This document shows positions 1 to 64,000 of a stretch of DNA of 64,000 bases, piece by piece. This DNA is from Tepidimicrobium xylanilyticum (GTDB taxonomy: Bacteria > Bacillota > Clostridia > Tissierellales > Tepidimicrobiaceae), in NCBI RefSeq assembly GCF_900106765.1, contig NZ_FNNG01000008.1:1-64000 (forward strand). The letters are read 5' to 3'. The position numbers were made by a program, and so were the translations under genes. Numbering within the stretch: the stretch's first letter is position 1; each line of letters begins with the position of its first letter. The notes under the pieces are model-generated. The model worked only from the letters and a program-made list of their open reading frames with translations. It did no database searches and was not told where the DNA came from.

Positions 1-1
1 G

Positions 2-61
2 AACAATATCTTTAAAATTGAAACAATGCACCCTAAATCTATAGAAAAACTTGGGGAATAG
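2..61 (+). CDS. possible 3' end of an upstream gene (partial)
   Basis: An open frame enters from the left edge and ends at TAG 59-61, giving a 19-residue tail that finishes HPKSIEKLGE. A large palindrome follows 8 bases later, which is where a terminator would sit. Twenty codons are too few to prove coding, and no family can be recognised. Confidence 0.3.
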   Translation, partial: NNIFKIETMHPKSIEKLGE

Positions 62-69
62 GATTTAAC

Positions 70-123
70 AGGTGGTTTCTAGGTAAATAATGGCCTAGGC
101 CATTATTTACCTAGAAACCACCT
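70..123. repeat. perfect 54-bp palindrome without a loop
   Basis: Two 27-base arms are exact reverse complements meeting at GGCCTAGGCC, with no spacer and no mismatch. No T-tract follows on either strand, so it is not a standard rho-independent terminator, although it lies between a possible plus-strand gene end and the minus-strand suf operon. It could extrude as a cruciform or fold as an RNA hairpin. An assembly fold-back artefact is also possible. Confidence 0.9.
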
Positions 124-455
124 AACTAAAAAAATGAACACATTTCTCCATGTTTAAAATTATTGCCAAAATTATAAGAATTTATGTATATTTCCCTATA
201 ATTTTGGCAAACTAAAACTAAAGTATCAAATTTGAAAAATTATTATCTAAATTTAATCTAAATTTTCTTGTCAGATCAGAGTAATCAAACTTACTTAAAG
301 CACAAAATTTATTACAGTCTCCACAATTATTAAAGTCCAATCTTATCTTTATAAATATGTCCTATCAATTGCCTCGAATATATTTAATATGGGCATTGTT
401 TATACGTTATTTCTATTTTTAATTTGTAGCTAAGTTAAGACCCTGTCCACTGTTC
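124..455. other. mostly non-coding stretch with an inverted repeat
   Basis: An inverted repeat TTGCCAAAATTATA (163-176) / TATAATTTTGGCAA (197-210) has perfect 14-base arms and a 20-base spacer. A 40-codon minus-strand frame (340 to 218, TTG start, cysteine pattern CGDCNKFC) is visible but has no convincing ribosome-binding site. Nothing else here can be supported. Confidence 0.5.
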
Positions 456-500
456 TAAAAAAATAATGCTATTCCCATATCAATTAAAGGGAATAGCATT
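456..500 (-). terminator. rho-independent terminator of the suf operon
   Basis: AATGCTATTCCC (465-476) and GGGAATAGCATT (489-500) form a perfect 12-bp stem. On the minus strand the stem is followed by a run of seven T (463 to 457). It lies just beyond the sufU stop codon. Confidence 0.9.
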
Positions 501-505
501 TATTT

Positions 506-934
506 TTATAAACCTGAAAGAGCTTCCCTCAATGTATGCCAAGCTAAAACTGCACATTTTACCCTAGCAGGCATGTTGGAAATATTTTTAAGGACTACAG
601 CATCTTCTAATTTTTCCAATTCTTCTTCATCGGTTACTTCCTTTTTTATCATTCCTAAGAATATTTCCACTAAACTTAGGGCTTCTTCTATGTTAACACC
701 TTTTATTAAGTCGATCATCATGGAAGTAGATGCTTGTGATATGGCGCAACCTACTCCTGTAAAGGAAGCATCCTCTATTATATTTCCATTAAGCTTTAAT
801 TCCAAAGTAATATCATCTCCACAGCTTGGGTTATGGCCTTTTTCTGTTATATCCGGATTTATTAGATGTTTTTTATTATGTCCACTCCTACTATGTTCCA
901 TAATTAGCTGGGAATATATTGAATTAAGATCCAT
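506..934 (-). CDS. sufU: Fe-S cluster assembly sulfurtransferase/scaffold SufU
   Basis: SufU accepts persulfide sulfur from the cysteine desulfurase SufS and passes it on for Fe-S cluster assembly in the cytosol. The 142-residue protein shows the family's metal/sulfur ligands: NPSCGD (Cys38, Asp40), GVGCAIS (Cys63) and RVKCAVLAW (Cys127). I start at ATG 934, about 10 bases after AAGGAAG; an in-frame TTG at 940 is the alternative. It is the last gene of sufCBDSU and overlaps the sufS end by about 11 bases, which suggests translational coupling. A strong terminator follows. No IscU/IscS-type genes are present in the window. Confidence 0.93.
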   Translation of the reverse strand: MDLNSIYSQLIMEHSRSGHNKKHLINPDITEKGHNPSCGDDITLELKLNGNIIEDASFTGVGCAISQASTSMMIDLIKGVNIEEALSLVEIFLGMIKKEVTDEEELEKLEDAVVLKNISNMPARVKCAVLAWHTLREALSGL

Positions 935-2162
935 AGCCAAACCACTTCCTTACATTTTTAACTCCCTCAATAAATTGGTCTATATCATCCTTAGTATTAT
1001 ATAAATAAAAGCTAATCCTAGAGGTAGCAGGAACATCTAAAAATCTCATGAGAGGCTGAGCACAGTGATGACCTGCCCTAATAGCTATTCCATAGGAATC
1101 CAATATAGTTGAAACATCATGGGGGTGGACGCCATCAACAGTGAAAGAAATTAATCCACCTCTCATTTCTAAATCTTTTGGGCCTTGTATGTCTATATAA
1201 GGTAATTTTAACATCTTATTTAAAGCATATTCCGTTAACATCTTCTCGTGTTCTTCTATATTATTCAATCCGACCTTTTCCAAATACTCAATTGCAGCCT
1301 TAAGTCCTACAGCACCCTCTACATTTTGTGTTCCTGCTTCAAACTTGTAGGGTAGGGGAGCAAAGGTGGCCTCTTGTTTGTAGACGTATTCAATCATATC
1401 GCCTCCCATTAAAAATGGAGGCATACTTTCCAATATTTCCTTTTTCCCATACAATACACCAATCCCCATTGGGCCAAGCATCTTATGGGCTGAGAAAACG
1501 AAGAAGTCTGCATCCAACTTTTGGACATCTATTTTAAGATGAGGGGCGCTTTGGGCTCCATCTATTACTACTACCGCCCCCATTTTGTGGGCGTAATCTA
1601 TTATTTCCTCTATTGGATGAATTGTACCTAGAACGTTAGACATATAACCTATGCTTACTAGCTTAGTCTTATTGGTAATCTTATTCTTGATTTCGTCTAA
1701 AGTAAGCCTACCTTCATCATTTAAATACATGTATTTTAGTACCCCTTTATTTTCCTTTACTACTCTTTGCCATGGGAGTATATTGCTATGATGTTCTGAT
1801 ATTGTCAGTACTATCTCATTTCCTTCACTTATAAATTTCTTCCCATAGGAATAGGCAATTAGATTTAAGGACTCTGTTGTGTTTCTGGTGAATACAATTT
1901 CTTCTGTAGATTTAGCATTTATAAATTCTTTAATCTTTTCTTTCGCTGAATCATAAGCTTTTGTTGCCTCTATACTTAATTTATGAGCTCCCCTGTGAGG
2001 ATTACCATGGGATAGTCTATTGTATTCAGCCATAGCTTCAATAACTTGAAGTGGCTTTTGAGTGGTAGCCCCATTATCCAAGTATATTAATCTCTTTCCT
2101 TCAATATCCTGTCTAAATACGGGAAAATCTTTTTTAATAATTTCTGGATTAATTTTTGCCAT
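924..2162 (-). CDS. sufS: cysteine desulfurase SufS
   Basis: PLP enzyme that removes sulfur from cysteine, leaving alanine and an enzyme persulfide for SufU. At 412 residues it has normal group II length. The Schiff-base lysine is Lys227 in SAHKMLGPMG, and the persulfide cysteine is Cys367 in RAGHHCAQP. The start ATG 2162 follows GAGAGGAG at good spacing. The gene overlaps sufD by 14 bases upstream and sufU downstream, so the three are co-translated. The very short loop around Cys367 is typical of SufS rather than IscS. Confidence 0.95.
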   Translation of the reverse strand: MAKINPEIIKKDFPVFRQDIEGKRLIYLDNGATTQKPLQVIEAMAEYNRLSHGNPHRGAHKLSIEATKAYDSAKEKIKEFINAKSTEEIVFTRNTTESLNLIAYSYGKKFISEGNEIVLTISEHHSNILPWQRVVKENKGVLKYMYLNDEGRLTLDEIKNKITNKTKLVSIGYMSNVLGTIHPIEEIIDYAHKMGAVVVIDGAQSAPHLKIDVQKLDADFFVFSAHKMLGPMGIGVLYGKKEILESMPPFLMGGDMIEYVYKQEATFAPLPYKFEAGTQNVEGAVGLKAAIEYLEKVGLNNIEEHEKMLTEYALNKMLKLPYIDIQGPKDLEMRGGLISFTVDGVHPHDVSTILDSYGIAIRAGHHCAQPLMRFLDVPATSRISFYLYNTKDDIDQFIEGVKNVRKWFGYGS

Positions 2163-3210
2163 CTATGAGTCTCCTCTCAACTTCATCTAATACTATTTTC
2201 TGGTAGTCTTCAAAGGGAATTCTATCTATTATTGGTTTAAAAGAGGCTTCTACTATTAATTTTTTGGCTTCTTTTTCTTCTAAACCTCTGCTCATAAGGT
2301 AAAATAACTTGTTTTCGTTAATTTGCCCTGCACTAGCTGCATGTTCTCCTTCTACATCATCTTCGTGACACAATAAAGCAGGGATTGATTCAGATTTTAC
2401 AGTAGGGTCTAATAATATTACATACTCTTCTTCTTTGCCTTTAGAAAGTCGGGCACCTTTTTTAAAGTCTAAATTGCCTTTAAACATCTTCTTAGCATGG
2501 TTCATAAGCACCCCTTTTGATTCAATATTGCTTATACTCATAGGGCCTTCATGGATCATTGAGTATTCTAAATCCATCTTTTTATTTCCATTACCTAAAT
2601 AAATGGATGAAAGGTAAGCTTTACTGGCTTCACCTTCTAAATAGTTAGAATAATTGGAATTAGCAATACAACTTCCTAATTCAACAGTAATCCAATTGAT
2701 CTTTCCATTGCTTTTTATATAGGCAATATTGTAATCAGAGCTTTGAGATTTATCGTTCATCCTTTGAATCTTAATTATGTTTATTTTTGCATTTTCCTTG
2801 GCAAATATTTTGGTAATTCCCTTATGGAAAGCTTCAACTTCACCACAGGAAGTATAATCCATTATGATAGTAGTTTCACTTCCTTCTTCAGCTACTATGA
2901 TGTTTTGATTTATAACAACTGGGTTTTCCTCATCCATATTAAATTCTATTTTAATTGGTTTATCTATTTTTATGTTCCTTGGGATATAGTATACTATCCC
3001 AGTATTATAGGATTCTTCAATAAAGGGAGTAAACTCATTTTTAGTTTTCTCAAATTCCTTGACTATTAGATAATCCATTACGATTTCATTTTTACTCTTA
3101 TTGATTTTTTCAAGTATTACTCCTTCCGGAAGCTTAGTATCAAATTTTATATAATCTTTTTTATAGTCTACAACATTAATTGAACGAACTTTACTATTTA
3201 TCATTTTCAT
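2149..3210 (-). CDS. sufD: Fe-S cluster scaffold subunit SufD
   Basis: SufD-family partner of SufB in the SufBCD scaffold, where the Fe-S cluster is built before transfer to apoproteins. The C-terminal part has the SufB/SufD core with LLCHEDDVEGEHAA followed by LFYLMSRGLEEKEAKKL, matching the conserved end of the family. The 353-residue length is on the short side for SufD, with a divergent N-terminus. The ATG at 3210 follows AGGTGGGGTGAG. It starts 10 bases after sufB stops. Confidence 0.9.
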   Translation of the reverse strand: MKMINSKVRSINVVDYKKDYIKFDTKLPEGVILEKINKSKNEIVMDYLIVKEFEKTKNEFTPFIEESYNTGIVYYIPRNIKIDKPIKIEFNMDEENPVVINQNIIVAEEGSETTIIMDYTSCGEVEAFHKGITKIFAKENAKINIIKIQRMNDKSQSSDYNIAYIKSNGKINWITVELGSCIANSNYSNYLEGEASKAYLSSIYLGNGNKKMDLEYSMIHEGPMSISNIESKGVLMNHAKKMFKGNLDFKKGARLSKGKEEEYVILLDPTVKSESIPALLCHEDDVEGEHAASAGQINENKLFYLMSRGLEEKEAKKLIVEASFKPIIDRIPFEDYQKIVLDEVERRLIDGKN

Positions 3211-3220
3211 CTCACCCCAC

Positions 3221-4627
3221 CTATCCGATAGAGCCTTCTAGCTCCATATTAATTAAGTTATTCAATTCAACGGCATATTCTAAGGGAAGTTCTTTTGTAA
3301 TAGGTTCTACAAATCCTCTAACTATCATGGCCTTGGCTTCTTCTTCGGCTATTCCCCTACTCATTAAATAAAATATGGCTTCATCGCTAATCCTTCCGAT
3401 TTTAGCTTCATGGCCAATATCTATATCGTCATTGTATAACTCTATCACCGGTACCGTGTCGGATGCAGATTCATTATCTAGCATCAAAGATTCGCAGGAA
3501 ACTGTAGATTTACATCCATACGCATTTGGAGCTACTTTAAGCAATCCTCGGTAAAAAGCATGGCCTCCATTTTTTGAAATGGATTTTGAATTAATACTAG
3601 ATGTAGTATAAGGTGCAGCATGAACTACTTTGGTACCCGTATCCAAATATTGTCCAGAGGAAGCAAAGGTAATCCCTGTAAACTCAGATCTAGCACCTTC
3701 TCCCCTTAATATGCTCATAGGATATAGCATGGTAACTTTAGAGCCAAAGGATCCGGAAACCCATTCTATGGTTCCGTTTTTATCTACCAGTGCCCTCTTA
3801 GTGTTCAAGTTATACATATTTCTAGACCAGTTTTCTATGGTACTATATCTTAATTTAGCATTTTCCCTTACGAATAGTTCTACACAGCCAGCATGCAGAT
3901 TTGTTACCCTGTATAAGGGTGCGGAACATCCTTCTATGAAGTGGAGACTTGCTCCCTTACCTACGATTATTAAAGTATGTTCAAATTGGCCTGCTCCTGG
4001 TGCGTTTAATCTAAAATAAGATTGTAGAGGAATATCTACCTTAACCCCTTCAGGGACATAAACGAAGGAGCCACCAGACCAAACTGCTCCATGCAAAGCA
4101 GCAAATTTATGGTCATTAGGTGTAACTAGTTTCATGAAATGTTCTTTCACCACATTCTCATATTCATGTAGAGCAGTCTCCATATCTGTATATATAACTC
4201 CTTGTTCTATTAGTTCCTGTTTAATATTGTGATAGACAACTTCCGAATCATATTGAGCTCCTACACCAGCTAAAGCTTCCCTTTCTGCTTGAGGGATTCC
4301 TAAGGCTTCAAAAGTTTTCTTTATATCTTCTGGGACTTTGTCCCAATTATTTACTAAATTTGCATTAGGTCTTACATAGGTAACTATATTATCCATATCA
4401 AGATCTGACAAATCGGCACCCCAAGTAGGCAGAGGTTTACTATTATATATTTCTAGGGATTTCAGTCTGAACTCTGTCATCCATTCAGGTTCATTCTTTT
4501 CCTTAGAAATTTCAATTATTATTTCTGGAGTCAATCCCTTATCTGCTTTATATCTATAAGAAAATTTATTTTTAATATCATAAATACCTCTGTCGATATC
4601 TTCTACGTAAGTTTTTCTTTTTTCCAT
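3221..4627 (-). CDS. sufB: Fe-S cluster scaffold subunit SufB
   Basis: Main scaffold subunit of the SufBC2D complex. About 468 residues, the usual length. The region AALHGAVWSGGSFVYVPEGV, the core GCKSTVSCESLMLD and the end EAIFYLMSRGIAEEEA are classical SufB blocks. I place the start at ATG 4627, six bases after AGGTG. An ATG three codons earlier (4636) lies almost on top of the ribosome-binding site. Eleven bases separate it from sufC, so it is in the same operon. Confidence 0.94.
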   Translation of the reverse strand: MEKRKTYVEDIDRGIYDIKNKFSYRYKADKGLTPEIIIEISKEKNEPEWMTEFRLKSLEIYNSKPLPTWGADLSDLDMDNIVTYVRPNANLVNNWDKVPEDIKKTFEALGIPQAEREALAGVGAQYDSEVVYHNIKQELIEQGVIYTDMETALHEYENVVKEHFMKLVTPNDHKFAALHGAVWSGGSFVYVPEGVKVDIPLQSYFRLNAPGAGQFEHTLIIVGKGASLHFIEGCSAPLYRVTNLHAGCVELFVRENAKLRYSTIENWSRNMYNLNTKRALVDKNGTIEWVSGSFGSKVTMLYPMSILRGEGARSEFTGITFASSGQYLDTGTKVVHAAPYTTSSINSKSISKNGGHAFYRGLLKVAPNAYGCKSTVSCESLMLDNESASDTVPVIELYNDDIDIGHEAKIGRISDEAIFYLMSRGIAEEEAKAMIVRGFVEPITKELPLEYAVELNNLINMELEGSIG

Positions 4628-4638
4628 ATCATTCACCT

Positions 4639-5394
4639 CTATTGGTAAGAATATATTGACCTAATATGTTCATATCCCTTTTCATCGATTTCATTTGCCA
4701 AATCTATTCCGCCAGTTTTAACTATTCTTCCATCTAATAGGATATGAACATAATGAGGATTTAAATATTCTAATAATTTGTTATAGTGGGTTATTACTAG
4801 AATAGACCTTTTATCATTGTGCATCCGTTTAACCCCTTCAGCTACTATTCTTATGGCATCTACATCAAGGCCTGAATCTGTTTCATCTAATACGGCTAAT
4901 TTAGGTTCTAAGACTGCCATCTGAAGTATTTCGTTTTTCTTCTTTTCTCCGCCAGAAAAACCTTGGTTTAAATATCTTGCTGCATATTCTTCAGCTATTT
5001 CCAATTCTTTCATCTTCTCTTTTAGCACTTTTTTAAAAGCCATTACTCCTTGAAATTTACCAGTTACAGAAGTTTTGGCTGTTCGCAAAAATTCTTCCAC
5101 TGTTACCCCTGGAATTTCTTCTGGGTATTGGAAGGATAAAAAAATTCCTTTCTTAGCTCTTTCATCAGCTCTAAGTTCATTAATAAGCTCATCGTCAAAT
5201 ATAATCTCACCATTGGTAATATCATATTTAGGATGACCCATCAAGGTATAGGCTAACGTGGATTTTCCACTTCCATTAGGGCCCATTATAATATGGATTT
5301 CTCCTGCGTTTATTTGAAGATTCAACCCTTTCAGTATTTCTTTTTCATCTATTTGGACTTTCAAATCTTTTATATTTAGTATATTCTTTCTCAT
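4639..5394 (-). CDS. sufC: Fe-S assembly ATPase SufC
   Basis: ABC-type ATPase that energises the SufBD scaffold; it is cytosolic rather than a transporter subunit. Walker A GPNGSGKST is at residues 38-46, the signature is FSGGEKKKNEIL, and Walker B with its extension is LAVLDETDSGLD, all typical of SufC. At 251 residues it has standard length. AAAGGAG precedes the ATG at 5394. It is the first gene of the operon, and its promoter overlaps a dyad operator at 5473-5491. Confidence 0.96.
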   Translation of the reverse strand: MRKNILNIKDLKVQIDEKEILKGLNLQINAGEIHIIMGPNGSGKSTLAYTLMGHPKYDITNGEIIFDDELINELRADERAKKGIFLSFQYPEEIPGVTVEEFLRTAKTSVTGKFQGVMAFKKVLKEKMKELEIAEEYAARYLNQGFSGGEKKKNEILQMAVLEPKLAVLDETDSGLDVDAIRIVAEGVKRMHNDKRSILVITHYNKLLEYLNPHYVHILLDGRIVKTGGIDLANEIDEKGYEHIRSIYSYQ

Positions 5395-5448
5395 AAATAT
5401 TCTCCTTTACATCAATAATTATTATTAAATGATACCCGTTCTCACAAT

Positions 5449-5491
5449 AGTATACCACAGTTTTTAAAAAAATCCTACTAATTTAGTAGGA
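5449..5491 (-). promoter_or_regulatory. suf promoter with Rrf2/IscR-like operator
   Basis: On the minus strand an extended -10 (TGGTATACT, TATACT at 5454-5449) lies about 55 bases before sufC. The perfect dyad TCCTACTA-ATT-TAGTAGGA (5473-5491) covers the -35 position, for which no good consensus exists. The CCTACTAAATTAGTAGG pattern resembles sites of Rrf2-family regulators such as IscR, which sense Fe-S status. Regulator identity is inferred; no Rrf2 gene is in the window. Confidence 0.65.
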
Positions 5492-5611
5492 ATTAAATGA
5501 TTTTTATTATAAATAATTAACTCCTTAGTTATAGTGCTAATATAGTATCTTTTGTACTGGAGTGGTATAATATAATTAAATTAGATTATTAGAAGGAAAC
5601 AGGTGTAAACT

Positions 5612-6730
5612 ATGAATTTAAAGCAATTTATAGTTGATAAGTCCAAAGCGTTAAATATAGATTTAATAGGATTCACGGATTGTGAACCTTTATTTGATTT
5701 AGAGGATTATCTTGTTTTAAGGCAAAGAAAAAGTATGGAAACCGAATTTGAAGAAAAGGATTTGAAAAAGAGGATTAACCCTAAGTTAATTTTTCCTGCA
5801 TGTAAAACCATAATCGTAATAGGTTTATCTTATAATGTTGATTATAACGAAAATCCAGATTATGATTTGAAAGGAATCCTTTCTAAATCTAGTTGGGGAC
5901 TAGATTACCATAGGGTTTTAAAGGATAAATTTGAACAATTAATAGCGGAGATTAAAAGAATTAAGGATTTTGAGTATAAATATTATGTAGATACTGGTCC
6001 CTTAATCGATAGGGAATTGGCAAATAGGGCTGGTATAGGATACTATGGAAAGAATTGTTCAATAATAAATGATGAATATGGTTCTTTTATATTTATAGGG
6101 TATATGTTGACGAATTTGGAGTTAGATGTTGAACATAGTAAAAAGGAAAGCAAATGTGGAAACTGTAGTCTATGTATTGATTATTGTCCTACTAAAGCTT
6201 TAGAGAGGCCATATAGAGTTAATCCTAAAAAATGCATATCCTATTTAACTCAAACAAAAAATTGGATTCCCTATGAATTAAGGGATAAGATGGGAGTAAA
6301 AATTTATGGTTGTGACACGTGTCAAAAGGTCTGTCCTAAGAACAATGGAGTGAAAAAATCTTACCATGAAGAATTTATACCTTGGACTACTATGGGATAT
6401 ATTAATATAGAAGAGCTATTATGCATATCAAATAAACAATTTAAAGCAAGATATGGGGATATGGCAGGCAGCTGGAGAGGAAAAAACATTCTGAAGAGAA
6501 ATGGAATAATTGCTTTAGCAAATATGAAGGATAAAGGGAATATCAAACTATTAGAGCCTTTATTAAAAGATCCAAACCCCATGATTAGGGAATGTGCAGC
6601 TTGGGCTATTCAAAAACTAGATTGTAATTATGGGAAGGCGGTGATTGAAAAGAGAATCAGAATTGAAAATGATGAGGATACAAAGAAAAAAATGAGAAAC
6701 TTATTAAATAATTTTTTAACAAACTTGTAG
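5612..6730 (+). CDS. queG: epoxyqueuosine reductase QueG
   Basis: Cobalamin-dependent Fe-S enzyme that reduces epoxyqueuosine to queuosine in the tRNA wobble base. The 372-residue protein has the N-terminal cobalamin-binding domain with DRELANRAGIGYYGKN, two 4Fe-4S motifs (CGNCSLCIDYCP and CDTCQKVCP) and a C-terminal HEAT-like repeat (PMIRECAAWAIQKL). It diverges from the suf operon. The HEAT-containing long form is common in Firmicutes. The start ATG is preceded by a weak GGTG site. Confidence 0.93.
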   Translation: MNLKQFIVDKSKALNIDLIGFTDCEPLFDLEDYLVLRQRKSMETEFEEKDLKKRINPKLIFPACKTIIVIGLSYNVDYNENPDYDLKGILSKSSWGLDYHRVLKDKFEQLIAEIKRIKDFEYKYYVDTGPLIDRELANRAGIGYYGKNCSIINDEYGSFIFIGYMLTNLELDVEHSKKESKCGNCSLCIDYCPTKALERPYRVNPKKCISYLTQTKNWIPYELRDKMGVKIYGCDTCQKVCPKNNGVKKSYHEEFIPWTTMGYINIEELLCISNKQFKARYGDMAGSWRGKNILKRNGIIALANMKDKGNIKLLEPLLKDPNPMIRECAAWAIQKLDCNYGKAVIEKRIRIENDEDTKKKMRNLLNNFLTNL

Positions 6731-6799
6731 ACCGACGAAAAATTTGTGTTATACTATACCTGTGACAATAATTTAAAACATGTTTTAGGAGGGATAACG

Positions 6800-7990
6800 T
6801 TGTCTAATGTTCATGAACTAAGCTTTTTGAAGGAAAAGATAGAAGAGCTTAAAAAAGAGGGAGTATATAGAAAATTACCAGTTTTAGAGGGAGCAAATGA
6901 AGCAGAGGTAATTTTAAATGGAAAGAAGGTAATCAACCTTTCTTCCAATAATTATCTTGGATTTGCAAACCATCCAAGGTTAAAAAGAGCAGCCATCGAA
7001 GCAGTTGAAAAATACGGTGCTGGAGCAGGTGCTGTAAGGACTATAGTTGGGAACATGTCCATTCATGAGGAACTTGAAGCATTATTAGCAGAGTTCAAGC
7101 GAGAAGAAGCAGTTTTCATCTATCAGTCTGGATTTAATTGTAATGCTGGAACTATACAAGCTATAACAGAAGCTGGAGATTTAATTTTATCTGATGAATT
7201 AAATCATGCTTCCATAATAGATGGTACCAGATTAAGTAAGGCCGATAAGATGATATTTAAACATTCTGACTTAGACCACTTAGAAAAGTTGCTGAAAGAA
7301 AATAGAGATAAATATAGAAACGTACTTATTATTACCGATGGAGTATTTAGCATGGATGGAGACATTGCTAAATTGCCAGAAATAGTAGAATTAGCTGAAA
7401 AATATGAGGCTATGACCTATGTAGATGATGCCCATGGTTCAGGAGTTTTAGGTGAAAGTGGAAGAGGGACTGTAGACCACTTTGGATTACATGGAAGAGT
7501 AGACTTTACAATTGGGACCTTATCAAAAGCCATAGGAGTAGTAGGAGGATATGTGGCAGGTTCCAGAACTATGTACGAATGGTTAAATCATAGGGCAAGA
7601 CCTGTTTTATTCAGTACCTCATTACCACCTGCTGCTGTAGGAGCTATAATCGAAGCAATAAAGATGCTAATGGAATCTACGGAATACACTGATAAGCTAT
7701 GGGATAATGCTAGACATTTCAAGCAAAAACTTGGAACATTAGGATTTAATACAGGTAATAGCGAAACTCCTATTACACCTGTTATAATAGGGGATGAAGC
7801 TAAAACCATGGAATTCAGCAGAAAATTATTAGAAAATGGAGTTTTCGTTTCACCTATAGTATTCCCAACTGTACCAAGAGGAACAGGCAGGGTAAGATGT
7901 ATGGTAACTGCAGGCCACACTAAAGAACAGCTTGATAGGGCTGTAGAAGTATTTGAAAAGGTTGGAAAGGAAATGAATATTTTAGGATAA
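6800..7990 (+). CDS. kbl: glycine C-acetyltransferase (2-amino-3-ketobutyrate CoA ligase)
   Basis: PLP-dependent alpha-oxoamine synthase that interconverts 2-amino-3-oxobutyrate plus CoA with glycine plus acetyl-CoA, the second step of threonine degradation. The sequence runs close to Bacillus Kbl throughout: [41 protein letters not shown], and the PLP lysine in GTLSKAIGV. The start is TTG 6800, placed 7 bases after AGGAGG; an upstream ATG at 6746 would add 18 unrelated residues. No threonine dehydrogenase gene is adjacent. The glycine link to the downstream grd operon is notable. BioF-like activity is the main alternative. Confidence 0.88.
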
Positions 7991-8018
7991 AAAAAGAGGA
8001 TTCAATCCTCTTTTTTTA
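7989..8018 (+). terminator. terminator after kbl
   Basis: AAAAAAGAGGATT and ATCCTCTTTTTTT form a tight hairpin with a CA turn, ending in seven T, right at the kbl stop codon. Confidence 0.93.
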
Positions 8019-8109
8019 TCCTATCCATAACTATAAATTCTTTTAGATTGAAATAAAGGGTACACAGTTATAAAATATATTAAAGGGAATATAGCATCGA
8101 GGTGGATTT

Positions 8110-8391
8110 ATGATTGTGGGAACTTGTTCAATAAAGTTAATGCTATTTGAGTCCAACTCACTCAAAGAAAAAAGACACATTGTAAAAAGTTTAATGGGCA
8201 GGATTCAATCTAGATTCAATGTATCAATAGCAGAAGTGGGATTAAATGATAGTTGGAAGACATCGATGATAGGATTTGCATGTGTGACTAATGATGCAAA
8301 TCACGCCAATCAAACTATTTCCAATGTACTAAAGTTTATTGATGGAGATAGTAGGGTGGAGATAATAGATTACAATATAGAAATATTGTAG
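8110..8391 (+). CDS. DUF503 (YlxP-like) family protein
   Basis: A 93-residue protein matching the DUF503/YlxP family by length and by the pattern SLKEKRHIVKSLMGRIQSRF near the N-terminus, then NVSIAEVG and a C-terminal VEIIDYNIEIL strand. Family members fold as small ferredoxin-like domains; YlxP is often encoded next to ribosome-maturation genes. Function is not established. The GAGGTGG site precedes ATG 8110. It is followed within 8 bases by nth, so the two are likely co-transcribed. Confidence 0.85.
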   Translation: MIVGTCSIKLMLFESNSLKEKRHIVKSLMGRIQSRFNVSIAEVGLNDSWKTSMIGFACVTNDANHANQTISNVLKFIDGDSRVEIIDYNIEIL

Positions 8392-8399
8392 GTGATTTG

Positions 8400-9050
8400 A
8401 TGAAGAATATATTAGCTAAAGAAAAAATTAAGAAAGTCATCGACATACTAATGGAGCTGTATCCTGATGCGAAGGCAGAGTTAAACTATTCAAATCCTTT
8501 TGAACTGTTAATTGCAACAATTCTTTCAGCCCAATGCACAGATGTGCAAGTAAATAGGACTACTGAAAAGCTATTTAAGGAACTAAAAACACCTGAAGAT
8601 TATTTAAAGTTAACTGACGAGGAGTTAGGTGAAAGGATTAGAAGTTGTGGATTTTATAAAACTAAAAGTAAAAATATTCTATCTACCTGCAGATTGCTAA
8701 TTGAAAAGTTCAATGGGCAGGTGCCTAATACGATAGAGGAATTAATGACTCTACCTGGAGTTGGTCGGAAGACTGCTAATGTGGTTTTAAGCAATGCTTT
8801 TTCAATACCTGCCATAGCAGTAGATACCCATGTTTTTAGGGTATCCAATAGAATTGGATTGGCAGATAGCGACAATGTGCTGGAAACGGAAAAGGATTTA
8901 ATGAATAATATTGATAAATCTATGTGGTCTAAAGCACATCATCTGCTGATATTTCATGGTCGCAGAATTTGTAAGGCGAGAAAGCCTCTATGTCAAAAAT
9001 GTCCATTAACCGATTATTGCATCTATTATAAAGAAGAAGTTAATAAATAA
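8400..9050 (+). CDS. nth: endonuclease III
   Basis: DNA glycosylase/AP lyase for oxidised pyrimidines in base-excision repair. The 216-residue protein has the helix-hairpin-helix LPGVGRKTANVV including the catalytic lysine, the catalytic aspartate in AVDTHVFRVSNR, and the C-terminal 4Fe-4S loop CKARKPLCQKCPLTDYC with the CX6CX2CX5C spacing. I use ATG 8400, five bases after AGGTG; an in-frame TTG one codon earlier is the alternative. It sits between the DUF503 gene and an FtsA-like gene. Confidence 0.95.
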   Translation: MKNILAKEKIKKVIDILMELYPDAKAELNYSNPFELLIATILSAQCTDVQVNRTTEKLFKELKTPEDYLKLTDEELGERIRSCGFYKTKSKNILSTCRLLIEKFNGQVPNTIEELMTLPGVGRKTANVVLSNAFSIPAIAVDTHVFRVSNRIGLADSDNVLETEKDLMNNIDKSMWSKAHHLLIFHGRRICKARKPLCQKCPLTDYCIYYKEEVNK

Positions 9051-9066
9051 GGAAAGGGCTGTTATT

Positions 9067-11022
9067 ATGGAACAGTTAGATAAATTAAGAGAAGAACTAT
9101 TTTTTTCTTTAGATATAGGTACTAGAACTGTAATTGGTATTGCAGGTGTTTATACAAATGAAGAGAAGTTTAAAATACTAGCTCATTCAATTCGAGAACA
9201 TAAAAAGAGGCATATGTATGATGGACAGATTCACGATATAGATGGGGTTACGGAGTTGGTAAAGGAGATAAAGTCAGATTTGGAAAGGAAATTAGATATC
9301 AGCTTAAAGAAGGTGTCCATTGCAGCTGCTGGTAGATCTCTGAAGACTTGTAAAGTGAGGGTAGATAAAGAATTAGGAAATAACGTAGAAATCAAAAGGA
9401 ATATTGTGGAGGTTTTAGAACTAGAAGCGGTTCAAAAAGCACAAGAGATAATTAACGATAATGAGGAGCAAAATAGATTTAAATACTATAATATCGGGTA
9501 TACGGTGATTAATTACTACTTAAATGATAATACGATGAATAAATTAGAAGGTCATAGAGGGGATAAAATAGGAGTAGAAATTTTGGCTACTTTTTTACCT
9601 CAAATGGTGGTAGAAGGCCTATATACTGTCATATCCAAATCTGGTCTTGAAGTGGGTAATATAACTTTGGAGCCTATTGCAGCATTAAGTGTAGCTATCA
9701 AAGAGGAATTAAGGTTATTAAATTTAGCCTTAGTAGACATTGGTGCAGGCACTTCGGATATTGCCATAACAAAAGATGGGAAGATAATTGCTTATGCTAT
9801 GACCTCTAAAGCAGGGGATGAGATAACTGAGGCCATATCAAAAAAATACTTATTAGATTTTAGTACAAGCGAAAAATTGAAAATTAAACTTAATTCTCAA
9901 GAAGAACATGAGTTTTTAGATGTAGTAGGGGTTAAGCATAAATTGACTACTAGGGAAATAGTTGCTAGTATATATGAAACTATAGAGGATATAGCTAATG
10001 AGATAGTTGAAAAAATTATCGAGTTCAATGGAAAAGCTCCTAGTGCAGTATTCCTTATTGGTGGTAGTAGTCAAATGCCAGGCTTGAGGGAATGTATAGC
10101 GGAAAAATTGGGACTACCCAAAGAAAGGGTATCCATTAGGGATACTAGCTTTATTGAAAACTTAGAAAATTTGGATTCTAACTTGAAGGGTCCAGATATT
10201 ATTACTCCAATTGGAATAGCTCTAGAGAGCATTACTAGAAAATACAAGAATTTTATAGAAATAACATTTAATGGAGAAGAGGTTAGATTATTTAATGCTG
10301 AAAGAATTAAAGTTTCCGATATACTAGTTCTTACTGGATATAACCCTAGAAAATTGATTCCTAAATTAGGAGATAATTTTGTCTACTTTGTCAATGGAGA
10401 AAGAAGGGTTTTATTGGGTGAAGATGGAGTTGAAGCCAAAATATATGTAAATGATATTATTGGCAACTTAAATACTCCGTTGTATGATGGGGATGTGGTA
10501 AGGATAGTTGAAGCAACCCAAGGAGAGAAGCCAAAACCATTTTTATCCCAGTGTGTTTCTTTAGAAGAAAAGGTTACTATTAATGGGAAACAATATAATT
10601 TAGTAAAGGAAATTAGAATTAATGGAAATATTGTAAAAAATAATCCTATTTTAGAAGAAGGTGATAGGATAGAAATCATTAAGATAGAAAACTTGGAAGA
10701 ATTGCTAAAGGATACAGATGAAATTTCTTTCGTATCTAATATCCTTATAAATGGAGAAGAAGCAGACCTAAAAACCCCTTTGAATAAGGGGGATGAAATA
10801 GTAATAAGGAGAAGTAAGAAGATAATATTATATGTTAATGGGAAAGAAATGGTAATAAACCACAATAAGGATAAATTTATCTTTGTGGATATTTTTGATT
10901 ATATAGATTTCGATTTATCGAGACCAAGAGGTAATTTAATTCTTAGGATTAATGGTAAAGATGCCGAATATATGGCCCCCCTCAAAGATGGAGATGAAAT
11001 AGAAATTTATTGGAGCAAATAG
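9067..11022 (+). CDS. FtsA/PilM-like actin-fold ATPase with C-terminal repeats
   Basis: The first ~390 residues are an FtsA/PilM-type actin fold: phosphate loop 1 FSLDIGTRTV near residue 14, loop 2 LVDIGAGTSDIAITKDG, and the adenosine motif FLIGGSSQMPGL. FtsA-type proteins recruit division or envelope machinery to the membrane. The remaining ~260 residues carry four similar modules ending in a glycine-aspartate turn (roughly 458-480, 517-540, 558-582, 625-650; for example INGNIVKNNPILEEGDRIEI), like small beta-grasp domains. FtsA's amphipathic membrane helix is not evident at the C-terminus. At 651 residues it is much longer than FtsA (~420). It is not next to ftsZ, and the exact role is unknown. 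Confidence 0.8.
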   Translation: MEQLDKLREELFFSLDIGTRTVIGIAGVYTNEEKFKILAHSIREHKKRHMYDGQIHDIDGVTELVKEIKSDLERKLDISLKKVSIAAAGRSLKTCKVRVDKELGNNVEIKRNIVEVLELEAVQKAQEIINDNEEQNRFKYYNIGYTVINYYLNDNTMNKLEGHRGDKIGVEILATFLPQMVVEGLYTVISKSGLEVGNITLEPIAALSVAIKEELRLLNLALVDIGAGTSDIAITKDGKIIAYAMTSKAGDEITEAISKKYLLDFSTSEKLKIKLNSQEEHEFLDVVGVKHKLTTREIVASIYETIEDIANEIVEKIIEFNGKAPSAVFLIGGSSQMPGLRECIAEKLGLPKERVSIRDTSFIENLENLDSNLKGPDIITPIGIALESITRKYKNFIEITFNGEEVRLFNAERIKVSDILVLTGYNPRKLIPKLGDNFVYFVNGERRVLLGEDGVEAKIYVNDIIGNLNTPLYDGDVVRIVEATQGEKPKPFLSQCVSLEEKVTINGKQYNLVKEIRINGNIVKNNPILEEGDRIEIIKIENLEELLKDTDEISFVSNILINGEEADLKTPLNKGDEIVIRRSKKIILYVNGKEMVINHNKDKFIFVDIFDYIDFDLSRPRGNLILRINGKDAEYMAPLKDGDEIEIYWSK

Positions 11023-11085
11023 TATTCTATTATCAAGTAGTACATATATTTAATAATGAATAATATATAGATTTGGAGGCCAAAT

Positions 11086-12510
11086 ATGGAAAGATCTAAT
11101 AGAAAGATTAAAATTGCATTCATGTTTTTATCTATTGTAATAGCTTCAATCATAGGCTTAGGCTTTTATGGATATTTTAAAATTTTAAATACCAACTTAA
11201 TATATCAGGGAGTAAGGGTTGAAAAATATGATTTATCCCTTATGACCAAAGAAGAAGGACTAAATTATATTAAGGAAAATCATGAAAAAGAGCTAAAGGA
11301 CAGAAGTATGAAGCTCATATATGCAGATAAGGAGTATGTCTATAGCTTAGATGAATTAGGGTTATATTCTGATTATGAAAAGGCTATAAATGAAGCTTAT
11401 TCTGTAGGTAGAGAAGGTAGCATATTTAAAAGGATAAAGGATATAATCTATGTGAAAAAAAATGGGATTGTAATTCCATTGGATTCAAATATAGATAAAA
11501 ATAGAATAAACCATATTGTAGACACCATTAGTGAAGAAATAGATAGTGATGCAAAGGATGCAGAATTTCATTTTAATAATGGTAATATATCTATTACAAA
11601 TGAGGTAGTGGGTAGAGTTGTAGATAAGGAGAAATTAAGCAAGGCTATAAATGATAATATTGACCGATTAGATACTATAGAAATACCCGTAGAAAATATT
11701 CTTCCTAAAGTTACCAAAAGCCTATTGAGTAGAATCAATGGAGTTATTGGAGAATACTCTACTTCTTTTAAGGGGAGTAGTCAGAATAGGATTGAAAATA
11801 TTAGGATATCTGCTACGGCCCTAAAAGGGAAACTATTAATGCCTGGAGAGAGCTTATCTTTTAACGATACTACAGGTCCTAGAGATAAGAAGTTTGGATA
11901 TAAAGAAGCAAATGTAATTTTAAATGGTGAGTTTACACCTGATGTAGGAGGAGGGGTATGTCAGACCTCTACAACATTGTATAATGCCTTATTATTGGCA
12001 GATGTGACTATTTTGGAAAGATCGCCCCATTCCATACCAGCAACTTATGTAAAGTTTGGGCAGGATGCAGCGGTAGCTTATGGATTTTTGGATTTGAAAT
12101 TTAGGAATGATTTTGATTTTCCTATATACATTGATTCGAAAATGGTAGGAAATCAACTATATTTCTATATATATGGAGATAAGCGATCGAAAGATTATAC
12201 TGTAAAAATTGAATCAGAAATAATAGAGACTATTCCTGCAAATGAAGAGCTTATATTAGATGAGACGTTAGAGCCTGGTAGTAGGATTTTGGTTCAAGCA
12301 GGAAGAAAAGGATATAAGGTTAATACCTATAAGTCTATAATCAAAAATGGCAAAACTGTGAGCAGAGAACTAATTAGTAAAGACTTTTATAGGCCAAAAA
12401 ATTTTATTTATAAGGTCGGTAAAGATGTTGTTGAAACATCTAACAATTTGGAAGATGAATTGAATAACAGGATAGATGATATAGAAATGGATGGAAGCAA
12501 TGGACAATAA
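11086..12510 (+). CDS. VanW family envelope protein
   Basis: A 474-residue protein with one N-terminal membrane segment (about residues 8-32), a region like the YoaR/peptidoglycan-binding-4 domain (YQGVRVEKYDLS onward), and a VanW domain with GPRDKKFGYKEA, GGGVCQTSTTLYNALLLA and ERSPHSIPATYVKFGQDA. The C-terminus (ETIPANEELILDETLEPGSR) resembles a G5 domain. It is probably anchored in the membrane facing the cell wall. VanW proteins occur in vancomycin clusters and widely in clostridia, but their biochemical role is unknown. An AGGC-type site precedes ATG 11086, and the gene sits in a run of plus-strand genes. Confidence 0.88.
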   Translation: MERSNRKIKIAFMFLSIVIASIIGLGFYGYFKILNTNLIYQGVRVEKYDLSLMTKEEGLNYIKENHEKELKDRSMKLIYADKEYVYSLDELGLYSDYEKAINEAYSVGREGSIFKRIKDIIYVKKNGIVIPLDSNIDKNRINHIVDTISEEIDSDAKDAEFHFNNGNISITNEVVGRVVDKEKLSKAINDNIDRLDTIEIPVENILPKVTKSLLSRINGVIGEYSTSFKGSSQNRIENIRISATALKGKLLMPGESLSFNDTTGPRDKKFGYKEANVILNGEFTPDVGGGVCQTSTTLYNALLLADVTILERSPHSIPATYVKFGQDAAVAYGFLDLKFRNDFDFPIYIDSKMVGNQLYFYIYGDKRSKDYTVKIESEIIETIPANEELILDETLEPGSRILVQAGRKGYKVNTYKSIIKNGKTVSRELISKDFYRPKNFIYKVGKDVVETSNNLEDELNNRIDDIEMDGSNGQ

Positions 12511-12523
12511 AGGAGGAATTATT

Positions 12524-13204
12524 GTGACAGAATTAAATGAGTTATTATATGATAAGAAATTGGAATGTCCTGTTTGTAATGAGGAGTTTGCAACTAAGAA
12601 GGTTAGAATTTCCCGATTAAAATTAATTAAGAGAGATGAGGACCTACTCTCCTATTATGAGGGTGAGAATCCTCTTATTTATAATGTATTTCTTTGCCCT
12701 AACTGTGGTTATGCTGCAACAGAAAGTAGATTTGATTCTGTTTCCGCAAGAGATAAAAAGATATTACTGGAAGAAGTAGCTTCTAAATGGAGCAAAAGGA
12801 GTTATGGGGGAGAAAGATCCATTGACGATGCAATAGTTGTTTATAAATTAGCTTTTTATATTGGACAAGTATTAGATTATGATAAAGTTGAATTAGGTAC
12901 TTTAGCACATAGCATAGCATGGCTTTACAGGATTAAAGGTGATCAAGAAGAGATACGATTTTTATCAATTACTAAAGATTTATATGAATACAGCTATTAC
13001 AATGAATCATTAGTAAATGCTAAAGGAGCTAAAAGGGATGAAATAAAACTAGCTTATTTGTTGGGAGAAATAAATAGAAGGCTTGGCAATAAAGAGGAAG
13101 CGTTCAAATGGTTTAATGGAGTTATTTCTAATCCTGATATTAAATCTAGTCCCATGTTAGAGAAGATGGTTAGGGAACAATGGAGGTTAACTAGGAATGA
13201 ATAG
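12524..13204 (+). CDS. DUF2225 zinc-ribbon protein
   Basis: A 226-residue protein with an N-terminal zinc-binding pair, CPVCNEEF and CPNCGYAA, split by a ~40-residue insertion, as in DUF2225. The rest is helical and TPR-like (ELGTLAHSIAWLYR, AYLLGEINRRLGNKEEAF). I choose GTG 12524, 8 bases after AGGAGG, because the longer frame would overlap the vanW-like gene and skip this site. It overlaps the next gene by 8 bases, indicating coupling. Function unknown. Confidence 0.85.
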   Translation: MTELNELLYDKKLECPVCNEEFATKKVRISRLKLIKRDEDLLSYYEGENPLIYNVFLCPNCGYAATESRFDSVSARDKKILLEEVASKWSKRSYGGERSIDDAIVVYKLAFYIGQVLDYDKVELGTLAHSIAWLYRIKGDQEEIRFLSITKDLYEYSYYNESLVNAKGAKRDEIKLAYLLGEINRRLGNKEEAFKWFNGVISNPDIKSSPMLEKMVREQWRLTRNE

Positions 13205-13721
13205 TTATAAGAAACTCATAAAATACTATGATTTTGATACGGAATTAGGAAGATTAGTTATATTTTTTTCTGAAAAGGGTATAGTAAATCTCTCGTTGGC
13301 AGAGGATATGGAAAGCATCATTCAGCACATAAATAATAAATATGGACAAGCAATTAAAGTAGATAGAGATGAGCATCATTATCATGAAGAGATAATAGAA
13401 TATTCAAAAGGGAGATTGAAAAAGTTTTCTCTTCCTCTAGACCTACAGGGAACGGAATTCCAGAAAAGAGTGTGGTTTGAGCTGTTAAATATCCCTTATG
13501 GAGAAACGATAAGTTATAGGGACTTAGCCATAAAGATTGGCAACCCGAAAGGATATAGGGCTGTTGGAGGTGCATTGAATAAGAATCCTATTCTCATAGT
13601 AGTCCCTTGTCATAGGGTGATGGGTTCTAATGGAGGTTTAGTGGGATTTGGAGCTGGAATTGCAATGAAGGAAAGATTATTAAAGTTAGAAAGGGATAAT
13701 TTGAATTTAATTAGTCAATAA
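13197..13721 (+). CDS. ogt: methylated-DNA-protein cysteine methyltransferase
   Basis: Suicide repair protein that removes the alkyl group from O6-alkylguanine. At 174 residues it has Ogt/MGMT length. The acceptor is Cys138 in VVPCHRV, preceded by the helix-turn-helix region GTEFQKRVWFELLNIPYGET and RAVGGALNKNP, followed by GGLVGFGAG. It overlaps the DUF2225 gene by 8 bases. Its stop codon lies inside the terminator stem. Confidence 0.94.
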   Translation: MNSYKKLIKYYDFDTELGRLVIFFSEKGIVNLSLAEDMESIIQHINNKYGQAIKVDRDEHHYHEEIIEYSKGRLKKFSLPLDLQGTEFQKRVWFELLNIPYGETISYRDLAIKIGNPKGYRAVGGALNKNPILIVVPCHRVMGSNGGLVGFGAGIAMKERLLKLERDNLNLISQ

Positions 13722-13748
13722 AATTTTTTATTGACTAATTATTTTTTT
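13709..13748 (+). terminator. terminator overlapping the ogt stop
   Basis: AATTAGTCAATAAA (13709-13722) pairs with TTTATTGACTAATT (13727-13740), followed by ATTTTTTTA. The stop codon of ogt is part of the 5' arm. Confidence 0.85.
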
Positions 13749-13788
13749 ATGGTATATTAAATTTGGCTACAGAATAGGAGGAAATCAG

Positions 13789-14619
13789 ATGAAGTATAAA
13801 TTAATAGCCATAGATATGGATGGGACGCTTCTTAATAGTGAAAGGAAGGTTTCTTATAAGAATAGAAATGCTTTATTAAGAGCTAAGAAAAAGGGAATTC
13901 ATATTGTTTTATCTACTGGGAGAATTTTAAGTTCAGCTTTATATTTTAGCAGAAACCTAGGGTTGAATAATCATGTTATTGCTTGTAATGGTGCTTTAAT
14001 TTATTGTTTAAAGGGACAAGATTTTATATATGAGAATTCGATGGATGTAAATACTGCAAAAGAAATAGTTGAGTTAGCAGAAAGAAACAGTATTTATTAT
14101 TATTTTTATGACAAATATACATTCTATTTAAGGAAATGTGGAAGTGAAAGTTTTGACTATTATAAATATTATGAAAAAGATTGGGTAAAACAGGGCATAG
14201 AGATAGAAATATTTAAAAACCCTATGGATATTTTAGAACACAATAGACCAACTATTTATAAATTTGTGTTTATAGATGAGAGTGGGGATAAGCTTTTAAA
14301 TTTTAGGGAAAAACTAAAACAAATAAAAGGAATCAGCATATCTAGTTCTTGGTATAACAATATCGAAGTGATGAGTGAAGGAGTGTCAAAGGGGACTGCA
14401 TTAGAATACTTGATAAAAGAATTGAATATAGCTGCATCAGAGGTAGTGGCTATAGGAGATAATGAAAATGATATTTCCATGTTTAAGGTTGCAGGGCTGG
14501 CAATTGGTATGAAAAATGGAACTGTAGATATTAAGGATTATGTGGATATAATTACAGATACTAATGATGAAGATGGAGTGGCGAAGGCGATAGAAAAATA
14601 TGTGATAAATCAATTGTAG
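13789..14619 (+). CDS. Cof-type HAD superfamily phosphatase
   Basis: A 276-residue HAD hydrolase. Motif I is IAIDMDGTLLNS with nucleophile Asp9 and Asp11, motif II is VLSTGR, the motif III lysine is in the SEGVSKGTALEY region, and motif IV is AIGDNENDISMF. A type IIB cap between motifs II and III places it in the Cof/YidA subfamily that acts on sugar phosphates or flavin-type substrates. The substrate cannot be told from sequence. AGGAGG precedes ATG 13789. trmL follows 14 bases later. Confidence 0.9.
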   Translation: MKYKLIAIDMDGTLLNSERKVSYKNRNALLRAKKKGIHIVLSTGRILSSALYFSRNLGLNNHVIACNGALIYCLKGQDFIYENSMDVNTAKEIVELAERNSIYYYFYDKYTFYLRKCGSESFDYYKYYEKDWVKQGIEIEIFKNPMDILEHNRPTIYKFVFIDESGDKLLNFREKLKQIKGISISSSWYNNIEVMSEGVSKGTALEYLIKELNIAASEVVAIGDNENDISMFKVAGLAIGMKNGTVDIKDYVDIITDTNDEDGVAKAIEKYVINQL

Positions 14620-14633
14620 AGGAGAGTTATAGT

Positions 14634-15101
14634 ATGACCTTAAATATAGTTCTTGTTGAACCTGAAATACCACAGAATACTGGGAATATTGCTAGAACAT
14701 GTGCTTTAACAAACACAACACTTCACCTAGTTAAGCCTTTAGGGTTTTCTGTAGAGGATAAACATTTAAAAAGAGCAGGATTAGATTATTGGAATTTAGT
14801 AGAGATTCATTACTATGACAACTTTTTTGAGCTTAAAAACAAATACAAAAATGAAGTTTTCTTTTATGCTACTACAAAAGGATTACATAAATATACGGAA
14901 GTTAAATATCCAGAGAACTCATTTATCGTTTTTGGGAAAGAGACAAAAGGTCTTCAGGCAGAAATTTTAGATGGAAACTGGGATAAAACTATTAGGATTC
15001 CGATGAAATTGGGCATAAAAAGGTCACTTAATTTAGCCAATTCTGTAAATATCATTTTATTTGAGGCATTAAGGCAGTTAGATTTCCCACAGTTAGAATA
15101 A
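14634..15101 (+). CDS. trmL: tRNA (cytidine(34)-2'-O)-methyltransferase TrmL
   Basis: SPOUT methyltransferase that 2'-O-methylates the wobble base of leucine tRNAs. At 155 residues it has the minimal TrmL length. Motifs: PEIPQNTGNIARTCA, HLVKPLGF, FGKETKGL, and RIPMKLGIKRSLNLANSVN, which includes the AdoMet-binding knot. It has the same orientation as the HAD gene and is closely spaced with it. Confidence 0.94.
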   Translation: MTLNIVLVEPEIPQNTGNIARTCALTNTTLHLVKPLGFSVEDKHLKRAGLDYWNLVEIHYYDNFFELKNKYKNEVFFYATTKGLHKYTEVKYPENSFIVFGKETKGLQAEILDGNWDKTIRIPMKLGIKRSLNLANSVNIILFEALRQLDFPQLE

Positions 15102-15192
15102 CATCATGGAAGAATCATGGTTTCATTAGATGATTGTTGGCTTTCTGATGGGTTAGTATTATAATAAAATCTACTTAGGTAGGAGGATACAG

Positions 15193-16803
15193 ATGGATAT
15201 AGCGTTACCAGTATTAGGTGGGTTAGGACTTTTTTTATATGGTATGAATATAATGGGTGTAGGCTTACAAAAAGCTGCAGGAGAAAGATTAAAGAGATTG
15301 ATTGAGATACTGACTAATAATAGGCTAATGGGCGTTTTGGTAGGCACTATAGTTACTATGATAATTCAAAGTAGTAGTGCTACTACAGTAATGGTAATAG
15401 GTTTTGTTAATGCAGGCCTTATGACTTTGCACCAGGCTGTTGGGGTAATTTTTGGTGCTAACATAGGTACTACTGTGACGGCCCAATTAATCGCATTTAA
15501 CTTAACGGATTTTGCACCATTAGCCGTGGCTGCAGGAGTTGGAACTTGGTTAGTAGCATCGAAAAAAAGGACAAAGAGTATTGCTGAAATATTGATAGGT
15601 TTTGGGATTCTTTTCATAGGCATGGATATGATGGGCAGTGGGCTGAAACCATTAGCTGACAATCCTGTATTTACGAATATAATGATTAGATTAGAAGATC
15701 CATTTTTGGGAATATTAGTTGGTTTAGGATTAACAACTATTTTGCAAAGCAGTAGTGCTTCTATAGGATTGTTGCAGGCGCTAGCTTCCCAAAGGCTTAT
15801 AAATATAAATATAGCTTTTCCCATACTATTTGGAGATAATATAGGAACTACAACTACAGCATTAATTTCCAGTATAGGAGCTAATAAGACTGCTAAAAGA
15901 GCTGCGGTTCTACATTTTTTGTTCAATTTAATTGGTACTATCATATTCGTCACTATACTTAAGAATCCTATACAATATTTAGTATTAAAAATTTCCCCAT
16001 ACGATATTAAAAGACAAATTGCTAATGCCCATACATTGTTTAATCTTATAAATGTAGTTATCCAGCTTCCTTTTTCTAACTTATTGGTAAAAGCAGCAAT
16101 GAAAATAGTTCCTGGAGATGTGGAAGAGGTAACTGAGGCAGGATTAAAGTTTTTGGATTCAAGAATAATTGAGACTCCTTCAATTGCTTTAGGGCAAGCA
16201 ACTAAAGAAGTTCTTCGAATGGGCAAAATAGTAGCAGACAATTTAAAAACAGCTACAAATGCATTTTTGAATAAGGATGAAAAATTAACTCAGGAAGTGT
16301 TTAATCAAGAAAAAATTATTAATAGATTAGAAAGCGACATAGTTGAGTATCTAGTAGAACTTTCTAATGCTCCATTAACAGAAGCACAGCATGCCCAGGT
16401 GAGTATATTGATAAACGTTATAAATGATATAGAAAGAGTGGGAGACCACGCAGATAACATTGCAGAATTAGCTCAAACAGCAATAGATGATGAGTTGGAT
16501 TTTTCAGAAGATGCTATCGGAGATTTCAAAGTTATTTCATCTAAAGGTCAAGAAGTGTTTATTAAATCTTTAGAGGCTTTGAAGGATGCGGATTTAGACA
16601 AGGCAAGGGATGTGCTTAAGATAGAAGAAGAAATTGACGCTTTGGAAAAAGAATATAGGGAAGGTCATATACAAAGATTAAATAAACATTTATGTTTACC
16701 AAGTTCTGGAGCAGTGTTTTTGGATTTGTTGAGCAATTTTGAGAGAGTTTCGGACCATTCGTCAAATATAGCCTTATACGTATTGGATGAGTTAAAAAAT
16801 TAA
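15193..16803 (+). CDS. Na+/Pi-cotransporter family protein with PhoU-like tail
   Basis: A 536-residue membrane protein. The N-terminal ~300 residues hold two inverted NptA-type repeats with the signature QSSSATT and QSSSASIG, in several hydrophobic segments. The C-terminal ~200 residues are helical and PhoU-like (RVGDHADNIAELA, RVSDHSSNIALYV). The family imports phosphate with sodium; bacterial members of this fused type may also act in regulation, so the physiological role is inferred. AGGAGG precedes ATG 15193. A terminator follows directly. Confidence 0.9.
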   Translation: MDIALPVLGGLGLFLYGMNIMGVGLQKAAGERLKRLIEILTNNRLMGVLVGTIVTMIIQSSSATTVMVIGFVNAGLMTLHQAVGVIFGANIGTTVTAQLIAFNLTDFAPLAVAAGVGTWLVASKKRTKSIAEILIGFGILFIGMDMMGSGLKPLADNPVFTNIMIRLEDPFLGILVGLGLTTILQSSSASIGLLQALASQRLININIAFPILFGDNIGTTTTALISSIGANKTAKRAAVLHFLFNLIGTIIFVTILKNPIQYLVLKISPYDIKRQIANAHTLFNLINVVIQLPFSNLLVKAAMKIVPGDVEEVTEAGLKFLDSRIIETPSIALGQATKEVLRMGKIVADNLKTATNAFLNKDEKLTQEVFNQEKIINRLESDIVEYLVELSNAPLTEAQHAQVSILINVINDIERVGDHADNIAELAQTAIDDELDFSEDAIGDFKVISSKGQEVFIKSLEALKDADLDKARDVLKIEEEIDALEKEYREGHIQRLNKHLCLPSSGAVFLDLLSNFERVSDHSSNIALYVLDELKN

Positions 16804-16828
16804 AAAAATTTAAACATTAAATTTTTTT
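16802..16828 (+). terminator. terminator after the Na/Pi symporter gene
   Basis: AAAAAAATTTAA (16802-16813) and TTAAATTTTTTT (16817-16828) form a perfect stem with an ACA loop ending in seven T. The stem is AT-only, so it is a weak hairpin. Confidence 0.7.
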
Positions 16829-16838
16829 ATAAAAAGTA

Positions 16839-16867
16839 TTGTCTTTATAAAAAAATTATAATATAAT
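16839..16867 (+). promoter_or_regulatory. promoter of the glycine riboswitch/grd operon
   Basis: TTGTCT (16839-16844), a 17-base spacer and TATAAT (16862-16867). This puts the transcript start near 16874, about 35 bases before the first glycine aptamer. Confidence 0.8.
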
Positions 16868-16910
16868 AGCCATGGAATGTGAAAAAAACAACAAAATAAG
16901 GATATCGGAT

Positions 16911-17088
16911 GAAAAGTGCGGGAGAGACCAAAATTATTTTGGCGCCGAAGGATTAAGTCATAAAACTTGCCATTTTATGATGACGATCTCAGGCAAAAGA
17001 ACCGTACTTTGACGAAACTCTGAAAAGCGATAAGCACCGAAGGAGCAATCCATTATTAATGGAGAAACTCTCAGGTTTTTGACAGAGT
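16911..17088 (+). promoter_or_regulatory. tandem glycine riboswitch (two aptamers)
   Basis: Two glycine aptamers in series. Aptamer 1 spans about 16911-17010, with GCGGGAGAGACC, GGCGCCGAAGGA and ATCTCAGGCAAAAGAACCG. Aptamer 2 spans about 17011-17088, with GACGAAACTCTG, AGCACCGAAGGAGCAA and GAAACTCTCAGG. The P1 helix of aptamer 2 is CTCTG (17018-17022) with CAGAG (17083-17087). The same CAGAG is the start of the terminator 5' arm, so glycine binding should prevent termination (ON switch). It precedes the glycine reductase operon, a logical target. Confidence 0.95.
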
Positions 17089-17125
17089 AGAGGGCAGCTA
17101 GTGTTTCCTTCTATTCTGTTTTTTT
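17082..17125 (+). terminator. riboswitch-controlled terminator
   Basis: ACAGAGTAGAGGG (17082-17094) pairs over 13 positions, two of them G-U, with CCTTCTATTCTGT (17107-17119), followed by seven T. The 5' arm shares five bases with P1 of aptamer 2, so the two structures exclude each other. Confidence 0.92.
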
Positions 17126-17400
17126 ATGTTTTAAATCAATGTAATTTAGGGTAAACTAATTAATGTATGAGTTTTAATAAACAAATCTTGCCTTATGGAA
17201 AATATTTTATTATCTTTTTAATAGAAGTATTTCTCATAAATTGCCTTTCTGCAGAATAGATGGGGGATTACATAGCTAAAGTGGGAATCTAACTTTTCAA
17301 GATGCAAGTCATGATAGAAGTATTATCAATTAGCAGTCCCGGATTATTTTAACTAAATTTAAGTAAAGGATTATTATAATTATTAAAGGAGGAAAAAACT
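17126..17400 (+). other. long untranslated leader between riboswitch and trxB
   Basis: About 275 bases with no credible open frame. It ends in AAAGGAGG just before trxB. I see no second promoter of consensus quality and no clear hairpin, so the reason for the long leader is unknown. Confidence 0.5.
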
Positions 17401-18339
17401 ATGATTTATGATGTTGTTGTAATAGGAGCGGGTCCTGCAGGTTTGGCTGCTGGATTATATGCTTCTAGATCTAGGCTAAAGACTTTGATAGTGGAAAAGG
17501 AAAAGGCGGGGGGACAAATAGCTAAAACTGCAGAAGTAGCAAATTACCCCGGCTCCATTGAAAATGCCACTGGGCCAACCCTTATAGCTAGAATGGTGGA
17601 ACAGGTAGATGAATTTGGAGCTGAAAGGGTTATTGACACAATTAAAGAGGTAGAATTAGAAGGCAATATTAAAGTAATAAAAGGAGAAAAGGGCGAGTAT
17701 CAAGCTAAAACCGTAATAATTGCAACAGGAGCAAATCCAAGACCAATAGGCTGTCCTGGAGAAAAAGAATTGACAGGTAGAGGAGTTTCTTATTGTGCTA
17801 CATGTGATGCGGCCTTCTTTGAAGATATGGAAGTTTATGTAGTTGGTGGAGGAGATACTGCGGTAGAAGAGGGAATGTACTTAACTAAGTTTGCTAGAAA
17901 AGTTACAATAATCCACAGGAGAGATGAATTAAGAGCTGCAAAATCCATCCAAGAAAAGGCCTTTAATAATGATAAGATAGAATTCATGTGGGATACTGTA
18001 GTAGAAGAAATAAAAGGCGATGGAATTGTTGAGTCCATGGTTGTTAGAAATGTAAAAACTGGAGAAATTAAGGAAATATTTGCGGATGAAGAGGATGGAA
18101 CTTTTGGAATATTCCCATTCATTGGATTTATACCAGCTACTGATCTATTTGAAGGCAAAGTAGAAATGAAAGATGGTTATATAGTAACTGATGAAGAAAT
18201 GAGAACTAATATCCCAGGAGTTTTTGCTGCAGGCGATGTTAGGGTAAAATCATTAAGACAAGTTGTTACAGCAACTGCCGATGGAGCAATAGCAGCTGTT
18301 CAGGCTGAAAAATATATAAATGAAACTTTTAATGATTAA
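17401..18339 (+). CDS. trxB: thioredoxin reductase
   Basis: NADPH-dependent flavoprotein that reduces thioredoxin, the electron donor of glycine reductase. The 312-residue protein has the FAD motif VIGAGPAGLAAGLYA, the redox-active pair Cys132/Cys135 in SYCATCDAAFF, the NADPH motif VGGGDTAVEEG and the FAD-distal GVFAAGDVR. It is the first gene of trxB-trxA-grdEABCD, behind the glycine riboswitch. AAAGGAGG precedes ATG 17401. Confidence 0.96.
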   Translation: MIYDVVVIGAGPAGLAAGLYASRSRLKTLIVEKEKAGGQIAKTAEVANYPGSIENATGPTLIARMVEQVDEFGAERVIDTIKEVELEGNIKVIKGEKGEYQAKTVIIATGANPRPIGCPGEKELTGRGVSYCATCDAAFFEDMEVYVVGGGDTAVEEGMYLTKFARKVTIIHRRDELRAAKSIQEKAFNNDKIEFMWDTVVEEIKGDGIVESMVVRNVKTGEIKEIFADEEDGTFGIFPFIGFIPATDLFEGKVEMKDGYIVTDEEMRTNIPGVFAAGDVRVKSLRQVVTATADGAIAAVQAEKYINETFND

Positions 18340-18362
18340 AAAACATTTTAGGAGGGATACTT

Positions 18363-18680
18363 ATGGTAGAGTTAACTAGAGATAACTTTGAAGAAGAGGT
18401 TTTAAAGGCAGAAGGACCAGTATTAGTGGATTATTGGGGACCAACTTGTGAACCTTGTAAAGCTTTAATGCCTCATATTGAAGAAATGGCAGAAAAGTAT
18501 GGTGATAAGGTCAAATTCTGTTCATTAGACATTACAAAAGCAAGGAGACTAGCAATAAAGCAAAAAGTAATGGGATTACCAGCTATTGTTATCTATAAGG
18601 ATGGAGAAGAAGTAGAAAGATTAGCTGAAGCTGAAGCAACAGCAACTGCTGTAGAAGAAATGGTTAAAAAGTATGTTTAA
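18363..18680 (+). CDS. trxA: thioredoxin, glycine-reductase type
   Basis: A 105-residue thioredoxin that passes electrons from TrxB to glycine reductase, resolving the selenide-sulfide of GrdA. The active site is WGPTCEPC (Cys29, Cys32) instead of the classical WCGPC; altered sites are known for thioredoxins of amino-acid-fermenting anaerobes. The cis-proline loop is MGLPAIVIYKDGEEV. Its place between trxB and grdE fits this dedicated role. A 13-bp hairpin without a T-tract follows (18685-18716). Confidence 0.95.
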   Translation: MVELTRDNFEEEVLKAEGPVLVDYWGPTCEPCKALMPHIEEMAEKYGDKVKFCSLDITKARRLAIKQKVMGLPAIVIYKDGEEVERLAEAEATATAVEEMVKKYV

Positions 18681-18684
18681 TTGA

Positions 18685-18716
18685 TTTTAATTCTGGGCTT
18701 TTCCCCAGAGTTAAAA
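18685..18716 (+). repeat. intercistronic hairpin trxA/grdE
   Basis: TTTTAATTCTGGG (18685-18697) pairs with CCCAGAGTTAAAA (18704-18716), with one G-U and a six-base loop. No T-run follows, so it probably acts in mRNA processing, stability or partial termination. Confidence 0.75.
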
Positions 18717-18749
18717 TAGATGTTCCAATAATAAGGGGAGGTGAACTAT

Positions 18750-20036
18750 ATGCGTCTTGAATTAGGCCATGTGTTTATTAAAGATGCTCAATTTGGTAAT
18801 GAAACCAAAGTTGAAAATGGGGTGCTATATGTAAATAAAGAAGAATTAATTGCACTAATTAAGGAAGACGAGCACCTAAAAGAGGTAGACGTGGACATTG
18901 CAAGACCAGGTGAAAGTGTAAGAATTACTCCTGTTAAGGATGTAGTTGAACCAAGAGTTAAGGTAGAAGGACCAGGAGGAGTTTTCCCAGGAATACTATC
19001 CAAGGTTGATGTGGTAGGAAGTGGAAAGACCCATGTACTAAAAGGTTGTACAGTTATGACTACTGGGAAGATAGTAGGTTTCCAAGAAGGTATTGTAGAC
19101 ATGACAGGACCAGGAGCAGAATATACTCCATTCTCAAAAACTGTGAATGTAGTATTAAAATGCGAACCTGTTGATGGATTAAAGCAACACGACCATGAAA
19201 GAGCTGTAAGATTAGCAGGCTTTAAAGCAGCAGCTTATCTTGCTGAAGCAGCTAGAAACCTTACTCCGGATGAAGTAGAAGTATATGAAGTAGATACTCT
19301 ATTAGAAAGCATTAGGAAATATCCAGATCTTCCAAAGATAGGATATGTTCAAATGCTTCAAACGCAAGGGTTACTTCATGATACCTATGTATATGGGGTA
19401 GATGCTAAGCAAATAGTACCAACCATAATGTACCCAACTGAAATTATGGACGGTGCAATCGTAAGTGGTAACTGTGTATCTGCATGCGACAAGAATACAA
19501 CTTACCATCAAATGAACAATCCAGTTATTCACGACTTATTAGCAGTTCATGGTAAAGAGCTTAACTTCGTAGGAGTTATAATCACCAATGAAAATGTGTA
19601 CCTAGCTGATAAGGAAAGGTCATCAAACTGGACAGCTAAATTAGCTGAGTATCTAGGTTTAGATGGTGTTATAATCTCACAAGAAGGATTTGGAAACCCA
19701 GATACTGACTTAATTATGAACTGTAGAAAGATTGAAGAAAAAGGCATCAAAACAGTTATTATTACTGACGAATATGCAGGTAGAGACGGTGCTAGCCAAT
19801 CATTAGCAGATGCTCATCCATCAGCAAATGCAGTAGTAACTGGAGGAAATGCTAATGAACTTATAGAATTGCCTCCAATGGATAAAATAATTGGTTCATT
19901 AGAATATGTAGATATTATTGCTGGAGGTTTTGATGGAAGCCTTAGAGAAGATGGTTCAATATTAGTTGAACTACAAGCTATTACAGGCGCAACAAATGAA
20001 ATAGGATTTAACAAGATGTCAGCAAGAGGATATTAA
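18750..20036 (+). CDS. grdE: glycine reductase protein B proprotein GrdE
   Basis: Precursor of the two small subunits of the glycine-specific protein B, which binds glycine through a pyruvoyl group and with GrdB delivers it to GrdA. The cleavage site is Asn241-Cys242 in VSGNCVSACDKNTTYHQ; Cys242 becomes the pyruvoyl group in characterised homologues. I start at ATG 18750 (MRLELGHVFIKDAQFGNETK), 8 bases after GGGGAGG; an in-frame GTG at 18741 overlaps that site. At 428 residues it has normal family length. Confidence 0.96.
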   Translation: MRLELGHVFIKDAQFGNETKVENGVLYVNKEELIALIKEDEHLKEVDVDIARPGESVRITPVKDVVEPRVKVEGPGGVFPGILSKVDVVGSGKTHVLKGCTVMTTGKIVGFQEGIVDMTGPGAEYTPFSKTVNVVLKCEPVDGLKQHDHERAVRLAGFKAAAYLAEAARNLTPDEVEVYEVDTLLESIRKYPDLPKIGYVQMLQTQGLLHDTYVYGVDAKQIVPTIMYPTEIMDGAIVSGNCVSACDKNTTYHQMNNPVIHDLLAVHGKELNFVGVIITNENVYLADKERSSNWTAKLAEYLGLDGVIISQEGFGNPDTDLIMNCRKIEEKGIKTVIITDEYAGRDGASQSLADAHPSANAVVTGGNANELIELPPMDKIIGSLEYVDIIAGGFDGSLREDGSILVELQAITGATNEIGFNKMSARGY

Positions 20037-20072
20037 TATAAATCAAAATAATAAAAGAAAGGATGTGTAGAA

Positions 20073-20552
20073 ATGTCACTATTTGATGCTAGTAAGAAAG
20101 TCATCATCATTGGTGATAGAGATGGCATACCAGGACCAGCCATCGAAGAGTGTGTTAAGACTACAGAAGCTGAAGTAGTGTTCTCATCTACTGAGTGCTT
20201 TGTCTGAACTGCCGCAGGAGCAATGGACCTAGAAAATCAAAAGAGGGTTAAAGATTTGGCTGAAAAATACGGCCCAGAAAATATAATCGTATTAATAGGT
20301 GGAGCAGAAGCTGAAGCAGCTGGATTAGCAGCTGAAACAGTAACTGCAGGAGACCCAACTTTTGCAGGTCCATTGGCAGGAGTCCAGTTAGGACTTAGAG
20401 TATATCATGCTGTAGAACCAGAATTCAAAGAATCAGTAGACCCAGCTGTTTACGATGAACAAATTGGTATGATGGAAATGGTTCTAAATGTTGATGAAAT
20501 AGTCGAGGAAGTAAAAGGTATAAGAGAAGAATACGGTAAATACAATGACTAG
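20073..20552 (+). CDS. grdA: glycine reductase selenoprotein A (contains selenocysteine)
   Basis: Small selenoprotein that carries the carboxymethyl group from protein B to protein C as a selenoether. The 159-residue frame runs from ATG 20073 and contains one in-frame TGA at 20205-20207, codon 45, in the motif [14 protein letters not shown]. That motif, with Cys42 near the selenocysteine, is diagnostic for GrdA, so the TGA is recoding and not a nonsense mutation. Automatic callers will give only a C-terminal fragment starting at 20223. The upstream site is GAAAGGATG. Confidence 0.97.
20205..20207 (+). other. selenocysteine UGA codon of grdA
   Basis: In-frame TGA at codon 45 between FV and TAAGAMD, the conserved Sec position of GrdA. 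The sequence just 3' gives no hairpin as clear as the one in grdB. Confidence 0.95.
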
Positions 20553-20584
20553 TTCCCGATGAAAAAAAGAGAGGGGGGAAATTA

Positions 20585-21895
20585 ATGGCTAAAATTAAAG
20601 TTGTTCATTATATAAATCAATTCTTTGCTGGAATTGGCGGCGAAGAAAAAGCAGATATTAAGCCAGAAATTAGAGAAGAAATTGTTGGACCAGGTATGGC
20701 TATAAATACAGGATTTAAAGGAGAGGCTGAAATAGTTGCAACTGTCATCTGTGGTGACAGCTATTTCAACGAAAATGTTGAAGAAGCAAAAGCTGAAATA
20801 CTAGAGATGGTTAAGAAATATGAACCAGACCTATTCATAGCTGGACCAGCTTTTAATGCTGGAAGATATGGAGTGGCCTGTGGTACAATTGCAGATGCAG
20901 TACAAAATGAACTAGGAATCCCTTCTTTAACTGGAATGTATGTTGAAAACCCTGGAGCAGATATGTTCAAGAAGAACGTATATATAGTATCAACCAAGAA
21001 CTCTGCTGCAGGAATGAGGGATGCTGTTAAGAAAATGGTCCCATTGGCATTGAAATTAGCTAAAGGTGAGGAAGTAAGTACTCCTGAAGAAGAAGGTTAT
21101 ATACCAAGAGGAATTAGGAAGAATTACTTTACCGATAAGAGGGGTTCTCAAAGAGCAGTTGAGATGTTACTCAAGAAACTTAGAGGAGAAGAGTTCGTTA
21201 CTGAATTCCCAATGCCAGACTTTGACAGGGTTGACCCAAATCCTGCAGTTAAGGATATAACAAAGGCTACTATTGCTATAGTAACATCTGGTGGTATAGT
21301 ACCAAAAGGAAATCCTGATCACATTGAATCCTCATCAGCCTCCAAATATGGCAAATATGATATAGCAGAATTTGATAATTTAACCAGCAGTACTCATGAA
21401 ACAGCTCACGGTGGATATGACCCAGTTTATGCAAATGAAGATGCAGACAGGGTTATTCCAGTAGATGTACTAAGAGAAATGGAAAAAGAAGGAAAGATCG
21501 GCAAACTTCACAGATACTTCTATACTACTGTAGGTAATGGTACTGCAGTAGCAAATGCTAAAAAGTTTGCTGAGGAAATTGGTAAGGAATTAAAGGAAGA
21601 CGGAGTGGACGCAGTTATACTAACTTCCACCTGAGGTACCTGTACACGTTGCGGTGCAACGATGGTAAAAGAAATAGAAAGAGCAGGAATACCTGTAGTT
21701 CACATGTGTACTGTAGTGCCAATTTCACTTACTGTAGGGGCTAATAGGATTGTACCAACGATTGCTATACCTCACCCACTAGGAAATCCAAGCTTAGATC
21801 CTAAAGAAGAAAAGGCTCTAAGAAGAGCTTTAGTTGAAAAAGCATTAAAGGCTTTAACAACCGAAGTAGATGGTCAAACAGTATTTGAAGATTAG
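20585..21895 (+). CDS. grdB: glycine reductase protein B selenoprotein subunit GrdB
   Basis: Large subunit of the substrate-specific protein B. The 436-residue frame contains one in-frame TGA at 21632-21634, codon 350, in LTSTUGTCTRCGATMVKEIE, the conserved Sec position of the family. The reading frame continues unchanged on both sides and ends at TAG 21895, so an ORF split here would be wrong. The start ATG 20585 follows GAGGGGGG. A hairpin with a GGT loop begins 12 bases after the UGA. A strong intercistronic hairpin separates it from grdC. Confidence 0.97.
21632..21661 (+). promoter_or_regulatory. selenocysteine UGA of grdB with SECIS-like hairpin
   Basis: The UGA at 21632-21634 is followed by CGTTGC (21647-21652), loop GGT (21653-21655) and GCAACG (21656-21661). 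The apical loop is 18 bases beyond the UGA and contains GGU, both expected of a bacterial SECIS recognised by SelB. Function is inferred. Confidence 0.75.
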
Positions 21896-21903
21896 TATAT
21901 AAA

Positions 21904-21939
21904 ACTTAAAATGGGTGATGAAAATCACCCATTTTAAGT
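21904..21939 (+). repeat. intercistronic hairpin grdB/grdC
   Basis: A perfect 16-bp stem, ACTTAAAATGGGTGAT / ATCACCCATTTTAAGT, closed by a GAAA tetraloop. There is no T-run, so it is not a standard terminator; a role as processing or stability element separating the protein B and protein C genes is inferred. Confidence 0.85.
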
Positions 21940-21977
21940 ATAAAAATAAATATGATATAATTTTTGGAGGTGTAAAT

Positions 21978-23522
21978 ATGAATTATCCTGTAGTAAAAGG
22001 AACTAGTTATATTTTAGTTCATGCTGAAGATATGGTTATCCATAATGGAACTACCCAAACTACAGAAAGAGTTATAAACCCAGATTCCGAATATCTAAAA
22101 AAGTTACCAAACCATTTACGTAGTTTTGAAGAAGCTGTAAACTATTTACCAAACCAAGTTTATATAGGAAACTATAGACCAGACGATTTAAGAAACCACC
22201 CTCAACCTTGGTATCAAAATCCATTAAAAGATGCAGAAAGATTTGGTAGATATGGAGAAATAATGCCTGAAGATGAGTTTGTTGGACTTATTAAAATAGC
22301 AGATGTGTTCGATTTAGTTAAGTTAACTAAGGAGTTCACTGAAGAAGTGAAGGCAAAATTTGAAGTTCATCCAATACTAAAGGGTAGAGAAGATTTAATA
22401 TCCAGACTTAAAACTGGAGATGAGCTAGAGGAAATTGAAAAGTTAATAAATGAACAAGGTGCAGAACCTCTAATTACAGGTGGTAAGACTGTAGGCTGTG
22501 TAAAGAGGGCCCATGATGTTGATGAAAATCTAAGTGCACATGTTATATTTGAAAATCTAGTATCTAAAGCTTCTGCAATTTTAGCTGGATTAAACCTAAT
22601 TGCTAAAAATGATTTCAATCCTGATGATGTAGAGTATGTTATAGAGTGTTCAGAAGAAGCTTGTGGAGATATGAATCAAAGGGGTGGAGGAAACTTTGCT
22701 AAATCTATAGCTGAATTAGTTGGATTCAAAAATGCAACTGGTTCAGATACTAGAGGATTCTGTGCGGCTCCAACTCATGCTTTGATAGTAGCTTCTTCTT
22801 TAGTTAAGTCTGGGGCTTTCAAGAATGTAGTTGTTATAGCTGGTGGTTCTACTGCTAAGTTAGGTATGAATGGAAAGAGCCACGTAGAGAAGGACATGCC
22901 AATCCTTGAAGATGTAATTGGTGGCTTTGCAGTTCTTGTATCGGAAAACGATGGTGTAAATCCAATTTTAAGAACTGACTTAATAGGAAGACATACTGTT
23001 GGTACAGGTTCTTCACCGCAAGCAGTAATGAGTGCTTTAGTTACTGCACCATTAGAAAAGGGTAACTTAAAGATAACTGATATAGATAGATATTCTGTTG
23101 AGATGCAAAATCCAGATGTAACTAAGCCGGCAGGAGCTGGAGACGTGCCAAATGCAAACTACAAGATGATAGGTGCATTGGGTGTAATGAGAAAAGATAT
23201 TGAAAGAGCACAAATAAATGATTTCATTCTAGAACATGGAATGGAAGGTTGGGCACCAACACAAGGGCATATTCCATCAGGAGTACCTTATGTAGGATTT
23301 GCTAGAGAAGATATGTTGGAAGGCAAAATAAATAGAGCCATGATCGTTGGAAAGGGTAGTCTATTCTTAGGAAGAATGACTAATTTATTTGATGGAGTAT
23401 CTATAGTAATGGAAAGGAATCCAGGCAAGGCAGAAGAAGAAAAAGGTATCTCTGAAGAGGAAGTTAGAAAACTTGTAGCTGAAGCTATGAGAGATTTTGC
23501 TTCTCATCTACTTCAGAATTAG
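21978..23522 (+). CDS. grdC: glycine reductase protein C beta subunit GrdC
   Basis: Beta subunit of protein C, which receives the carboxymethyl-selenoether of GrdA and, with GrdD, releases acetyl phosphate. The 514-residue protein has a beta-ketoacyl-synthase-like (FabH-type) core with ECSEEACGDMNQRGGGNFAK and GFCAAPTHALIVASS. I start at ATG 21978 (MNYPVVKGTSYILVHAED), 6 bases after GGAGGTG; the longer frame from 21915 runs through the intercistronic hairpin. grdD follows 10 bases later. Confidence 0.95.
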   Translation: MNYPVVKGTSYILVHAEDMVIHNGTTQTTERVINPDSEYLKKLPNHLRSFEEAVNYLPNQVYIGNYRPDDLRNHPQPWYQNPLKDAERFGRYGEIMPEDEFVGLIKIADVFDLVKLTKEFTEEVKAKFEVHPILKGREDLISRLKTGDELEEIEKLINEQGAEPLITGGKTVGCVKRAHDVDENLSAHVIFENLVSKASAILAGLNLIAKNDFNPDDVEYVIECSEEACGDMNQRGGGNFAKSIAELVGFKNATGSDTRGFCAAPTHALIVASSLVKSGAFKNVVVIAGGSTAKLGMNGKSHVEKDMPILEDVIGGFAVLVSENDGVNPILRTDLIGRHTVGTGSSPQAVMSALVTAPLEKGNLKITDIDRYSVEMQNPDVTKPAGAGDVPNANYKMIGALGVMRKDIERAQINDFILEHGMEGWAPTQGHIPSGVPYVGFAREDMLEGKINRAMIVGKGSLFLGRMTNLFDGVSIVMERNPGKAEEEKGISEEEVRKLVAEAMRDFASHLLQN

Positions 23523-23532
23523 AGGTGATAAA

Positions 23533-24717
23533 ATGGCGGAAAAGAATATTAAACAAATGATTGGAAAAGTATTTTCCGATATTGCAGATGCAGTTGAAAC
23601 TGGTCAATTTGGTGAGAAGGTAAGAGTTGGTTTAACTACCTTGGGAAGTGAACATGGTGTAGATAATTTGGTTAAAGGTGCAGAAATAGCTCAAGAAAGG
23701 GATCCATCCATAGAGGTAGTATTAATTGGACCAAAGGTTGATTCAAAATTAACTCAAGTTGTAGTTGATTCGGAAGATGAAGGCTACAAGATAATGGAAG
23801 AAATGTTGGATAGTGGCGATCTGGATGCTTGTGTTACAATGCACTATAGTTTCCCAATAGGAGTTTCTACTGTAGGTAGGGTGATAACTCCAGGTAAGGG
23901 TAAGGAGATGACCATTGCAACTACTACAGGGACCTCATCACCTCATAGGGTCGAGGCTATGGTTATAAATGGGATTAGTGGTATAATAGCAGCAAAGGCT
24001 ATGGGGGTTAAAAATCCAACTGTTGGAATATTAAATGTAGATGGTGCAAGACAAGTTGAAAGAGCCTTTAAAGAATTGATCAATAACGGCTATGAAATCA
24101 ATTTAACTGAGTCCATGAGATCCGATGGTGGATGTGTAATGAGAGGTAATGATTTACTAGCTGGAGTACCAGATGTAATGGTTACCGACACATTAACTGG
24201 AAATATATTGATGAAAGTATTTTCATCCTATACAACTGGTGGAAGCTATGAATCCTTAGGCTATGGCTATGGTCCAGGAATTGGTGAAGGATATGAAAGA
24301 GTAATATTAATCCTTTCAAGAGCATCAGGAATCCCTGTAGTTGCCAATGCTATTAGTTATGGTGCACGATTAATTAAAGGCAATTTAAAGAAAATAGTTA
24401 AAGAAGAATTTGAAAAGGCTAATAAAGCAGGATTGAAGGAGATATTAAAGGGATTAACTAAGGATACTAAGAGAGCTGCAGATGAAGATGAGGAAATAGT
24501 AGCACCACCAGCAGAAACTGTGACAGGAACTATTTCCGGTATAGATATAATGGATTTAGAAGATGCTGTAAGAGTTCTATGGAAAGAAGGCATCTATGCA
24601 GAATCTGGAATGGGTTGTACAGGCCCCATTGTAATGGTAAATGAGGAAAAACTGGCAAAGGCCATTGAAATATTGTCTAAAGCAGGTTATGTAGCGGATA
24701 ATTCTAATCCTTGCTAG
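23533..24717 (+). CDS. grdD: glycine reductase protein C alpha subunit GrdD
   Basis: Alpha subunit of protein C, related to PlsX/phosphate acyltransferases. It takes the acetyl group as a thioester and phosphorolyses it to acetyl phosphate for ATP synthesis. The likely acetyl-carrying cysteine is at about residue 362 in ESGMGCTGPIVMV near the C-terminus. The 394-residue frame starts at ATG 23533 after GAGGTGATAAA, overlapping nothing once corrected from the longer frame inside grdC. Last gene of the operon, followed by a terminator. Confidence 0.95.
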   Translation: MAEKNIKQMIGKVFSDIADAVETGQFGEKVRVGLTTLGSEHGVDNLVKGAEIAQERDPSIEVVLIGPKVDSKLTQVVVDSEDEGYKIMEEMLDSGDLDACVTMHYSFPIGVSTVGRVITPGKGKEMTIATTTGTSSPHRVEAMVINGISGIIAAKAMGVKNPTVGILNVDGARQVERAFKELINNGYEINLTESMRSDGGCVMRGNDLLAGVPDVMVTDTLTGNILMKVFSSYTTGGSYESLGYGYGPGIGEGYERVILILSRASGIPVVANAISYGARLIKGNLKKIVKEEFEKANKAGLKEILKGLTKDTKRAADEDEEIVAPPAETVTGTISGIDIMDLEDAVRVLWKEGIYAESGMGCTGPIVMVNEEKLAKAIEILSKAGYVADNSNPC

Positions 24718-24759
24718 AAACTCCAAGACTCCAAGTTCTTGGAGTTTCTTAATTTTTAT
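24718..24759 (+). terminator. terminator of the glycine reductase operon
   Basis: AAACTCCAAGA (24718-24728) pairs with TCTTGGAGTTT (24737-24747), followed by CTTAATTTTTA. The T-tract is interrupted but the stem is perfect. Confidence 0.82.
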
Positions 24760-24774
24760 TATATGCTTTATACA

Positions 24775-24803
24775 TTGATAAAAACAGTTTATTATTATAT
24801 AAT
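24775..24803 (+). promoter_or_regulatory. promoter of the nucleoside ABC transporter operon
   Basis: TTGATA (24775-24780), 17-base spacer, TATAAT (24798-24803). It leaves a leader of about 120 bases before the lipoprotein gene. Confidence 0.78.
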
Positions 24804-24821
24804 ATTTATGTTAGCAGCTAT

Positions 24822-24898
24822 TAAATATAAAATCTATTTTTTGTCCCATGTATAGGGTATTTTATATTTAAATAACCTATATATGAGGATATAAAATA
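24822..24898 (+). promoter_or_regulatory. leader with two mutually exclusive hairpins
   Basis: TAAATATAAAAT (24822-24833) can pair with ATTTTATATTTA (24859-24870). Alternatively TATTTTATAT (24858-24867) can pair with ATATAAAATA (24889-24898). The middle arm is shared, so only one can form. No T-run follows either. A regulatory switch is possible, but AT-richness makes chance pairing easy. Known purine-riboswitch core sequences are not present. Confidence 0.4.
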
Positions 24899-24930
24899 TT
24901 TAAGCTATTACAAAAAAGGGGGAGTTAAAA

Positions 24931-26028
24931 TTGAAAAAAAGATTATTAGCTTTACTGCTAATAGGGATTTTAGTTTTTACTGTTGTTGGGTGTTCAAGTT
25001 CTGACACGCCTTCAGAAGTAGAAGGGCCAACAGAAACAGAAGATCAAGGTGAAGCTGAGAATACACCAGCAAGCGAACCAATAAGAATAGCTATGGTAAC
25101 AGATGAAGGTGGAGTTCATGACCAATCCTTTAACCAATCAGCATGGGAAGGTTTGCAAAGAGCCCAAGAAGAACTAGGAATTGAAGTTTCTTACCAAGAA
25201 TCTCAACAAGATGCTGATTTTGCGCCTAACTTTGAAACTCTTCTAGATGCTGGAAACGATCTCATTTGGGGTATAGGCTTTAAATTAGCAGATGCTGTAT
25301 TAGATGCTGCTACAGCTAATCCAGATCAAAAATATGCAATTGTAGACCACTCCTTTGGAGATAATACTCCAGATAACGTAGTAGGTGTTATGTTTAAGGC
25401 AGAACAACCCTCCTTCCTAGTAGGATATATTGCTGGAAGGATGACAGAAACTAATAAAGTAGGTTTCGTTGGAGGTATAGCAGGAGACATAATTTGGGGA
25501 TTCGATTATGGATATCAAGCTGGAGTACAGTATGCAGCACATGAGTTAGGAAAGGAAATAGAAGTGCTTAATCAATATGCTGAATCTTTCTCCGATGTAG
25601 CTAAGGGTAAGGCTATTGCTCAGCAGATGTACCAACAAGGTGCAGATATAGTATTCCATGCTGCTGGAGATGTTGGAACAGGAGTAATCGAGGCTGCTAA
25701 AGAGCAAGGTAAATGGGCTATAGGAGTAGACAGAGATCAAAATTATCTAGCCCCAGACAATGTATTAACCTCTGCTATGAAACGTGTAGATGTTGGTGTT
25801 TATAATGTTGTAAAAGATTTAGTGGAAGGCAAGTTCCCAGGTGGACAAACTATTACTTATGGTTTAGCCGATGGTGGAGCAGTAGATATTGCACCTTCAT
25901 CAAATAAACACGTACCACAGGAGATATTAGATGCAGTTGAAGAATTAAAGCAAAAGATCATCGATGGAGAAATAGTAGTTCCATATAATGAAGCAACCTA
26001 CAAAGAATTTATAGATTCATTAAAATAA
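24931..26028 (+). CDS. BMP family nucleoside-binding lipoprotein
   Basis: Substrate-binding lipoprotein of a BMP/Med-family ABC transporter, which imports purine or pyrimidine nucleosides. Starts with TTG 24931 after AAGGGGGAG. The signal peptide ends in the lipobox VVGC (Cys21), followed by an acidic, serine-rich linker to about residue 50. The fold begins at IRIAMVTDEGGVHDQSFNQ, with VGFVGGIAGDIIWGFDYGY and IGVDRDQNYLAPDNVLTS typical of the family. It is followed by ATPase and two permease genes. Confidence 0.93.
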   Translation: MKKRLLALLLIGILVFTVVGCSSSDTPSEVEGPTETEDQGEAENTPASEPIRIAMVTDEGGVHDQSFNQSAWEGLQRAQEELGIEVSYQESQQDADFAPNFETLLDAGNDLIWGIGFKLADAVLDAATANPDQKYAIVDHSFGDNTPDNVVGVMFKAEQPSFLVGYIAGRMTETNKVGFVGGIAGDIIWGFDYGYQAGVQYAAHELGKEIEVLNQYAESFSDVAKGKAIAQQMYQQGADIVFHAAGDVGTGVIEAAKEQGKWAIGVDRDQNYLAPDNVLTSAMKRVDVGVYNVVKDLVEGKFPGGQTITYGLADGGAVDIAPSSNKHVPQEILDAVEELKQKIIDGEIVVPYNEATYKEFIDSLK

Positions 26029-26034
26029 AAAAGT

Positions 26035-26069
26035 TTAAGCAGCTCAGGCAATAGGTCTGAGCTGTTTAA
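26035..26069 (+). repeat. intercistronic hairpin lipoprotein/ATPase
   Basis: TTAAGCAGCTCAG (26035-26047) pairs with CTGAGCTGTTTAA (26057-26069), with one G-U. No T-run follows. Such hairpins commonly protect the abundant binding-protein mRNA and lower downstream expression. Confidence 0.7.
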
Positions 26070-26094
26070 TACTAGATTAGATAGGAGGAGCCCT

Positions 26095-27639
26095 GTGAAC
26101 AATATTGACTATAATACCAAGGTTATCGAAATGAAAAATATAACTAAAAAGTTCGGAGATTTTGTCGCAAACGACAATATAGATTTAGTTGTCCATAAGG
26201 GAGAAATTCATGCATTACTAGGCGAAAATGGGGCTGGAAAAACAACCTTGATGAATATCCTCTACGGATTATATCAGCCTACTTCAGGAGAGATATTTAT
26301 AAATGGTAAGAAAGTAGAGGTATCAAACCCAAATGTAGCGATTGCAAATGGAATAGGCATGGTACATCAACATTTTATGTTGGTGGACAACTTTACCGTA
26401 GTGGAAAATATAATATTAGGAATGGAACCAATTGGGAAGTTTGGTGTTGTAGACATCAATAAAGCTAGGAAAGAAGTAGAGGAACTCTCAAGCAAGTATG
26501 GCTTGTATGTAGATCCTGATGCAAAAATAGAAGATATATCTGTTGGAATGCAACAAAGGGTAGAAATTCTCAAAGCCCTATACAGAGGAGCAGATATACT
26601 TATACTAGATGAACCTACAGCAGTGCTCACACCTCAGGAAATAGAAGAAATAATTGAAATAATGAAGAATTTAACTAAGCAAGGGAAAACGATTATAATA
26701 ATCACTCACAAATTAAAGGAAATAAAGCAATCTGCTGATTACTGTACCATAATTAGAAGAGGAAAGAAAATTGGTACTGTAAAAGTAGATGATGTGACAG
26801 AAGAAGAGTTGGCATCCATGATGGTAGGTAGGGAAATAAGTTTTAAGGTAGATAAAAAGCCTGCAGAAATAGGTGATGTCATCTTAGAAATAGAGGATCT
26901 TACCGTTAAGGATAATAGAGGTTTAGATGTCGTAAAGAATCTGTCGCTAAAACTGCACAAAGGTGAGATACTAGGAATTGCAGGTGTAGATGGAAATGGA
27001 CAATCGGAATTAGTAGAAGCATTGACCGGTCTTAGAAAAGTGGAAAGTGGAAAAGTAATATTACAGGACAAAGATATAACAAATTTAACACCAAAGGAAA
27101 TAATGGAGAGTGGAATGAGCCACATTCCTGAAGATAGGCAAAAACGAGGTTTAGTTTTAGACTTTACTGTGGCAGAAAATATGATATTAGAAAATTACCA
27201 TAAAGAACCTTTCTCTAGAAAGGGTAGATTAAATCATAGAAATATCAGTCAGTTTACTGTAGAACTAATGGAGAAATTTGATGTAAGACCAAGAAATGAT
27301 AAGCTAACTGCAGGAGCCCTGTCTGGTGGGAATCAACAAAAAGTCATCTTAGCAAGGGAAATTACTAATGATCCTGAGGTGTTATTAGCTGTTCAGCCTA
27401 CAAGGGGGCTAGATGTTGGAGCTATAGAATTTGTCCATAAATATTTAGTGGAACAAAGAGATAAAGGAAAAGCTGTTTTATTAATATCCTTTGAACTAGA
27501 TGAGGTTTTAGATCTATCTGATAGGATAGCAGTAATCTACGATGGACAAATAGTAGATATAATAGCGGAGAAGGATGCAGATGAAAAAACCATTGGATTC
27601 TTAATGGCTGGAGGAGGTGTAGAGGATGAAAGGAAATAA
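26095..27639 (+). CDS. nucleoside ABC transporter ATPase (tandem ABC domains)
   Basis: A 514-residue ATPase with two ABC domains, like YufO/NupO and sugar importers of the same class. Domain 1 has Walker A GENGAGKTTL, signature SVGMQQRVEILKAL and Walker B ILILDEPTAVL. Domain 2 has a degenerate Walker A GVDGNGQSE, signature LSGGNQQKV, and a Walker B region VLLAVQPTRGLDVG that lacks the catalytic glutamate, a known feature of the family. GTG 26095 follows AGGAGGAG. It overlaps the first permease by 14 bases. Confidence 0.93.
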   Translation: MNNIDYNTKVIEMKNITKKFGDFVANDNIDLVVHKGEIHALLGENGAGKTTLMNILYGLYQPTSGEIFINGKKVEVSNPNVAIANGIGMVHQHFMLVDNFTVVENIILGMEPIGKFGVVDINKARKEVEELSSKYGLYVDPDAKIEDISVGMQQRVEILKALYRGADILILDEPTAVLTPQEIEEIIEIMKNLTKQGKTIIIITHKLKEIKQSADYCTIIRRGKKIGTVKVDDVTEEELASMMVGREISFKVDKKPAEIGDVILEIEDLTVKDNRGLDVVKNLSLKLHKGEILGIAGVDGNGQSELVEALTGLRKVESGKVILQDKDITNLTPKEIMESGMSHIPEDRQKRGLVLDFTVAENMILENYHKEPFSRKGRLNHRNISQFTVELMEKFDVRPRNDKLTAGALSGGNQQKVILAREITNDPEVLLAVQPTRGLDVGAIEFVHKYLVEQRDKGKAVLLISFELDEVLDLSDRIAVIYDGQIVDIIAEKDADEKTIGFLMAGGGVEDERK

Positions 27640-28738
27640 ATTTGTGATAACCCTTATATCCATTTTACTAGGATTGGTAATAGGAGGAATTGCTCTATCA
27701 ATAACCGGTTTTAATCCCATAGAAGCGTATAAGATAATGTTTAAGGGTGTTTTTAGCAACCCTAAGTATATTTCATGGACTATAATAAGGTCTACACCTC
27801 TTATACTTACGGGAATTTCTGTATCATTTGCCTTCAAAACGGGACTGTTTAATATTGGAGCTGAAGGTCAGTTTATTTTTGGAAGTTTGGTAGCCACATT
27901 GGTAGGTTATTTTTTTCATCTACCTCCAATAATTCATCCCATTGTGGCCTTATTAGCTGGAATTTTAGCTGGAGCCTTATGGGGTGGAATAGCAGGCTTC
28001 CTGAAATCTAAATTTGGAATCAATGAGGTTATTACGACAATAATGTTGAACTGGATAGCCTTATATTTTAGTAATTTCATGGTCTTCTGGGAACCTTTCA
28101 AAAGACCAAATAGGGATGCTTCAGAAAGGATATTAGATACTGCAAGTATCCAAATTCTAGAGAAGTGGAAAACCTCAGATGCAGGTAAGGCCTTTTTAGC
28201 AAACAATACCTTCTTAAAAGACTTTTTAAATCCTCCTGTGAATTTCGGAATTATTATCGCCATATTGGTGGCTATATTGATATGGTATATATTAAAGCAC
28301 ACCACTTTAGGCTATCAATTAAGGGCTGTAGGCTTCAATAAGGATGCAGCTGAATATGGGGGTATCAATATAAAGAGAAATACTATTTTAGCAATGATGA
28401 TAGCAGGAGCCATTTCTGGCCTATCTGGTGCTACCCAAGTTTTAGGGGTATCCAAGGAAACTGCCATATTAGCAACTATGGAAGGTTATGGATTCGATGG
28501 GATGGCAGTAGCTTTAATAGCAAATAGTAATCCACTTGCTTGTATACCAGCAGCTTTGTTATTTGGAGGTTTAAAGTATGGTGGAAGTAAGTTACAACCA
28601 ACAATGGGAGCACCTATAGAAGTCATTAACATAACCATTGGCGTGATCATAATGTTTATAGCTATGCCAAAGCTTATAAATATTATAGCGGCTTTTAGAA
28701 GTAGAAAGAGAGGTGTAGAAATTGAAAATGCTAAGTGA
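27626..28738 (+). CDS. nucleoside ABC transporter permease 1
   Basis: Membrane permease of the branched-chain/ribose (BPD_transp_2) superfamily, 370 residues, with about ten hydrophobic segments. The coupling region is TTLGYQLRAVGFNKDAAEYGG, as in YufP/NupP. GGAGGTG precedes ATG 27626. Overlaps both neighbours (ATPase by 14 bases, second permease by 17). Confidence 0.92.
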   Translation: MKGNKFVITLISILLGLVIGGIALSITGFNPIEAYKIMFKGVFSNPKYISWTIIRSTPLILTGISVSFAFKTGLFNIGAEGQFIFGSLVATLVGYFFHLPPIIHPIVALLAGILAGALWGGIAGFLKSKFGINEVITTIMLNWIALYFSNFMVFWEPFKRPNRDASERILDTASIQILEKWKTSDAGKAFLANNTFLKDFLNPPVNFGIIIAILVAILIWYILKHTTLGYQLRAVGFNKDAAEYGGINIKRNTILAMMIAGAISGLSGATQVLGVSKETAILATMEGYGFDGMAVALIANSNPLACIPAALLFGGLKYGGSKLQPTMGAPIEVINITIGVIIMFIAMPKLINIIAAFRSRKRGVEIENAK

Positions 28739-29687
28739 TTTGGGAGTGATAATTGGAATTACCTTAATGTATTCAGCACCTTTAATATACACCTCTTTAG
28801 GTGGAGTTCTATCTGAAAATGCAGGAGTAGTAAATATAGGCCTAGAAGGTATGATGACTATAGGTGCTTTTGCAGGAGCAACTGTAGCCTATTTTACACA
28901 AAATCCTTGGATTGGATTTTTAGCGGCAGGAATTGCGGGCGGACTTTTAGCTCTTCTACATGCTATTGCCTGTGTAACTTTTACAGCAGACCATGTAGTA
29001 TCAGGGATTGCGATAAATTTTATAGGACCAGGATTATCAATATTCTTAACTAAGATATTTTTTGATGGTGCAGCTATGACTATACCTTTAGATTTAGACA
29101 ATAAAATACCTAGACCATTAAATGGGTTATTTTCATCTATATCTCCCACAAACCCAACTATGGCGAGAATAGTGGATGCATTAGATTCTATTTTCAACCA
29201 ATATGCTACAGTATATATTGCACTATTACTAGTCTTAGCTGTATGGTTTTTCTTGTATAAAACTAAATTAGGACTTAGGATACGCTCGGTTGGGGAGCAT
29301 CCAAGAGCTGCAGATACCCTTGGTATCAACGTTTATAGGATAAAGTATTTAGCTGTAATTCTATCAGGCGTGCTAGCAGGTTTTGGAGGGGCAGCTATGA
29401 GCATAGCTGTAATATCGAATTATAGAGCGGCTTTAATATCAGGCCAAGGTTTTATAGCATTAGCAGCTATGATATTTGGGAAATGGAAACCTCAGGGGGC
29501 TATGTTGGGCTGTTTGTTATTTGGTGCAGCACAAGGGCTGGTAGTCTACTTAGGCAGTACTAGCTTAAACATATCTTCCCAATTGTTGGCTATGCTACCT
29601 TACATTATTACCTTAGTCGTATTAATGGGATTTGTAGGTGAAGCAAGAGGACCTAAAGCCAGTGGTATTCCCTATGAAAAAGAATAA
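28722..29687 (+). CDS. nucleoside ABC transporter permease 2
   Basis: Second permease, 321 residues, like YufQ/NupQ, with the coupling region LGLRIRSVGEHPRAADTLG and a conserved LSGVLAGFGGAAMSIA stretch. I keep TTG 28722, six bases after GAGGTG; the ATG two codons on (28728) is the alternative but is less well spaced. Together with the lipoprotein and ATPase it makes a complete importer. A terminator follows. Confidence 0.92.
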   Translation: MKMLSDLGVIIGITLMYSAPLIYTSLGGVLSENAGVVNIGLEGMMTIGAFAGATVAYFTQNPWIGFLAAGIAGGLLALLHAIACVTFTADHVVSGIAINFIGPGLSIFLTKIFFDGAAMTIPLDLDNKIPRPLNGLFSSISPTNPTMARIVDALDSIFNQYATVYIALLLVLAVWFFLYKTKLGLRIRSVGEHPRAADTLGINVYRIKYLAVILSGVLAGFGGAAMSIAVISNYRAALISGQGFIALAAMIFGKWKPQGAMLGCLLFGAAQGLVVYLGSTSLNISSQLLAMLPYIITLVVLMGFVGEARGPKASGIPYEKE

Positions 29688-29688
29688 G

Positions 29689-29717
29689 GTTAGCCCTTTA
29701 AGGGCTAATCTTATTTT
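29689..29717 (+). terminator. terminator of the nucleoside transporter operon
   Basis: GGTTAGCCC (from 29689) pairs with GGGCTAATC (29702-29710), followed by TTATTTTG. Confidence 0.82.
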
Positions 29718-29735
29718 GTCGATATTTAATTGCTT

Positions 29736-29764
29736 TTGTATCTAAGCGAATATTCTGGTATAAT
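29736..29764 (+). promoter_or_regulatory. rpoN promoter
   Basis: TTGTAT (29736-29741), 17-base spacer, TATAAT (29759-29764) with an extended TGG before the -10. Confidence 0.78.
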
Positions 29765-29821
29765 AGTATTGACAGAATAATATAAATTTATTAATACTAT
29801 CAAATAGTGGGAGTGAGCTAA

Positions 29822-31201
29822 ATGAAATTGGGTTATAACCTAGCTCTTGAACAAGTACAGAAATTAGTTATGACTCCAGAACTAAGACAAGCTATACAGC
29901 TACTGCAATTCAATTGTCAGGAACTTAATGAATATTTAAAACAGCAAATTGAGGAAAATCCTTTATTAGAACCAGATAATATAATTGAAGAATTCGAGAG
30001 TATAGACGATTTAAATAGTGAAGGGGAAGAAATAGATTGGAAGGAATTTATTGATAAATATGATGACTTTAGCTATAGGCCAGAAAAGGACAAAAATATT
30101 GAAGAATATAACTATGAAAATTTTATCAGTTTTTCACCTTCTCTAAAGGATAATTTATTATTCCAATTAAATGTATCACATTTGGATGATAGGTATAAAA
30201 GAATAGGAGAAGTGCTGATAGAAGCCATTGATGATAATGGGTATCTAATGGTAGATATAGAACAGGTAGCTTTAGTCCTAGGGGTCGAAGTTGAAGAAGT
30301 GGAAAGCGTTTTATCTTTTATACAAACTTTTGAACCCTTAGGAGTTGGAGCGAGAAATTTAAAGGAGTGTTTATTAATTCAGGTAAGAGCAGGTGGATTA
30401 AATAACCCAAATATAGAACTGATAATTGAGAATTATCTAGAAGATATAGCCCATAATAGGTTATTAAAAATAGCAAAGGAATTGAACTTAGATTTAAAGG
30501 AAGTACAGGATATTAGCGATTATATTAGGACATTGGAGCCCAAACCCGGGAGGGCTTTTTCTGACAATTCTGACCAGGTAAAATATATAACTCCCGATGT
30601 GACAATTGAATACATTGACGGTGAATATGTAATAATTTTAAATGATGTAACTGGTCCTAGGTTAAACATCAATAACTTTTACAAAGAATTGATAAGAAAG
30701 GGCAATGACCCAAAAGCGAAAGAATATCTTTCCGAAAAATTAAATGCTGCAATGTGGATTATTAGATGTATTGAACAGAGGCGAGCTACAATATATAATG
30801 TGGTAGAATCAATATTGAAATTTCAAAGGGAGTTCTTTGAAAAGGGTGAAAAGGCCTTAAAACCCTTAACATTAAAAGAAGTTGCTGATGATATAAATAT
30901 GCATGAGTCAACGGTAAGTAGAGCAACTAGTGGAAAATATGTTCAGACTCCAAGAGGATTATTTGAATTAAAGTACTTTTTTTCCAGTAGTCTATCTACT
31001 AATAAAGGAGAAGTATCGTCAACTAGTATTAAAGCGGTTATTAAAGAGATTATAGACGGAGAAGATCCAAAAAAACCTTATAGCGATCAGAAAATATCTG
31101 ATATTTTAAAAAAGAAAGGTATAAATATTTCAAGAAGGACTGTTGCTAAATATAGGGATGAATTAGGAATACCTTCCTCTTCCATAAGAAAAAGATATTG
31201 A
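29822..31201 (+). CDS. rpoN: RNA polymerase sigma-54 factor
   Basis: Alternative sigma factor for -24/-12 promoters that need ATP-driven activators. The 459-residue protein starts with the region I block MKLGYNLALEQVQKLVMTPE and LRQAIQLLQF, followed by an acidic linker, the core-binding domain (FEPLGVGARNLKECLLIQ), a helix-turn-helix (MHESTVSRATSGKYVQTPRG) and the RpoN box SRRTVAKYRDELGIP. Its place directly before cggR-gap is seen in other Firmicutes. I found no obvious sigma-54 promoter within the window. Confidence 0.95.
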   Translation: MKLGYNLALEQVQKLVMTPELRQAIQLLQFNCQELNEYLKQQIEENPLLEPDNIIEEFESIDDLNSEGEEIDWKEFIDKYDDFSYRPEKDKNIEEYNYENFISFSPSLKDNLLFQLNVSHLDDRYKRIGEVLIEAIDDNGYLMVDIEQVALVLGVEVEEVESVLSFIQTFEPLGVGARNLKECLLIQVRAGGLNNPNIELIIENYLEDIAHNRLLKIAKELNLDLKEVQDISDYIRTLEPKPGRAFSDNSDQVKYITPDVTIEYIDGEYVIILNDVTGPRLNINNFYKELIRKGNDPKAKEYLSEKLNAAMWIIRCIEQRRATIYNVVESILKFQREFFEKGEKALKPLTLKEVADDINMHESTVSRATSGKYVQTPRGLFELKYFFSSSLSTNKGEVSSTSIKAVIKEIIDGEDPKKPYSDQKISDILKKKGINISRRTVAKYRDELGIPSSSIRKRY

Positions 31202-31202
31202 T

Positions 31203-31296
31203 AGAGCCCCTTAGCATCTTTCAGGATGGTAGAGTTTTATAAGCAGCATGGCGTAAAAACTGTCATTCTGAATAGAGCTAATTATTGGGCTTTTTT
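31203..31296 (+). terminator. large nested hairpin ending in a T-run after rpoN
   Basis: An outer helix, AGAGCCC (31203-31209) with GGGCT (31287-31291), encloses a long inner stem of TTCAGGATGGTAGAGTTTT (31220-31238) with AAAACTGTCATTCTGAA (31256-31272), including a bulge and G-U pairs. The outer 3' strand runs into TTTTTT. It can end rpoN transcripts, but is larger than needed and may be a structured RNA. Confidence 0.55.
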
Positions 31297-31305
31297 GATT
31301 TTTTC

Positions 31306-31334
31306 TTGAAAATTAATAAACATTTGATTATAAT
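31306..31334 (+). promoter_or_regulatory. cggR-gap operon promoter
   Basis: TTGAAA (31306-31311), 17-base spacer, TATAAT (31329-31334). The predicted start near 31341 lies upstream of the CggR operator repeats. Confidence 0.75.
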
Positions 31335-31373
31335 ATAATTGTATAGAAAAATATTCTATTTTTTTGAAGCAAG

Positions 31374-31400
31374 CGGGACAAAAAACATATATTAGGGACA
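31374..31400 (+). promoter_or_regulatory. CggR operator (two GGGACA repeats)
   Basis: GGGACA occurs at 31375-31380 and 31395-31400, one every 20 bases. CggR of Bacillus binds tandem GGGAC direct repeats located downstream of the transcription start; position and spacing here match. CggR would block transcription until fructose-1,6-bisphosphate accumulates. Confidence 0.78.
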
Positions 31401-31472
31401 AAAAAAGACCCACTAGATTATTTTAATCCTTTTATCATATACTATGGGTGATTTGTTTTTAGAGGTGTTTAA

Positions 31473-32504
31473 ATGGATTTGATTAGATTACTAAAGGGAA
31501 TAGCTCCAGAGATATCAGATATTCTAGAGATAAGATATAATATTTTGCGCCATGTCTATTATAATCAGCCAATTGGTAGAAGAGGGCTGTCCCAGATACT
31601 TAATATTGGTGAAAGAGCTATAAGAACTGAGGTAAATATTTTAAAAGAACTAGGATTATTGAATATAGAAAGTATGGGTATGTATGTAACAGAAGATGGG
31701 ATAAAAACCTTAGAGAGTTTAAAGGCTGTAATGAGAGAACTAAGAGGAATTACAAATTTAGAAGTAAAATTAAAACAGTTATTAGCCCTAGACAATGTAA
31801 TTATAGTTCCGGGAGATTCGGATTTAGATCCTTTGGTGTTAAAGGATATGGGAAAATCAGCTTCTTTATGTCTTAGAAGACTAATAGCAGATAATTCAAT
31901 TATAGGTATTACAGGCGGAACCACTATGGCACAGGTAGCAGAAGAGATGCCGGAAGGAAAAGTTGCAGAAAATGTATTGGTAATTCCAGCTAGAGGAGGC
32001 TTAGGCAAGGATGTAGAGACCCAATCAAATAGCATTGCTGCAAAGCTAGCAAAAAAATTACAAGCAAACTATAGACTTCTCCATACTCCTGATAATTTAG
32101 ATGAAATGACTTTTCAGGCCATATTAAAGGTTACAGATATTAAGGAAGTAATAGAATTGATAAACCAAATGAATATATTAATTTTTGGAATTGGCAGATC
32201 TGATGTTATGGCAAGGAGAAGGCAACTACCTGAAACTCTAATTTCTGAGATAATAGAAAAGGGGGCAGTGGGAGAAGCCTTTGGCCATTATTTTGATATT
32301 GAAGGTAATGATATATATGAATCATTAACTGTTGGTATCTCTTTGGACAATTTTTATAAAATTCAAAGGGTAATAGGGGTTGCTGGAGGCAAGAATAAAG
32401 CTGAGGCAATCATAGCTGTTACTTCATTAAGGAAGGATATTACATTGGTAACCGATGAAGGGGCAGCAAGAAAGGTAATTCAATTGGTTAAAAAAGCTAC
32501 TTAG
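31473..32504 (+). CDS. cggR: central glycolytic genes regulator CggR
   Basis: SorC/DeoR-family repressor of the gap operon, released by fructose-1,6-bisphosphate in characterised homologues. At 343 residues it has the normal length, with an N-terminal winged HTH (GRRGLSQILNIGERAIRTEV) and a C-terminal phosphosugar-binding domain (GITGGTTMAQVAEEMP; VIPARGGLGKDVETQSNSIA). GAGGTG precedes ATG 31473. It is the first gene of cggR-gap-pgk-tpiA-gpmI-eno and is probably autoregulated through the 31374-31400 repeats. Confidence 0.94.
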   Translation: MDLIRLLKGIAPEISDILEIRYNILRHVYYNQPIGRRGLSQILNIGERAIRTEVNILKELGLLNIESMGMYVTEDGIKTLESLKAVMRELRGITNLEVKLKQLLALDNVIIVPGDSDLDPLVLKDMGKSASLCLRRLIADNSIIGITGGTTMAQVAEEMPEGKVAENVLVIPARGGLGKDVETQSNSIAAKLAKKLQANYRLLHTPDNLDEMTFQAILKVTDIKEVIELINQMNILIFGIGRSDVMARRRQLPETLISEIIEKGAVGEAFGHYFDIEGNDIYESLTVGISLDNFYKIQRVIGVAGGKNKAEAIIAVTSLRKDITLVTDEGAARKVIQLVKKAT

Positions 32505-32541
32505 TAGCTTACAATATAAATATAATTAAGGAGGAATATTT

Positions 32542-33546
32542 ATGACAATGAAGGTTGGTTTAAGCGGATTTGGAAGAATGGGAAAAGACTTCCTAAGGAT
32601 TTATGCAGAAGAAAATATAAATGATTTTGAGTTGGTTGCACTAAATGCATCAGGGGATTTAAACATTATAGCCCATTTATTTAAATACGATTCCCTTTAT
32701 GGCAAATTCAATGGCACAGTGGAAGTAGCGGAGGATGGATTAATTATCAATGGCAAGAAGATTAAGGTAATAGCCCACAGAGACCCATCTGAAATTCCTT
32801 GGAAAGAATTAGGAGTAGATTTAGTTATTGATTCAACAGGCGCTTTTAGAGATAGGGATGGACTACAAAAGCATATTGATGCAGGAGCTAAGAAGGTAAT
32901 TTTAACTGCACCTGGCAAAAATGAAGATATCACCATAGTGATGGGAGTTAATGAAGATAAGTATGACCCAGAAAACCATCATATCATTTCTAATGCATCT
33001 TGTACTACAAACTGCCTTGCACCAGTAGCAAAGGTTATACTAAATGAATTTGGTATAAAGAAAGGTTTAATGACAACTATACATGCTTATACTAATGACC
33101 AAAGAATCCTAGATAAGAGACATAAGGATTTAAGAAGAGCGAGAGCAGCTGCAGAATCCATGATACCAACTACTACTGGAGCAGCAAAAGCTGTAGCTCT
33201 AGTATTGCCAGAACTTAAAGGTAAATTAAATGGATTTGCTGTTAGAGTTCCTGTACCAACAGTTTCTTTAGTAGATGTAGTATTTGAAGTTGAAAGAGAA
33301 ACAACAGTAGAAGAAGTTAATGCAGCATTGAAAAAGGCTGCAGAAGGTGAATTAAAGGGCATAATGGCATATTCTGAAGAGCCTCTAGTATCCAGAGATT
33401 ATCAAGGCGATCCACATTCAGCTACAGTAGATGCTCTATCCACTATGGTGATAGGGAATATGGTTAAGGTTGTAGCTTGGTATGACAATGAATGGGGATA
33501 TGCAAAAAGAGTAGTAGACCTAGCAAAATTAGTAGCAAATAAGTAA
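32542..33546 (+). CDS. gap: glyceraldehyde-3-phosphate dehydrogenase, type I
   Basis: Oxidises glyceraldehyde 3-phosphate to 1,3-bisphosphoglycerate, or the reverse. The 334-residue protein has GFGRMG for dinucleotide binding, catalytic Cys154 in [12 protein letters not shown] and the TTTGAAKAV helix. The residue that binds the adenosine ribose in NAD-specific enzymes (Asp in VNDLTD) is replaced here: LNASGD. The Leu-Pro pair before HKDLRRAR is Lys-Arg ([11 protein letters not shown]). Both changes point toward GapB-like use of NADP(H). AAGGAGG precedes ATG 32542. Confidence 0.95.
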
Positions 33547-33555
33547 TGTAGAAAA

Positions 33556-33606
33556 TCTTCACCCATGATTAGTGAAATTACAGAAATTCATTAATCATGG
33601 GGAAGA
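33556..33606 (+). repeat. intercistronic hairpin gap/pgk
   Basis: TCTTCACCCATGATTAGTGAA (from 33556) pairs almost fully with TTCATTAATCATGGGGAAGA (ending 33606). A short T-tract, CTCCTTTTTATA, follows, so it may act as a partial terminator or a processing site that gives gap mRNA higher abundance. Confidence 0.75.
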
Positions 33607-33653
33607 CTCCTTTTTATATAAATGTTAAATAATGATCTTAAAGGAGTGATACT

Positions 33654-34847
33654 ATGTTAAATAAAAAGACTATAGAAGATTTACAAGTAGAAGGCAAAAG
33701 GGTATTGGTAAGATGTGATTTCAACGTTCCTATGGATGAAAATAGAAATATTACTGATGATAGAAGGATAGTAAGTTCTTTACCAACTATAAAATATTTA
33801 ATTGATAATAAAGCAAGGGTAATATTGATGTCCCATTTAGGTCGACCAAAAGGAGAGCCCAATCCTAAATACAGTTTGCAACCTGTTGCTAAAAGGCTAT
33901 CGGAACTACTAGGCAAGGAAGTAATTTTTGCTGAAGAAGATAAAGTTGTAAGCGATAAGGTAGGGGAAATAGTATCCAATATGAAGGATGGAGATGTGGT
34001 GCTTTTAGAAAACACCAGATTTAGAAAAGAAGAAGAAAAGAATGAGGAGAGTTTCGCAAAGGAATTGGCTTCCCTTGGAGATATATATGTAAATGATGCT
34101 TTTGGAACTTCACATAGGGCCCATACTTCAAATGTAGGTTTATCGAGTCAATTGCCTTCAGCAGTAGGATATCTAGTAGAAAAGGAAATATCCATAATGG
34201 GTAAGGCTTTAGAAAATCCAGAAAGGCCTTTTGTTGCTATATTGGGAGGAGCTAAAGTATCTGATAAAATTGGAGTTATAGAGAATTTATTGAACAAGGT
34301 AGATGTCATTCTAATCGGAGGAGGAATGGCCTATACCTTCTTAAAGGCTCAAGGTTATGAAATAGGCACTTCAATTTTAGAAGAAGATAAAGTAGATTTG
34401 GCTAAAGATTTGTTGAAAAAGGCAGAAGAGAAAAAAGTGAAGTTGTTATTGCCTGTGGATGTAGTTGTAGCCGAAGAATTCAAAAATGATACAGTGTTTA
34501 AGACTGTAAAAATAGACAGTATTCCAGAGAACATGATGGGATTAGATATAGGAGAAGAGACTGTTAAACTATTCTCAAAAGAGATTAAAGAAGCAAGGAC
34601 TGTAGTTTGGAATGGACCAATGGGCGTGTTTGAAATGGAAAACTTCAAGAAAGGAACAGATGCAATAGCTAAGGCATTAGCAGAAACAGAGGCTATAACT
34701 ATTGTTGGTGGTGGAGATAGTGCTTCAGCTGTTGAAAAAGCAGGTTATGCTGATAAGATTACCCATATCTCAACAGGTGGTGGAGCTTCTTTAGAATTTT
34801 TAGAAGGAAAAGTATTACCTGGAATTGATGCTATTGATGATAAATAA
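33654..34847 (+). CDS. pgk: phosphoglycerate kinase
   Basis: Transfers phosphate from 1,3-bisphosphoglycerate to ADP. At 397 residues, standard length. Motifs: [58 protein letters not shown] and the C-terminal [21 protein letters not shown] precedes ATG 33654. tpiA follows 12 bases later. Confidence 0.97.
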
Positions 34848-34859
34848 GGAGGTAAAATA

Positions 34860-35606
34860 ATGCGGGTTCCTATAATTGCAGGGAACTGGAAGATGAACAA
34901 TACCATATCAGAATCCCTTGCATTGATAGAGGCTATATTAAATAGTAAGTTAAGTGCAGAAGTAGAAAAAGTAGTAGCAGTTCCCTTTACCAGTTTAATG
35001 GAAGTAAAAAAAGCTTTAAAAGGAACGGACATTAAAGTGGCAGCTCAAAATATGCATTGGGAAGATAATGGAGCTTATACTGGCGAAGTGTCTCCGTTGA
35101 TGTTAAAGGAGATAGGAGTAGACTATTGTATTATAGGGCATTCGGAGAGAAGGCAATACTTTTGTGAATCAGATGAAACGGTAAACAAAAAAGTAAAGTC
35201 TGCGTTAAAACATGGTATTAAACCTATATTGTGTGTGGGCGAAACATTAGAAGAAAGAGAAGAAGGTAAGGAAGAAGAGGTAGTTAAAAGGCAACTCCTT
35301 AAGGCATTAGAAGATGTTGCAAAGAAAGATATAGGAAACGTTGTTATTGCCTATGAACCTGTATGGGCTATAGGCACTGGCAAAACTGCCTCATCCGAGG
35401 ATGCTAATAATATGTGTGGATTTATTAGAAAAGTTGTAGGAGAGAAATATGAAGAAGAAATTAAGGAAGTTCTCAGAATCCAATATGGTGGAAGTGTAAA
35501 GCCCAGCAATATAAAAGAACTTATGGCAAAGGAAGAAATAGATGGAGCTTTAGTAGGAGGAGCTAGTCTTATTGCAGAGGATTTTGTTAAAATTGTAAAT
35601 TACTAG
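34860..35606 (+). CDS. tpiA: triosephosphate isomerase
   Basis: Interconverts dihydroxyacetone phosphate and glyceraldehyde 3-phosphate. The 248-residue barrel has Lys11 in AGNWKMN, catalytic His in IIGHSERRQ, catalytic Glu in AYEPVWAIGTGKTA and the phosphate loop QYGGSVKPSN. AAGGAGG precedes ATG 34860. The gene ends directly before the gpmI ribosome-binding site. Confidence 0.97.
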   Translation: MRVPIIAGNWKMNNTISESLALIEAILNSKLSAEVEKVVAVPFTSLMEVKKALKGTDIKVAAQNMHWEDNGAYTGEVSPLMLKEIGVDYCIIGHSERRQYFCESDETVNKKVKSALKHGIKPILCVGETLEEREEGKEEEVVKRQLLKALEDVAKKDIGNVVIAYEPVWAIGTGKTASSEDANNMCGFIRKVVGEKYEEEIKEVLRIQYGGSVKPSNIKELMAKEEIDGALVGGASLIAEDFVKIVNY

Positions 35607-35621
35607 ATGGGGGATGTAAAT

Positions 35622-37157
35622 ATGAATAAAAAGCCAGTAATGTTAATAGTATTAGATGGCTGGGGGCTTGGAGATGAGTATGAAGGCAATGCAATATATC
35701 TAGCTAAAACACCTAATTTCGATAGATTGTTAAAAGAGTACCCAAATACCAGATTAAGTGCTAGTGGTTTAGCTGTAGGATTGCCAGAAGGTCAGATGGG
35801 AAATTCAGAAGTGGGGCACCTAAATATTGGTTCTGGTAGGATCATATACCAAGAATTAACCAAAATAACCAAGTCCATTGAAGATGGAAGTTTCTTTGCA
35901 AAAGAAGAATTCTTATCGGCCATTGACAATGCAAAGAAAAACGGTTCTAAGCTCCATATTATGGGCTTAGTATCAGATGGAGGTGTCCACAGCCATAATA
36001 CCCATCTATATGCTTTATTGGAACTATGTAAACGAGAAGGTTTTGGAGACGTATATATTCATGCCTTTTTAGATGGTAGAGATGTGCCTCCTACTATTGG
36101 GAAGCAACATTTAACAGAATTAAAAGAAGAGATAGATAGAATTGGAGTAGGAAAGATTGCAACTGTATCTGGAAGATACTATGCAATGGACAGGGATAAA
36201 AGATGGGAAAGGACAAAGCTTGCCTATGATGCAATGGTATTAGGATTAGGCAAGAATGATACTTGCCCCATAGAAGCAGTAGAAAAATCCTATAATGAGG
36301 GTATAAATGATGAATTCGTAATTCCTACTGTAATTCTAGAAAATGGGAAACCTATGGCTACTATAGATAATGGAGATTCAATAATATTTTTCAACTTTAG
36401 GCCAGACAGGGCTCGTCAAATTACAAGAGCCATAGTTGATGAGGATTTTGATGGTTTTAATAGGGACAAAAGGGTGGATACTTTCTTTGTGACCATGACA
36501 GAATATGATAAGACTATAAAAAATGTAAATGTTGTATTCAAAACAGAAAAACCAGAAAATACATTAGGTGAATACGTAAGTAACCTAAGTCTTAATCAAT
36601 TGAGAATAGCAGAAACCGAAAAGTATGCCCATGTAACCTTTTTCTTTAATGGTGGCAGAGAGGAACCCTACAAGAATGAAGATAGGGTTTTAATCCCTTC
36701 GCCAAAGGTAGCCACCTATGATTTAAAACCAGAAATGAGTGCTATCGAGGTAAAAGATGAAGTATTAAATAGGTTGAAAATGGATAAGTACGATTTGATC
36801 ATATTGAATTTTGCAAATCCTGATATGGTTGGGCATACAGGGGTAGTAGAAGCAGCAATTAAGGCGGTAGAGACTGTTGATTCCTGCTTGGGTGAAATAG
36901 TAGACTTGTTGCTTGAAATAGGCGGTAAGGCCATAATTACCGCAGACCATGGAAACGCAGAAATGATGAAGGATAAGAGTAATGGAAAACCAATAACTGC
37001 CCATACTACTAATATGGTCCCGTTGATTCTAGTAGGGGATAAGAATATGAGCTTAAGAGAAGGAATATTAGCAGATATAGCACCAACCATACTAGACCTA
37101 ATGGGCTTGGAAAAGCCAGAGGAAATGACTGGCGAAAGTCTTATAATTAAGAATTAA
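35622..37157 (+). CDS. gpmI: 2,3-bisphosphoglycerate-independent phosphoglycerate mutase
   Basis: Mn-dependent mutase that interconverts 3- and 2-phosphoglycerate through a phosphoserine. The 511-residue protein starts MNKKPVMLIVLDGWGLG; Ser62 in GNSEVGHLNIGSGR is the phosphorylated residue, and NFRPDRARQ and TADHGNAE are metal/substrate motifs. I use ATG 35622, seven bases after GGGGGA; the frame also opens at 35607, right at the tpiA stop, without a ribosome-binding site. An inverted repeat separates it from eno. Confidence 0.96.
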   Translation: MNKKPVMLIVLDGWGLGDEYEGNAIYLAKTPNFDRLLKEYPNTRLSASGLAVGLPEGQMGNSEVGHLNIGSGRIIYQELTKITKSIEDGSFFAKEEFLSAIDNAKKNGSKLHIMGLVSDGGVHSHNTHLYALLELCKREGFGDVYIHAFLDGRDVPPTIGKQHLTELKEEIDRIGVGKIATVSGRYYAMDRDKRWERTKLAYDAMVLGLGKNDTCPIEAVEKSYNEGINDEFVIPTVILENGKPMATIDNGDSIIFFNFRPDRARQITRAIVDEDFDGFNRDKRVDTFFVTMTEYDKTIKNVNVVFKTEKPENTLGEYVSNLSLNQLRIAETEKYAHVTFFFNGGREEPYKNEDRVLIPSPKVATYDLKPEMSAIEVKDEVLNRLKMDKYDLIILNFANPDMVGHTGVVEAAIKAVETVDSCLGEIVDLLLEIGGKAIITADHGNAEMMKDKSNGKPITAHTTNMVPLILVGDKNMSLREGILADIAPTILDLMGLEKPEEMTGESLIIKN

Positions 37158-37255
37158 TAACTTAACCTAACTTAATGTAATGAATATGGATAAAGTAAAT
37201 AACCAGTTGGTTGCATACTAAGCAATTGACAATGAACTTAAGCAATTTACAACTC

Positions 37256-37365
37256 ATATTGCACAGTTCACAATTTTCTATTGCCTAGTTTCTGGGATTT
37301 TAAGAAGATACTTAGTTTTTACCAAAATTCCAAGAGCTAGACCCAATCAATCGTGAATTGTGCAT
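37256..37365. repeat. ~110-bp imperfect inverted repeat between gpmI and eno
   Basis: The left half from TTGCACAGTTCACAATT (37259) through CTAG and GGGATTTT folds back on AAAATTCC, CTAG and AATCGTGAATTGTGCA (ending 37364). Most differences between arms are G-U compatible. It could be a MITE-like element or a long RNA hairpin inside the glycolytic operon. Confidence 0.65.
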
Positions 37366-37371
37366 CGATAA

Positions 37372-38710
<1,339 letters not shown>

Positions 38711-38824
38711 GCTAATGGTGGTAAGTATTAAAGCTATTGATTTTATATAGTCTCTATGTTAAAATATTCTTGTTTATGGCAATGATATAATATATACCTA
38801 AATATCTTGTAGGAGGTGCAATGG

Positions 38825-39049
38825 ATGACTATTTTTTTCTCAGTAATATTTCTAATATCTAGTATTACGTTAATCGTGTCCGTATTAATGCAAGAAAGCA
38901 AATCTGAAGGATTGGGAACTTTATCCGGTGGAGGCCAGAACGCTTTTGGAAAATCTAGATTTAGAACCCTTGAAGCTATGCTTAAAAAGATAACTACAGT
39001 TTCTGCAATTGTGTTTATGATATCAGCATTGGCATTAGCTATTATTTAA
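38825..39049 (+). CDS. secG: preprotein translocase subunit SecG
   Basis: Small accessory subunit of the SecYEG channel. The 74-residue protein has two membrane helices flanking a cytosolic loop with the family signature GLGTLSGGGQNAFGKSR. I use ATG 38825, 8 bases after AGGAGG; the frame also opens at GTG 38816 on the ribosome-binding site. Its place after eno and before rnr/smpB is a conserved Firmicute order, here expanded by four genes. Confidence 0.94.
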   Translation: MTIFFSVIFLISSITLIVSVLMQESKSEGLGTLSGGGQNAFGKSRFRTLEAMLKKITTVSAIVFMISALALAII

Positions 39050-39071
39050 TAATAATGGGAGGTATGATTAA

Positions 39072-41060
39072 ATGGATTTAGTACTAATAGCCGCTCCAAT
39101 CACAGGTGTAATAGCCCTTATTTTTGCAATGTATAAAGCTAAATATGTTGAAGGTGCCAATCCAGGAAACGATAGAATGAGGGAAATAGCTTCGTATATA
39201 GAAGAGGGAGCAATGGCTTTTTTGAAAAGAGAATATAGGGCTGTAGCCGTATTTATGGCAGTATTTTTTGTAGTATTAACCTTTGCCATCGATTGGCAAA
39301 CGGCAGTTTGCTTCGTAATAGGTGGTATATTTTCATTAGCTGCTGGATTTAGTGGAATGAAAGTTGCTACTAAAGCAAATGTTAGGACTGCAAATGCCGC
39401 GAAAGAAGAGGGCATGACTAAAGCATTAAATATAGCCTTTTCTGGTGGCTCTGTAATGGGAATGAGCGTAGTAGGATTAGGATTATTAGGAATTGGTGCA
39501 TTATACATAATTTTTGAAAATGCATCAATAGTTACTGGATTTAGTTTAGGGGCTTCATCTGTAGCGTTATTTGCACGTGTTGGTGGAGGTATTTATACTA
39601 AAGCTGCTGACGTAGGAGCAGATTTAGTTGGTAAGGTAGAAGCAGGTATCCCTGAAGATGACCCAAGAAACCCTGCGGTTATAGCTGATAACGTAGGAGA
39701 TAACGTTGGAGACGTTGCAGGAATGGGTGCTGACTTGTTTGAATCCTATGTAGGTGCTATAATTTCTGCTATTACATTAGGATTAGTAGCTTTTGGAGAA
39801 GCAGGAGTAAAATACGCGTTTGCATTATCAGCAGTAGGTATAATAGCATCCATAATAGGAGTTTATTTTGTAAGAGGAGATAAAGACCCGCAGAAAGCGT
39901 TAAATAACGGAACCTTAGTAAGTTCTGTAATAACAATAATTGCAGCATTTGTATTGAGTAGAGTATTATTAGGTTCATTAAGACCTTTTGTTTCTATTTT
40001 ATCCGGACTAGTTGTAGGTTTAATAATTGGTAGAGTTACAGAATACTATACTTCTGCTGATTACAAACCAGTTAAGAAGATTGCTAAGGAGTCAGAAACT
40101 GGTTCAAGTACAAATATAATCGGTGGATTATCTGTAGGTATGATGTCAACAGGTATACCTATAGTAATCATATGTATAGGAATTATAGTTTCCTTTGTGG
40201 CTTTAAGTGGAGGATTAAATGGTGATATAGATATTACTGGAGGATTATATGGTATTGCTTTGGCTGCAGTAGGAATGCTTTCTACAACAGGAATGACTAT
40301 AGCAGTAGATGCTTATGGTCCGATATCGGATAATGCTGGCGGAATTGCTGAAATGTGTGATTTACCAGAGGAAGTAAGGGAAGTTACAGATAAATTGGAT
40401 GCTGTTGGTAATACTACAGCAGCTGTAGGTAAAGGATTTGCTATAGGTTCTGCAGCATTAACTGCTTTATCCTTATTCTCATCTTATACACAAGCAGTGA
40501 ATTTAAGTGGAATAGAATTAACCAAACCAACTGTAATAGTAGGTCTATTTATTGGAGGAGTGTTGCCATTTATATTCTCAGCTATGACAATGGACGCAGT
40601 TGGAAAAGCTGCTAATGACATGATCGAAGAAGTTAGAAGACAATTTAGAGAGATTCCAGGAATAATGGAAGGCAAAGCAACCCCTGAATATGGAACATGT
40701 GTTGATATAAGCACAAAAGCAGCTTTAAGGGAAATGATTGTTCCAGGTGTTATGGCTGTGGTAGTGCCTCTAATAGTTGGGTTATTATTAGGGGCAGAAG
40801 CTTTAGGTGGCCTGTTAGCAGGCTCCTTAGTAACTGGTGTATTAATGGCTATATTCATGGCAAACTCAGGAGGAGCTTGGGATAATGCTAAAAAATATAT
40901 AGAAGAGGGACATCATGGTGGTAAAGGCAGTGAAGCTCATAAAGCAGCAGTAGTTGGAGATACGGTAGGGGACCCATTCAAGGATACTTCTGGACCTTCA
41001 TTGAATATATTAATAAAACTAATGACAGTTGTTGCTTTGACATTTGCACCTCTATTATAA
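39072..41060 (+). CDS. hppA: membrane-bound ion-pumping pyrophosphatase
   Basis: Couples PPi hydrolysis to cation export across the membrane. The 662-residue protein has many hydrophobic segments and the PPi-binding block [18 protein letters not shown] followed by [19 protein letters not shown]. In the C-terminal half [16 protein letters not shown] carries alanine where potassium-independent enzymes have lysine, indicating the K+-dependent class. Whether it pumps H+ or Na+ cannot be decided from sequence alone. GGGAGG precedes ATG 39072. Energy saving from PPi suits a low-yield fermenter. Confidence 0.95.
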
Positions 41061-41134
41061 TTATCAAGCATATGTTTCTATTTTCTAAATATGGCGCAGG
41101 AAGTATGGCTGAATAAAAAACAAAGTTTTATAAT

Positions 41135-41166
41135 TACAGGACACAGACAGTGTCCTGTATTATTTT
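41135..41166 (+). terminator. terminator after hppA
   Basis: TACAGGACAC (41135-41144) and GTGTCCTGTA (41150-41159), perfect stem with AGACA loop, then TTATTTT. The other ~225 bases between hppA and the hydrolase gene show only an extended -10 (TGGTATAAT, 41190-41198). Confidence 0.85.
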
Positions 41167-41315
41167 GATTCAAAAGCTATAGGGAGATATGGTATAATCT
41201 TATAGAGCTCATATGTGTAGGTATAAAATAATGATAGAATTTGTTATATTCATATGAGGTTAGTTAATAATATTTATAAAAGGAGAAGTATTGAGTGTGA
41301 AAAGGGTAGATTGTT

Positions 41316-42077
41316 ATGATAGTAGAAATTGATGGAATTAAAATCAATTATATTTGTGAAGGACAAGGAAAGGATATATTAGTATTACATGGTTGGGGTG
41401 CTAATATAAGCACGGTTTTGCCTATAATAAACCTATTAAAACCTTATTTTAGAGTATATGCAGTAGACTTACCTGGCTTTGGGGAAAGTGACAAACCAAA
41501 GGAAGTTTTTGGTTCTGAAGACTATGCTAGGATTTTGAAGGAATTTATAGATAAAATGGGAGTTAAAAAGATAGTTTTAATAGGCCATTCCTTTGGAGGA
41601 AAACTCTCTATATTATTGGGAATCAAGTATCCGGAAATTATAGACAAGATTGTGTTAATAAACAGTGCTGGATTAGTGCCCAAAAGAGGACTTAAGTATT
41701 ATATTAAGGTATATGGCTTTAAAACTTTAAAATTTCTATATAATATCATTTTTTTCTGGGCAAACAAGGAAGAAAAGAGAGAAAAATTCTACAAAAGGTT
41801 TGGTTCAACGGATTATAGGGAAGCAGATGGGATAATGAGAAAAATACTAGTTAGAGTTGTCAATGAAGACTTTAAAGAGATTTTAAAAGAAATAAAATCA
41901 CCCACATTATTGATATGGGGAGATAAGGATACAGCTACACCACTATATATGGGGAAGATAATGGAAAGTCAGATTCCTGATAGCGGATTAGTAATATTAG
42001 AGGGTGCAGGTCATTATTCTTACTTAGATGATTTTAACCGATTTGCTATTATACTGAAGACTTTTTTATTAAATTAG
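41316..42077 (+). CDS. alpha/beta-fold hydrolase
   Basis: A 253-residue hydrolase with the oxyanion region VLHGWGAN, nucleophile Ser92 in IGHSFGGKLS, an aspartate in WGDKDTATPL and the catalytic histidine in EGAGHYSYLDD. The substrate cannot be inferred. The predicted start ATG 41316 has only a weak GGGTAG site; no in-frame earlier start is open. It is upstream of Mur ligase and ddl genes, which hints at an envelope role, but that is weak. Confidence 0.88.
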   Translation: MIVEIDGIKINYICEGQGKDILVLHGWGANISTVLPIINLLKPYFRVYAVDLPGFGESDKPKEVFGSEDYARILKEFIDKMGVKKIVLIGHSFGGKLSILLGIKYPEIIDKIVLINSAGLVPKRGLKYYIKVYGFKTLKFLYNIIFFWANKEEKREKFYKRFGSTDYREADGIMRKILVRVVNEDFKEILKEIKSPTLLIWGDKDTATPLYMGKIMESQIPDSGLVILEGAGHYSYLDDFNRFAIILKTFLLN

Positions 42078-42137
42078 TTCCTAACGTTTAAGGGAGAGCG
42101 TTGACTATGGGCAGCAGAAATTGTGGGGGTGGAAAGA

Positions 42138-43787
42138 ATGGTTAGGCTAATATCTATTTCTGTGGTGCTAATTTGGATGTACTTCTTAGTTGAAAGGTCT
42201 AAATTCTTTTTACATATGATGCAACTAGAAGGATATAAAGGAGAACAGTATAGAAGATGGTTACAAAAAAGTGAAAAAGTATATAGCAAAAGATTGAAAA
42301 AATATACTCTATTAATTACTACTATAACCTTACTGTTCATAATTGAAATCATAATTTTAGCTAAATATGAAAAAATACTAAATACAATTTGGCTTGGTCA
42401 AATTGTACTTTGGATTATTTTGATGACAAGAACGTTGAATGAAAAAGATAAAGAAGCAAAGAAGCCCTTGGTACTTACCAATAGAGCTAAACGACTATTT
42501 GTAACCAATTTCCTATTAAACATTATTGCTATATTAATGATCTACATACTTTATATGATGCTAATAGATGAAGTATTGTTATTCTTTCCCGTTATGCTGT
42601 TGTTTGGAACTTTTCTTTACTATTTACAGCCAGAGATCCTATATTTTTCAAATATAATAGTCAAACCATTGGAGGATAGGATAAATCTCCATTTTTATCG
42701 TAAGGCACAACGAAAAATAAGCTCTATGAATAATCTTCACGTCATAGGAATAACTGGTAGTTTTGGAAAAACCAGCACTAAGTTTATAACGGGAACCATA
42801 TTAAAGGAGAAATATAGGGTATTGAATACACCTGAAAGCTATAATACTCCGATGGGCTTAAGTATGGTAATAAATAATCAATTAAATGAAAAACATCAAG
42901 TATTTATTGCAGAAATGGGAGCTAGAAATATAGGGGATATTAAAGAATTAGCAAAACTTACTAAACCAAGAATTGGAGTTATTACTTCCATAGGTCCTAC
43001 TCATTTGGAAACATTTAAAAATTTAGAAAATATAATGAAGACTAAATTCGAATTAATAGAGGAATTACCTACAGATGGAATAGCAATACTAAATTATGAT
43101 GATGAACATATTAAAAAGTTGGCAGATAAAACCTTTAAAGAAAAAATACTATATGGGATGGAAGATGTAGATAAGCTGGATATATTTGCAGAAGATGTGG
43201 AAGTATCTGAAAAGGGATCTACTTTCACCATAAAGGACAAAAAAGGCAATAATATTAGGTGTACAACTAGATTGTTGGGTAAGCACAATATATACAATAT
43301 ATTGGCAGGTGTTTCTGTAGCCATAGCTATGGGGATGAACTTAGAGGAGATAAAGAGGGGAATAGAAAAGATAGAGCCTGTTCCTCACAGGTTGAACATA
43401 ATAAATCCAGGAACAGGAATAACAATAATTGATGATGCCTTTAATTCTAATCCTATTGGTGCTAAAGCAGCATTAGAAGTGCTTTCCCAATTTAAAGAGG
43501 GGAGAAAAATAATAGTAACTCCAGGTATGGTGGAACTAGGTGCAAGGGAGGAAGAAGCAAATCGAGAACTAGGGGTTAATATCGGCAAGGTATGTGATTT
43601 TGCTATCTTAGTAGGAGAAAAAAGAACCATCCCCATATATGAGGGATTGATGGAAATTGGGTATAATAAAGATAATGTATTTGTAGTAAGTAGTTTAGAT
43701 GAAGCTACAAAGATAATACAGAAAATTGCAAGGCCAAAGGATGTCATATTATTCGAAAATGATTTGCCTGATAATTATAGTGAGTAG
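42138..43787 (+). CDS. Mur ligase family protein with membrane N-terminus (MurF-like)
   Basis: A 549-residue protein. The first ~165 residues hold several hydrophobic segments (for example VVLIWMYFLV, LLFIIEIIILA, LWIILM, ILMIYILYMML) in place of the usual MurF UDP-binding domain. The Mur ligase ATP loop ITGSFGKTST is at residues 205-214, followed by the central domain (NTPESYNTPMGLS, AEMGARNIGDI) and the C-terminal domain (PVPHRLNII, DDAFNSNPIGAK). MurF adds D-Ala-D-Ala to the peptidoglycan precursor; the next gene, ddl, supplies that dipeptide. Start ATG 42138 follows GGGGGTGG. Confidence 0.85.
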   Translation: MVRLISISVVLIWMYFLVERSKFFLHMMQLEGYKGEQYRRWLQKSEKVYSKRLKKYTLLITTITLLFIIEIIILAKYEKILNTIWLGQIVLWIILMTRTLNEKDKEAKKPLVLTNRAKRLFVTNFLLNIIAILMIYILYMMLIDEVLLFFPVMLLFGTFLYYLQPEILYFSNIIVKPLEDRINLHFYRKAQRKISSMNNLHVIGITGSFGKTSTKFITGTILKEKYRVLNTPESYNTPMGLSMVINNQLNEKHQVFIAEMGARNIGDIKELAKLTKPRIGVITSIGPTHLETFKNLENIMKTKFELIEELPTDGIAILNYDDEHIKKLADKTFKEKILYGMEDVDKLDIFAEDVEVSEKGSTFTIKDKKGNNIRCTTRLLGKHNIYNILAGVSVAIAMGMNLEEIKRGIEKIEPVPHRLNIINPGTGITIIDDAFNSNPIGAKAALEVLSQFKEGRKIIVTPGMVELGAREEEANRELGVNIGKVCDFAILVGEKRTIPIYEGLMEIGYNKDNVFVVSSLDEATKIIQKIARPKDVILFENDLPDNYSE

Positions 43788-43802
43788 TTAGGAGGGAATT
43801 TA

Positions 43803-44984
43803 GTGAAAAAGAAAGTAGCCATCATTTTTGGTGGAAGAAGCGTTGAGCATGAGGTTTCAGTAATTACTGGATTGCAGGTAATAGAGAATATAGATAAAGA
43901 TAAATATGATGTTGTTCCCATCTATATTGACAAAGAAGGTAAGTGGTTTACTGGCGATAGCTTATTGAAATTTGAGAATTTTAAAAAGGACAATTTAAAG
44001 GATTTGCAAGAGGTTACCTTTTCACTAAACCCTGATGACCATAACCTATATCTTCATCCAAATAGTATTGGATTGTTTAGGAAAAAGGTACTGGATAAAA
44101 TAGATATTATCTTTCCTACCATTCATGGCACCAATGGTGAAGATGGGACTATCCAAGGAGTATTTGAATTAATGAATGTCCCCTATGTGGGTGGTGGAGT
44201 TCTGGCGTCTTCCGTTGGTATGGATAAAATACTTATGAAGGAAGTATTTAAAGCTCAAGGTCTTCCCATAGTAGACTATCTTTGGTTTTACAGAACTAGA
44301 TGGTTGGAGAATCAGGAAAAAATTTTAGATGAAATCGAAGAAAGACTGAGTTATCCCCTATTCGTAAAACCAGCTAACTTAGGCTCAAGTATAGGGATTT
44401 CTAAAGCTAAAGATAGAGAAGGGCTTACTGATGCTATTGAAATTGCTATTAGATATGATAGAAAGATAATAATTGAAAGGGCTATTAATAATCCAAGGGA
44501 AATCAATTGTGCTGTAATGGGATATAATGATGATGTTATAGTATCCCTTTGTGAGGAACCCTTAGGTTGGGAAGAGATATTAACTTTCGAAGACAAATAT
44601 ATAAGGAGCAATATGAAAGGCATGGGTAAAGAAGGCAGTAGGAGAATAATTCCTGCAGATATAGGAGATGTTTTAAGGGAAAAAGTTGAAGAATTGGCTA
44701 AAAATGCTTTTATAGCCATCGATTGTAGTGGAAATGCCAGGATAGATTTCTTAGTGGATGAGAGTGAAGTTTATATAAATGAAATTAATACATTACCTGG
44801 CTCAATAGCTTTCTACCTATGGGAAAAGAAAGGATACCCTTTTAATAAGCTAATTGATGAGATGATTAATATTGCCTTTAAAGTACATGAGGAGAAAAAT
44901 AAAAATATGTATATTTATGAAGCAGATCTATTTAAAAAGGTCCATTTAGGGGGCACTAAAATGAACAGCCTGAAAGGTATTTAA
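43803..44984 (+). CDS. ddl: D-alanine--D-alanine ligase
   Basis: ATP-grasp ligase that makes D-alanyl-D-alanine for peptidoglycan. The 393-residue protein has IFGGRSVEHEVSVITG at the N-terminus, THGTNGEDGTIQGVFE, VGGGVLASSVGMDK, KPANLGSSIGISKA and the metal/ATP site EINTLPGS. It is slightly longer than usual because of a C-terminal tail (EADLFKKVHLGGTKMN). GTG 43803 follows AGGAGG. It directly follows the MurF-like gene, so the pair makes and attaches the dipeptide. Confidence 0.95.
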   Translation: MKKKVAIIFGGRSVEHEVSVITGLQVIENIDKDKYDVVPIYIDKEGKWFTGDSLLKFENFKKDNLKDLQEVTFSLNPDDHNLYLHPNSIGLFRKKVLDKIDIIFPTIHGTNGEDGTIQGVFELMNVPYVGGGVLASSVGMDKILMKEVFKAQGLPIVDYLWFYRTRWLENQEKILDEIEERLSYPLFVKPANLGSSIGISKAKDREGLTDAIEIAIRYDRKIIIERAINNPREINCAVMGYNDDVIVSLCEEPLGWEEILTFEDKYIRSNMKGMGKEGSRRIIPADIGDVLREKVEELAKNAFIAIDCSGNARIDFLVDESEVYINEINTLPGSIAFYLWEKKGYPFNKLIDEMINIAFKVHEEKNKNMYIYEADLFKKVHLGGTKMNSLKGI

Positions 44985-45035
44985 TGACTAAAGAACTGCA
45001 ATACTACTTATAAAGGTAAAAGATTGGAGGATAAC

Positions 45036-47147
45036 ATGGGGATAAAACAAAATATAATAGACTTCATGGATGAAAAGCTTTATAAACCAATGCTAAAAGA
45101 AGAACTGGCCATCCAATTTGGAATAGATATGAGGGAAATGGATTCTTTTTACAAAGTATTGGATGAAATGGAGAAGGAAGGCATTATCATAAAAACTAGG
45201 AATGACCGCTACGGCCTAGTTCATAAGATGAACTTAATAGTGGGTAGAATTGAAGGTAATGAAAAAGGATTTGCCTTTTTAATTCCTGAAGATAAGACGA
45301 GAGAAGATATATTTATTCCAGCAGAAGAATTGAATGGGGCAATACATGGCGATAGGGTAATAGTACGAATTGTAAAAAAAGGCCTACAGGATAGGAAAGA
45401 TGAAGGTGAAGTAATTAGAATATTGGAAAGGGTAAATGAAACTATAGTGGGGACTTTTGAAAGCAGCAAGAACTTTGGTTTTGTCATTCCTGATGACTCA
45501 AGAATTGCTTATGATGTGTTTGTTCCAAAGAACCATATAAATGGTGCGAAAGATAATCAAAAAGTGGTAGTGGAGATTACCAGATGGCCAGAAAAGAGGA
45601 GGAATCCAGAAGGTAAGATAATTGAAGTATTAGGCTATGTAGGTGAAAAAGGGGTAGATATATTATCAATAATAAAACAGTACAAATTATGCGAAGAGTT
45701 TCCTGAAAAAGTTCAACAGCAGGCATCTAGGATTAATCAAAAGGTAACAGAAGAGGAGATAAAAAACAGGGTAGATTTAAGAGATTTAAATACATTTACA
45801 ATAGATGGAGCAGATGCAAAGGATTTAGATGATGCAGTATCTATAGAAAAAAAGGGCGAAAACTATAACTTAGGAGTTCATATAGCAGATGTTTCCCATT
45901 ATGTGCCAGAAAGGTCGCCATTAGATAAGGAGGCCTTTAAACGAGGAAATAGCGTTTATCTTGTAGATAGAGTAATTCCAATGTTACCTAAGGAGTTATC
46001 TAATGGCATTTGTAGTTTAAATCCAAATGAGGATAGGTTAACCCTATCAGTTTTCATGGAAATAGATAAAAGCGGAAATGTAGTAAATCACGAAGTAGTA
46101 GAAGGAGTAATTAGGAGTAAAGCAAGACTCATATATGATGATGTTTCTGATTTACTGGAGTATGGTAAGGATGAGGCTTTTAAAAATTTAGATGATATAG
46201 TTGGAGATTTAAGGTTAATGGAAGAATTGGCTAATATATTACGACAAAAAAGGGAGAGGCGTGGTAGCATAGACTTCGATTTTCCTGAGGCAAGGATGAT
46301 ACTTGACGAAAATGGCATTCCCGTAGATATAGTAAAAGAAGATAGGAGAATAGCAAATAGCATTATAGAGGAATTCATGTTGGTATGTAATGAAACTATT
46401 GCTGAATATATGTACTGGTCAGAGATGCCTTTTTTATATAGGATCCATGAAGAGCCCGATACGGAGAAAATCGAAAGTTTCAATAGGCTTATCCATAATT
46501 TTGGCTACTTCATAAAAGGCAGCCAGGATATTCATCCTAAGGAATTACAAAGGATAACTAAAGAGGTCAAAGGAAAAAAAGAAGAAACCCTAATAAATAC
46601 TCTACTGCTTAGATCCCTTAAAAAAGCTAGATATAGCAGTGAGCCTGATATTCATTTTGGTTTAGCTGCCAAATATTATACTCATTATACAGCACCTATT
46701 AGAAGGTATCCAGACTTACAGATTCATAGAATTATAAAGGCCTTCTATAAAGGCAAGCTTACTTCCAAGGAACAGGAGCGCTTAGAAGCAGTACTACCAA
46801 AAGTAGCAGACCATACATCTATTACGGAAAGGACAGCTGAGGAAGCAGAAAGAGCAGTAATGGACTTAAAGGTGGCTGAATATATGTCAAAGAGAATAGG
46901 CAATGTTTACGAAGGGATAGTATCATCCCTGACCCACTTTGGCATGTATGTGCAATTGGAAAATACGGTAGAAGGATTAGTGCATTTTAGCAACATGTTG
47001 GATGATTATTACTATTTTGATGATGAAAATTACTATATTATTGGTGAAAACACTAAGAAAAAATATAAATTGGGAGATGTTGTCAAGATTAAGGTTATAA
47101 AAGCTGACTTAGTCAATAGGACGGTCGATTTTATGCTTGTATCTTAA
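45036..47147 (+). CDS. rnr: ribonuclease R
   Basis: Processive 3'-5' exoribonuclease of the RNB family that degrades structured RNA and works with tmRNA in quality control. The 703-residue protein has an N-terminal HTH (MREMDSFYKVLDEMEKEGII), cold-shock domains, the RNB catalytic block TIDGADAKDLDDAVSIE, AAKYYTHYTAPIRRYPDL and a C-terminal S1 domain (VYEGIVSSLTHFGMYVQLE). I use ATG 45036, five bases after GGAGG. It lacks a lysine-rich tail. smpB and ssrA follow. Confidence 0.95.
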   Translation: MGIKQNIIDFMDEKLYKPMLKEELAIQFGIDMREMDSFYKVLDEMEKEGIIIKTRNDRYGLVHKMNLIVGRIEGNEKGFAFLIPEDKTREDIFIPAEELNGAIHGDRVIVRIVKKGLQDRKDEGEVIRILERVNETIVGTFESSKNFGFVIPDDSRIAYDVFVPKNHINGAKDNQKVVVEITRWPEKRRNPEGKIIEVLGYVGEKGVDILSIIKQYKLCEEFPEKVQQQASRINQKVTEEEIKNRVDLRDLNTFTIDGADAKDLDDAVSIEKKGENYNLGVHIADVSHYVPERSPLDKEAFKRGNSVYLVDRVIPMLPKELSNGICSLNPNEDRLTLSVFMEIDKSGNVVNHEVVEGVIRSKARLIYDDVSDLLEYGKDEAFKNLDDIVGDLRLMEELANILRQKRERRGSIDFDFPEARMILDENGIPVDIVKEDRRIANSIIEEFMLVCNETIAEYMYWSEMPFLYRIHEEPDTEKIESFNRLIHNFGYFIKGSQDIHPKELQRITKEVKGKKEETLINTLLLRSLKKARYSSEPDIHFGLAAKYYTHYTAPIRRYPDLQIHRIIKAFYKGKLTSKEQERLEAVLPKVADHTSITERTAEEAERAVMDLKVAEYMSKRIGNVYEGIVSSLTHFGMYVQLENTVEGLVHFSNMLDDYYYFDDENYYIIGENTKKKYKLGDVVKIKVIKADLVNRTVDFMLVS

Positions 47148-47156
47148 GCTAATATT

Positions 47157-47182
47157 GGGTAGACCAATGTGTCTACCTATTT
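47157..47182 (+). terminator. terminator after rnr
   Basis: GGTAGAC (47158-47164) and GTCTACC (47171-47177) form a 7-bp stem, followed by TATTTTG. Confidence 0.65.
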
Positions 47183-47211
47183 TGCATTATGTTAGTACTT
47201 GTGAAATTATA

Positions 47212-47240
47212 TTGACATCTCAAGTGAGGGCTGATAAACT
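47212..47240 (+). promoter_or_regulatory. smpB promoter
   Basis: TTGACA (47212-47217), 17-base spacer, TAAACT (47235-47240), about 32 bases before smpB. Confidence 0.75.
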
Positions 47241-47271
47241 ATAGTCTAGATTGATAAGTGTGGTGATTTGT

Positions 47272-47736
47272 ATGAAAAAAGATGATGTTAAAATTGTAGC
47301 AACTAATAGAAAAGCAAGGCACGAATATTTTATTGAAGATACCATAGAAGCTGGAATAGTTTTAAAAGGAACTGAGGTAAAATCCATTAGATTAGGAAGA
47401 ATTAACGTTAAGGAAAGTTATGCAGTTGTAGAAGATGGAGAGGTATTCATTTACAATATGCATATTAGCCCTTATGAGCAAGGTAATATTTATAATGTAG
47501 ATCCAATTAGGAAGAGAAAACTATTACTTCACAAAAGGGAGATTAAAAGGCTTTCTGCAGCAATAATGCAAAAGGGTTATACCATAGTACCTCTTACCGT
47601 ATATATTAAAAAAGGCCTGGTTAAAGTGGAATTGGCAATAGCCAAAGGTAAAAAATTATACGATAAGAGGGAAGCTATTGCTAAGAGGGATGCCGAAAGA
47701 AGAATGCAACAGCATACATCTGCAAAATATAGATAG
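47272..47736 (+). CDS. smpB: SsrA-binding protein SmpB
   Basis: Binds tmRNA and positions it in stalled ribosomes for trans-translation. The 154-residue protein has [39 protein letters not shown], the core HISPYEQGN and the basic tail [19 protein letters not shown] start at ATG 47272 ([10 protein letters not shown]), because the longer frame adds unrelated residues. The tmRNA gene starts 88 bases downstream. Confidence 0.96.
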
Positions 47737-47773
47737 TAGATATGATCGAAATGCAAGCTAGACTTTATTTGAG

Positions 47774-47802
47774 TTGACATAAAATATAAGCTTTGCTATA
47801 AT
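47774..47802 (+). promoter_or_regulatory. ssrA promoter
   Basis: TTGACA (47774-47779), 17-base spacer, TATAAT (47797-47802) with an extended TGC. Near-perfect sigma-A promoter ending 22 bases before the tmRNA. Confidence 0.92.
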
Positions 47803-47824
47803 ATTATGTGCCAAAATTGAATAT

Positions 47825-48174
47825 GGGGGCGAAAAGGTTTCGACGGGGATATGGAAACAGGAGTAGCGAGTCGTTGTGGTCAAGCAACGTTAAAAAATGA
47901 CACTAAAAATAAACGCAGACGATAATTTAGCATTAGCTGCTTAATTATAGCAGCTCGTCCTACCCAAGAATCCCACGCCTTGGGATAGGGCGCCAACTTA
48001 GTGGGGAACCGCGCCTAGCTTTGCTTCGGGCTAGGAACGGAAGTAAGAAGCTACTGAAGCTAGAATCCTGTCAGTAGGAGTCTAGCGGAGGGAATGTCAA
48101 AATACTGACTGCGCTCGGAGAAACTCCTGTGGAAGTATTTTCGGACGTGGGTTCGACTCCCACCGCCTCCACCA
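47825..48174 (+). ncRNA. ssrA: transfer-messenger RNA
   Basis: Rescues stalled ribosomes and tags the nascent protein. The 5' end GGGGGCG pairs with CGCCTCC before the encoded ACCA at 48171-48174, the T arm is GGGTTCGACTCCC, and the 5' tRNA-like part holds GGTTTCGACGGGG. The tag frame runs from resume codon GCA 47915 to TAA 47944 and encodes ADDNLALAA, which follows the charged alanine. About 350 bases, one-piece type. smpB and rnr are directly upstream. Confidence 0.97.
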
Positions 48175-48179
48175 TACAT

Positions 48180-48207
48180 AAACTCTAGTGAATGCCACTA
48201 GAGTTTT
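48180..48207 (+). terminator. terminator after ssrA
   Basis: AAACTCTAGTG (48180-48190) and CACTAGAGTTT (48196-48206) form a perfect stem with an AATGC loop, then TTATAATTT. Confidence 0.82.
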
Positions 48208-48318
48208 ATAATTTAATAAAATCAATATAGAATTGTTCTTTTTTTAAAATTTTTGGTAATGGGAAAAATAATTGGGTAAAAACTATAGAAATGCAGTAAA
48301 TATTAAGGAGAGATTATT

Positions 48319-49248
48319 GTGAGAAATAGATCTTATATTACGATAGTGGGAGGAGCCAATATAGATATTATTGGTATTCCTTATGATAGGCTTAGGTTTA
48401 AGGATTCCAATCCAGGAAAAGCCACCATAACTCTGGGTGGAGTTGGCAGAAATATAGGAGAAAACTTGGCTAGATTGGGGATTGATACTAAACTTATAAC
48501 CGTTCTAGGGGATGATTTGTTTGGAAGAATGATAATGGAAAGAGGTAGAGATATTGGATTAGATATGTCAGAATCTCTAATCCTTAAAGATAAGCAAACT
48601 TCTACATATCTAGCCATACTAGACGAAAATGGTGATATGAACTTGGCCTTATCATCTATGGATATCCTAAAAGAAATGAATATCCCCTTTATTCAAGACA
48701 AGAAGGATATGATAGAGAATTCCAAACTTTGCATAGTGGACACCAATATACCGATGGAAGTTTTAAAATATATGGTATCGAATTTTAAAGTGGATTTCTT
48801 TTTAGATACGGTATCCACTAGAAAAGCCAAGAAGGTGAAAGATATATTAGGTTATTTCCATACCATAAAGCCTAATAAATTAGAAGCTGAAATATTATCG
48901 GGAATCGAGACTAATGATGAAAAGAGCTTAAAAAAAGCTGCTTCTCACTTCATAGATATTGGAGTTAAAAGGGTATTCATCACCTTAGGAGATCAGGGAG
49001 TATATTATCTGGATAAATTGAATGAAATTTATATTAAAGCTCCAAAAATATCTGTTGTAAATGCCACAGGAGCGGGGGATGCTTTTGTGGCAGGGTTAGC
49101 CTATTCCTACTTCCATGAATTGGAAGTGAAAGAAACCATAAAAATCGCCATGGGGGCATCTATCGTAACATTGGAGAATGAAAATACCATAAATCCAGAT
49201 ATAACAATAGAAAATATTGAAAAAAGAATAAAGGAGTTGAGACTATGA
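48319..49248 (+). CDS. psuK: PfkB-family carbohydrate kinase, probable pseudouridine kinase
   Basis: A 309-residue ribokinase-type enzyme: N-terminal [27 protein letters not shown], and the PfkB signature [19 protein letters not shown] with catalytic Asp near residue 250. It overlaps psuG by 4 bases (ATGA), and PsuK phosphorylates pseudouridine to give the PsuG substrate; the specific call rests mainly on that neighbour. GTG 48319 follows GGAGAG. Confidence 0.87.
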
Positions 49249-50174
49249 TTAAAAATTTTATGCATATTAAGGGAGAAGTAAAGAAGGCCTTAGAGGAAGG
49301 AAGATCAGTAGTAGCTTTAGAATCAACTATTATCTCTCATGGAATGCCTTATCCTAAAAATGTGGAAACTGCCCTAGAGGTAGAGAGAATAATTAGGGAC
49401 AGGGGAGCTATTCCAGCTACTATTGCCATATTAGATGGAATAATTAAAGTTGGGTTAGAAAAAGAAGAGATTGAGTATTTGGGTAAAGCAGAGGGTGTAA
49501 TAAAGGTAAGTAGAAGGGATCTACCCTTGATCTTAGCTAAAGGGCTTAATGGGGCCACTACAGTAGCATCTACCATGATAATAGCTAATTTAGCAGGCAT
49601 TAAGGTATTCGTAACAGGAGGTATAGGTGGAGTTCATAGGGGAGCGGAAAAGACCTTTGACATATCTGCAGATTTACAAGAACTAGCCCGCACCAATGTG
49701 GCTGTAGTGTGTGCCGGTGCCAAGTCCATATTGGACATAGGACTTACTCTTGAATATTTGGAAACCTTTGGGGTACCAGTTATAGGATTTAAAACCGATG
49801 AATTCCCAGCCTTTTTTACTAGAAAAAGTGGTTTTGGCGTAGATTATAGAGTAGATGAAGAAAAGGAATTGGCAAATATTATAAAGACTAAATGGGATTT
49901 GGAATTAAACGGAGGAGTGGTAATTGGAAACCCAATACCAGAAGAGTACGAATTGGATTATGAATTAATCAATAAAGCGATAGAAGATGCTTTGAAAGAA
50001 GCTGAAGAAAAAGGGATTAAAGGAAAGGAAGTAACTCCATTCTTGTTAGATAAAGTAAAGAATATTACAGAAGGGAAAAGTCTTGAAGCCAATATAAGAT
50101 TGGTTTATAATAATGCATTGGTTGGTGCAAATTTAGCTATTGAATTGGGGAAATTATATAAAACTAATAAATAA
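49245..50174 (+). CDS. psuG: pseudouridine-5'-phosphate glycosidase
   Basis: Cleaves pseudouridine 5'-phosphate to uracil and ribose 5-phosphate (Mn-dependent, trimeric in known cases). The 309-residue protein carries [55 protein letters not shown] and [10 protein letters not shown], all strong family blocks. AAGGAG precedes ATG 49245, which overlaps the psuK stop. With psuK this is a complete pseudouridine-salvage pair, useful for recycling RNA-derived nucleosides. Confidence 0.95.
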
Positions 50175-50282
50175 CATAAGACCTCATATATTATGTATCT
50201 CCTAATTAGAGCCTTCTTGTAAAACAGTAGGGTTTTGATATAATATTATCAAACAAACAAATTTTGGCAAGGAGGTACATAT

Positions 50283-50789
50283 ATGAATGTTTTAACAGCA
50301 ATAAAAGGCAGAAGAAGTATTAGAAAATATAAGGATAAGCCTGTGGAAGAGGAAAAATTGTTAAGAGTTTTAGAAGCTGCTAGACTTTCTCCTTCAGCTA
50401 GAAATGGACAGGACTGGAAATTTATAGTAGTTAGAGATTTAGAAATTAGAAAGAAGCTTACTGAAGCCATAGGACAGCCCTTCGTAGGAGAAGCTCCAAT
50501 AATCATAGTTAGTTGTGGTACCAATCCAGAAGCCATTATGAGGGGTGGTCAACCCAGATATACGGTAGATCTATCTATTGCTACAGCTTATATGATATTA
50601 GAAGCCTGTGAACAGGGATTAGGTACCTGTTGGTTAGGTAGTTATGACGAGGATAAGGTTAAAGAGGTATTGGGGATTCCAAAAGAGATAAGGGTAGTAG
50701 CAATAACCCCTCTAGGTTATCCTGATGAATCACCTGACCCAAAACCTCGAAAGGAATTAGATGAGATAATTAGTTATGATAAATACTAA
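50283..50789 (+). CDS. nitroreductase family protein
   Basis: A 168-residue FMN-dependent oxidoreductase. The N-terminal [19 protein letters not shown] and [17 protein letters not shown] are the flavin-binding hallmarks, with [20 protein letters not shown] in the middle and a short C-terminus. The physiological substrate is unknown. GGAGGT precedes ATG 50283. It is followed by its own hairpin and is not clearly tied to psuKG. Confidence 0.9.
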
Positions 50790-50791
50790 TG

Positions 50792-50816
50792 GGCCTTAAT
50801 GAAAACCATTAAGGCC
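50792..50816 (+). terminator. hairpin/terminator after the nitroreductase gene
   Basis: GGCCTTAATG (50792-50801) pairs perfectly with CATTAAGGCC (50807-50816). No real T-run follows, so termination efficiency is uncertain. Confidence 0.6.
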
Positions 50817-50904
50817 TATATTAATATAAAGGGTTAAAAGGATATTGAATTATTTGTTATAATATCAAGCATGTTGAAAAAATATGTGAAAGGGAGAATA
50901 GCAT

Positions 50905-51405
50905 ATGTTAAAGAAACTTAAAGGCATAGAGCCAAAGGTTCATGAAGATGCTTTTGTGGCGGATACAGCTATGGTCATAGGTGATGTGAACATAGGTAAA
51001 GGTACAAGTATATGGTATGGAACTGTATTAAGAGGAGATATTGAAAATATTACTATAGGCAAATATTCAAATATTCAAGATAATGTAACTGTCCATACAG
51101 AAACAGATATACCTACTAAGATAGGGGACTATACTGTAGTGGGACATAATGCAATCGTACATGGATGCACAATTGGAGATAATTGCCTAATTGGAATGGG
51201 AGCAATTATTTTAAACAACGCTAAAATAGGAGATAATTGTATTATTGGAGCTGGAGCTTTGGTGCCAGAAGGTAAGGTTATTCCACCAAACTCCTTGGTA
51301 ATGGGGGTACCAGGTAAAATAATAAGGCAGGTTACAGAAGAAGAAATAGAAGCCATAAGAGAAAATGCTCTTAGATATAATAGATTATATAAAAAACATA
51401 TATAA
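50905..51405 (+). CDS. gamma-carbonic-anhydrase family (left-handed beta-helix) protein
   Basis: A 166-residue hexapeptide-repeat protein. Histidines that bind zinc in gamma carbonic anhydrases are seen in VTVHTETD, VGHNAIVHGCTIGD, together with GDVNIGKGTSIWYGTVLRGD and the end GVPGKIIRQVTEEE. Members include CamH-like enzymes and putative acyltransferases, so carbonic anhydrase activity is not certain. AAAGGGAG precedes ATG 50905. Confidence 0.88.
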   Translation: MLKKLKGIEPKVHEDAFVADTAMVIGDVNIGKGTSIWYGTVLRGDIENITIGKYSNIQDNVTVHTETDIPTKIGDYTVVGHNAIVHGCTIGDNCLIGMGAIILNNAKIGDNCIIGAGALVPEGKVIPPNSLVMGVPGKIIRQVTEEEIEAIRENALRYNRLYKKHI

Positions 51406-51414
51406 TGGGCCGAT

Positions 51415-51457
51415 TATAACCTTGATTAGAAATCTTTTCTAGTCAAGGTTATATTTA
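51415..51457 (+). terminator. terminator after the gamma-CA gene
   Basis: TATAACCTTGATTAGAA (51415-51431) and TTCTAGTCAAGGTTATA (51437-51453), 17 bp with one G-U, then TTTATT. Confidence 0.8.
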
Positions 51458-51469
51458 TTGAACAATAGA

Positions 51470-51498
51470 TTGACTTTCCAAATTAAAAAGGTTAAAAT
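51470..51498 (+). promoter_or_regulatory. promoter of the IclR-family gene
   Basis: TTGACT (51470-51475), 17-base spacer, TAAAAT (51493-51498). Confidence 0.7.
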
Positions 51499-51579
51499 TA
51501 TTTAACAAGTATAAAATTTAGTTACTTATAGTAAAAAACGTTTAAGTTCATACATCTATAAAGTTTTGGAGGAATGTTA

Positions 51580-52365
51580 ATGGAAAGGAATAGAAGTACA
51601 AAGGAGAAAAAAACTATCGCTTCTGTTATTAAAGCGATAGAAGTAATTGAGTTTATTGCTGGCTCAGAAAATGAAGTAGGAGTTACCGAAATCAGTAATG
51701 GACTAAATTATGGAGTAAGTGCTACCTACCATTTATTAAACACCCTTAAGGAATGTAATATAGTAATTCAAAATGAAATTACTAAAAAATATAGTTTAAG
51801 TTTAAAATTATGGCAGATTGGCATGTTAGCGTATGGACAGAATCATATATCCGTAGTCTTAAAACCCTATTTGGAAAAACTAAAGGCTCTTACAGGTGAG
51901 ACAGCTAACTTAACGGTGATGGATAATAAACAAATAGTTTATATAGCCCAAGCGGAAAGCAATAGATTGGTTAAAATGTTTACAACTATAGGAGCTACAG
52001 CACCTTTACATTGTACAGCTGGAGGCAAAGTATTATTGGCCTTTAAACCAAAAGATATTAGAAATTCCATATTAGATGAAATAGAATTGATTAAATATAC
52101 CGAAAATACGATAGTCAATAAGGAGGAATTCCTTAAGGAATTAGAAGAGGTAAGGAAGCAAGGATTTGCTTTTGATAATCAAGAGAGGGAAATAGGTGTT
52201 AGTTGTATAGGTGCACCAATATTCGATTTAAATGACCATGCTATTGCCTGCATTACCATATCTGGTCCAACAGCTAGATTTACTGATGAAAATAAAAGGA
52301 AATGGGTCAATATTGTATTACAAATAGCTGAAGAAGCTACTAATCATCTGAAAACTATTAATTAA
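51580..52365 (+). CDS. IclR family transcriptional regulator
   Basis: A 261-residue regulator with an N-terminal winged HTH (VTEISNGLNYGVSATYHLLN) and the IclR effector domain (GETANLTVMDNKQIVYIAQ, PLHCTAGGKVLLA, GFAFDNQEREIGVSCIGAPI). In enteric bacteria the IclR member AllR controls allantoin genes and senses glyoxylate, so this gene next to allE/allC-type genes may have a similar job; that is inference. ATG 51580 lies 7 bases after GGAGG; the ATG at 51574 is too close. Confidence 0.9.
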   Translation: MERNRSTKEKKTIASVIKAIEVIEFIAGSENEVGVTEISNGLNYGVSATYHLLNTLKECNIVIQNEITKKYSLSLKLWQIGMLAYGQNHISVVLKPYLEKLKALTGETANLTVMDNKQIVYIAQAESNRLVKMFTTIGATAPLHCTAGGKVLLAFKPKDIRNSILDEIELIKYTENTIVNKEEFLKELEEVRKQGFAFDNQEREIGVSCIGAPIFDLNDHAIACITISGPTARFTDENKRKWVNIVLQIAEEATNHLKTIN

Positions 52366-52382
52366 CCACAAATGATCTTTAT

Positions 52383-52429
52383 AAAAAGCTATTTCAAATT
52401 AGCTTATAGCTAATTTGAAATAGCTTTTT
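52383..52429 (+). terminator. terminator after the IclR-family gene
   Basis: A perfect 22-bp stem, from AAAAAGCTATTTC (52383) to GAAATAGCTTTTT (52429), with a three-base loop, ending in T. Confidence 0.92.
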
Positions 52430-52459
52430 AGTATTTAGAGCTAAATTTTCGACATTTAC

Positions 52460-52488
52460 TTGACATTGAGGTAAAATAATAATATGAT
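52460..52488 (+). promoter_or_regulatory. promoter of the first class V aminotransferase gene
   Basis: TTGACA (52460-52465), 17-base spacer, TATGAT (52483-52488). Confidence 0.75.
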
Positions 52489-52543
52489 ATATTTAACAAA
52501 ATTAAAAGAAATTTAACAATGGTAAAAGATCGGAGGGGTAAGA

Positions 52544-53605
52544 ATGAAAAAGGAAATAGTGATGATGGTAGGTCCAACCTTTGTTCCAGAAAAAGTTCTT
52601 AAAGCAATGAATAGAAAGAGTATATCTCATCGATCAGAGGAATACTGTAAGATACATGGAAAAGTGGTAGAAGGTTTAAAAAGAATATTTGGAACGGAAA
52701 ATGAGGTTTTAATACTTACATCATCTGGAACAGGAGCTATGGAAGCAGCAATTCAAAATTGTTTTTCCCCAGGAGATCAGGTAGTAGTACCTGTGATTGG
52801 AACTTTTAGTGAACAGTTTGCAAAGATGGCTGAATCTCATCAGTTAAAAGTTGTTAGGGTGGAATTCGAACTGGGAGAGGCAGCAGATGTAGACAGAGTT
52901 ATGGAATATGTAACTGAAGAAACCAAAGGGGTATTCGTAATACATAATGAGAGTTCGACTGGAGTAACAAACGATTTAGAATCCTTTGGAAAAGCCTTGG
53001 AAGCAAAGAATACTTTATTAATAACTGACTCTGTAAGTGGAGCAGGTGGTTTAAAAATGAAGATGGACGAATGGAAAATTGATGTAGTATTGTGTGGTTC
53101 CCAAAAAGCTTTAATGGTACCTGCAGGCTTATCATTTATATCATTGAGCCAAAAGGCTTGGAAGGCCACGAAAAGTTCAAAATTACCAAAGTATTATTTC
53201 GACTTAAATAAAGCAAGAGAATTTCAAAAGATAAATCAAACTCCTAATACTCCAGCAGTTTATAATGTATTCGCCGTAGAAGAAGCCTTAAATATGATAT
53301 TCGAGGAGGGATTAGAAAATGTATATAAGAGGCATATCAATAATACTAATCGAATTATTGAAGGAGTAAGAAAATTAGGATATGACATATTTCCTAAAGA
53401 TGATAGATATGCTTCTAAAACCTTGACTGCTGTCTATGCTCCTGGAAAAGCTAAAGCGATAGTTAAGGGACTAAAAGAACAAGGAGTAATAGTAAATACT
53501 GGACTATCTCCAATAGAAGAGGATGTATTTAGAGTTGGGGTCATGGGATATGTGTTCGAAGAAGATGTAGGAGGCTTTATAGAGGCATTGGCTAAGTTAA
53601 GTTAA
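52544..53605 (+). CDS. class V aminotransferase (alanine/ureidoglycine-glyoxylate type)
   Basis: A 353-residue PLP enzyme of the AGXT/PucG/serine-glyoxylate family. VGPTFVPEKVLKAM opens the fold, SHRSEEY and TSSGTGAMEAAIQN hold cofactor contacts, and the Schiff-base lysine is in CGSQKALMVPAGL. In a ureide-catabolism region it may transaminate ureidoglycine or alanine with glyoxylate, giving glycine. Substrate is inferred from neighbours. It is one of two paralogous aminotransferases in the cluster (other at 59607). It has its own promoter and terminator. Confidence 0.88.
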   Translation: MKKEIVMMVGPTFVPEKVLKAMNRKSISHRSEEYCKIHGKVVEGLKRIFGTENEVLILTSSGTGAMEAAIQNCFSPGDQVVVPVIGTFSEQFAKMAESHQLKVVRVEFELGEAADVDRVMEYVTEETKGVFVIHNESSTGVTNDLESFGKALEAKNTLLITDSVSGAGGLKMKMDEWKIDVVLCGSQKALMVPAGLSFISLSQKAWKATKSSKLPKYYFDLNKAREFQKINQTPNTPAVYNVFAVEEALNMIFEEGLENVYKRHINNTNRIIEGVRKLGYDIFPKDDRYASKTLTAVYAPGKAKAIVKGLKEQGVIVNTGLSPIEEDVFRVGVMGYVFEEDVGGFIEALAKLS

Positions 53606-53610
53606 TAATG

Positions 53611-53662
53611 GGAAATTAAAAAGGATTCCTTTCTAATTTAGAAAGGAATCCTTTTTAATTTC
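53611..53662 (+). terminator. terminator after the first aminotransferase gene
   Basis: A perfect stem of about 24 bp (53612-53635 with 53639-53662) around AAAAAGGATTCC / GGAATCCTTTTT. A-runs and T-runs on both sides of the stem could allow termination from either strand. Confidence 0.88.
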
Positions 53663-53818
53663 AAAATTTTGAATACAATTTAATAATAAAATAATTTGAT
53701 AATAAATTCACCATGTGATAATGTTTTAATAGATATTATTTAGTTTGGGATATTGCTATTAGGTTAAGTTGTATATTTTAAATATAATGGGTTAGCTGAA
53801 AAAGGAGGAAATCCCGAT

Positions 53819-55474
53819 ATGGGTGTGTTACTTGAAAATCTGTATAAAATGCCTTGCTTCCAAAACACAAGGGTTGTTGCAGGTAGAATCCATAACAAAG
53901 AGATTTATGTAGAAGGTATTACAATAATTGAAGCTCCAGATATAGCCAATTGGATAAGAGGGGGAGAACTACTATTAACTAGTTTCTATTCCATAGATAA
54001 GGATTTAGAAATACAAAAAGAGATAGTCAGTAAATTAAGTCAAAAGGGTGCAGCTACTTTAATTATTAAAACATCTAGATTTCTATCAGAAATACCGAAA
54101 GAAATAATTGAATTGGGAAACCAATTAGATTTTCCAATAATAGAAATGCCTGGTCATGTAAAATACATAGATATTATGTATCCGGTAATGGCTGAAATTT
54201 TCAACGACCAAGTAAATAGATTAAATTATTATAAAGCCTGTCATGAAAGATTCACCGATATAACCCTACGAATGAAAGGAATACCCAGTATTGCTCAAAC
54301 ATTAGAAGAATTAGTTAAAAACCCTGTCATAATATTCGATAATAAATTTAATCCCATAGTTTGTAATGATGAAAAGTATAAAGATATAGAAATTCAAGTA
54401 GATAATCTAAAACAACTGGTAAGGGACAACTATCCAATTTACCATACAGAGGTAAAAATGGCTAATAACACAGATTCGAAATACCTTATGATTACAGAAC
54501 CCATTGAAGTATTAGACCAGATAAAGGCTTATATAGGTATTATAGAATTGAATGATAAAATAGAAGACATGTGTTTTATAGCTTTAGAAAGTGCTGCTAC
54601 AGCTTTAAGATTTGAAATGTTGAAGGAAATTGCTATTACAGAGGTAGGATTGAAATATAAAGGGGATTTAATGGATGATATATTAAATGGTAGGTTTGAC
54701 TCCATTGATAATATTTATAGTAGAAGTGCAATATTTGGATGGAATTTGGAAAGACAATTTATAGTTATATTACTTTATATTAGCCAGTATGAAGAATATA
54801 TAGACAATGAAAATGATATTACCAAGGGTCCCCATTTAATTAGGGAAAAAATCATGAAAATAGTCGACAGAGTATCGTATTACTATACTAAGGATCAAAT
54901 ATTCTATAATAGGGGAGATAGTATCGCTATTCTATGGCCTAAAAATGAATCGGAAGATTTAAACTTAACATATAAGAGGATTAAAAGATTTACTCAGGAA
55001 ATTCAAGAAATAGTAAATGTTGATATAGGGCAAATATCTATTACCGTAGGTATTGGTGGATTGGCTGAAGATCCGATGGAAATACAAAGAAGCTATGGAG
55101 AGGCTTTAGACGCAATAGAGTATGGTAGAAAAATACAAGGTGAAGGTTCAGTTATTGCTTATGATGAGCTAGGCATATATAAGCTACTTTGCAGCTTTGA
55201 TAACAAGGATAAACTAAAAGAGTTTGTCCATCCTAATCTATTAAGACTCTATGAATATGATAAGGATAAGAATAATGAACTAATAAGCACTTTAGAAGTG
55301 TATTTAAAGTGCAATTTAAATGCCGTTAAAACTGCTGAGGAATTATTTGTCCATTATAAAACTGTATTATATAGGCTAAATAGAATTAAGGAGATAACCA
55401 ATTTAGACTTAGAAGACAGGAATAAAATGTTAGAAATAGAAGTAGGCTTGAAGATTTTAAGGATAATAAATTAA
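53819..55474 (+). CDS. PucR family transcriptional regulator
   Basis: A 551-residue regulator with an N-terminal PucR domain (VVAGRIHNKEIYVEGITIIE, DIANWIRGGELLLTSF), a middle GGDEF-like/CdaR region (SITVGIGGLAEDPMEIQRSY) and the C-terminal HTH_30 (NAVKTAEELFVHYKTVLYRL). PucR of Bacillus activates purine-catabolism genes. It is convergent with allE and close to allC, which supports a local regulatory role. AAAGGAGG precedes ATG 53819. Confidence 0.92.
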   Translation: MGVLLENLYKMPCFQNTRVVAGRIHNKEIYVEGITIIEAPDIANWIRGGELLLTSFYSIDKDLEIQKEIVSKLSQKGAATLIIKTSRFLSEIPKEIIELGNQLDFPIIEMPGHVKYIDIMYPVMAEIFNDQVNRLNYYKACHERFTDITLRMKGIPSIAQTLEELVKNPVIIFDNKFNPIVCNDEKYKDIEIQVDNLKQLVRDNYPIYHTEVKMANNTDSKYLMITEPIEVLDQIKAYIGIIELNDKIEDMCFIALESAATALRFEMLKEIAITEVGLKYKGDLMDDILNGRFDSIDNIYSRSAIFGWNLERQFIVILLYISQYEEYIDNENDITKGPHLIREKIMKIVDRVSYYYTKDQIFYNRGDSIAILWPKNESEDLNLTYKRIKRFTQEIQEIVNVDIGQISITVGIGGLAEDPMEIQRSYGEALDAIEYGRKIQGEGSVIAYDELGIYKLLCSFDNKDKLKEFVHPNLLRLYEYDKDKNNELISTLEVYLKCNLNAVKTAEELFVHYKTVLYRLNRIKEITNLDLEDRNKMLEIEVGLKILRIIN

Positions 55475-55501
55475 GGTAAGAAAGATCCTTACCTTAATTT
55501 A
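55467..55501. terminator. bidirectional terminator between pucR-type gene and allE
   Basis: AAATTAAGGTAAG (55468-55480) pairs with CTTACCTTAATTT (55488-55500). It overlaps both gene ends, which converge here. Confidence 0.82.
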
Positions 55502-56263
55502 TATTTCTGGGTCTCTATTGCAATCTTTAGAATAGATATAAGAAAGGGGCTCATGGCCCACTGCATATGTAGCTTGCTGGATAAAGGGTCCCATCCAAAT
55601 GAAATCTCCCTTCTTAACGGGAATCCATTTATTATCAAGGTTATAAATTCCTTCTCCGGAAAGCAAATAAGCTCCATGTTCTTGAACGTGCGTTTCAATA
55701 AATGGATGAGAACCTCCTGGTTGAAATGTCAATATATGCATATTCATATCGAAGGCCATATTCGTTGGAAGCAAATCTATTAGGGTTACATCTTCCATCC
55801 CCTCATAAATATTTGCTTCTAAATTATTTATATTATTACATACAACCCATGGCTCTGGAATTCCTTCCACAGGAATATATCTTTGTTTATATAAAATAAG
55901 CTTTGCACTGGAACTCGAATTGTTTTCTAATAACATGCTTAATTGGGGTGGGCAGTAAACATAACCACCTTTACTCAATTCGTATTTTGTTCCATCAACT
56001 ATTACATCTAAAGCACCTTCTCTTACGAATACGAAGGTTTCTATACCATTTCCACCAAAGGGCTTGGTGGTTTTTCCTTCCGGTTCCATGTTCATTAGGT
56101 ACTGAACGAAACTAGCCCCTAGTTTTGGGGAAGCAATTATACTTGTAGTACATTTTTCAAAATAAGGCAATTTATTATTAACTAAGCCTTCAGGGGGAAT
56201 AATGGCATATCTGCCGTGTTCAATAATGGCTCTAGTACTTAATAAATCTTTGGGGTAACTCAT
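55499..56263 (-). CDS. allE: (S)-ureidoglycine aminohydrolase
   Basis: Bicupin enzyme that converts (S)-ureidoglycine to (S)-ureidoglycolate plus ammonia after allantoate hydrolysis. The 254-residue sequence runs closely with E. coli AllE: PKLGASFVQYL, FGGNGIETFVFV, KGGYVYCPP, FDMNMHILTFQPGGSHPFIE, THVQEHGAYLLSGEG (metal ligands) and YIYSKDCNRDPEI at the end. ATG 56263 is 8 bases after AAAGGAG; the 10-residue-longer frame lacks support. It is the only minus-strand gene of the cluster and shares a divergent control region with the cupin gene. Confidence 0.95.
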   Translation of the reverse strand: MSYPKDLLSTRAIIEHGRYAIIPPEGLVNNKLPYFEKCTTSIIASPKLGASFVQYLMNMEPEGKTTKPFGGNGIETFVFVREGALDVIVDGTKYELSKGGYVYCPPQLSMLLENNSSSSAKLILYKQRYIPVEGIPEPWVVCNNINNLEANIYEGMEDVTLIDLLPTNMAFDMNMHILTFQPGGSHPFIETHVQEHGAYLLSGEGIYNLDNKWIPVKKGDFIWMGPFIQQATYAVGHEPLSYIYSKDCNRDPEI

Positions 56264-56310
56264 TATATATTCTCCTTTCCTATTGTATTCCACAACATAA
56301 CTTTGACTAT

Positions 56311-56405
56311 ATTATATCAATATAAAACATGTTAAAACTTTATCCAATATGGATAAAAATAATATTTGGTTTTATCCATAAATGATGTTTAGAATGATGT
56401 ACAAT
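56311..56405. promoter_or_regulatory. divergent promoter region with TTTATCCA operator sites
   Basis: A dyad TTTATCCA-ATA-TGGATAAA (56339-56357) abuts the -35 of the allE promoter (minus strand, extended -10 TGATATAAT, hexamer 56316-56311). A second copy, TTTATCCATAAA (56371-56382), overlaps the -35 position of a plus-strand promoter with TACAAT at 56400-56405. Shared regulation by one local factor (PucR- or IclR-type) is inferred. Confidence 0.6.
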
Positions 56406-56461
56406 AAAGTTAAATAATTAACAAACTTCATGAAGTTTCATAAAGAAAAGGAGGAGGAGAA

Positions 56462-56809
56462 TTGATAAGGAGAAACAAAGATTATAAAGTAGAAATAATT
56501 GAAGGACTAAAAGGTGGAAAGGGATATGTAACTGTAGTCAACTTCTTTGAAGAGGAGGATTTTCTAGGCAAAGGAAGGTTATATGGAAAATCGATTATAA
56601 AACCTGGTTATTCCATAGGCTATCACACCCATGTAGGAGATCAGGAGGCATATTATATTCTAAAGGGAAAAGCTTTATACAATGATAATGGGGAAGAGAT
56701 GATATTAGAACCTGGGGATCTTGCCATATGTAAAGATGGAGAATCCCATTCAATAGAATCTATTGGCGATGAAGATTTAGAATATATCATGCTTATACTC
56801 TATAATTAA
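56462..56809 (+). CDS. cupin domain protein
   Basis: A 115-residue single cupin with the metal motif pair GYSIGYHTHVGDQEAYYILKG and LEPGDLAICKDGESHSIES (conserved histidines and glutamate). Small cupins of this type include isomerases and sensors; in this setting a ureide- or glyoxylate-related step is possible, but the function is unknown. TTG 56462 follows AAGGAGGAGG. It starts the plus-strand run cupin-amidohydrolase-transporter-aminotransferase. Confidence 0.88.
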   Translation: MIRRNKDYKVEIIEGLKGGKGYVTVVNFFEEEDFLGKGRLYGKSIIKPGYSIGYHTHVGDQEAYYILKGKALYNDNGEEMILEPGDLAICKDGESHSIESIGDEDLEYIMLILYN

Positions 56810-56862
56810 TTTAACGAAGATCTAATGATTTATTCAATATTATAAATTTAAGAGGTGGGAAA

Positions 56863-58104
56863 ATGATTTCAATAGAGGATATAAATCTAGAAAAAGAAAT
56901 AGTACATTATATAGATTGGTTAAGCAGTTTTGGTAAAAATGGAAATGGTGGAATTACAAGATTATTATACACAGATGAATGGAAAGAAGCTCAAGATGGT
57001 TTAAAGAATTTGATGGAAGAGCTAGGTTTCGATACATATTATGACAAGGTAGGAAACCTATTTGGAAGATTAAAAGGTAGTCATTATATCGATGAAACTA
57101 TATTAACTGGCTCCCATATAGATACAGTGGTTAATGGTGGGAAATTGGATGGGCAACTTGGTATAATCGGAGGTATAATTGCTCTAAAATATTTAAAAGA
57201 CAACTTTGGACAACCACTAAGAAATATAGAAGTTGTATCCATGGCAGAGGAAGAAGGAAGTCGATTTCCATTTGCATTTTGGGGTTCTAAGAATATAATT
57301 GGCGGTGCTACTAAAGAAATGGTTGAGAACTTAAAAGATGCTAATGGTTTAAGTTTCGTTGAAGAAATGTATAGATTAGGTTTCGACTTTAATGACGATG
57401 ACTATAAGGGAAGGGAGGATTTGAAAGCTTTTGTTGAACTCCATATTGAACAAGGTGGCGTTTTAGAAATAGAGAAAAAATCAATAGGAGTGGTTCACCA
57501 TATTGTAGGACAGAGAAGATTTACAATCAAGGTAAAGGGAGAGGCAAACCATGCAGGAACTACACCTATGGGATACAGGAAGGATGCCTTATATGGTTCT
57601 AGTAAAATGATTAGATCTATAATTGATAAGGCAGTAGAATATGGAGATCCTCTAGTAGCAACCGTAGGGCGTTTGGAAGTAAAACCTAATACTGTCAACG
57701 TAGTCCCGGGGGAAGTAGTATTTTCATTGGATATAAGACATATATGCAAAGAGACAATAATTGAGTTTACTAATGAAGTCGAAAAAATAATAAATTATAT
57801 TAGTTCAAAAATGGGTTTAGAAATAGAGATTGAAAAATGGATGGACTGTGATCCTATTGCTATGGATGAGGAATTGGTAAATTCCATAAAAAATAAATGT
57901 GAAAAAGAGGGACTAAATTATAAATTAATGCATAGTGGAGCTGGACACGATTCTCAGATTTTTGCTAAGGTTATCCCCACAGCAATGATATTTGTACCAA
58001 GTCATAAAGGAATTAGTCATAGCCCAGAGGAATTTACTGCACCAAAGGACTTGGTAGAAGGAGTAAAAGCCTTAATAGAAATTCTTAAGGATTTAGCATA
58101 TTAA
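56863..58104 (+). CDS. allC: Zn-dependent hydantoinase/carbamoylase family hydrolase, probable allantoate amidohydrolase
   Basis: M20-family enzyme of the allantoate amidohydrolase / N-carbamoyl-L-amino acid hydrolase class. Allantoate is split to ureidoglycine, CO2 and ammonia. Metal ligands lie in TGSHIDTVVNGGKLDGQLG, AEEEGSRF, and the C-terminal ISHSPEEF; the dimerisation/lid part has GEANHAGTTPMGYRKDA. At 413 residues the length fits. The AllC call over a carbamoylase rests on allE and pucR-type neighbours. GAGGTGG precedes ATG 56863. Confidence 0.86.
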   Translation: MISIEDINLEKEIVHYIDWLSSFGKNGNGGITRLLYTDEWKEAQDGLKNLMEELGFDTYYDKVGNLFGRLKGSHYIDETILTGSHIDTVVNGGKLDGQLGIIGGIIALKYLKDNFGQPLRNIEVVSMAEEEGSRFPFAFWGSKNIIGGATKEMVENLKDANGLSFVEEMYRLGFDFNDDDYKGREDLKAFVELHIEQGGVLEIEKKSIGVVHHIVGQRRFTIKVKGEANHAGTTPMGYRKDALYGSSKMIRSIIDKAVEYGDPLVATVGRLEVKPNTVNVVPGEVVFSLDIRHICKETIIEFTNEVEKIINYISSKMGLEIEIEKWMDCDPIAMDEELVNSIKNKCEKEGLNYKLMHSGAGHDSQIFAKVIPTAMIFVPSHKGISHSPEEFTAPKDLVEGVKALIEILKDLAY

Positions 58105-58194
58105 TAGTTTGTGGATTGATTTTCCATTATATAATCTGGTATCTAAGTTACCTCATATCTAATACAACAAAAAATTATGAAGGGAGATGGAATT

Positions 58195-59460
58195 ATGTCA
58201 CCGAAAGGAAAAAAGAAAGTTTCCTTAACTACTAAAATAATAATGGCAAGTGTTTTGGGGTTAATAATTGGAGCAATCGTAGGCCCTTGGATGGAAAAGA
58301 TTCAATTTATTGGCACCATTTGGATCAGGCTTATTCAGATGTCAATCGTAGCTTTGGTGATGACTTCTGTTGCTAGTGCAATAGGAAATATTGAGAGTGC
58401 TAGTGCAGGTAAAATGAGTTTTCATACATTTAAATATATTATACTTTTTACCCTTTGTTCAGCCTTTTTAGGACTAGGCTTATCCTATTTATTTAAACCT
58501 GGGGTAGGAATTACACTTGATGCAGCAGTTGAAGCTACTACGAATCAATTATCTGATGTTTCAGTGATTGATACTTTAGTCAATTTTGTGCCAACCAACA
58601 TATTTAGTGCTATGAGTAGTGGCTCTACCATACAATGCATTATATTTTCTCTAATATTTGGTATTGCAGCAGGAGGATATGCTAGAGCTACCGGAAGGAA
58701 TAATGTTCTATTGCTTATTAAGGATATTAATGGGATTATTATGAGAATTATAGAGATGGTTATGAAATTAGCACCTATAGGAATATTTTGCTTGCTTGCC
58801 CCTGTTGTAGGAACAACTGGCTTTGATGTTATTTTCCCTATGCTTAAATTCCTTCTTGCACTTTTGGTAGGCGACATTATCCAGTTCTTAATATACTGTC
58901 CTTTAACAGCCTTTAGATGTGGGGTAAATCCTTTAAAGATGCCTAAGAAATATGCTAAAATGTCTATTATGGCACTTACTACTACTTCTAGTGCAGTATG
59001 TTTACCAACTAAGATGGAAGATTCAGTTACAAAATTTGGAGTAAGCCGTAGAGTAGCTGATTTTACTGGACCTATTACTATGACAATGAATAGCTGTGGT
59101 GCGGTTCAATGTTATGTTTTAGCTATTATGTTTATGGCTCAGGCTTCTGGCATTGCCCTTACAAATGTTGAAATTCTTACAGGTGTTTTGTTGGCATGTA
59201 TGATGTGTATGGGAACAATTGTAGTTCCAGGTGGATCAGTTGTAGTATATACTTTCTTTGCAACTGCCCTAGGATTACCACTAGAGAGTGTTGCAATTCT
59301 TATTGGAATTGACTGGTTTGCAGGAGCTCTACGTACTTTAATGAATGTAGATGTTGATGTGTTGGTAGGCATGCTAGTATCTAAGGATTTAGGTGAGTTT
59401 GATGCAGATGTTTATAACGATAAGAAAGAAGTGAAGTATGTCCAATATGTTGAAGCATAG
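58195..59460 (+). CDS. dicarboxylate/amino acid:cation symporter (SDF family)
   Basis: A 421-residue secondary transporter with about eight membrane segments. The re-entrant hairpin region TTTSSAVCLPTKMEDSVTKF, the substrate helix TMTMNSCGAVQ, VVPGGSVVVYTFFATALGLP and DWFAGALRTLMNVDVD correspond to the family's substrate and sodium sites, though several positions differ from DctA/GltP. Substrate might be a ureide or amino acid, inferred from neighbours. I use ATG 58195 after AGGGAG; an in-frame ATG at 58177 is less well placed. Confidence 0.88.
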   Translation: MSPKGKKKVSLTTKIIMASVLGLIIGAIVGPWMEKIQFIGTIWIRLIQMSIVALVMTSVASAIGNIESASAGKMSFHTFKYIILFTLCSAFLGLGLSYLFKPGVGITLDAAVEATTNQLSDVSVIDTLVNFVPTNIFSAMSSGSTIQCIIFSLIFGIAAGGYARATGRNNVLLLIKDINGIIMRIIEMVMKLAPIGIFCLLAPVVGTTGFDVIFPMLKFLLALLVGDIIQFLIYCPLTAFRCGVNPLKMPKKYAKMSIMALTTTSSAVCLPTKMEDSVTKFGVSRRVADFTGPITMTMNSCGAVQCYVLAIMFMAQASGIALTNVEILTGVLLACMMCMGTIVVPGGSVVVYTFFATALGLPLESVAILIGIDWFAGALRTLMNVDVDVLVGMLVSKDLGEFDADVYNDKKEVKYVQYVEA

Positions 59461-59606
59461 AATGACGTTTGACTTTTCCAGTATTAAGTAATATAATAAT
59501 TTTAACAGAATAAAAATAGTTTCACTATAGGTAAATATCTTGAACTGTAGAATGGATTTAATTCGCATTTGTAGATTGTTTACTAATATTTGGGAGGTTA
59601 GTGGAG

Positions 59607-60752
59607 ATGAAAAATAGGAAACTGGTTATGATTCCAGGGCCAACACCTGTTGTCAGGTCTATACAAGACCAAATGGGAAGAGAAACAGTAGCTTTTGGAG
59701 ATCCAGATTTTGTAAAAGATTTTAAGGAAGTAATAGGGGATTTAAAGGATATATTTAAAACGGAAGGAGAAGCCTTCGTTGTAGCTGGAACTGGAACCTT
59801 AGCTATGGAAATGGGAATAGCCAATATAACTAAAGAAAGCTATGATGTATTAGTAGTATCTCATGGATTTTTTGGTGATCGCTATGTAGAACTATGCCAA
59901 AGAAAGGGATTAAAGGTAGATGTGCTAAAATCTGAATGGGGAACTATTGTACCTGTTGAGGAAATAGAGAAAAAATTAAAGGAAAAGAATTATAAAGCTA
60001 TAACCGTTACTCACGTAGATACCTCAACAGGAATATGTGCACCGCTGGCTGAAATAGGAGAAGTAGTTAAAAAGTTTGAAGACACTCTGTTAGTTGTAGA
60101 TGGAGTATGTGCCACAGCAGCAGAGCCGGAATATCTAGATGAAATGGGTATAGATGTTTTAATTACCGGTTCCCAAAAAGCCTTTGGAGTAGCCCCAGGT
60201 TTGGCCATAGTACTAGCTGGCCCTAAAGCGTTAGAGAGGAGAAAATCTTTAGGCACCATTAGAGATTATTATATTGATTTTGAAAAATGGATTCCAATAA
60301 TGAGGGACCCAGCCAAATACTTTGGTACACCACCAGTAAACTTAATATGGGCATTAAAAGAGTCTCTAAGGATTATGAAAGAAGAGGGAATTGAAAATAG
60401 ATACAAAAGGCATATTAGAGTAGCAAGAGCTATGCAAGCAGCATTGGAAGAATTAGGATTTACCCTATTAGCTGAAAGAGAACATAGGGCGGTAACTCTT
60501 TCTAATGTATTGTATATGGATGGTATAGAAGATGGAGAGTTTAGAAAGGTATTAGCAGAGGAAGGTGTTGTAGTAGCAGGTGGACTAGGTGCATATGCTG
60601 GAAAGATGTTTAGGCTAGGGCATATGGGTAACATTGATTTTCATGATTTAGTATCTACTATTTCAGCTATTGAAAGAACACTTTATAGATTAGGGATTAA
60701 GGATGTCCTTGGCAAAGGCGTAGGCAAACTAGCAGAAGAATTATTGAAGTAG
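59607..60752 (+). CDS. class V aminotransferase (ureidoglycine-glyoxylate type)
   Basis: A 381-residue PLP enzyme like PucG/AGXT: MIPGPTPVVRS at the start, VAGTGTLAMEM, the cofactor aspartate in LVVDGVCATAAEPEYLDE, and the lysine in TGSQKAFGVAPGLA. PucG of Bacillus transaminates ureidoglycine with glyoxylate to give oxalurate and glycine. As the last gene of the cupin-allC-transporter set it is the better PucG candidate of the two. ATG 59607 sits 9 bases after GGAGG; GTG 59601 is the alternative start. A terminator follows. Confidence 0.88.
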   Translation: MKNRKLVMIPGPTPVVRSIQDQMGRETVAFGDPDFVKDFKEVIGDLKDIFKTEGEAFVVAGTGTLAMEMGIANITKESYDVLVVSHGFFGDRYVELCQRKGLKVDVLKSEWGTIVPVEEIEKKLKEKNYKAITVTHVDTSTGICAPLAEIGEVVKKFEDTLLVVDGVCATAAEPEYLDEMGIDVLITGSQKAFGVAPGLAIVLAGPKALERRKSLGTIRDYYIDFEKWIPIMRDPAKYFGTPPVNLIWALKESLRIMKEEGIENRYKRHIRVARAMQAALEELGFTLLAEREHRAVTLSNVLYMDGIEDGEFRKVLAEEGVVVAGGLGAYAGKMFRLGHMGNIDFHDLVSTISAIERTLYRLGIKDVLGKGVGKLAEELLK

Positions 60753-60758
60753 TAACTC

Positions 60759-60799
60759 AAAATAAGATAGTTTCCAATAGGAAGCTATCTTATTTTTCT
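60759..60799 (+). terminator. terminator after the second aminotransferase gene
   Basis: AAAATAAGATAGTTTCC (60759-60775) pairs with GGAAGCTATCTTATTTT (60780-60796), with one G-U, followed by TCTTT. Confidence 0.9.
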
Positions 60800-60847
60800 T
60801 TCCATTATATGTTATAATATTAGAAAACCTATCTAAGAGGTGAATAT

Positions 60848-62038
60848 ATGGTAAAAACAGATTATATAAAGTCGAAAGCAATAGAAATAAAAAATTGGGT
60901 GATAGAAATAAGGAGGGATTTTCATCAGCATCCAGAACTAGGTTTTGAAGAATACAGGACTAGGGACAAAGTAATTGAATACTTGAATGAGATGAGCATT
61001 GAAAATAAGATAGTGGCAAAAACGGGAGTAATGGGGATAATTAGGGGTAAAAGGAAAGGGAAAACTGTAGCCTTAAGGGCTGATATAGATGCACTACCCA
61101 TGGAGGATAAAAAGGAGGTTCCCTATAAATCTAAGGTAAAGGGCAAGATGCATGCATGTGGTCACGACGCTCATACTGCTATTCTATTAGGGGCTAGCAG
61201 GATATTGAAGGATCTGGAGGATGAAATAAAAGGAAACATAAAACTGTTTTTTCAACCAGCAGAGGAAACCATCGGAGGTGCCTTACCCATGATAGAAGAA
61301 GGCGTATTGGAAGACCCCTATGTAGATGGAGTATTTGGTCTTCACGTAGATAATAGCATTGAAGCGGGACAGATTGGCATTAGGTATGGTCAAATGAAAG
61401 CTGCTTCTGATGAGATTAAGGTAAACATATATGGGAAAAATAGTCATGGAGCCTATCCTCAAGATGGAGTAGATGCTATCGCAGTAGCTGGTCAAGTATT
61501 AAACGCTTTGCAGATGGTAGTAAGTAGAAATGTAGACCCTAGAACTTCTGCAGTACTCACAATAGGTACTATTAAAGGAGGCTGTGCAGGAAATATAATA
61601 GCAGATAAGGTGGAAATGGAAGGCATAGTAAGAACTTTAAAGGCAGAATCAAGGACGTTAGTAATAGATAAAATAAGGGATATAGTTGAACAAATTCCCA
61701 AATCCTTAGGAGGAAGAGGAGAAATGATTAGGCAAGAAAGCTATCCACCTTTGATAAATGATGATTATATGGTAGATATTATAAAGAGTAATGGATTGGA
61801 GTTATTAGAGGAAGATAGTGTATATGAAATACCTTACCCAAGCTTTGGAGTAGAAGATTTCTCTTATTTTGCAGCTAATAGACCTTCCGCTTTTTTCCAA
61901 TTAGGCTCTGGAAATAGAGAAAAAGGTATAATTTATGGGGGACATACACCTTATTTTGATATAGATGAAGAATGCTTGATTATTGGTGTTTTATTGCAAG
62001 TAAAAAATGCTTTAGAATTTTTGAATACAATGGAATAG
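60848..62038 (+). CDS. M20 family amidohydrolase (N-acyl amino acid hydrolase type)
   Basis: A 396-residue M20D-type metallo-amidohydrolase: RRDFHQHPELGFEE, LRADIDALPM, the metal motif MHACGHDAHTAILLGA, FQPAEETIGGALPMIEEG and the C-terminal GVEDFSYFA. The family hydrolyses N-acyl, hippurate-like or IAA-amino acid conjugates; the substrate is open. AAGAGGTG precedes ATG 60848. It is preceded by a terminator, so probably transcribed apart from the ureide genes and together with pgcA 12 bases later. Confidence 0.9.
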   Translation: MVKTDYIKSKAIEIKNWVIEIRRDFHQHPELGFEEYRTRDKVIEYLNEMSIENKIVAKTGVMGIIRGKRKGKTVALRADIDALPMEDKKEVPYKSKVKGKMHACGHDAHTAILLGASRILKDLEDEIKGNIKLFFQPAEETIGGALPMIEEGVLEDPYVDGVFGLHVDNSIEAGQIGIRYGQMKAASDEIKVNIYGKNSHGAYPQDGVDAIAVAGQVLNALQMVVSRNVDPRTSAVLTIGTIKGGCAGNIIADKVEMEGIVRTLKAESRTLVIDKIRDIVEQIPKSLGGRGEMIRQESYPPLINDDYMVDIIKSNGLELLEEDSVYEIPYPSFGVEDFSYFAANRPSAFFQLGSGNREKGIIYGGHTPYFDIDEECLIIGVLLQVKNALEFLNTME

Positions 62039-62049
62039 GAGGGGATTAA

Positions 62050-63741
62050 ATGGATTTTTTAGAGAAATACAATTATTGGATAAACAGTGAATATTTTGAT
62101 GAAGAAACTAAAAAGGAGCTGGAATCCATTAAGGATGATAAAGGAGAGATAGAGGATAGGTTTCATAAGGATTTAACCTTTGGAACGGCTGGATTAAGAG
62201 GGAAAATTGGGGCAGGTACTAATAGAATGAACCGATATACCGTATCTTTAGCCACTCAAGGGTTGGCTAATACCATAAAAAAAAGAGGGAAAGAAGCCAT
62301 GGAAAGAGGAGTGGCTATAGCCTATGATGTAAGGCATTTTTCAAAGGAGTTTTCAAAAATAGCTGCTAGAGTGCTAGCAGCTAACGGTATAAAAGTATAT
62401 TTATTTGATGATATAAGACCTACTCCTTTATTATCGTATACTATTAGAGAATTAAATACCATCTCGGGAATTGTAATTACTGCCAGCCATAATCCTAAGG
62501 ATTATAACGGTTATAAGGTTTATTGGGAAGAAGGTTCTCAGATACTAGATGATGTAGCTGTAGAGATATTGAACAATATCAATGATATAGGGGATTTTTC
62601 CAATATTAACATAATAGATTTTGAAGAAGGTATAGGTAGAGGGCTTATTCAATACATTGGAAAGGAAATAGATGATAAGTATGTGGAAGAAATTAAAGGA
62701 TTGAGAATCAGTGATGATATAGATAGAGGGATTAGAATAGTTTATACTCCATTAAATGGTACTGGCAATGAATTGGTTAGAAGAGTTCTAAGGGAAAGGG
62801 GTTTCACTCAAGTATATGTGGTAAAGGAACAAGAAAAGCCAGATCCAGATTTTACTACTGTAGGATATCCAAATCCTGAAGACGTTAAAGCCTTTGAATA
62901 CGCTAAAAATTATGGGAAGGAAAAGGACGCAGATATTTTAATTGCAACGGATCCAGACTGTGATAGGGTAGCTTGTATGGTTAAGAACCATGAAGGAGAA
63001 TATGTCTTTTTAAATGGGAATCAAACTGGAGCGTTATTGGTAGATTATATATTATCTAATAGAGCAGAAAAAGGGGATGTCCCAGGAAACGGGGCAATAG
63101 TAAAAAGCATAGTAACGGGAGATCTAAGCAAAACTATTGCTGAAGATTATAACATAACTACCATAGAAACCCTTACTGGTTTTAAACATATTTGCGGAAA
63201 GGCCAATGAATTTGATAGGACGAAGGAGCATACTTTTATATTTGGATATGAAGAAAGTATAGGTTATGTGTATAGCACTATTGTTAGAGATAAGGATGGA
63301 GTCATATCTTCTATGTTAATAGCTGAGATGGCTGCTTATTATAAGAAAAAGGGCATTACCCTATTGGAGAGGGTGGAAGAACTATATGAAAAATACGGAT
63401 ACTATTTGGATAAATTAATTTCCCTAGTGTTAGAGGGAGTTGAAGGGCAAGAGAGGATTAAGAGGATTATGAATTCCTTTAGAAGTTTTCCTATTACTAC
63501 TATTGAAGATATGAAATTGATAAAAACTATAGACTATTTGAAGGATCAAACTGGCAATCCTAAATCCGATGTATTGAAATATTTATTTGATGATGGCTCC
63601 TGGTATGCCATTAGGCCTTCTGGAACAGAACCTAAAATAAAGATATATATTTACTCAAAGGGAAAAAATAGGGAATTGGCTGAACACAAAATAAAGTGTA
63701 TTGAGAAAGCAACAATAGAAAGAATAGAATCGATTAAATGA
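62050..63741 (+). CDS. pgcA: phosphoglucomutase / phosphomannomutase family (phospho-sugar mutase)
   Basis: Alpha-D-phosphohexomutase. The 563-residue protein fits the longer Firmicute PgcA type. Domain motifs: TFGTAGLRGKIGAGTNRMN, the phosphoserine loop TASHNPKDYNGYK, the metal site ATDPDCDRVA, the sugar loop GYEESIGY and the phosphate site RPSGTEPKIKIY. It probably links glucose 6-phosphate and glucose 1-phosphate for cell-wall polymers. AGGAGG precedes ATG 62050. Confidence 0.94.
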   Translation: MDFLEKYNYWINSEYFDEETKKELESIKDDKGEIEDRFHKDLTFGTAGLRGKIGAGTNRMNRYTVSLATQGLANTIKKRGKEAMERGVAIAYDVRHFSKEFSKIAARVLAANGIKVYLFDDIRPTPLLSYTIRELNTISGIVITASHNPKDYNGYKVYWEEGSQILDDVAVEILNNINDIGDFSNINIIDFEEGIGRGLIQYIGKEIDDKYVEEIKGLRISDDIDRGIRIVYTPLNGTGNELVRRVLRERGFTQVYVVKEQEKPDPDFTTVGYPNPEDVKAFEYAKNYGKEKDADILIATDPDCDRVACMVKNHEGEYVFLNGNQTGALLVDYILSNRAEKGDVPGNGAIVKSIVTGDLSKTIAEDYNITTIETLTGFKHICGKANEFDRTKEHTFIFGYEESIGYVYSTIVRDKDGVISSMLIAEMAAYYKKKGITLLERVEELYEKYGYYLDKLISLVLEGVEGQERIKRIMNSFRSFPITTIEDMKLIKTIDYLKDQTGNPKSDVLKYLFDDGSWYAIRPSGTEPKIKIYIYSKGKNRELAEHKIKCIEKATIERIESIK

Positions 63742-63744
63742 TAA

Positions 63745-63776
63745 AAGGCTCTAGGTTTAATTAACCTAAGAGCCTT
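63745..63776. terminator. terminator between pgcA and the convergent HTH gene
   Basis: AAGGCTCT-AGGTT (63745-63757) pairs with AACCT-AGAGCCTT (63763-63776), with one bulged base, then ATAATCTTTT. Confidence 0.8.
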
Positions 63777-63813
63777 ATAATCTTTTGGTATAAATAATGA
63801 ATTTGGTATTTTA

Positions 63814-64000
63814 TCAGATAATATTTTTTAATTTGATTATTTTCTTAGGCCTTCCTGTGCCCTTGGTAATGGCAGTAGTAACAATTTCTCCATATCCTGA
63901 CTCTTCCAATTTAGATATTAAACGCCTTGCACTTCTTACGGAGATATTTAAATAATTTGCCAAGGTTTCAGAGCAAAAATACTTATTATTGGAATCTTTT
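63814..64000 (-). CDS. C-terminal end of an HTH regulator (partial)
   Basis: A minus-strand frame enters from the right edge and stops at TGA (63816-63814). The 61 visible residues contain a helix-turn-helix, CSETLANYLNISVRSARRLI, then SKLEESGYGEIV and a basic winged end TKGTGRPKKIIKL. This is a DNA-binding C-terminal domain. The N-terminal part, and so the family, is outside the window. Confidence 0.75.
   Translation of the reverse strand, partial: KDSNNKYFCSETLANYLNISVRSARRLISKLEESGYGEIVTTAITKGTGRPKKIIKLKNII

Follow-up and report, generated by a model that had tools for sequence, protein, structure and literature searches.

The 64,000-nt stretch of T. xylanilyticum DNA analysed here (the window) very probably carries a glycine-dependent transcriptional ON switch in front of the genes trxBA-grdEABCD; we put the probability of this reading at about 0.9. 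Comparison with RNA families and with related loci confirmed that positions 16905-17125 of the forward strand match a tandem glycine riboswitch followed by a predicted intrinsic terminator, as had been claimed in the original prediction. The anatomy of the leader, the overlap of riboswitch and terminator, their conservation and the order of the folding energies without ligand were observed directly. Glycine binding by the riboswitch, the pairing of the two aptamers with each other and the direction and size of the glycine response are expected by analogy with homologues. A known riboswitch design is confirmed here at an energy-conserving Stickland operon of the Tissierellaceae.

The leader and the operon

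Transcription would start near 16874 from a putative sigma-A type promoter, TTGTCT-17-TATAAT (16839-16867), that agrees with the consensus in 10 of 12 positions. The -10 hexamer TATAAT is found in 20 of 21 aligned leaders, including that of the window, and the remaining one reads TAAAAT; promoter-like matches are not rare in the stretch around this site (seven, shuffled mean 3.6). Aptamer 1 (16909-17014, P1 formed by 16913-16921 with 17002-17010) scores 63.8 bits with RF00504, well over the curated cut-off of 32. Aptamer 2 (17017-17088) stays below the curated RF00504 cut-off, no hit of its own being listed up to E = 10. It was recognized from the alignment with the tandem model RF03166, which runs across both aptamers (16905-17089, 83.8 bits, E = 6.4e-18), and from pair counts over 18 loci. 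It has a P1 in which ACUCUG (17017-17022) pairs with CAGAGU (17083-17088), a P2, a P3 and an internal-loop core, and is thus the second member of a tandem. A leader-linker kink-turn is predicted from the same alignment, its helix being formed by UCG (16905-16907) and CGA (17013-17015), whose complementarity was checked.

RF03166 describes the glycine-GGAnGA variant, and the window resembles it in the alignment over the whole tandem and in a GGAUGA leader. Identity with this variant was nevertheless dropped, since the score remains below the curated cut-off of 110 and the aptamer-2 P3 core of the model differs from that of the window, CACCGAAGGAGCAA. RF00504 matches the genome once more, inside trxB (18244-18329, 18.3 bits), and this was taken as chance.

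The genes downstream of the riboswitch, all on the forward strand, follow in the order trxB-trxA-grdE-A-B-C-D, and the profile matches bear out the gene order given earlier. They are trxB for thioredoxin reductase (17401-18339; TIGR01292, 377.6 bits, cut-off 343.45), trxA (18363-18680; NF047697, 160.7 bits, cut-off 140), grdE (18741-20036), grdA for selenoprotein A (20085-20552, start approximate; NF040748, 281.4 bits, cut-off 130, with a UGA read as selenocysteine), grdB (20585-21895), grdC (21915-23522; NF040746, 836.5 bits, cut-off 450) and grdD (23497-24717; NF040747, 610.8 bits, cut-off 350). The name grdE rests on context because the best model is that of the sarcosine protein GrdG (NF040793), whose cut-off of 780 is not reached (685.3 bits). 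GrdB, read through its UGA, is of the glycine type (TIGR01917, 778.1 bits, cut-off 602.2) and falls short of the cut-off for the sarcosine protein GrdF (758.6 bits, cut-off 800); the gene contains a SECIS_4 element (21635-21672; RF01990, 65.1 bits). With a gap of 60 nt between trxA and grdE, the gene spacing suggests a single transcript for trxBA-grdEABCD. Thioredoxins linked to grd genes have an atypical active site, [G/S]C[V/E]PC (PMC10880999), and the TCEPC of the window TrxA resembles it. By TrxA, [Clostridium] ultunense (92% identity) is the closest relative with a name; two Tissierellia bins are nearer.

The genome has a second grdA (contig C4, 17188-17634) with an in-frame UGA, which lies outside any grd operon: no grd gene was seen among the 10 neighbouring ORFs scanned and no RF00504 match within the 15 kb taken.

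Competition between P1 and the terminator

The five bases CAGAG (17083-17087) were claimed to belong both to P1 of the second aptamer and to the 5' arm of a 13-bp terminator, and this stands: sequence, folds and pair counts place them in the 3' strand of P1 and in the terminator stem. The terminator (17082-17125) is built from a 5' arm at 17082-17094 and a 3' arm at 17107-17119. These form 13 bp, to which a terminal G-U and three inner pairs add, and the element ends in seven T at 17119-17125. The segment 17080-17127 folds with -22.3 kcal/mol (z = -6.2), and none of 200 shuffles was equally stable. A simple terminator scan, limited to loops of 3-8 nt and uninterrupted stems, found no terminator here; the stem has interior mismatches.

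Folds of the growing transcript from 16874, calculated with an energy model that contains neither ligand nor tertiary contacts, pair C17083 with G17022 in P1 up to a length of 17114 and with a third partner, 16879, at 17116. From 17118 onwards, C17083 is paired with 17118 in the terminator, and forcing P1 then costs 3.9-6.6 kcal/mol relative to the terminator. Since the terminator wins late without ligand and a P1 held by ligand would block it, the arrangement points to an ON switch. According to this model, transcripts would begin just past the -10 element ending at 16867, and aptamers 1 and 2 would fold one after the other, with the leader-linker kink-turn joining them. Once glycine is bound, P1 (17017-17022 with 17083-17088) would be held by the aptamer pair so that CAGAG is not free, the base of the terminator would stay incomplete and the polymerase would continue into trxB. 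Without glycine, emergence of the terminator 3' arm (about 17116-17119) would draw CAGAG into the terminator and end transcription in the U tract.

The shared bases are conserved among relatives. A TrxA scan gave 23 loci, 21 of them with an RF00504 aptamer and two, with distant TrxA relatives, without. Together with the window these make 22 leaders, 18 of the tandem type and four (L020-L023) in which aptamer 2 is a ghost stem. In the 18 tandem-type loci the fold of aptamer 2 is paired in 99.4% of 342 cells and that of the terminator in 97.4% of 234 cells; sliding the terminator partner by one to three columns lowers pairing to 45-68%. Changes on both sides of a pair occur in eight terminator cells (shuffled mean 1.9) and in five cells of the whole aptamer-2 fold (shuffled mean 1.4), counts that come from relatives that are not independent and are not to be read as probabilities. 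P1 of aptamer 2 yields little covariation evidence because it hardly varies: four of its six pairs never change, and none changed on both sides.

The overlap is also found class-wide. Among 148 genomes, 19 had a GrdA match, and upstream stretches were taken from 17 of the 18 other GrdA genomes (all but G468, whose match is weak; G526 has two matches and contributed one) as well as from the second grdA of the genome itself. RF00504 is present in 14 of the 17 stretches; of the other three, L072 and L082 are cut by a contig end, and L079 comes from G526, where the other GrdA place (contig 25) is preceded, at a distance of about 3 kb, by an RF00504 match. Taking these 14 leaders and the 22 above together, 34 of 36 show pairing of the P1 3' strand within the terminator, five of them with a ghost stem as aptamer 2 (L020-L023 and L080). 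The two misses, L006 and L078, apparently stem from the way the script cut the U tract: by eye L006, which is one of the 18 rows in the terminator pair count, pairs fully, and L078 has a longer hairpin.

A switch of this type is ordinary in the sense that it is already known. P1 of the Bacillus subtilis gcvT riboswitch likewise overlaps its terminator. That riboswitch (RF00504) shares with the window the tandem aptamers, the kink-turn and a rho-independent terminator through which glycine raises reporter activity about 17-fold, and weakening the terminator base made expression constitutive (PMC5666159); gcvT controls glycine cleavage, whereas the riboswitch of the window adjoins genes of glycine reduction. 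For the grd operon of Clostridioides difficile, a glycine riboswitch and increased transcription with glycine have been reported (PMC11477304, PMC10880999). Compared by description, the two have the same layout: a grd operon that includes trxA and trxB, preceded by a glycine riboswitch. In the window, no grdX was recognized in the interval from the riboswitch to trxB; in some relatives, by eye, grdX comes first in the leader. Among the matches listed in the open-licence literature, only PMC12674515 joins "glycine riboswitch" with the name Tissierella, Schnuerera or ultunense, in passages that deal with other organisms.

Homologous glycine switches of both directions exist (PMC12060979), and an OFF switch, in which glycine would favour termination, has to be considered. 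We regard it as highly improbable. P1, which the ligand is expected to hold in place, uses up the 5' arm of the terminator; furthermore, the downstream genes consume glycine, and the grd operon of C. difficile is induced by it (PMC11477304). Anatomy, relatives and close precedents thus back the predicted competition between P1 and terminator, and the ON direction draws its support from the anatomy, the comparison with relatives and the precedents of B. subtilis gcvT and C. difficile grd.

The state of the second aptamer

Of the 18 tandem-type loci, only L003 (34.1 bits) has an aptamer 2 that reaches the RF00504 cut-off; the other 17 stay below it, and RF00504 alone would annotate most of these tandems as singlets. 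In the window, the junctions J1/2 and J3/1 are off consensus. J1/2 differs from GGAGAG in all 18 loci, compared with GGAGAG in 19 of 23 parsed aptamer 2s phylum-wide, a count in which seven of 30 loci were left unparsed and L035, where the wrong stretch was taken, figures as lacking GGAGAG. The altered J1/2 was considered as a mark of the grd context and rejected, as GGAGAG is found in grdE-linked leaders elsewhere in the phylum (L026, L031, L038). Across the 18 loci, the core of aptamer 2 varies only by some A/G exchanges and a single C in L004. The pocket of the Vibrio cholerae aptamer II comprises A175, G176, the pair G177-C209 and U210 (PMC12060979), and the bases that we mapped to it are invariant in 18 of 18; the mapping is our own, as is the equation of G176 with G69 and of U210 with U81. 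We expect aptamer 2 to have retained glycine binding, with less certainty than for aptamer 1.

It could be argued that only aptamer 1 senses glycine and that aptamer 2 is a scaffold that provides P1 and tertiary contacts, an arrangement halfway from a tandem to a type-1 singlet, in which the 3' aptamer is a ghost. The uniform absence of GGAGAG from J1/2, the single score over the cut-off among 18 and the ghost stems in four of 22 leaders and in L080 speak for this, as does a mutation of the aptamer-2 pocket in B. subtilis that left regulation unaffected (PMC5666159). With type-1 singlets the window also has in common a consensus aptamer 1 and a following stem that feeds the terminator. Yet it is not a type-1 singlet, since its aptamer 2 is not a ghost stem: P2, P3 and the mapped pocket bases are retained, unlike in these singlets, and the P1 loop is 60 nt long and holds P2 and P3, compared with 10-14 nt in L020-L023 and L080, which do look like type-1 singlets with a ghost that still contributes its 3' strand to the terminator. 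The (near-)invariance of P2, P3 and pocket bases in 18 of 18 loci suggests selection on the site, and aptamer 2 exceeds the cut-off in seven of 14 class-wide grd leaders. Sensing by aptamer 1 alone is unlikely in our view.

At glycine-cleavage operons, aptamer 1 was found to be more conserved than aptamer 2 (PMC6944388), in a paper whose main text contains neither "grd" nor "glycine reductase". The series of full, junction-altered and ghost aptamer 2s fits this trend, and as a natural series it lends itself to measuring what the second aptamer contributes.

The Rex-like site and the spacer before trxB

Glycine control of the operon may be incomplete, considering a Rex-like site at the upstream promoter and promoter-like blocks past the terminator. 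The palindrome ATGTGAAAAAAACAACAA (16877-16894) agrees in 11 of 14 positions with a Rex consensus, and we propose it, as a hypothesis, as a candidate operator. A match of at least 11/14 is seen in 13 of 17 tandem-type loci (L014, whose contig starts too near, was left out), against a shuffled mean of 0.38 and a maximum of 3 in 500 shuffles. L003 (9) and L007 (10) score lower, and L010 and L018 scored 0 where the script had taken a later TATAAT; the alignment shows the element in both. Among 15 scored leaders, the palindrome begins 9 nt past the -10 element in 10 and 12-15 nt past it in five; in the window, which has two overlapping TATAAT, the distances are 14 nt from the first and 9 nt from the second. 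One of the four ghost leaders reaches at least 11 (L023, 12). A Rex-type DNA-binding domain is present in the genome, and grdE of C. difficile is described as a known Rex target that rose in a rex mutant (PMC11481553). Against the operator, the Rex pattern with two mismatches is common genome-wide (161 places vs 123 for the reversed pattern); the site of the window has three mismatches and is outside these 161. The 14 class-wide grd leaders hardly rise above background (mean 9.79 vs 9.47, sd 0.20), two of them reaching at least 12.

The spacer between terminator and trxB (17126-17400) has GGGTA and TTG-n20/21-TAnnnT blocks that could hypothetically be a second promoter. Sigma-A or sigma-B type starts at this place would provide thioredoxin and reductase independently of glycine, the upstream switch then governing only part of expression. 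TTG-n20/21-TAnnnT is found in 17 of 18 loci (mean 6.95, maximum 12 in 300 shuffles) and GGGTA in 15 of 18 (shuffled mean 4.29, maximum 9), both at aligned places in most loci, although it has to be taken into account that the loci are related, which inflates these counts. A sigma-B consensus matches in five of 18 loci (the window, L003, L005 and L010, and L011 at another place) against a shuffled mean of 0.20 and a maximum of 3, the count being made on sequence that includes the terminator tail and the shuffles on the part past it. The genome also has a sigB-like operon (contig C9) encoding an anti-sigma antagonist, an RsbW-like protein below its own cut-off and a sigma factor of the SigB/F/G family over its cut-off. 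The best sigma-A score, on the other hand, is on a par with that of shuffles (9.11 vs 9.00, sd 0.17), the copy in the window is weak (TTGCCT-17-TATCTT), and the thioredoxin genes of the C. difficile grd operon were not sigma-B dependent (PMC10880999). Taken together, a bypass of the switch is possible at somewhat less than even odds. By eye, the region upstream of rsbV has no full sigma-B match, and a GGGTA there lies inside the apparent terminator of the previous gene. Further structured RNA before trxB was considered and rejected, 17225-17400 being no more stable than shuffles (z = 0.66), and Rfam lists nothing past 17147 up to 17420 at E ≤ 10.

It is tempting to combine these elements into a two-input gate at the glycine-reductase leaders of this bacterial order, in which Rex at the start site would report NADH/NAD+, the riboswitch would report glycine and a promoter past the terminator would supply the thioredoxin pair independently of glycine, while aptamer 2 would be drifting from sensor to scaffold, a drift completed as a ghost stem in some relatives. 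This combined picture is doubtful because the Rex and promoter controls weigh against it.

The riboswitch is preceded immediately on its 5' side by a gene for a Na/Pi cotransporter with a PhoU-like C-terminal part (15193-16803). Immediately on the 3' side of grdD lie ABC transporter genes of the sugar/nucleoside/B6 type (24931-29687), and further along the window are a gene for a sigma-54 factor (29822-31201) and a tmRNA (47825-48174, 201.3 bits).
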